This document shows positions 1 through 20,988 of a DNA stretch of 20,988 nt, in pieces. The position numbers and the translations under genes are program-made. The notes under the pieces are model-generated. The model was not told the DNA's origin. It saw only the letters and a list, made by a program, of their open reading frames with translations, and did not search any database. The DNA is from a virus. The stretch lies in the IMG/VR virus record IMGVR_UViG_3300031669_000284, positions 1-20,988 of that record. The stretch is one strand, 5' to 3'. How positions within the stretch are numbered: the first letter of the stretch is position 1; every line of letters begins with the position of its first letter.

Positions 1-233
1 GCCATGTAGCCAGCGTAGGCGCTAATCAATACATGCTCACCTTCAACTGCCCTAGGCCAATGCTCCTCTTTCCAGCATTCTGGACCAATGGCAATAACAA
101 TCGCACGCTGCTCAACAGTTTGCATATTTGCCTTAATCGAGTCAGGAATAATAATTGTCCCTGCTGCAATTGTTGGCTCATAGGGTTTAACCAACACGGC
201 ACGTCCCTTCGGAATCAATCCACTATTGTTCAT
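1..233 (-). CDS. GroES-like co-chaperonin (cpn10), 3' end cut by window edge
   Basis: The leftward frame opens at 233 and is still open at base 1, giving 77 residues. The start is set by GGAGGGAAGGG just upstream and a 4-base ATGA overlap with the preceding gene. The protein begins MNNSGLIPKGRAVLVKPYE, then has GTIIIPDS, VIAIGP, and GEHVLISAYAGY. This is the order of GroES: the strand with VLVKP, the mobile loop ending GxIxIPD, the VxAxGP strand, and the G-D/E-xVLxSxYAG strand. GroES caps the GroEL folding chamber. Phage versions assist folding of capsid proteins, which fits its place in the late operon just after portal. The family call is from motifs; the missing C-terminus cannot be judged. 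Confidence 0.82.
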   Translation of the reverse strand, partial: MNNSGLIPKGRAVLVKPYEPTIAAGTIIIPDSIKANMQTVEQRAIVIAIGPECWKEEHWPRAVEGEHVLISAYAGYM

Positions 234-487
234 TCCCTTCCCTCCAATTCCACATAGTCAATTCCCAGGAGATCCCGCATCGCATTGCAATAACCAGTGG
301 CGCCTGCATTCTTCACTAGCATTTCAGTTGTGAAGGCAGCACTCAAGCCACCATCAGCCCATTGCTCCATTAGGTTGTTGCGTTGCCGTGCTGCCCATTC
401 CATTAGCATTTCCGTCACCGGATGGTCCTTCCAACTGAGGAATAGTTCCTTGTCCGCCTGTTCCATCTTGTCCTGTAGTGTTGTCAT
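230..487 (-). CDS. 85-aa late protein overlapping the portal gene
   Basis: An 85-residue acidic, helix-rich protein (starts MTTLQDKMEQADKELFLSWK) with no family I can name with confidence. It starts inside the 3' end of the portal gene, in another frame, and overlaps it by 134 bases. A site reading AGGTAGGCGAAA precedes the ATG. Its stop codon overlaps the start of the co-chaperonin as ATGA, which supports it being translated. Small helical proteins after portal often serve as head-assembly or scaffold-associated factors, but that role here is only a guess from position. Confidence 0.68.
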   Translation of the reverse strand: MTTLQDKMEQADKELFLSWKDHPVTEMLMEWAARQRNNLMEQWADGGLSAAFTTEMLVKNAGATGYCNAMRDLLGIDYVELEGRE

Positions 488-2474
488 TTTCGCCTACCTG
501 TTGTGCTTGTTGAGTTATGGAATCATTCATCAGCTTTAACGCGTCGATCTTTGCCTTGAACTCCTCAATATTCGCTGTTGCTCCTATGCCACCTGCTTGC
601 TGCTGTGCCAATGCTGCCTGCGCGTACAGGCTTATAATCTTTGCCTCATTCAGGCGGCGCTGTTCAAACAAAGAAGACATATATTGCAATTTCTTCCATT
701 GAAGGTTTGCCATTGCTACCTGCACCTTCAACTGCTCGATCTGCACCTTTTCTGTCAAGGGTGGCGGCAACTTCTTTGCAAGGCCAAGGTATACCTTATC
801 AATGTTCGGTATTCTCATTGCCTTCAAATAATACTTATTAACCTCGTCTGGATTGTACAAGAGGTTACCATTGGCAACTTGCATAAGAGCAGATGCCTGC
901 TTGAATCGTGCCTGATCACTCATTACATTTGGGTCGGCAACAGGCACAACAGAACTACTATCACCAAGGTAATCAGCACGGCTAATGTACGTATCACCGC
1001 CAGCAAAGTAAGTCTTGCCTGCCGGAAGATGTATGGCATTAAGAATGTAGAGTTTCTTATACTCCTGCTTCATCGACCTCCAGATACGCTTGAAGATGGC
1101 AGCGTATACTTTCTGTCCCTGCTCAATCATCGTCTGACTTGTCTGGGCAGGTGTATTCTGTCCTGGATTCCCGCCTGTACTAATATCAACAGCACCGCTG
1201 ATTTTCTCCGTGTAGTTAATCAACAAGGAGAGGAGTTGAAACATCACATTGGAGGGTTCTCTAACGGGGAGCGGTATGACAGATTTACGCAGGTCGTCCC
1301 CGGTGCTATCAACTCGATTCCACTCGAAGGGTGAAAAGTTATACACACCTCCCTTGATTTTTGCGCCACGACCGAGAAATCCCCCCGCAGTGTTACTGAT
1401 AGTTCCGGAGTCGAACAATTGGTTGACGGCACTATTAACAGATTCATTCAGGGGTCCCAGGAGTACACCATACCCAATATCCATGATGCTGCCATCGGCA
1501 GAAGGGATGAAGGGAATTTTCGTGAAATATTCGTGTGCCTGTATGCGGATGATTTCACCGCTCGGGGACTTCTCAACATCCCTTTCGGAGTCAGCACGGG
1601 CAACTATGCGCAGGACGCAATGGGTACTATTCTCAATTGTTACGATGTATGGTTCGGCATAACCATCGCCGTCGAGGTCGAGGGTGCGATGTTGTTCGAG
1701 GGCAAGAAAGGGGGTACGTGTATCCGGTTGTGGTTGATCCATACCAGAGCGATTATCAATCTCTACACTCTCCTCTGTTTGAGGGATTGCAGGAGCGGTA
1801 TCATCGTACCATTCTTCTTCTCTTACGTCCCGATATACACCCGATAGAATACGGCTGTGTATCGTATTACGGGACATGGGAATCAAATGCGTCTTGGTAT
1901 AATCCTCAACATTCTTCGCCCAGTAATTAATAACAAGATCCCGTGCAAGGACAAGGTCACTCTCATTCCTTCCCTTATCACCGCTGAAGTAAGTCTTCTT
2001 CCAGGCAGTCCCAACGATTGGTACATTAAGGAGGGCACGGTCTGTTTGTTCCTCCCAATCCTCATCCTGCTCCAGCAACTGCCAACTCATGTGGGTTGAT
2101 ATGCGCTCGGAGCGTGCTGTCTTTGAACCATCTGGATCGGGACCAATAACACGGGACTGCACAACACTTGTACCATCTACAATGTCGGGATAGGCACGAC
2201 TATGGAATTGCAATGCTGCAATGGTGATGAGGGGGAAGGCAATGTTACTACAGCCAGGCCAAGGGAAACTCTTGTCCTTCTGAATCTGCATGGCAAGGTC
2301 CATGCCAGCCGAGTTGCGCTGCAACCAATGGACACGAGATTGCACATCGGATTGATAATCCTGCCACACAAGATCACCAATCTTTCGAAGGTCATCCTCC
2401 GTGAACTTATCACAGAGGTTGGGTGCATCAATTGTGTCTTTGTCAAATGTTATTTTATTATCAAGGTCTAGCAT
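354..2474 (-). CDS. Portal protein (P22-like)
   Basis: A 706-residue protein, the length usual for P22-type portals (about 700). The dodecameric portal sits at one capsid vertex and is the DNA entry and exit channel, docked by terminase. Evidence: an N-terminal segment with FPWPGCSNIAFPLI followed by ALQFHSRAYPDI (about residues 70-97), typical of this portal family; a long alpha/beta body; a helical stretch rich in Gln and Ala at about 600-650; and a low-complexity Gly/Gln/Asn tail. The start at 2474 has AAGGGTAGG upstream. It lies 48 bases after the terminase stop, and that gap holds a copy of the 15-bp palindrome and a TATAAT-like box on the minus strand. The last 134 bases also encode the start of the next gene in another frame. 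Confidence 0.88.
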   Translation of the reverse strand: MLDLDNKITFDKDTIDAPNLCDKFTEDDLRKIGDLVWQDYQSDVQSRVHWLQRNSAGMDLAMQIQKDKSFPWPGCSNIAFPLITIAALQFHSRAYPDIVDGTSVVQSRVIGPDPDGSKTARSERISTHMSWQLLEQDEDWEEQTDRALLNVPIVGTAWKKTYFSGDKGRNESDLVLARDLVINYWAKNVEDYTKTHLIPMSRNTIHSRILSGVYRDVREEEWYDDTAPAIPQTEESVEIDNRSGMDQPQPDTRTPFLALEQHRTLDLDGDGYAEPYIVTIENSTHCVLRIVARADSERDVEKSPSGEIIRIQAHEYFTKIPFIPSADGSIMDIGYGVLLGPLNESVNSAVNQLFDSGTISNTAGGFLGRGAKIKGGVYNFSPFEWNRVDSTGDDLRKSVIPLPVREPSNVMFQLLSLLINYTEKISGAVDISTGGNPGQNTPAQTSQTMIEQGQKVYAAIFKRIWRSMKQEYKKLYILNAIHLPAGKTYFAGGDTYISRADYLGDSSSVVPVADPNVMSDQARFKQASALMQVANGNLLYNPDEVNKYYLKAMRIPNIDKVYLGLAKKLPPPLTEKVQIEQLKVQVAMANLQWKKLQYMSSLFEQRRLNEAKIISLYAQAALAQQQAGGIGATANIEEFKAKIDALKLMNDSITQQAQQVGENDNTTGQDGTGGQGTIPQLEGPSGDGNANGMGSTATQQPNGAMG

Positions 2475-2502
2475 TTGCCTACCCTTTATTATAATGCATG
2501 AC

Positions 2503-2517
2503 GTAACAATTTGTTAC
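2503..2517. promoter_or_regulatory. 15-bp palindrome copy 1, GTAACAATTTGTTAC
   Basis: A perfect 7-bp inverted repeat around one base, in the 48-base gap between large terminase and portal. On the minus strand a TATAAT box (2488-2493) lies just downstream, so the palindrome would cover the spacer and -35 region of a portal promoter. It is identical to the copies at 14217 and 18615. The operator role is inferred from symmetry, repetition and location. Confidence 0.75.
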
Positions 2518-2522
2518 GGGTA

Positions 2523-3986
2523 TTAGTATCCAGTATGCCTGTTACGACCAATTGCATTTTCTCTATAGTATTGATTTTCCTCTTCCTCCAACTCATCTGT
2601 CTCCTCAAAATCTTCCTCATCGAGTTGGCCTATCATATCCAGGCCGATACAGAGGGTTGCATCACTGTCGAATTGATCGTCTAATTTGGCCTGCTTACCG
2701 CCAGTGAATTTCAGTAACTCTTCCTTGTGCCCAGGATACCAAGAACCCTTCGTGTCGAAATGAATCATGCCGGACTTCATTCTTTTCTGGAAGGATCGAC
2801 CCCTTGTTGCCTTATCCTTGACGGGATTCAATACTTCAAAGTTAAGGTAGATATCCCTATCCTGCATTTCATTACGGATCATCGGATAGACGGACTTCCA
2901 GATTACTCCACCCTCCACAAAGAATATCTCAGGTTTCCACCTCTGTTGGATGGTGAACATCTCCTCCATCCATTCTACGGTGTCCCACCTGTTGACTCGA
3001 ACATCCGTTATGTGCGTTACATTATTTATATCCTTCCCACCAATCGTGAAGGATGTTCTATTGGCAAGGTCCGCCTTAGAAACGGCGAAGTCACAGCCGA
3101 CATAATACTTCTTTTCAATGGCAATGTCATCCTCTGACATGGGGATGAATTGTTCCTCCTTCAGGTAGGCATCAGCCATGTCCTGTGGGTCATTAAGGAA
3201 CTCTTGCGCGTAGCCACCTGGGTCGCCATCTTCCTCAAATTCCTCCTGCTTGTCCCGCAGCTGAGCGGCAGTCCACCTTTCCGGCCACAGGATATTAGAG
3301 AAGTCATCGTAGGATTGATGTGCCTTATAGAATAGGAAATGCCATTTCTTATTCTTTAAGAGGCGTGAAAGGAGGGAATCCTCGTGCAGGATAGTTCCGT
3401 GAACCCGTATCTTACCACTCTTACTGAGCGCTTGTTTACAGGCACGAAAGAACCACCTCCTGAATTTCTCCCTTCTCTCCTTAGACTCAACCTGCTCATC
3501 GTCCTCCATGTCATCACAGACAATCAAATTAGGACGTTTACCATTCCAGAGGGCGCCACGAATCTTCTGCTCCGACCCCCTGGCATTAATACGAAATCGG
3601 TGCCCGTCATCACACACCACAATGATTTCAGTTTTCGCATCGCTCTCGAACCCCACAATGCCAAACTCCTCACGCAGGTCTGTATTAGTGTGAAGCTCCT
3701 CGCTAATGTTGGAGAGTTGCTCACTGGCCTTTGGTTCTGTTGAACCAATCAATATAACATAGTCGGAGGTTCGAAAACATACCTCCGCCATTATGTAATC
3801 GAACGTAAGACCAGTTGACTTGGCATGATCGCGGGGAGCAACGCAGCCACATGAATCATAATCACTCGTGTAGAGGGCCCATGCCTCCCGATGGAATGGA
3901 GGGGTCGGCATCGCATTGTCATACCTCGGGGAGAGGAATGTACCGGCAAATGCCTCCACCAGCTGACTTGATAATTTGATGGTCAT
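2523..3986 (-). CDS. terL: Terminase large subunit (DNA packaging ATPase/nuclease)
   Basis: A 487-residue packaging motor protein. It hydrolyses ATP to pump DNA through the portal and cuts the concatemer. The ATPase half has a Walker A-like APRDHAKST (residues 50-58), Walker B LIVCDDMED (154-162) and the coupling motif HGTIL (196-200). The RNase H-like nuclease half has VGCDFA with D299, FVEGG with E358, and a third acidic cluster near DDQFDSD close to the C-terminus. The C-terminal tail is strongly acidic. The start overlaps the upstream gene by ATGA and has no clear ribosome site of its own, so it is probably translated by coupling. It is separated from the small terminase-like gene by four structural genes, which is an unusual order. 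Confidence 0.93.
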   Translation of the reverse strand: MTIKLSSQLVEAFAGTFLSPRYDNAMPTPPFHREAWALYTSDYDSCGCVAPRDHAKSTGLTFDYIMAEVCFRTSDYVILIGSTEPKASEQLSNISEELHTNTDLREEFGIVGFESDAKTEIIVVCDDGHRFRINARGSEQKIRGALWNGKRPNLIVCDDMEDDEQVESKERREKFRRWFFRACKQALSKSGKIRVHGTILHEDSLLSRLLKNKKWHFLFYKAHQSYDDFSNILWPERWTAAQLRDKQEEFEEDGDPGGYAQEFLNDPQDMADAYLKEEQFIPMSEDDIAIEKKYYVGCDFAVSKADLANRTSFTIGGKDINNVTHITDVRVNRWDTVEWMEEMFTIQQRWKPEIFFVEGGVIWKSVYPMIRNEMQDRDIYLNFEVLNPVKDKATRGRSFQKRMKSGMIHFDTKGSWYPGHKEELLKFTGGKQAKLDDQFDSDATLCIGLDMIGQLDEEDFEETDELEEEENQYYRENAIGRNRHTGY

Positions 3987-4600
3987 TGAAATAAGGTAGC
4001 CGCAATATCAAACTGCAATCGGTATTTACTATTCATTCCAACCTTCACAAGTACGGGGTTGGATAGGAGAGAAGTAAGATTAGTATATAAATTATACTCA
4101 ATAAGGTAACGATCCCTCTGCATACGGAATTTCAAATCATTACTATAAATATACCCTACAATAATATCACTCTTCCCGAGGAGTAATTCAGTAGGCCGCT
4201 TATCATCAAGAGTTGCCTGAGGGTGTGTTGCACCTACTGGAAGTGCTGTATACCTATACCCAGGCAGTGTTGCATCATACCAATAGAAGCCTGCATTCCC
4301 CTGCGATACATAGGTTACAAGGGGATGCATATTTTCATCGAAGGCAAGACTAATCTCCGTGAAATTGGGAAGGGAGAATAGGACAAGGGGAGGCTGCGTT
4401 GGCGAAGATATAGTGGCATCACCATTGATACCATTGGGTATAATTTCAATCATCCATGTCTGTACTTGCATCCCCTGGGAAGGATCATACAGGGCAACTC
4501 CACCTAACTCATATGATTGAGTTAGGGGTGTTGATATACCATCTGGAATCAAATAGATGGAATATTGAGGAGTTAAGGTGAGGGAATTACCAGGTATCAT
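3983..4600 (-). CDS. Virion-associated structural protein, 205 aa
   Basis: A 205-residue, beta-rich protein containing GGVALYDPSQGMQVQTW, SLAFDENMHPLVTY, GFYWYD, KSDIIVGYI and FRMQRDRYLIEY. This pattern resembles a family of conserved phage virion-associated proteins commonly found beside tail or head-fibre genes; I recall the pattern but cannot name the protein with certainty. No signal peptide or membrane segment is present. It overlaps both neighbours by ATGA, so it is made in step with terminase and the upstream fibre-like protein. It is probably a component of a surface spike or tail fibre assembly, an inference from context and composition. Confidence 0.75.
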   Translation of the reverse strand: MIPGNSLTLTPQYSIYLIPDGISTPLTQSYELGGVALYDPSQGMQVQTWMIEIIPNGINGDATISSPTQPPLVLFSLPNFTEISLAFDENMHPLVTYVSQGNAGFYWYDATLPGYRYTALPVGATHPQATLDDKRPTELLLGKSDIIVGYIYSNDLKFRMQRDRYLIEYNLYTNLTSLLSNPVLVKVGMNSKYRLQFDIAATLFQ

Positions 4601-5490
4601 GGATACCTAGCCCAGCTTGCATTGAAATTAATTGTCAAAGAATAGGCAGAAGTCTTAGCAATAGCGGGAGATACGGAGGCTTGATAATCACCAAACATTC
4701 CATAGATAAGAAAGGCAGTTACTCCGCCAGTCATATTACCGGCCGTTGTAGGGAAGTAGGCATTCCAAGAATTATAATAATTTCCATTCACGTAGGCGGT
4801 AGTTAGGGAAGCATTAACGGAATCACCAATTCCAGTAGGAACACTATTAACTGTTCCTATACTACCGTTACTTACATAAAAGAGGCCCTGCCCTGAGCCA
4901 CCTGCATAACTATAGTCCGAGACAGCATTCGCATTTGCACGTCTCCACACACCACTATGTGTAACTCCGCTGACTACAAAACTATATGACGTATCTGTTA
5001 GATTCATGTATAGGCGAAGTTCATATGTAACTTCTAATTGCTCATAGGAGAGGACAGTGAGCGTGGTTGGACTCCCCAAAGAATCAAGTATGAGGGCATG
5101 ACTAAAGAGGAGTGTATTAGCAGTATTATCCCCCGTACCAATCTCCGTAAGATTACCTGTAGCGGCCCCGATTGCATAATTATAGGTGAAGAAAACACTC
5201 ACATAATCAGGGGGTCCTACCGTATAAGTATACGAACTAATGGAATAATAACCTACGGCCGCAAGAAATGTACCTAAATTAGTATCTGTGTAGGCAGGTG
5301 TAGTACTACTAGTACCAACGGCAACATACTGTGCTATACCTGCCGGATAATTACCAATCCAATTTAATCCCTGATTTGTTAAGAGGTTATCAAACCACCC
5401 CGTATCCTTTGTTATCGTTCCATCCGCAAGACGAGTTCGGAGGCGAAATTTACCTCCCAACTTAACATCCTCAGTTATGTTTAACTTCAT
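4597..5490 (-). CDS. Fibre/decoration-like structural protein, 297 aa
   Basis: A 297-residue Tyr-, Ser-, Thr- and Gly-rich protein, almost all predicted beta strand. The N-terminus has KFRLRTRLADGT, TGWFDNLLTNQGLNWIG and VAVGTSSTTPAYTDT, then GNLTEIGTG, HALILDSLGSPTTLTVL and LEVTYELRLY. This order is familiar from a widespread group of phage structural proteins found next to portal and terminase, thought to be head-fibre or tail-surface proteins. The role is inferred from family resemblance and beta content. ATGA overlaps on both sides place it firmly in the late operon. Confidence 0.78.
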   Translation of the reverse strand: MKLNITEDVKLGGKFRLRTRLADGTITKDTGWFDNLLTNQGLNWIGNYPAGIAQYVAVGTSSTTPAYTDTNLGTFLAAVGYYSISSYTYTVGPPDYVSVFFTYNYAIGAATGNLTEIGTGDNTANTLLFSHALILDSLGSPTTLTVLSYEQLEVTYELRLYMNLTDTSYSFVVSGVTHSGVWRRANANAVSDYSYAGGSGQGLFYVSNGSIGTVNSVPTGIGDSVNASLTTAYVNGNYYNSWNAYFPTTAGNMTGGVTAFLIYGMFGDYQASVSPAIAKTSAYSLTINFNASWARYP

Positions 5491-6191
5491 ATTAAGGTGC
5501 CTGAGACAAAAGTAATGGAATCTTTCAAATCATCATGAGGGATTGAGTAGGATACAAGAACCCGTATTAATGTTCCTGAAATAAATGCTATGTTATCCTT
5601 TAGATAATCCTTATCATAATTATAATAGAGTTGCACGGGTATGAGGGAGCTTGTAAGGAAGGTAATATTATCCTTCAAATCATCATGCCCATCATTATAC
5701 AATATAACAATCTGAAGGAGTGTACTCGTTAGAAAGGTAAGACTACTCTTTAAAGAATCTTGTGGCTTTGGGATGAATAACAAATTACCACTAACGGGAG
5801 CAATTGCACTCTTTAAGGAATCAAATATATTGTAGGGATATAGCCAAGTTGTTAGGTAATGGTCACTAACATGGTAAGGGGGATTTCCCGTCTCAGGCAG
5901 GATAGCTAATCTAGTTACCTTGTTATAATTATTCCCAAGGGATGTAACTACCTCGAAATTGATTTCGTAGATAACACCGGGGAGGCCGAGGCAAATACGT
6001 TGCTCAATCCAACCTGTATGGACAACAATACCACCGTACAACATGGAGGATGGGGATGGATCAACCCCACTGAATACAGTTACCGTTACTGTATAACTGG
6101 TAAGGGTTTCTCCGCTGGTGAGGACATCACGAAAATCCCCTGGGTAGGAGATTGTCTCGGAAATGGTCTTACTATCGGAGGTATACAACAC
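5487..6191 (-). CDS. Structural protein with fibre-adaptor-like domain and 25-aa tandem repeats
   Basis: A 234-residue protein in two parts. Residues 1 to about 100 match the neighbouring 104-aa protein (shared VFSGxDPSPSxM, GVxYxxxxxVTxxxxxNYxKxxRLAxxxxxGN), a small Ig-like beta domain seen in phage fibre-tail adaptor-like proteins. From about residue 124 to the end, a 25-residue unit beginning D-x-L-K-[SD] and containing TFLTSTL-like strand residues repeats about four and a half times. Start is GTG at 6191, three bases after the previous stop; no strong ribosome site is visible. Probably a virion surface protein whose repeat part forms a beta stack; this is inference. Confidence 0.75.
   Translation of the reverse strand: MLYTSDSKTISETISYPGDFRDVLTSGETLTSYTVTVTVFSGVDPSPSSMLYGGIVVHTGWIEQRICLGLPGVIYEINFEVVTSLGNNYNKVTRLAILPETGNPPYHVSDHYLTTWLYPYNIFDSLKSAIAPVSGNLLFIPKPQDSLKSSLTFLTSTLLQIVILYNDGHDDLKDNITFLTSSLIPVQLYYNYDKDYLKDNIAFISGTLIRVLVSYSIPHDDLKDSITFVSGTLI
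5490..5822 (-). repeat. 75-bp in-frame repeats encoding 25-aa units
   Basis: The 3' part of the gene encodes successive units DSLKSAIAP, DSLKSSLTF, DDLKDNITF, DYLKDNIAF and DDLKDSITF. The three complete inner units are each 25 residues, the first is 21, and the last is cut at 15 by the stop codon. At DNA level the units have diverged, so they are old or under protein-level selection. Confidence 0.8.
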
Positions 6192-6193
6192 AA

Positions 6194-6508
6194 TTAATAA
6201 TTCCCGCCGGGAGCAATTACAGCGAGGCGACCCTCCTTACTATAGTTGTGAGTACCGGAGGCAGTTACTACACATATCAGGAGGTAGATATTACCAGCAA
6301 CTCCTCCGGAAATTTGCACAGTTGCCGTGGTGCTGGTAGTAGTAATGGCACCAACCATTGCAGATGGGGAGGGGTCGGTGCCACTAAACACAGACATAGT
6401 TACACCAGCCCCCGTCACTGTCTCCCCGAATTGCAGTTTATCGGAGAAATTAATAACGTAGGGGACTGTCTCTGCCGCCGTCTTACTCGGTAGAAGTAGG
6501 AGGGTCAT
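6194..6508 (-). CDS. Small Ig-like structural protein, 104 aa
   Basis: A 104-residue protein with VTMSVFSGTDPSPSAM (about 36-51), GGVAGNIYLLICVVTASG and REGRLAV-like strands (EGRLAVIAPGG). This is the compact beta sandwich pattern of phage fibre-tail adaptor/decoration-like proteins. It is clearly paralogous to the N-terminal domain of the next gene. It begins six bases after the small terminase stop, and a purine-rich AGAGTAAGAAGAA leader precedes the ATG. The function as a virion decoration or adaptor is inferred from family resemblance and position. Confidence 0.75.
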   Translation of the reverse strand: MTLLLLPSKTAAETVPYVINFSDKLQFGETVTGAGVTMSVFSGTDPSPSAMVGAITTTSTTATVQISGGVAGNIYLLICVVTASGTHNYSKEGRLAVIAPGGNY

Positions 6509-6514
6509 TTCTTC

Positions 6515-7096
6515 TTACTCTTCCCCTTCTTCCCCTTCCCACTGTCCGGGATTGGAAGGCCCATTGCCATCCTCTTGTGCTGATTGATTCCCTGCGTATC
6601 CTTCGATTGCTTCTTGGTAGATGCCATTTTCATTTCTCCGTGTCTCGATTGTTTTAACTACGCCGCTTTGCAGGTACAGCAGACGTTCAGCGAGGCGAGC
6701 CAACCTGTCATTAGTGTCGATGATTTCTTTCGGGATACTACTGCCACTACCAATCCTCTTGGTTGCTTCCATCTGCAACCGTGCTGCCGCTACCCTCTCC
6801 TTCGGACTGCCATTCGCCATCACCTCACTAATTACTTCAACCGATTGCACAAACATCGCGTCCAATTGGAGGCCGGCAGCCTGACACATCTCGGCAATGT
6901 AATCCTTCATCAGGGGTTGTTTGGACAACATGGTGATGTATTCAGGTGTGACGCCGACAACATTAGAAATGGTGCGGCGGTCAATACCTTGCGCCAGCAT
7001 AGCACATACCTGTTTATGCTTCGGCTTCAATTCCTTCATCTGCCAGCCGACAACACCTTCCCCTTCATTGAGGGGTTGCTCAACCATTGCATTCAT
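6515..7096 (-). CDS. terS: Terminase small subunit-like protein
   Basis: 193 residues from the ATG at 7096, chosen because it overlaps the preceding stop as ATGA and has AGGG eight bases upstream; a GTG two codons earlier is possible. Residues about 24-62 (LKPKHKQVCAMLAQG, TISNVVGVTPEYITML) form a helix-turn-helix of the kind used by small terminases to recognise packaging sites. A helical oligomerisation region follows (about 65-150) and an acidic Gly/Glu tail (ends GQWEGEEGEE). The small subunit brings viral DNA to the large subunit. The call is supported by the motif and by its place at the head of the late operon; a different DNA-binding role is possible. Confidence 0.72.
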   Translation of the reverse strand: MNAMVEQPLNEGEGVVGWQMKELKPKHKQVCAMLAQGIDRRTISNVVGVTPEYITMLSKQPLMKDYIAEMCQAAGLQLDAMFVQSVEVISEVMANGSPKERVAAARLQMEATKRIGSGSSIPKEIIDTNDRLARLAERLLYLQSGVVKTIETRRNENGIYQEAIEGYAGNQSAQEDGNGPSNPGQWEGEEGEE

Positions 7097-7266
7097 TTCC
7101 ACTTCCCTACCGGTCGGGCCCTTTTCGCCGTAACCTCTTTGGGAATCTTCACCTGTCTTGTCATAGGCACGGCATGCATCTTTGCGAAACCTTGATTGAT
7201 CTTCGCCTCATGCAACTTCGGTACAGCCATCTTCGCAACCTGGAATCCTTTAAAGACATTACGCAT
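7093..7266 (-). CDS. Small basic protein, 57 aa
   Basis: A 57-residue, strongly basic protein (MRNVFKGFQVAKMAVPKL to KEVTAKRARPVGKWK). The ATG at 7266 has GGAGG nine bases upstream. Its stop overlaps the small terminase start as ATGA, and its start overlaps the end of the acidic 47-aa frame. No family recognised. The charge suggests nucleic acid contact, or an internal head protein; this is a guess. Confidence 0.6.
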   Translation of the reverse strand: MRNVFKGFQVAKMAVPKLHEAKINQGFAKMHAVPMTRQVKIPKEVTAKRARPVGKWK

Positions 7267-7402
7267 TTTCCTGTTCCTCCTTCCCGTGATGCTCCAAGTA
7301 AAGGGGATCCTCCTCAAGAGTATCCTGAACACGAGCAAGGGCCTCCTTCTGTTCATCAGAGAGGAGGGAGAAAAGATATTCGTGCTTACTTTTGATGGCC
7401 AT
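7259..7402 (-). CDS. Small acidic helical protein, 47 aa, first gene of late operon
   Basis: 47 residues from the ATG at 7402 (MAIKSKHEYLFSLLSDEQKE, ending GKEEQENA), acidic and amphipathic. The frame extends upstream to a GTG at 7441, but neither start has a good ribosome site on this strand, so the true start is uncertain. It overlaps the next gene by eight bases. Composition and the tight packing with the following genes support coding. Function unknown. Confidence 0.5.
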   Translation of the reverse strand: MAIKSKHEYLFSLLSDEQKEALARVQDTLEEDPLYLEHHGKEEQENA

Positions 7403-7605
7403 AGGAGGAGGTACCGAAAAGGGACAAAGAGACCGTAACACAGCAACGATGAAAAGACAAGAGGGTTCGTAGAAACACTGACCCTTCGCGTAACAGAAAC
7501 ACCTTCAAAGATAACATACCTGAAAATTCAAAAGTTGCCGCGGATGGGAAAATGCCTTTAAGTTTTTTCGCAGTCACGCGATTTGCCTCCCCGTCATGCA
7601 AATGC

Positions 7606-7642
7606 GAATCATTACCTTTCTCATTCGCATGTACGAATGATT
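7606..7642. repeat. Inverted repeat AATCATT / AATGATT
   Basis: AATCATT (7607-7613) and AATGATT (7636-7642) are inverted copies separated by 22 bases, and both are preceded by CG. A further GCGAAT / ATTCGC pair (7605-7610 and 7622-7627) is nested here. Possible operator; weak on its own. Confidence 0.4.
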
Positions 7643-7661
7643 ATCAGCCGCGCTGCATTCG

Positions 7662-7680
7662 ATACTGAACGGTTCGGTAT
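7662..7680. promoter_or_regulatory. 19-bp operator-like palindrome ATACTGAACGGTTCGGTAT
   Basis: Nine-base arms around a single central G, with one mismatched pair (T and G). Size and form resemble a helix-turn-helix repressor site. It lies in the divergent region seven bases from a second palindrome. Confidence 0.6.
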
Positions 7681-7686
7681 TGTATT

Positions 7687-7704
7687 GTGCAATGTATATT
7701 GCAC
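7687..7704. promoter_or_regulatory. 18-bp palindrome GTGCAAT-gtat-ATTGCAC
   Basis: Perfect 7-bp arms with a 4-base spacer, next to the 7662 palindrome. Together they look like a pair of operator sites controlling divergent transcription; the binding protein is unknown. Confidence 0.62.
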
Positions 7705-7809
7705 GGTTCATTATAGAAAAAGGATGGGCATTTATTTTGCAAATTGTTGAAAATAGTTTGAACTTCTCTGAGCTGTGCTTGTCTATCTATCTGTAGCATT
7801 CATTATCAA

Positions 7810-7818
7810 CGATTGGAG
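7810..7818 (+). promoter_or_regulatory. Extended ribosome site CGATTGGAG
   Basis: GGAG preceded by CGATT, eight bases before the ATG at 7827. It decides this start and is one of a recurring set (8066, 9366; CGATCGGAG at 15562; TGATTGGAG at 17191). Confidence 0.7.
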
Positions 7819-7826
7819 ATATTCAG

Positions 7827-7979
7827 ATGTGCATCTATTCTGACGCATTTAGTGCGCTGCAAGACTTTTACATGCTCTGGATGGAATTGTATGCAGAGTA
7901 TTCATTTGAGTTTGCTAATGAAACTGCTGCGCATCTTGCAGACTTGGAAGTTTCTCGTTTGATTAATGAGAAAGATTGA
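7827..7979 (+). CDS. Small early protein, 50 aa
   Basis: A 50-residue acidic, aromatic-rich protein (MCIYSDAFSALQDFYMLWME, ending VSRLINEKD). It is the first rightward gene after the control region. The start is well set by CGATTGGAG eight bases upstream. No motif is recognised and no membrane segment is clear. Immediately after its stop comes a large imperfect hairpin (7979-8029). First-position small phage genes often encode host takeover or regulatory peptides, but nothing in the sequence shows that here. Confidence 0.65.
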   Translation: MCIYSDAFSALQDFYMLWMELYAEYSFEFANETAAHLADLEVSRLINEKD

Positions 7980-8029
7980 ACTTTTTACATCACTCATTGT
8001 CTAACTGATAGTGAGTGAGATAAAAAGTT
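7979..8029. repeat. 18-bp-arm inverted repeat between two early genes
   Basis: Left arm 7979-7996 and right arm 8012-8029 pair over 18 positions with only a two-base mismatch: AACTTTTTA-CA-TCACTCA against TGAGTGA-GA-TAAAAAGTT, loop 15 bases. No T-run follows it on either strand, so it is not a classical terminator. It may act as an RNA processing or stability hairpin, or as a protein site. Confidence 0.75.
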
Positions 8030-8039
8030 TAACGCGCAA

Positions 8040-8062
8040 GTCTACACGCGTACATTGTAGAC
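8040..8062. repeat. Inverted repeat GTCTACA / TGTAGAC before ribosome site
   Basis: Perfect 7-bp arms (8040-8046 and 8056-8062) with a 9-base loop, ending three bases before the CGATTGGAG ribosome site of the next gene. It could be an operator or an mRNA hairpin. Confidence 0.6.
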
Positions 8063-8065
8063 ATA

Positions 8066-8074
8066 CGATTGGAG
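8066..8074 (+). promoter_or_regulatory. Extended ribosome site CGATTGGAG
   Basis: Nine bases before the ATG at 8084. It rules out an in-frame TTG at 8069, which would lie inside the ribosome site itself. Confidence 0.7.
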
Positions 8075-8083
8075 ATTGCAGAC

Positions 8084-8386
8084 ATGAACAATACAATTAC
8101 GAAAGCACGTCATAAGATTGCAGACGTTACTTATAAGTCAGTTGTGACAATTGACTGGAGTGATTGCACTGTAGAAGACGTGCAACAGCTCGCTGCGCAA
8201 AAAGTAGTTAATAAGATGCTGACTGAGCACAACAATACTAAAACTCCAATAAAAGAGAGCATGACAATCTATGCACGCGATTACAAACAGGGATTGCGTC
8301 GTGCTGCGCAAACTCCAGAGCAGATTCTTGCAGCGTTGTCAGAAGATCAACTCATTCAGTTGATGAAAGACAGGGGTTTGATGTAA
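8084..8386 (+). CDS. Early protein of 100 aa, paralogue of the 113-aa protein at 14500
   Basis: 100 residues from the ATG selected by CGATTGGAG. Its layout matches the protein at 14500-14841: a short beta-like segment (VVTIDW against IIVSFDV), a helix beginning TVEDVQQLA against TVHELAVAE, then QGLRRAAQTP against PGVRRARTTKTP, then ALSEDQLIQLMKD against ALSGMSAEDLAALLEK. The C-terminal helix motif also ends the Mom-like protein. No enzyme motif is present; small nucleic-acid-binding or regulatory protein is a reasonable guess. Placed between a pair of hairpins and the 9-bp repeat array. Confidence 0.8.
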   Translation: MNNTITKARHKIADVTYKSVVTIDWSDCTVEDVQQLAAQKVVNKMLTEHNNTKTPIKESMTIYARDYKQGLRRAAQTPEQILAALSEDQLIQLMKDRGLM

Positions 8387-8451
8387 TAACGTGCATATGA
8401 AGTTATCTGCATTCAATTGATCGAGTGCAGATAGCTGCATCTGTCCCGTTA

Positions 8452-8492
8452 CTTAATAAAAGGCGTAACAATTTGTTATGGGATTTATTAAG
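8452..8492. repeat. 41-bp interrupted palindrome built around the 15-bp element
   Basis: Outer arms CTTAATAAA (8452-8460) and TTTATTAAG (8484-8492) are perfectly complementary and centred on the same base (8472) as the inner palindrome at 8465-8479. The copy at 10979 keeps part of the same outer arms (ATAAA and TTTAT) at the same distance from its centre. Confidence 0.75.
8465..8479. promoter_or_regulatory. 15-bp palindrome copy 2, GTAACAATTTGTTAT
   Basis: One base from the perfect element (final T instead of C). It lies 24 bases before the first 9-bp iteron, inside the larger palindrome 8452-8492. Confidence 0.72.
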
Positions 8493-8502
8493 ATAATCTG
8501 TG

Positions 8503-8565
8503 AGGTGTTGTATATGTTAGTAGTGTTGTATATGTTGTATATGTTGGAAGTGTTTAGAGTGTTAG
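8503..8565 (+). repeat. Left iteron cluster: seven 9-bp units with TGTT core
   Basis: Units start at 8503, 8512, 8521, 8530, 8539, 8548 and 8557: AGGTGTTGT, ATATGTTAG, TAGTGTTGT, ATATGTTGT, ATATGTTGG, AAGTGTTTA, GAGTGTTAG. Every unit has TGTT at positions 4-7 and there are no gaps between units. Confidence 0.85.
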
Positions 8566-8616
8566 TAAGTGACATATGCTCTTAAAAAAATATTTAAAAA
8601 ACAAGCATGCAGCTTA

Positions 8617-8661
8617 CTAACATCATTAACACTCGCAACACGTGCAACACTTGCAACACTC
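8617..8661 (-). repeat. Right iteron cluster: five 9-bp units in inverse orientation
   Basis: Units at 8617, 8626, 8635, 8644 and 8653: CTAACATCA, TTAACACTC, GCAACACGT, GCAACACTT, GCAACACTC. They are the inverse of the left units and mirror the left cluster exactly around position 8591. The -35 box of the downstream promoter lies inside the last two units. Confidence 0.85.
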
Positions 8662-8678
8662 TGTCACGCTGCTATAAT
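8651..8678 (+). promoter_or_regulatory. Promoter TTGCAA-N16-TATAAT overlapping iterons
   Basis: TTGCAA at 8651-8656 and a perfect TATAAT at 8673-8678, spacer 16. It would start transcripts near 8685 and read the 8753 gene. The -35 box is inside the right iteron cluster, so a protein bound to the iterons should affect it. Confidence 0.65.
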
Positions 8679-8752
8679 GAGTCACATGCTGTCACTAGAT
8701 ACATGAGACAGCGCAGCAACGCTCACTATTGCAGACAAGTAAGGTAAATAAC

Positions 8753-9232
8753 ATGGCAACAATGAAGGCTGGAATGGTCACGACCGTTCGCATCTCCCCG
8801 AAGGATTGTATATCCATCCTGGACATATTGGACGTGGCGCAGGTGAGGAGGGACAATATGTCCTTCGCCAGTTGTACGTCCCTTGCATTGTCATCCTTGA
8901 TAGGGATGGCCCGACAAGCTGGCATCATCGAGGAGCCAGACGGATTCGCCTTCCTTGATAAGGTTGGCCCGTATAGGGATGGGAAGAATAATAAGGTGAA
9001 ACGCCTTACTTCTAATAGCCTGTATCTAGCAGCCCAGCATGGCTCTGCTGCAATCTCCCTCCCTCGCGTTAATACAAGCATGCCGCCGCAAGTCATGGAG
9101 GAGCAGGCCCTCCGAGAACTTAAGGACAGGTTCACGAAGTTGAATGACCGGAAGGAGGCAGACATTCCCCTCTCAATGGAGGAGGAGAAGGAATGGCAGG
9201 CATGCTTCTCTGTCCTGTATCCGGATGGATAA
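8753..9232 (+). CDS. Possible ribbon-helix-helix DNA-binding protein, 159 aa
   Basis: 159 residues from the ATG at 8753, with AAGG nine bases upstream. The N-terminus has a short strand (about residues 8-14, MVTTVRIS) followed by two helices (ISILDILDVAQVRR and CTSLALSSLIGMARQAG), the strand-helix-helix plan of ribbon-helix-helix (RHH) proteins; RHH proteins such as CopG, omega or ParR bind short tandem repeats. The C-terminal half is helical and charged (LRELKDRFTKLNDR). Its gene is the first downstream of the 9-bp iteron array and its promoter overlaps the array, which is the usual layout of an autoregulated array-binding protein. The RHH assignment is by eye and needs structural confirmation. 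Confidence 0.72.
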   Translation: MATMKAGMVTTVRISPKDCISILDILDVAQVRRDNMSFASCTSLALSSLIGMARQAGIIEEPDGFAFLDKVGPYRDGKNNKVKRLTSNSLYLAAQHGSAAISLPRVNTSMPPQVMEEQALRELKDRFTKLNDRKEADIPLSMEEEKEWQACFSVLYPDG

Positions 9233-9332
9233 TGCAACCGGGTGTAACGAGGGCGTCTATGCTGCTACTGTTTGCAATGACACCAGGCATGTGAAGATAA
9301 AGAAAGATAAATTGAACTATCGACGCGATTGA
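9225..9332 (+). CDS. Possible microprotein, 35 aa
   Basis: A 35-residue frame (MDNATGCNEGVYAATVCNDT, then KIKKDKLNYRRD) whose ATG overlaps the stop of the 8753 gene by eight bases. It has two cysteines and a basic C-terminus. No ribosome site is evident, so it depends on coupling if it is translated at all. Function unknown. Confidence 0.35.
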   Translation: MDNATGCNEGVYAATVCNDTRHVKIKKDKLNYRRD

Positions 9333-9365
9333 TTGTCTAACACTATGTACAACACAACAATGCAA

Positions 9366-9374
9366 CGATTGGAG
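9366..9374 (+). promoter_or_regulatory. Extended ribosome site CGATTGGAG
   Basis: Eight bases before the ATG at 9383; same element as at 7810 and 8066. Confidence 0.7.
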
Positions 9375-9382
9375 TTATTGCG

Positions 9383-9634
9383 ATGCAACTTCCCGCAGCA
9401 GAGCAATTCGATGTATTCATTCGCCCTCGCTGGCAGGGTCAACCTGCCCCTGGATATAGTCGAGTGAAGGTTACGATAGTGAATGATCGACCTTCACTCG
9501 ATTTCATACATACGGCATTCCTTCGCATTGTGAAGGAATTGTTGGAGGAACGTGGATACGTGAAAGACGGAGAGGAAAAATGCCTAACAGTGACGGATAT
9601 ATTAACCTTTGCAATGCAGAAGTATGCGTCGTGA
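9383..9634 (+). CDS. Hypothetical early protein, 83 aa
   Basis: 83 residues with a beta-rich first half (FDVFIRPRWQGQPAPGYSRVKVTIVN) and a helical second half (FLRIVKELLEERGY, VTDILTFAMQKYAS). The start is fixed by CGATTGGAG. No family recognised. Following bases 9635-9677 contain GGAGG for the next gene. Confidence 0.72.
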   Translation: MQLPAAEQFDVFIRPRWQGQPAPGYSRVKVTIVNDRPSLDFIHTAFLRIVKELLEERGYVKDGEEKCLTVTDILTFAMQKYAS

Positions 9635-9677
9635 AGGCGGGAAGTAAGAGGGCTGAGGAAAACAATTGGAGGATGCA

Positions 9678-9881
9678 ATGCAAACCGACGCACAAAGGAA
9701 CATCACCGCGACAAAGCGAGCCGCCTGCCGAACTGGCAATAGAATCGTGGAGACACCGATCAGGTGTATCATAATGCCCGGCTACTCTCTTCCACCCGCC
9801 CGTGTTGAAGTGGATGCGGCGCTGCAAAAGTTGACAGCGGCGCAACTTATGTCGATAATTAATAAGAGGATGCAGGCATGA
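9678..9881 (+). CDS. Hypothetical small protein, 67 aa, with QLxxIINKRxQ tail
   Basis: 67 residues from the ATG at 9678, chosen because CAATTGGAGG lies five bases upstream. It is basic in its first half and ends ALQKLTAAQLMSIINKRMQA. The tail matches that of the 19-aa peptide at 10455 (TRQQLLAIINKRLQK). An overlapping frame from 9631 or 9673 to 9774, and a shorter start at 9774 giving only the last 35 residues, are alternatives; the true arrangement is uncertain. Its stop overlaps the next start by ATGA. A promoter-like sequence lies inside its 3' end. Confidence 0.5.
   Translation: MQTDAQRNITATKRAACRTGNRIVETPIRCIIMPGYSLPPARVEVDAALQKLTAAQLMSIINKRMQA
9831..9859 (+). promoter_or_regulatory. 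Promoter TTGACA-N17-GATAAT
   Basis: A consensus -35 and near-consensus -10 at ideal spacing, within the 3' end of the 67-aa gene. Transcripts would begin near 9866 and read the 30-aa, WDAA-repeat and following genes. The first bases, GTTGACAGCGGCG, resemble the promoter at 14335 (GTTGACAGCGACG). Confidence 0.6.
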
Positions 9882-9970
9882 GCAATGTAAGAAAGAAACC
9901 CAATGACAACAAGCGCAATTCTCTTGCAGCAGTGGAAGCATTGCCGGTTGATGTGGGAGAAGCGGCATGA
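9878..9970 (+). CDS. Microprotein, 30 aa
   Basis: 30 residues (MSNVRKKPNDNKRNSLAAVE to DVGEAA), with AAGAGG upstream and ATGA overlaps at both ends. A basic first half and acidic second half. Function unknown; it may serve mainly to couple translation of its neighbours. Confidence 0.5.
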   Translation: MSNVRKKPNDNKRNSLAAVEALPVDVGEAA

Positions 9971-10458
9971 TCACCACCACGCTAAACCGCATCCGTGCCT
10001 GCGATCCGTGCGCAGAGGGATGGGCGAAACTGCTGGCCGGGCTTGGCAAGACCGAAACCGACGACGAGCCACTTCCCTACGCCAAGATCGTGCGGATCAA
10101 CGGTATTGATGATGCCTTGTGGGCATGTCGCGCAGAGCCACAGCATGCCCGAGAGTGGCGACTGTTTGCAGTCTGGTGCGCTCGGAGGATGCAACACCTG
10201 ATGACTGATCCGCGCTCAATTGCAGCGCTGGATATCGCGGAACGTCATGCGAATGGAACCGCGACGAATGCGGAGTTGGACGCTGCATGGGATGCTGCAG
10301 GGGACGCTGCAATCTACGACGCAGGGAATGTCGCATGGGACGCCGCATGGGATGTCGCATGGGACGCCGCCCAAGCCGTGGCCCGCGCCGTCGCAGGGGA
10401 CGACACATGGGCCGAGCAAACAGCCGAATTTCTGCGCATCGTTGGAGATCCCGCATGA
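9967..10458 (+). CDS. WDAA-repeat protein, 163 aa
   Basis: 163 residues. The first 100 residues are globular (ALWACRAEPQ, WRLFAVWCARRM); residues 105-135 are a run of A-W-D-A tetrapeptides; a short helix (TWAEQTAEFLRIVG) ends it. Proteins of this shape are frequent hypothetical proteins in phages and prophages and have no settled function that I know. The Ala/Trp/Asp repeats likely form a regular helix. The gene is visibly richer in GC than its neighbours, which suggests a recent origin from another phage. ATGA overlaps on both sides. Confidence 0.75.
   Translation: MITTTLNRIRACDPCAEGWAKLLAGLGKTETDDEPLPYAKIVRINGIDDALWACRAEPQHAREWRLFAVWCARRMQHLMTDPRSIAALDIAERHANGTATNAELDAAWDAAGDAAIYDAGNVAWDAAWDVAWDAAQAVARAVAGDDTWAEQTAEFLRIVGDPA
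10279..10371 (+). repeat. 12-bp in-frame repeats encoding AWDA units
   Basis: Variants of GCATGGGAYGYC repeat in frame, giving DAAWDAAGDAA and AWDAAWDVAWDAA. Such near-identical units are prone to slip in copying, so length variation is expected between relatives. Confidence 0.75.
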
Positions 10459-10514
10459 ATTCCCACACCCGTCAACAACTCCTCGCCATAATCAACAAGC
10501 GCCTGCAAAAATAA
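10455..10514 (+). CDS. Tiny peptide, 19 aa, with IINKR motif
   Basis: A 19-residue frame MNSHTRQQLLAIINKRLQK starting in an ATGA overlap with the WDAA-repeat gene. It is predicted to be one amphipathic basic helix. Its last 15 residues resemble the end of the 67-aa protein at 9678, which argues that it is either a real peptide or the remnant of a lost longer gene. Confidence 0.42.
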   Translation: MNSHTRQQLLAIINKRLQK

Positions 10515-10529
10515 CCGGAAAATTATTTT

Positions 10530-10973
10530 ATGAACACTTATGATATAACGAGCTTTCAAGGAACATATAGGTGGCTATCTAATTTCTGGCCAGTAGAGGT
10601 TCAATATAATGGCATTATATGTCCAACAGTTGAACATGCGTATCAAGCTGCCAAAGCGATAAGTTTTGTTAATGCGAGTAATATTGCACGCCAACCGACG
10701 CCAGGAGACGCTAAACGTGCGGGGCGCCGTGTAATTACAAGGACCGATTGGGAAGAGGTGAAAGAAATTATAATGTTGGATTTATTGCGACAGAAGTTCC
10801 AACATCAAAATATGAAAGAAGCATTACTTGCTACAGGTAAATGTAAGCTTATTGAAGGAAATACATGGAATGACCATTATTGGGGGGTTTGCGGTGGTGA
10901 GGGTAAAAATAGATTGGGACTTTTACTTATGCAAGTGCGCGAGGAATTACAAAAAGGTGAGGTAACGAAATAA
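10530..10973 (+). CDS. NADAR-family protein (YbiA/DUF1768)
   Basis: 147 residues, the normal size of the family, with all of its landmarks: GTYRWLSNFWP (11-21), PTVEHAYQAAKA (32-43), GDAKRAGRRV (59-68), QKF-QNMKEALLATG (88-103), LIEGNTWNDHYWGVCG (107-122) and GKNRLGLLLMQVR (125-137). NADAR proteins act on N-glycosidic bonds of ADP-ribose-related compounds. Some remove ADP-ribose from guanine in DNA as the antidote to DarT-type toxins, others work in riboflavin intermediate breakdown. In a phage it may blunt ADP-ribosylation or NAD-based defence; this is inferred. It is AT-richer than the GC-rich gene before it and has only a weak ribosome site. Confidence 0.9.
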   Translation: MNTYDITSFQGTYRWLSNFWPVEVQYNGIICPTVEHAYQAAKAISFVNASNIARQPTPGDAKRAGRRVITRTDWEEVKEIIMLDLLRQKFQHQNMKEALLATGKCKLIEGNTWNDHYWGVCGGEGKNRLGLLLMQVREELQKGEVTK

Positions 10974-10978
10974 AACCT

Positions 10979-10993
10979 ATAACAAATTGTTAC
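10979..10993. promoter_or_regulatory. 15-bp palindrome copy 3, ATAACAAATTGTTAC
   Basis: Read on the minus strand this is GTAACAATTTGTTAT, identical to copy 2. It sits in the gap between the NADAR gene and the next small-gene cluster, with partial outer arms ATAAA / TTTAT. Confidence 0.72.
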
Positions 10994-11038
10994 GCTGTTT
11001 ATCAATAAAACACACACACAACAATCGAGGATCGAACG

Positions 11039-11236
11039 ATGACCTACCGTGCACAAGTCACCCTCCCCGGCGAAGTTCACACGAAGATGCCCGTTTTCGC
11101 CACCGAAGCTGAGGCAGCGGAGTACGCCGAACAACAGGCCGATGCATGGCGCCTTGTCACCGATTACAACACCGTGTTGGTGGATAAGCCCGCAACACAT
11201 GCCATGCGCCGTGGAAAATTGGTACTTCTGCCATGA
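11039..11236 (+). CDS. Hypothetical protein, 65 aa
   Basis: 65 residues with a compact beta-helix-beta look: MTYRAQVTLPGEV, FATEAEAAEYAEQQADAW, YNTVLVDKPA. Small proteins in which EAAEYAEQ-type helices follow a short strand are common phage hypotheticals. A CAATCGAGG site precedes the ATG, a variant of the window's extended ribosome site. It overlaps the next gene by ATGA. Function unknown. Confidence 0.72.
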   Translation: MTYRAQVTLPGEVHTKMPVFATEAEAAEYAEQQADAWRLVTDYNTVLVDKPATHAMRRGKLVLLP

Positions 11237-11382
11237 GGCTCTGGACTACCTATTACCCCAACGGAGAATATTACTGCTTTGCTATCTCTCATGGCAGTAC
11301 AACCCACTATGATTCAGTGGAGTATAAAAGTATCCATGATGCCTTCCGGGCAGGTGCTCAATGGATTTTAGATAACCTGTAG
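11233..11382 (+). CDS. Hypothetical protein, 49 aa
   Basis: 49 residues (MRLWTTYYPNGEYYCFAISH, ending AFRAGAQWILDNL). It is aromatic-rich with a C-terminal helix. ATGA overlap with the preceding gene. No family recognised. Confidence 0.62.
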   Translation: MRLWTTYYPNGEYYCFAISHGSTTHYDSVEYKSIHDAFRAGAQWILDNL

Positions 11383-11441
11383 GACAAGCCATGTTCCTTC
11401 TCATAAAGAGGGGGCATGTCTGGTATTGCAGGAGTAACAAA

Positions 11442-11711
11442 ATGACAAACGCATACCAACGCCGGCTCTCCCACCGCCTTGCGCGTAAAAGAGAGACATA
11501 CACCGCTCAAAGGTTGGACAATTTCATCCGCATTGACCGTTTCATGTTATCCTTCGAGAATGCCTGGACCGCCCTCTACAATGAGAAGGTGCAGGTGCAA
11601 TATCACAACGGTTGGTATTGGATAATGGGCAGGCGTTTGAGGCATTCCGCCCTAGAGAGATTGACGGAAATAATGCAAGCCGAACTTCACGAACGGGAAT
11701 TAGGAGAATAA
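11442..11711 (+). CDS. Hypothetical protein, 89 aa
   Basis: 89 residues from the ATG at 11442, chosen because CAGGAG lies seven bases upstream; an in-frame ATG at 11391 has no ribosome site. It is basic (RRLSHRLARKRETYTAQR), then has a WTALYNEKVQVQYHNGWYWI segment and a C-terminal helix ending ELHERELGE. The middle resembles a short beta hairpin. No family recognised. Its stop overlaps the next start as TAATG. Confidence 0.65.
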   Translation: MTNAYQRRLSHRLARKRETYTAQRLDNFIRIDRFMLSFENAWTALYNEKVQVQYHNGWYWIMGRRLRHSALERLTEIMQAELHERELGE

Positions 11712-11902
11712 TGATGCCGATGAACAGGAACAATTACAGGGAAATTGCAAAATGTATCAATTGCTCCCTTGATTACCACACCAACAAGAGGATAAACACC
11801 GCAAATCTGCTCGCAACCCTCTGTGATTATTTCAAGGAGAACAATCCTCGTTTCAACGCAGAGAAATTCAAAGACGCCTGTCTCACTGAGGAAGGAGAAT
11901 AA
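11711..11902 (+). CDS. Hypothetical protein, 63 aa
   Basis: 63 residues, MMPMNRNNYREIAKCINCSL then TANLLATLCDYFKENNPRF and KFKDACLTEEGE. Helical, with four cysteines but no paired CxxC sites beyond CINC. The start has TAGGAGAATA directly upstream. No family recognised. Confidence 0.65.
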   Translation: MMPMNRNNYREIAKCINCSLDYHTNKRINTANLLATLCDYFKENNPRFNAEKFKDACLTEEGE

Positions 11903-11904
11903 CC

Positions 11905-12111
11905 ATGCTCCGTAGAGGAAATCGTGATACCCTAACCGCAGATCAGCGCCGTTATGATCGCATCCTTCGCAACTACGACCGTATCGGGCAGAAGAGGGAG
12001 AAGGAGGAGGGTGAACGTATTATCATCATCCTCATTGTATCCCTCTGTGCACTGTTGATTACCGGTAGTATGATCTCCATCCTCCTAACAATATACGGTA
12101 TACACCCATGA
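11905..12111 (+). CDS. Small single-pass membrane protein, 68 aa
   Basis: 68 residues. Residues 1-38 are highly charged and basic (RRYDRILRNYDRIGQKREKE); residues about 39-65 are one hydrophobic segment (IIIILIVSLCALLITGSM and on). By the positive-inside rule the N-terminus should be cytoplasmic. GAAGGAG lies before the ATG. Phage proteins of this form may act in lysis timing, superinfection exclusion or host membrane change; the sequence does not say which. ATGA overlap with the next gene. Confidence 0.68.
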   Translation: MLRRGNRDTLTADQRRYDRILRNYDRIGQKREKEEGERIIIILIVSLCALLITGSMISILLTIYGIHP

Positions 12112-12296
12112 ACATCCTTAGCTACGATGCATGGAAATTGATGAGTCCTGAAGATGAGTGCCCCTCACTCCCCGAAGTTCCCGAGAAGGTGATAGAGGCA
12201 AAATTACAGGAATGGGTGCAAGACCCGCCCCGCTGGCTGTGGGAGAAGGTTGAAGAAGCCTGCCTTGAGGATTGGAAAAACAGGAATAAAAGATGA
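12108..12296 (+). CDS. Hypothetical acidic protein, 62 aa
   Basis: 62 residues with many Trp, Pro and Glu (WKLMSPEDECPSLPEVPEK, then QDPPRWLWEKVEEACLEDW). No family recognised. ATGA overlaps at both ends link it to the membrane protein before and the next gene after. Confidence 0.62.
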   Translation: MNILSYDAWKLMSPEDECPSLPEVPEKVIEAKLQEWVQDPPRWLWEKVEEACLEDWKNRNKR

Positions 12297-12478
12297 CAAC
12301 TGCCCTTTTCATCCTCTACTTCTTCCTCCCCGTACATAAGGTGCACAAGGAGACAAGAAAGGAGATATGCCCCGGCGCAACCTACTTCATAGTACATGGG
12401 CATCATGCTCCTTGGATGAAACATGAGAAGTTGCTGTGCAGGATTGGTAAACATGACTTTTACGGAGATAAGAAATGA
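12293..12478 (+). CDS. Hypothetical protein with hydrophobic N-terminus, 61 aa
   Basis: 61 residues. MTTALFILYFFLPVHKVHKE gives a short hydrophobic N-terminus that could be a membrane anchor or signal-like segment; the rest has several His and Lys (YFIVHGHHAPWMKHEK, CRIGKHDFYGDKK). Function unknown. ATGA overlaps at both ends. Confidence 0.58.
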   Translation: MTTALFILYFFLPVHKVHKETRKEICPGATYFIVHGHHAPWMKHEKLLCRIGKHDFYGDKK

Positions 12479-12792
12479 CCAACATGCACCGTGAGGCTTT
12501 TGAGCGGGTGGCTAAGGCCAATGGCTTCGATATTAAGCGGGATAAACATCTCAAGGAAGAGTATGCCGAAACGGCGACCCACTTCGCTTTTATAGGCTGG
12601 CAAGCCGCCCTTTGCTACCGCGACGAACAGGATCAGACAGGTGTCTGGCGTTGCTACAAGGAATACATGAGCGGCGACGGTGGACGCGTTCATTCCGAAA
12701 AATTCGCCAAGACAAAAGCGGACATGCTCATTTTCAAAAGCCAAGGTTACGACTGCGAAAAGTTGAGCGACGAACAGGAGAAGCAGGCATGA
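12475..12792 (+). CDS. Hypothetical phage protein, 105 aa
   Basis: 105 residues with FERVAKANGFDIKRD, YAETATHFAFIGWQAAL and CYRDEQ. The F-x-x-x-A-x-x-x-G-x-D...T-x-x-A-F-x-G-W-Q-A-A pattern is a familiar hypothetical family in phages and prophages, without a known function. GC content is visibly higher than in the genes before it, and that continues into the next gene. ATGA overlaps at both ends. Confidence 0.75.
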   Translation: MTNMHREAFERVAKANGFDIKRDKHLKEEYAETATHFAFIGWQAALCYRDEQDQTGVWRCYKEYMSGDGGRVHSEKFAKTKADMLIFKSQGYDCEKLSDEQEKQA

Positions 12793-13445
12793 AAGACAAG
12801 CTGAGGGAGTTGGCGGAGTGGATGCGCAGCATCAACGGCCATTGCGCTTATGCGCTAACCGAAATCATCGACGCCGAGGGTGATGGCGGGACGGTGGAAA
12901 ACAGTCATGCACGCATGATTCATGCCTTCCCAAAATTATCGGAATTTTTCGTTAAGCACGCGCTTGGATCAAAGCTTCCTGTTAGCTGCTTTGCGTGCGG
13001 CCATGTAGGCGATCGGTCTATCACTCATGCGGAGCTTGCTGATATCTACATCTGCAAAGTTTGTGCCGATAAACTTGGTGACCACTCCGCGCGATCTGGC
13101 GTGGTGAGTGATGATGCCATGCGTATAGTGACCAAGATGCTGGAGGATTTGGCGAAACTGGACGAAGCGGCTTGCGTCCCCGTTAACCGTCCGAACCTAT
13201 ATGCACCAGGATGGAACGATTGCCGCGCGGTAGTACTCACCATCCTCGACGCCGAGGAGGGTGGATATTGGCCTGATGGGTCAGATGCACCAATTCGTGA
13301 CTACACGCCAGCGCAGCCCACCGAGCTGGAGGATGCGGTGCGTGAGGTGATTTCGCTGCTTCGCTCAACTTCAATCGGAGAGGCTAACCAGCGCATAGTT
13401 GCCGACAAACTCACCGCCGCCCTACAGCCGAAGGTGCAGCCATGA
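12789..13445 (+). CDS. Hypothetical Zn-ribbon-containing protein, 218 aa
   Basis: 218 residues from the ATGA-coupled ATG. The N-terminus (LRELAEWMRSINGHCAYALT) resembles accessory proteins of lambdoid prophages. A likely zinc site is CFACGHVG with a later CKVCADKLG. The rest has repeated helix pairs (AVVLTILDAEEGGYWPDG, LEDAVREVISLLRS). The region around IIDAEGDGG and ILDAEEGG looks internally related, suggesting a duplicated segment. It is GC-rich compared with the core genes and looks like a transferred block with the 12475 gene. Function unknown. Confidence 0.7.
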   Translation: MKDKLRELAEWMRSINGHCAYALTEIIDAEGDGGTVENSHARMIHAFPKLSEFFVKHALGSKLPVSCFACGHVGDRSITHAELADIYICKVCADKLGDHSARSGVVSDDAMRIVTKMLEDLAKLDEAACVPVNRPNLYAPGWNDCRAVVLTILDAEEGGYWPDGSDAPIRDYTPAQPTELEDAVREVISLLRSTSIGEANQRIVADKLTAALQPKVQP

Positions 13446-13469
13446 CCGACGCACACCGGAGAGGCCAGA

Positions 13470-13498
13470 GTGACAACCTCTCAAGAAAGTGATACAAT
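13470..13498 (+). promoter_or_regulatory. Promoter GTGACA-N17-TACAAT close to the start codon
   Basis: GTGACA at 13470-13475 and TACAAT at 13493-13498 with a 17-base spacer. The expected transcript start (about 13505) falls on the ATG of the next gene, so that gene could be read from a leaderless mRNA. Confidence 0.5.
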
Positions 13499-13504
13499 AG
13501 ACAA

Positions 13505-13837
13505 ATGAAAGAGCCTCCCAATCATCGTGGTCGTGGAAGATTCCACCCTCTCGACATAGTGCAATGGTGCGCCGGTCGTGGAAAAAAGACGCACATGGGT
13601 ACAATCGTACAAGTTGTCCCTTATGGGACTTATCCGAGGTGCTGCCACAATGAGAGGGAAATACTAAAGACGCGGCACATAAAAAAGGAAGACGTTGAGT
13701 GGATGAACCTCCTCAAGTGTGGTTTCATGCGTGATTACGAATCCTATGTAGTAGAGGATGAAGGTGGTAAAAGATGGTGGCCTCGTGTGGGCAACCTAAC
13801 ATTAATCAGCAGCAACAATGAAGGTGAAAAGAAATGA
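13505..13837 (+). CDS. Hypothetical protein, 110 aa
   Basis: 110 residues with a basic N-terminus (PPNHRGRGRFHPLDIVQW), a beta-rich middle (HMGTIVQVVPYGTYPRCC) and VVEDEGGKRWWPRVGNLTLI at the end. The closing part resembles a small SH3-like barrel, in which a protein or nucleic acid contact is common; the resemblance is weak. There is no ribosome site, only a promoter just upstream. ATGA overlap with the next gene. Confidence 0.65.
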   Translation: MKEPPNHRGRGRFHPLDIVQWCAGRGKKTHMGTIVQVVPYGTYPRCCHNEREILKTRHIKKEDVEWMNLLKCGFMRDYESYVVEDEGGKRWWPRVGNLTLISSNNEGEKK

Positions 13838-14043
13838 GCGTAATGAGTCATATCGACCAGATTTTTGAAGACCTGAAGGCGGAACTTGTATCCCTTGTGG
13901 GTGACCTGTCAGGTGTCCATAACGCCGTAGACAATGCGAAGGTTGCCATTGTTCCACACATTGTGGAACCCGTCGTGAAGGAGGAAACAAATGACCTCGG
14001 GAACGAAAACAACAACAGTTCGGGCGAAACCAACACACCGTGA
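13834..14043 (+). CDS. Hypothetical protein, 69 aa, amphipathic
   Basis: 69 residues. Residues about 5-50 read as amphipathic helices (IDQIFEDLKAELVSLVGDL, VHNAVDNAKVAIVPHIV); the tail is Asn/Glu/Thr-rich and probably unfolded. That tail region is also read in another frame by the next gene. Function unknown. Confidence 0.6.
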   Translation: MSVMSHIDQIFEDLKAELVSLVGDLSGVHNAVDNAKVAIVPHIVEPVVKEETNDLGNENNNSSGETNTP

Positions 14044-14173
14044 TATATGCCGAGCTACTGCCTCCATCGGTGCGCATCTTCGGTGCGGCAACTGGGATAA
14101 GGCAAATGAATGGTCCCACGTCCTCATGCAATATATGAAGGACATGGGATTGTTGAAACCGATGAAGGAATGA
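13991..14173 (+). CDS. Hypothetical protein, 60 aa, overlapping its neighbour
   Basis: 60 residues (MTSGTKTTTVRAKPTHRD, ATASIGAHLRCGNWDKANEW, ending MKDMGLLKPMKE). The start is set by a strong AAGGAGG seven bases upstream, so the 53-base overlap with the end of the 13834 gene is probably real. It has a helical C-terminus. It is the last gene before a terminator-like hairpin. Confidence 0.65.
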   Translation: MTSGTKTTTVRAKPTHRDICRATASIGAHLRCGNWDKANEWSHVLMQYMKDMGLLKPMKE

Positions 14174-14175
14174 AC

Positions 14176-14203
14176 AAAGAGGTGCAGAACATCGCACCTC
14201 TTT
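14176..14203 (+). terminator. Terminator-like hairpin
   Basis: AAAGAGGTGC (14176-14185) pairs perfectly with GCACCTCTTT (14194-14203) over an 8-base loop, ending in TTT, directly after the small-gene cluster. The short T-run makes it a moderate intrinsic terminator. Confidence 0.65.
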
Positions 14204-14216
14204 CATATCAAACCTC

Positions 14217-14231
14217 GTAACAATTTGTTAC
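14217..14231. promoter_or_regulatory. 15-bp palindrome copy 4, GTAACAATTTGTTAC
   Basis: Perfect copy, 13 bases after the terminator-like hairpin and before the small membrane peptide and the 14335 promoter. Confidence 0.75.
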
Positions 14232-14246
14232 AGCACCGAGCATAAC

Positions 14247-14324
14247 ATGACCTACTGGCAGTTTTGGTTAATGATACTGATAGTGATTCTCATTCGTGTG
14301 ATATGGTCCACACTGCGACGATGA
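14247..14324 (+). CDS. Possible membrane microprotein, 25 aa
   Basis: 25 residues (MTYWQFWLMILIVILIRVIW then STLRR): almost entirely one hydrophobic helix with a basic end. Ribosome site is weak (CCGAG). Such peptides can be real phage membrane proteins, but chance cannot be excluded at this length. Confidence 0.38.
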   Translation: MTYWQFWLMILIVILIRVIWSTLRR

Positions 14325-14334
14325 CAGAAAAGAG

Positions 14335-14363
14335 TTGACAGCGACGACGTTATGAAATAGTAT
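14335..14363 (+). promoter_or_regulatory. Promoter TTGACA-N17-TAGTAT
   Basis: Consensus -35 at 14335-14340 and TAGTAT at 14358-14363. It would start an mRNA near 14370, with a leader of about 130 bases before the 14500 gene. It shares GTTGACAGCGRCG with the promoter at 9831. Confidence 0.6.
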
Positions 14364-14425
14364 AGATACACGATTAAACGATTGACTGGAAACATTCCCC
14401 AACGAGAAAAAGAGACAAAGAACCC

Positions 14426-14476
14426 GCCTCTCCTGTAATTACACAGGTAGGCATAACCCGCCCCCGTACAAAGGGG
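14426..14476 (+). other. Leader hairpins upstream of the 113-aa protein
   Basis: Two hairpins follow the promoter: GCCT-CT-CCTGT (14426-14436) pairs with ACAGG-T-AGGC (14443-14452), and CCCC (14462-14465) pairs with GGGG (14473-14476). They may stabilise the mRNA or control translation. The ribosome site AGAGG follows at 14487-14491. Confidence 0.5.
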
Positions 14477-14499
14477 ACAAAACAGTAGAGGAAAATGTA

Positions 14500-14841
14500 A
14501 TGGATATTAAGGCAAAGAGTAAGGAACTTGCGGAACCGATCATCGTCTCCTTCGATGTTCCTGAAAACCTGAAGGACCTCGTTGCGAAGTATGGCAATGA
14601 GACGGTACATGAGTTGGCGGTTGCGGAAATCTGCCGGGCCATCCGCAACCTCGCCCTTGTGAACAAGGCGAAGCCCCTTGCAGAAATCCAGGGTTTCGTT
14701 GATGGTTGGCAGCCGGGTGTCCGTCGTGCTCGTACCACGAAGACTCCTCTGGAGCGTGCATCGGCTGCGTTGAGTGGTATGAGTGCAGAGGACCTGGCAG
14801 CGTTGCTGGAAAAGGTCAAGGCTGCGAAGAAGTCTGCATAA
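14500..14841 (+). CDS. 113-aa protein, paralogue of the 8084 gene
   Basis: 113 residues. A beta-like IIVSFDVPENL is followed by a helix TVHELAVAEICRAIRNL, then VDGWQPGVRRARTTKTP, and a C-terminal helix SAEDLAALLEKVKAAKK. The arrangement repeats that of the 8084 protein. The start is set by AGAGG eight bases upstream. It stands alone between a strong promoter with structured leader and a structured downstream region, which suggests high expression. Lys-rich composition suggests nucleic acid binding. No family named. Confidence 0.82.
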   Translation: MDIKAKSKELAEPIIVSFDVPENLKDLVAKYGNETVHELAVAEICRAIRNLALVNKAKPLAEIQGFVDGWQPGVRRARTTKTPLERASAALSGMSAEDLAALLEKVKAAKKSA

Positions 14842-15164
14842 AAGTAAGGACTCGGTAGCGGTGAGTAAAGCTACCAAATCCTAATAAGGTTGTTTCCTTA
14901 CTTATTAGTGATCTATCTAAGGAAACTACGCCTTATTTGCCGGAGGGATAAGGAAGAGATAAACAATATACCATGGGTATATTGTTAGCTCCGGCCTAAT
15001 TAAATAAATCACCGAAGCGTACCCCCTGCGTTAGGTGACGAAGGCGCTGGCATACCGCCGCTCGATTGCTCCCCTCAATTGAGTATGTATGCCGCTTTCT
15101 ATTCTCCTTTCCTGTGAGGGATAATAGAAAGATCCCCGAACAAAACAACAAGAGAAAAAAGACG
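14842..15164 (+). ncRNA. Structured non-coding region, candidate RNA element
   Basis: About 320 bases with no credible gene but at least eight complementary arm pairs: GGTAGC/GCTACC (14854, 14870); CTAATAAG/CTTATTAG (14881, 14901); GTTTCCTTA/TAAGGAAAC (14892, 14918); CCTTAT/ATAAGG (14931, 14948); GCCGGAG/CTCCGGC (14939, 14989) enclosing AACAATATACC/GGTATATTGTT (14962, 14976); GGCATAC/GTATGCC (15049, 15087) enclosing CTCGATTG/CAATTGAG (15061, 15076); CTTTCTATT/AATAGAAAG (15095, 15123). Several overlap so as to form pseudoknots or rival folds. It could be a leader switch for the 15165 gene, a separate ncRNA, or protein-binding DNA. No known RNA family is recognised. Confidence 0.6.
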
Positions 15165-15467
15165 ATGGGAAAGAAAGTATTTATCCTTGGTGACGGCGGT
15201 TACGATTACAGTGATGCCGAACGGTTCGGCACCCTCGTTCACCTAACCGTACCAACCAATGCAAAGTGGGATATAGCCGCCGTATTCGATGCCCTCAAGG
15301 AGGGGTTAAAAGATGCCGAGCATGATGACTATTTGATTGTATCCCACATGCCCTCCGTAGTAGCCGTAGCGACTGCAATCATGGTTGAGTGGTTCGGCTG
15401 CGTCAACTTTTTGATATATAGGTTCGACAAGTATGAGGAAAAGAACCTCATCCTCGATAACGTGTAA
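15165..15467 (+). CDS. Hypothetical protein, 100 aa, alpha/beta
   Basis: 100 residues from the ATG at 15165. It opens with KKVFILGDGGYDYSDAERFG and continues LVHLTVPTNAKWDIAAVFDAL, DDYLIVSHMPSVVAVATAIM and FGCVNFLIYRFDKYEEKNLI. This alternation of strands and helices with a glycine-rich first loop looks like a small Rossmann-like fold; no catalytic motif is clear. Similar short proteins are found among phage hypotheticals. It follows the structured region and precedes the tRNA by nine bases. Ribosome site is weak (AAGAGAAAAAA), which fits regulation by the leader. Confidence 0.72.
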   Translation: MGKKVFILGDGGYDYSDAERFGTLVHLTVPTNAKWDIAAVFDALKEGLKDAEHDDYLIVSHMPSVVAVATAIMVEWFGCVNFLIYRFDKYEEKNLILDNV

Positions 15468-15476
15468 CAAAAGAAT

Positions 15477-15552
15477 GCGTCCTTAGCTCAGCCGGTAGAG
15501 CATCTGTTTTCCAAACAGAGGGACATTGGTTCAAATCCAATAGGACGCTCCA
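15477..15552 (+). tRNA. tRNA-Gly(UCC)
   Basis: A full 76-base cloverleaf. Acceptor GCGTCCT/AGGACGC, D-arm GCTC/GAGC with AGCCGGTA loop, anticodon stem TCTGT/ACAGA with loop TTTCCAA (anticodon TCC, reads GGA), variable loop GGGAC, T-arm ATTGG/CCAAT with TTCAAAT, discriminator T and encoded CCA. U73 agrees with bacterial tRNA-Gly. It stands in the rightward operon between two protein genes. Confidence 0.95.
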
Positions 15553-15561
15553 TACTATTAA

Positions 15562-15570
15562 CGATCGGAG
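15562..15570 (+). promoter_or_regulatory. Extended ribosome site variant CGATCGGAG
   Basis: Eight bases before the ATG at 15579, directly after the tRNA 3' end. One base differs from CGATTGGAG. Confidence 0.65.
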
Positions 15571-15578
15571 TCACCTCA

Positions 15579-15779
15579 ATGAGTAAAGATCCCTACCGTG
15601 CATACCGCTATGCAGTAACAGCTTTTGGAAATGCCTGCGAAGCCATGACATGGGCACCTGCCTATGGAATATATCACGAGGAATATATCAACCGTAAAAA
15701 GAAGTTTGAATTTGCACGGGTTAAACTGAATCGCACGGTTGAAAAATTAATTGACAAAGCTAGAAAGGGAGAAATTTAA
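15579..15779 (+). CDS. Hypothetical protein, 66 aa
   Basis: 66 residues (MSKDPYRAYRYAVTAFGNAC, HEEYINRKKKFEFARVKLN, ending KLIDKARKGEI). Helical and basic, with a likely coiled-coil-like C-terminal half. Start set by CGATCGGAG. The next gene begins at the base after its stop. No family recognised. Confidence 0.7.
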   Translation: MSKDPYRAYRYAVTAFGNACEAMTWAPAYGIYHEEYINRKKKFEFARVKLNRTVEKLIDKARKGEI

Positions 15780-16007
15780 GTGTCCTTGCTAAAGAAATCC
15801 AAACCCGCGCAAGTAGAGAAATGTAAAAGTCCTGGGATAGTAAGTAAAATTACTGTCAAAAAGTCTTGGGAGATTAATAATTTACGCATATTGGCAGAAG
15901 GAGATTGTGTAACCATTACTAGTAAGGATAATTATCTAGCCGGCTGCACCTTCGACCGTAACATCTGCCCACAACTCGCTGAAATTCTATTGCAGGCCTC
16001 CGTATGA
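15780..16007 (+). CDS. Hypothetical protein, 75 aa, GTG start
   Basis: 75 residues beginning at a GTG immediately after the preceding stop, with AAGGGAG eight bases upstream. It reads SLLKKSKPAQVEKCK, then a beta-rich body (IVSKITVKKSWEINNLRILA, GDCVTITSKDNYLAGCTF) and a short final helix. A small beta-barrel is possible. No family recognised. ATGA overlap with the nuclease gene. Confidence 0.68.
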   Translation: MSLLKKSKPAQVEKCKSPGIVSKITVKKSWEINNLRILAEGDCVTITSKDNYLAGCTFDRNICPQLAEILLQASV

Positions 16008-16972
16008 GTTTCACAAAGCAATCCCGCTACCTTGACAACACAATGATTTCCACCTACAAGGAGTGCCCCCGTAAATACTTAATGCGGCACGTGTTGGGGT
16101 GGACAACCGACAGTGGTGGTCAGAAGGCACCCGCACTCGTCTTCGGCAGTAGTTGGCACGCCGGCATGGATGAGATGTGGGGTGCTGGTAAAGAGTTGAG
16201 CATCGGTGACCGTGTTGACTTGGCGATGGAAGGTTTCCGCAAACAGTGGGAGGAAGATAATTACACCTTCGAGTTATCCATGGAACAACAGGACGACCTC
16301 GGTGCTCGTACCCCTGGCACGGCGCATGAAATGTTCTACTCCTACTCAACGCAACGGGATAGGATGATTCGGGAATGCACCGTCCTCGGTATTGAACAAC
16401 CAATGGCCATGCCCTTCCCAGGTCTTGATGACACCTGGTACGTCGGTAAGCTAGACAAGGTTGTTGATTACAACGGCATCCACGTCCTCGAACATAAGAC
16501 AACCACGTTGTATCGCATCAAAGGTAACTTTGACAATGACTACCTAGAGAGTTGGAATTCTGCCTCACAGGTGAAGGGTTACCAGATGATGGGTAGTATT
16601 CACTACCCGAAATTGCAAGACGTGTGGGTAGATTGTTCCCTCGTCCATAAGAAGGTACATGATGCCTTCAAATTCGTCCCCGTCGCACATGAATGGTCCT
16701 TGCTGCAAGAATGGATCACCGATACGAAAAGGTGGATCGGGGCCATTCAAGACGAGACAACAGAATATGAAAGGTATGGGAATCTGGAGGCAGGTACGTT
16801 CAGAAGGAATGAGGACAACTGCTACGGCAAGTACAGCAAGTGTCCCTTCCTCAATATTTGTAGCACTTGCAGTGACCCCACGAAACTGGGAGAGGTGCCC
16901 GCCGGATATGTTGAGGAGAGGTGGGAACCGTTTGACGTCCTCAAGCTTGATAAATTGATTAAGGGAGTGTGA
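16004..16972 (+). CDS. PD-(D/E)XK nuclease with Fe-S cluster (Cas4/AddB/RecB-like)
   Basis: 322 residues. The core nuclease motifs are H52 in SSWHAGMDE, D151 in VGKLDKVV, E163 and K165 in VLEHKTT, and Q189-Y193 in QVKGY. Four cysteines fit a 4Fe-4S cluster as in Cas4 and AddB: C21 in KECPRKY and, near the C-terminus, C273, C280, C286 (with C289 spare). Such proteins are exonucleases that process DNA ends. Next to a Sak4-like ATPase and an ssDNA-binding protein it probably serves phage recombination and concatemer formation. It could also be involved in DNA repair or act against host DNA. Confidence 0.9.
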   Translation: MSFTKQSRYLDNTMISTYKECPRKYLMRHVLGWTTDSGGQKAPALVFGSSWHAGMDEMWGAGKELSIGDRVDLAMEGFRKQWEEDNYTFELSMEQQDDLGARTPGTAHEMFYSYSTQRDRMIRECTVLGIEQPMAMPFPGLDDTWYVGKLDKVVDYNGIHVLEHKTTTLYRIKGNFDNDYLESWNSASQVKGYQMMGSIHYPKLQDVWVDCSLVHKKVHDAFKFVPVAHEWSLLQEWITDTKRWIGAIQDETTEYERYGNLEAGTFRRNEDNCYGKYSKCPFLNICSTCSDPTKLGEVPAGYVEERWEPFDVLKLDKLIKGV

Positions 16973-16973
16973 C

Positions 16974-17183
16974 GTGTCCATTGATTCAAAGTATAGTATA
17001 CGAGGTTACTTCTCTGTTGACAGAGGAGGTGCATACGTAACCTGCCGCATGTACTCCGGCCCACTCGGTTATGGTATGCACAATGGGAACCTAAAATTCC
17101 CCATAACAGAATGGTGGAGGGCTCAGGAAGTGTTGAAAGCAGTAACGTGGTACGAAGATGAACAACCGTTGATTCAAAACTAA
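16974..17183 (+). CDS. Hypothetical protein, 69 aa, GTG start
   Basis: 69 residues from a GTG one base after the nuclease stop, with AAGGGAG upstream. Beta-rich: YSIRGYFSVDRGGAYVTCRM, LGYGMHNGNLKFPI, then helix WWRAQEVLKAV. No family recognised. Confidence 0.66.
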   Translation: MSIDSKYSIRGYFSVDRGGAYVTCRMYSGPLGYGMHNGNLKFPITEWWRAQEVLKAVTWYEDEQPLIQN

Positions 17184-17190
17184 CTATTGA

Positions 17191-17199
17191 TGATTGGAG
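17191..17199 (+). promoter_or_regulatory. Extended ribosome site variant TGATTGGAG
   Basis: Eight bases before the ATG at 17208. It shows that a preceding in-frame ATG at 17187, four bases upstream of the element, is not the start. Confidence 0.62.
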
Positions 17200-17207
17200 T
17201 AAGGCAA

Positions 17208-17525
17208 ATGAAACTTGATAAATTGGCAGTAACTTGGAATGATTACACCTTCGCTAATGAAGGTATCCTCCCCAAGTCATACGGCGGTAAGGTTGTCTTC
17301 CGTGATGACGACGGTAACACAACGCAAGTAACCCTATCGGCAGGTGCGATTGACCAGATCATGCAGGTTGTTGCTATTGAGGTTGCAAACAATGCACGCC
17401 GTATGCTTGGGTCTATGACCCTTGAGGCAATCCGCGACAGTGCACGTCCTCTTGCCATTACACAGGAACCTGTACCAACTGATGAGTTGCTGGAAGAGGC
17501 AGACTTCAACGATAGGCCTTTCTAA
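17208..17525 (+). CDS. Hypothetical protein, 105 aa
   Basis: 105 residues. N-terminal half is strand-rich (LAVTWNDYTFANEG, GGKVVFRDDDGNTTQVTLS); a helix follows (AIDQIMQVVAIEVANNARRM); the tail is acidic (PTDELLEEADFNDRPF), resembling the acidic tips that recruit partners in ssDNA-binding proteins, though no OB fold is apparent. The stop overlaps the next start as TAATG. Part of the replication block by position. Confidence 0.72.
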   Translation: MKLDKLAVTWNDYTFANEGILPKSYGGKVVFRDDDGNTTQVTLSAGAIDQIMQVVAIEVANNARRMLGSMTLEAIRDSARPLAITQEPVPTDELLEEADFNDRPF

Positions 17526-17803
17526 TGAAACTAGATCTCACAAATATCCCTAAATACATGCATGAAGAAATCCAAGGATACGTTAACTATGGTTGGCGCC
17601 CTGGAGCTTTCCTACATGCAGTTCTCTGTAATAACCTTATAGATGCCGCTACTGAGGCTGATACGAATAATATACAGCACCTCCATGATTATGCCAGACT
17701 TCTTTACAATGAATTACCTCGGGCTAGCTGGGGTAATGCTGATAAGATTGAAAGTTGGGTATATATAGGAGGCCTGGGTAAATATAAAAGGGGTGAAGGA
17801 TAA
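17525..17803 (+). CDS. Conserved phage hypothetical protein, 92 aa
   Basis: 92 residues with YVNYGWRPGAFLHAVLCNNL, DAATEADTNNIQHLHDYARL and LYNELPRASWGNADKIESW. This Y-V-x-x-G-x-x-P-G-x-F-L-x-A-V-L...N-D/N-L...Y-N-E-x-P...W-G pattern is found in many phages, usually beside replication or recombination genes, and has no established function that I know. Stop and start overlap on both sides (TAATG). Confidence 0.78.
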   Translation: MKLDLTNIPKYMHEEIQGYVNYGWRPGAFLHAVLCNNLIDAATEADTNNIQHLHDYARLLYNELPRASWGNADKIESWVYIGGLGKYKRGEG

Positions 17804-18606
17804 TGGCAAATGCCCTTGATAGTACAACCGCAATTACTCATAGATTCCTTATCCTTGGGGATACAGGTAGTGGAAAAACTACACAAGCATTGACACTTCC
17901 CGGTAAAAAGTTCGCCTACTTGTTCGATCCCAATGCCTTACTATCGTTGCGAGGATACGATGTTGAGTATGAGGAGTTCTTTCCTGACAGACTGAACCTT
18001 GGAGTTCAATCTTTAAGTAAAGCAAGGGGTGGAGATAATAAGCAGATACATAAAAATATCGTTTATGATATTTGGAAAGATGATTTTGATTCTAGAAGGG
18101 ATGATGGATTTTTTGATTCCTATGATGTAATTATAATGGATAGTGCCACAACCTTTCTTGATCTTATTATGGATCGTACATTAACTATTAATGGAAGGGC
18201 AGGAAGTTGGCCGCAGCAAGATGATTATGGACCACAAATGACCTCCTTTACAAATGTATGTCGGTCACTTATGTCTTTAGGCAAGACAATCTACATGACC
18301 GGACACATGCAGATGAAGCAGGATGAATTGACCAAAAGAATCTTCCGGCAGCCAATGATGACCGGGCAGTTGCGCAACAAGATTCCCCTCCTCTTTAGTG
18401 ACATTTTCGTAGCCGAGGTGGAGAATGACGGGCAAGGACACATCCACCACAAGTTCCAAACAGTGCCCGATAAGATTACAACTGCAATTCGTACCAGCAT
18501 TAAGGGACTTGATCCTTTCGAGGATGTAACCCTCGACTTTTCTAAACCATTGGAAGGTCAGGGCCTGGGACATATATTACAATTGGAAAAGGAAGGAAAG
18601 TTATAA
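17803..18606 (+). CDS. Sak4-like phage ATPase (RecA-related single-strand annealing helper)
   Basis: 267 residues. Walker A is GDTGSGKTT (19-27), Walker B is VIIMDS (109-114), and a polar sensor segment is MTGHMQ (about 165-170). Size and motif order match the AAA/RecA-like phage NTPases of the Sak4 group, which promote strand annealing together with a phage ssDNA-binding protein; such a protein follows here. The first half is AT-rich with many GAT codons, the second half is more GC-rich, so the gene may be mosaic near 18280. A copy of the 15-bp palindrome lies just after the stop. Confidence 0.85.
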   Translation: MANALDSTTAITHRFLILGDTGSGKTTQALTLPGKKFAYLFDPNALLSLRGYDVEYEEFFPDRLNLGVQSLSKARGGDNKQIHKNIVYDIWKDDFDSRRDDGFFDSYDVIIMDSATTFLDLIMDRTLTINGRAGSWPQQDDYGPQMTSFTNVCRSLMSLGKTIYMTGHMQMKQDELTKRIFRQPMMTGQLRNKIPLLFSDIFVAEVENDGQGHIHHKFQTVPDKITTAIRTSIKGLDPFEDVTLDFSKPLEGQGLGHILQLEKEGKL

Positions 18607-18614
18607 TAAACCCC

Positions 18615-18629
18615 GTAACAATTTGTTAC
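18615..18629. promoter_or_regulatory. 15-bp palindrome copy 5, GTAACAATTTGTTAC
   Basis: Perfect copy extended to 19 bp by flanking CC and GG (18613-18631). It starts nine bases after the ATPase stop and seven bases after a TATAAT sequence (18602-18607). Confidence 0.75.
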
Positions 18630-18633
18630 GGCT

Positions 18634-18683
18634 CCTCTCAAACAGAGAGGCAACAGAGTCTATAGCCTCCTCATCCCGAGGAG
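18634..18683 (+). other. Leader hairpins before the ssDNA-binding protein gene
   Basis: CCTCTC/GAGAGG (18634-18639, 18645-18650) and CTCCTC/GAGGAG (18667-18672, 18678-18683) form two hairpins between the palindrome and the purine-rich leader. They may protect the mRNA or insulate expression. Confidence 0.5.
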
Positions 18684-18719
18684 AGTAGGCAAACCAAGCA
18701 AAGAAAGAGAGAAAATAAA

Positions 18720-19175
18720 ATGTCATATCTTCCCGAAAACCTCGACGACGTTGAAGAAAGCAAGCCGGTTGCTCTCGGTACCTACGAACTCCAGATCGTT
18801 TCCTGCGAGGAGAAAGAAACAGGCCCGAACAGCAAGAATCCCGGCAAGCCCATGTTCCGTGTGAACTTGGCCTTCACCGATCTCTCCTTGAATGCACCTG
18901 CGATTGGTCATTATATCACCTTGCCCTACGAGGGTGATGAAAATGGCGCCTTCAAGTTGCTAATGTTGAAGCGGTTCCTCGCCTTGTTCAACGTCCCCTA
19001 CAGCAATGACACTGGCACCTTGGCCATGAACATGATCGGTCAAACAGCCCTCGTCGATGTTGCCCTCGGAGAGCCGAACGAAAATGGTGATATGTTTAAC
19101 CAAATTCGTGTCCCAAAAATCCGGGGTGAGGTTGCAGGTGGTCACGGTAAGGCGCCCGGACGTCGGCGTGCATAA
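18720..19175 (+). CDS. Probable ssDNA-binding protein (DUF669-like)
   Basis: 151 residues. GTYELQIVSCEEKETG, then KPMFRVNLAFTDL, GHYITLPYEGD and GQTALVDVALGEPNENGD, ending in a basic Gly/Arg tail (GKAPGRRRA). This reads as an OB-like beta barrel of the kind in phage proteins that bind ssDNA and pair with Sak4 or Erf recombinases; the order of strands resembles DUF669. It has its own structured leader and a strong terminator after it, fitting a protein made in large amount. The ssDNA-binding role is inferred from fold resemblance and from the Sak4 neighbour. Confidence 0.72.
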   Translation: MSYLPENLDDVEESKPVALGTYELQIVSCEEKETGPNSKNPGKPMFRVNLAFTDLSLNAPAIGHYITLPYEGDENGAFKLLMLKRFLALFNVPYSNDTGTLAMNMIGQTALVDVALGEPNENGDMFNQIRVPKIRGEVAGGHGKAPGRRRA

Positions 19176-19195
19176 TAAGTAAAGTTGCAATGTTT

Positions 19196-19228
19196 GCCTC
19201 TTCCCTGTAAAAGGGGAAGGGGCTTTTT
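19196..19228 (+). terminator. Intrinsic terminator
   Basis: GCCTCTTCCC (19196-19205) pairs with GGGAAGGGGC (19214-19223), one G-U pair, then TTTTT. A strong rho-independent terminator after the ssDNA-binding protein gene. Confidence 0.9.
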
Positions 19229-19249
19229 GCATTCCTACAAGGTTATATT

Positions 19250-19444
19250 ATGAAAATCTACCTTTGCTATCTTGACGGTTATTATGATGTGGAGGTTACA
19301 CAGGAGGAATGTGATAGAATATCTGCTAATCATATTAACTTACTGCCTAAGTATAAAGATCATCCTCACACACCTTATAAGAGTGTTGGTTACTCTCCTG
19401 ATATAATTATTATGGATGACCTATGGATGCCTCCACTAACCTAA
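19250..19444 (+). CDS. Hypothetical protein, 64 aa
   Basis: 64 residues (MKIYLCYLDGYYDVEVTQEE, HINLLPKYKDHPH, ending IIIMDDLWMPPLT). Short alpha/beta, several Tyr and Asp. Ribosome site is weak (AAGG eight bases upstream). It overlaps the Mom-like gene by 22 bases, which suggests linked expression. No family recognised. Confidence 0.62.
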   Translation: MKIYLCYLDGYYDVEVTQEECDRISANHINLLPKYKDHPHTPYKSVGYSPDIIIMDDLWMPPLT

Positions 19445-20235
19445 ACACACAAGACTGGTATGTTGCCGACTGTCCTTTATCAGACGCACAGGCCCTTGTG
19501 AAGGAGTTTCATTATGCAAAAGGTGGAAGTACAAGCGCAATCTATACGCATGGGATGTTCCGTAAACAAGACAATTTCCTCATGGGTATTGCTTGGTGGA
19601 CACCCCCTACGAAAGACACCGCTCTCACTGTCAATGCAAGCGATTGGAGGCGGGTCCTCAATCTATCTCGATTGGTTATCCGTCCAGAAGCGCCCCGGAA
19701 TAGTGCATCCTTTCTGCTTGGAAAGAGTATCAAAATCATACGGAGGGATAGGCGCTTTGTATCGCTTGTGACATTTGCCGATGAAGCACAAGGACACAGT
19801 GGTGGAATATACAAAGCAACCAACTGGCTTTACCTGGGCCGAGTTGGCCCCCATGCAAGATGGATCAACCCCAAAACAGAAAGGCAAGTAAGCAACGCCC
19901 ACAAGAATAGTACCATCATGTACGCGATGGGCTATGTTAAAATGAAATCCTTTTACAAACACAAATTCATCTTCCACCTAACAAAAAGTGATGGAGATAA
20001 GAAAGTGTCACAATTAATTGACCTAGTAACACCTATCGAGAATCAATCGGATGAGGAGTTATTGAAACGCCTTGATGAATTGCGAAACAGACGAGAAGTA
20101 GTACGGCCGGCAGCAAAAGCAAGAGTGGTGAAGGAGAAGAAAAAGGTACAGAAGAAGGCCGTAACTGCTGCCGAGAAACTATTAGCAGACCTGACCCCCG
20201 AACAACTTGCCATGCTGCTAGAAGGATTGAAATAA
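19423..20235 (+). CDS. Mom-like DNA modification protein
   Basis: 270 residues. The first 190 match the phage Mu Mom family, a GNAT-like fold that converts adenine in DNA to a carbamoylmethyl-type form, giving resistance to many restriction enzymes. Signs: FHYAKG (29-34), LSRLVIRPEAPRN (81-93), SFLLGKSIKII (96-106), FADEAQGHSGGIYKATNW (118-135). About 75 extra residues follow, Lys/Arg-rich, ending LTPEQLAMLLEGLK, a helix motif also ending the 8084 and 14500 proteins. It overlaps the ParB-methyltransferase gene by TAATG, so the two probably work together. The exact modification cannot be told from sequence. Confidence 0.86.
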   Translation: MDASTNLNTQDWYVADCPLSDAQALVKEFHYAKGGSTSAIYTHGMFRKQDNFLMGIAWWTPPTKDTALTVNASDWRRVLNLSRLVIRPEAPRNSASFLLGKSIKIIRRDRRFVSLVTFADEAQGHSGGIYKATNWLYLGRVGPHARWINPKTERQVSNAHKNSTIMYAMGYVKMKSFYKHKFIFHLTKSDGDKKVSQLIDLVTPIENQSDEELLKRLDELRNRREVVRPAAKARVVKEKKKVQKKAVTAAEKLLADLTPEQLAMLLEGLK

Positions 20236-20988
20236 TGAAAGACAAATTGAAAATGGTAAAGGTAGCCGACATTATTGTCGATGAACGCTACCGTGTTGAC
20301 CTTGGCAACATTGACGAACTACAGGAGAGCATCCGTGAGAAAGGTATCATCCAACCAATTACACTTTCTTCTGACCTACATCTACTTGCCGGCGGTCGTC
20401 GTTATACAGCTAGTGTGGCTCTGGGTCTTGTGGAGATTCCTGCTCTACTTCGCGTGATAGAGGGGGAGGTAGATGCCCGTGAAATCGAACTAATTGAGAA
20501 CATACATCGCAAGGAGTTCACCTGGCAAGAACAAGCCAAGTTAATTGCACGAATCCATACCCTCTACAGTGAAAAGAATATCAATTGGACGGGGCGTAAG
20601 ACAGCCGAGTTGATTGATAAGAACCCGATGAATGTCAGCCGTGCCTTACGATTGGCTGCCGGGATGAAGGTATTGCCCTCCTTGGAGCAATGCAAGACCG
20701 CCGACGAGGCCAGTACCGTAATTAAGAAAGCTGAGGAGGATAGTATCGTACAGGAGTTAGCAAGAAGGCAGCAAGGTAAGATCGCGCAACATGAAAATAA
20801 TCCTGCCAGTACGCAAAAAGAGAAGGGCCTATCTGCCACCCTCCGTTGTGCCTCCGATAATTATGTAGTAGGTGATGCCCTCAAACAAATGGAACATATG
20901 AAGGTAAATGGGCACATCAACCTAATTGAGTGTGATCCTCCTTTCGAGGAAGCAAATGAAAAATTAACGAAGGAATTGTATCGGGTTG
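20235..20988 (+). CDS. ParB-domain/DNA methyltransferase fusion, 3' end cut by window edge
   Basis: 251 residues in the window, frame still open at the right edge. Residues about 8-100 are a ParB N-terminal domain: ESIREKGIIQPI (31-42), AGGRRYTAS (52-60) and ENIHRKEFTWQEQA (88-101). Residues about 115-145 form a helix-turn-helix (GRKTAELIDKNPMNVSRALRL). After a linker, VVGDALKQM (211-219) and IECDPPF (231-237) are the opening and catalytic DPPF motif of an N6-adenine or N4-cytosine methyltransferase. Phage ParB-methyltransferase fusions of this kind are known. Start is set by the TAATG overlap with the Mom-like gene. Confidence 0.88.
   Translation, partial: MKDKLKMVKVADIIVDERYRVDLGNIDELQESIREKGIIQPITLSSDLHLLAGGRRYTASVALGLVEIPALLRVIEGEVDAREIELIENIHRKEFTWQEQAKLIARIHTLYSEKNINWTGRKTAELIDKNPMNVSRALRLAAGMKVLPSLEQCKTADEASTVIKKAEEDSIVQELARRQQGKIAQHENNPASTQKEKGLSATLRCASDNYVVGDALKQMEHMKVNGHINLIECDPPFEEANEKLTKELYRV

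Follow-up and report, generated by a model that had tools for sequence, protein, structure and literature searches.

A mirrored array of 9-bp repeats at the late/early gene junction of a phage genome, a candidate early control site

What might be the function of two facing blocks of short repeats around an A-rich core in an intergenic region of a phage? The question is raised by a 20,988-nt stretch of virus DNA (record IMGVR_UViG_3300031669_000284; hereafter, the window), for which a preliminary description had proposed a partition, replication-initiation or autoregulatory system, possibly a new one. We compared this locus with those of related phage contigs. The explanation that we favour, with slightly better than even confidence, is that the array is an early control site where dimers of a probable ribbon-helix-helix (RHH) protein, the product of the adjoining gene 8753, would coat both arms, fold the region around the core and repress their own promoter.

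The array and its surroundings in the window

The array is made of 9-bp units that hold the same 4-mer in phase and without register slip, TGTT in the seven units of the left arm (starting at 8506, 8515, 8524, 8533, 8542, 8551 and 8560) and AACA in the five inverted units of the right arm (8619, 8628, 8637, 8646 and 8655). The preliminary description had reported this arrangement together with an exact mirror of the five inner pairs about position 8591 (e.g., 8560 + 8622 = 2 × 8591), the A7 and A6 tracts of the core and a TTGCAA-N16-TATAAT promoter over the outer right units, all of which we confirmed; the extent of the array, given as 8503–8661, had to be amended, as the last right unit reaches 8663. 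These runs of seven and five are the longest fixed-period 4-mer runs anywhere in the window, as compared with 2–3 in 300 first-order Markov surrogates of the region. With one of them inverted, the two arms are 75% similar over 48 nt and, beyond the TGTT core of the units, not identical. In stability, the A-rich core between them falls in the lowest 0.2% of window stretches.

Table 1 Features of the array region and candidate binder genes in the window.
Feature	Coordinates	Strand	Basis and remarks
Probable TerS gene, considered as alternative array binder	6515–7102	−	Tentative, from HTH-like sequence; adjoins TerL
ORF of 100 aa directly upstream of the array	8084–8386	+	Conserved; no family match
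Terminator-like palindrome	8452–8492	+	Inverted repeat GTAAC-AATTT-GTTAT (8465–8479), then GGGATTTATT
Left arm: seven units TGTTNNNNN of 9 bp, oriented towards the core	8506–8568	+	Sequence; 6 or 7 units in close relatives
Core with A7 (8584–8590) and A6 (8596–8601)	8569–8618		No strand; 55 bp kept in relatives
Right arm: five inverted units of 9 bp (AACANNNNN on the + strand)	8619–8663	−	Sequence
Sigma70-type early promoter, TTGCAA-16-TATAAT with TG before the −10	8651–8678	+	−35 inside outermost right units
Gene 8753, the first early gene; its 159-aa product is probably an RHH DNA-binding protein and a candidate binder of the array	8753–9232	+	Neighbour conservation, AF2

The promoter outscores 99% of equal-sized stretches (p = 0.003) and the next gene is 8753, so that the candidate operator overlaps the promoter of its putative repressor. 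On the other side, the palindrome, if it is indeed a terminator, would insulate the array from the upstream gene; it was not among the calls of a rule-based terminator scan of the window. Because of this terminator-like palindrome to its left and the strong promoter that has its −35 box in the outermost right units, we regard the array as a control site acting at the DNA level.

Conservation and divergence of the layout among related phages

Four close relatives (L007, L008, L009 and L010), whose 8753 proteins are 97–99% identical, share the array. The numbers of left/right units (7/5 in the window; 6/8, 7/5, 7/7 and 6/7 in the relatives, respectively) and the distances from the core to the −35 box (about +56, +57, +75, +75 and +85 in the five loci) differ, and the 55 bp from the innermost TGTT to the innermost AACA are kept in all five with hardly any sequence alteration. 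Whole 9-bp units come and go inside the arms while the outermost right units remain tied to the promoter, so that the apparent target of selection is the unit with its phase and not the core-promoter distance. The independent variation of the two arms also bears on whether they might pair as an RNA hairpin within a transcript. Their complementarity (75% over 48 nt) would allow for it, but the arms differ independently in unit number, and the array lies upstream of the promoter and behind the terminator-like palindrome; we hold this function to be extremely improbable. Rfam matches were far below the gathering scores, and the RNA-level reading was rejected.

Among 46 related records, the exact TGTT-N5 pattern, which is blind to relatives with other motifs, was found only in the two closest. 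In the 44.6-kb genome G003 (locus L077), whose 8753 homologue is 60% identical, mirrored arms with a TGTG word surround an A-rich core at the same place. The TGTG motif also occurs in L143, in TGTGANNN units with 8-bp steps. L018 and L102 have TGTA arms and an inner TGTCGGTATAG unit in common, with 8-bp steps in L018, and L024 and L030 have TGTT/GTTN arms with a mixed spacing of 8, 9 and 11 that is largely repeated in mirror. The motif of L017 is ambiguous (TGTG six times, TGTA five times), and L025 and L056 possess a gene of the 8753 family and lack clear arms. The expectation that relatives would keep both phase and core was borne out by the close ones. In the distant ones, the mirror layout and the A-rich core persist but motif and period vary, which makes the strict 9-bp phase with TGTT a subclade feature.

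In an unbiased mirror scan (left 107 bp against the reverse complement of the right 107 bp at every fourth position, skipping the central 36 bp), the highest-scoring centre fell on the late/early junction in about 25 related contigs. Almost all of these centres have an A-rich core, and most reach z values of 6–18 within their own locus. Because the composition of the arms is skewed, we added shuffles under a dinucleotide model, which yielded mirror z values of 5.7 for the window, 6.6 for L077, 9.1 for L024, 5.9 for L018 and 5.0 for L030. The scan was weak or failed in L017, L019, L025 and L056, where the A-tract core is still there, and in loci falling short of the junction. In L143, the top score in the locus (44) was elsewhere and the array corresponded to a lower-scoring centre near the gene (37).

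The related loci fall into clades A and B. Read towards the core, both arms of clade A are for the most part rich in G+T. The right-side promoter was detected at p ≤ 0.1 in 13 of the 15 loci of this clade and a leftward one at that level in a single locus; in L018 and L030 the right-side promoter lies further out (+165 and +176 from the core). Equivalent AATT-centred palindromes stand left of the array in L077, L019, L024, L025, L030 and L056. A homologue of gene 8753 occurs downstream of the array in 10 of 10 clade-A loci, and also in L143, and a homologue of the 100-aa ORF upstream of it in nine of 10; this ORF had no match in PHROGs and none above the cut-off in Pfam. Second copies of its family were seen downstream in L024, L025 and L030, and an unrelated-looking 131-aa ORF holds its position in clade B (13/13 loci).

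The arms of clade B are mostly A+C- or C+T-rich, and the 8753 family was not found there. The first early genes of this clade encode small proteins with HTH-like segments, with Pfam HTH matches below the cut-off. CAAC-rich arms (at least two CAAC in one arm) were present in five of the seven loci that have only the second HTH type and in none of the six with the first type, a post hoc comparison that fits a site changing together with its protein.

A candidate binding protein and its possible mode of action

Searches with the 8753 protein against Pfam, PHROGs, NCBIfam and PDB sequences gave no match supporting an RHH fold, and those against phage and plasmid records nothing credible. Likewise, the L018 homologue had no match in phage records, and single-protein scans with the L017 and L030 homologues retrieved self-matches only. 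The AF2 model of the N-terminal 60 residues (mean pLDDT 81) shows residues 8–14 extended, with no strand called in the monomer, and helices at 16–28 and 38–55, which corresponds to the short N-terminal strand and two helices of RHH proteins. Foldseek comparisons of this model were led by TCP domains (probability up to 0.69, about 2.5 Å over 49 residues) and also listed TraM, CdbA and Arc, with E values of 0.7–3.2 (best 0.73), none of them significant; the full-length model (pTM 0.46) gave no useful fold match. The predicted topology, together with an invariant Arg13, suggests that 8753 is probably an RHH protein.

Anchored on Arg13, residue 11 falls on what we take to be the Arc-type DNA-contact position. 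This residue is T or S in loci with TGTT (window, L024 and L030), Q in those with TGTA (L018, L102 and L019) and H in those with TGTG (L077 and L143), and it is the sole separator of the three motif classes among the first 50 columns with few residue types. For L143, residue 11 was read before the TGTG motif had been detected. Under free relabelling, 14 of 560 label sets yielded some predictive column. When two sister pairs were tied, 10 of 40 did so, and the correspondence between this putative contact residue and the array motif is therefore suggestive only; the relabelling covered neither L017 (Q11, motif ambiguous) nor L025 and L056 (arms unclear). That one position appears to sort TGTT, TGTA and TGTG arrays is directly testable; where a DNA-binding protein and its multi-copy site have co-diverged in nature, the way in which recognition changes can be tested.

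The probable TerS, which had no PHROGs match, was considered as another binder, in which case the array might be a packaging start (pac) or TerS-binding site. Its gene is 1.4 kb from the array, and some pac sites contain A-tracts and repeats. However, TerS is 84% identical between the window and L077, with one change in the HTH region, though the motif shifts from TGTT to TGTG; moreover, the array lies over the early promoter and its occurrence follows that of the 8753 gene. A packaging function appears very unlikely. As array binder TerS is itself unlikely, site specificity not following it between the window and L077.

For an early control site bound by 8753, we infer the following mode of action. 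At the junction of leftward late genes and rightward early genes, 8753 dimers would bind the TGTT units, one dimer per 9-bp unit, and two dimer filaments would face one another across the flexible A-tract core. Occupied outer right units would cover the −35 box and switch the early promoter off, and the first early gene would thereby limit its own operon. No detectable promoter overlaps the left arm, which would serve a symmetric complex through folding or bridging across the core. Of all this, the layout, its conservation, the promoter overlap and the linkage to the gene are seen in the sequences, and the RHH fold, binding, repression and bridging are inferences. Negative autoregulation is the simplest reading, since a protein sitting on the outer right units would occlude the −35 box, and, of the functions put forward in the preliminary description, it is the best supported one, by the promoter overlap, the adjoining gene and the predicted RHH-like fold. 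Besides the lack of a significant sequence or fold match, the outcome with sister pairs tied and the ambiguous or unclear arms of L017, L025 and L056, two further observations count against our favoured explanation: the 8753 homologue is not always the first early gene (in several relatives it is the second or a later one, 550–1100 bp from the core), and the left arm is conserved. Since simple promoter repression needs no conserved left arm, the latter calls for more, either a symmetric nucleoprotein fold or origin activity.

Other possible functions and comparison with known systems

As a replication origin, the facing arms would bind a phage initiator (8753 or another), the A-rich core would melt and the replisome would load, a function that may coexist with that of operator. 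We consider it possible, if rather doubtful, because in stability the core ranks near the bottom for these records: in 30-bp windows it was among the least stable DNA of every locus tested, and in L024, L030 and L102 no other place was less stable. Among the G003 genes are those for a family A DNA polymerase, an exonuclease/UDG fusion and a DUF3987 protein. On the other hand, the core-promoter distance differs by up to 29 bp among close relatives, no initiator family was recognised among the proteins scanned, and we know of no RHH replication initiators. In G003, the cumulative GC skew has a turning point near the junction, but skew turns wherever gene direction does; as gene direction turns at the same place, the skew carries no separate information and was unused as evidence. 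The array iterons adjoin an easily melted A+T-rich stretch as in the classical origin layout, exemplified by ori-lambda, where repeated sites for the initiator, the O protein, lie beside such a stretch (PMC5043065). The ori-lambda iterons, however, measure 19 bp and lie inside the initiator gene, with the A+T-rich stretch on one side and without enclosing facing arms. A family-wide, fast-rewriting early/late switch that doubles as replication origin would unite both functions: facing filaments of fixed geometry would assemble on an A-tract core, and the DNA word and the binding module (of RHH type in one clade and of HTH type in the second) would be exchanged while the mirror layout is kept. 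As a whole, this broader proposal seems unlikely to us.

Partition would imply a plasmid-type centromere (parC-like) segregating the phage as a plasmid prophage, and the position of the array upstream of the 8753 operon fits a partition cassette with 8753 as candidate binder. The parC iterons of plasmid R1 are direct repeats, not facing ones. In other respects this type II partition system (ParR-parC) is similar, with short iterons arranged in tandem as two clusters, each iteron bound by an RHH dimer, the intervening region looped out and the promoter repressed (PMC5016525); its promoter lies between the clusters and not, as here, at the outer end of one arm. ParA-type ATPases (PF13614) were absent from all 20 records searched, with controls detected; a ParM search gave no match anywhere, controls included, and was hence uninformative. 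Since an integrase was found in only one of 20 related records, the tailed phage, of which the window is a 21-kb fragment, is probably virulent. Facing arms, 8–9 bp steps, a motor protein not found and a probably virulent phage set the array apart from ParR-parC, and we see a centromere as highly improbable; this part of the preliminary proposal is not upheld.

RHH proteins such as omega (pSM19035), with its heptads, Arc and MetJ read short operators in the major groove through their beta-strand. AmrZ reads its short site in this way too (PMC3325190). As compared with these operators, the array has mirrored arms around an A-tract core, a 9-bp or 8-bp period and a clade-diversified motif, and RHH membership of 8753 is predicted. 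In the p4/p6 switch of phi29, an early protein binds inverted A-tract sites at early/late promoters, over the −35 boxes, and folds ~120 bp into a hairpin (PMC3100819). The facing sites with A-tracts overlapping a −35 box at the early/late region are alike, but p4 uses an N-hook instead of an RHH strand, its sites are four and not tandem iterons, and it activates a late promoter, whereas none was found at the array.

The idea that 9-bp facing blocks define a new system holds in part. Taken singly, the ingredients of the array are familiar (RHH operators in tandem, facing sites that flank A-tracts, early genes under autoregulation), whereas we found no description in the open-access literature of a conserved facing-arm site with changing words. 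Cultured relatives are distant, with the closest TerL matches in phage records at 38% and 35%, and a near-DNA search of phage records gave no match. In this phage group, of which hardly any members are in culture, the conserved mirror layout appears to mark the control centre and perhaps the origin.

Several other features were observed in these genomes. In the window, a 12-bp tandem repeat (GGACGCCGCATG, 10278–10370) inside the ORF at 9967–10458 encodes WDAAWDVAWDAA-type protein repeats, and further genes encode a NADAR-domain protein (10530–10973; Pfam PF08719, 2.5e-27) and a Mom-family DNA modification protein (19423–20235; Pfam PF25680, 1.2e-30), the latter 90% identical in G003. L077 encodes a single protein with ParB_N and N6_N4 DNA methylase domains (15314–16642). 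Finally, L143, a window-like phage contig of 44,519 bp, was binned in the Pseudomonadota MAG REEB109, which gives a weak hint at the host phylum.
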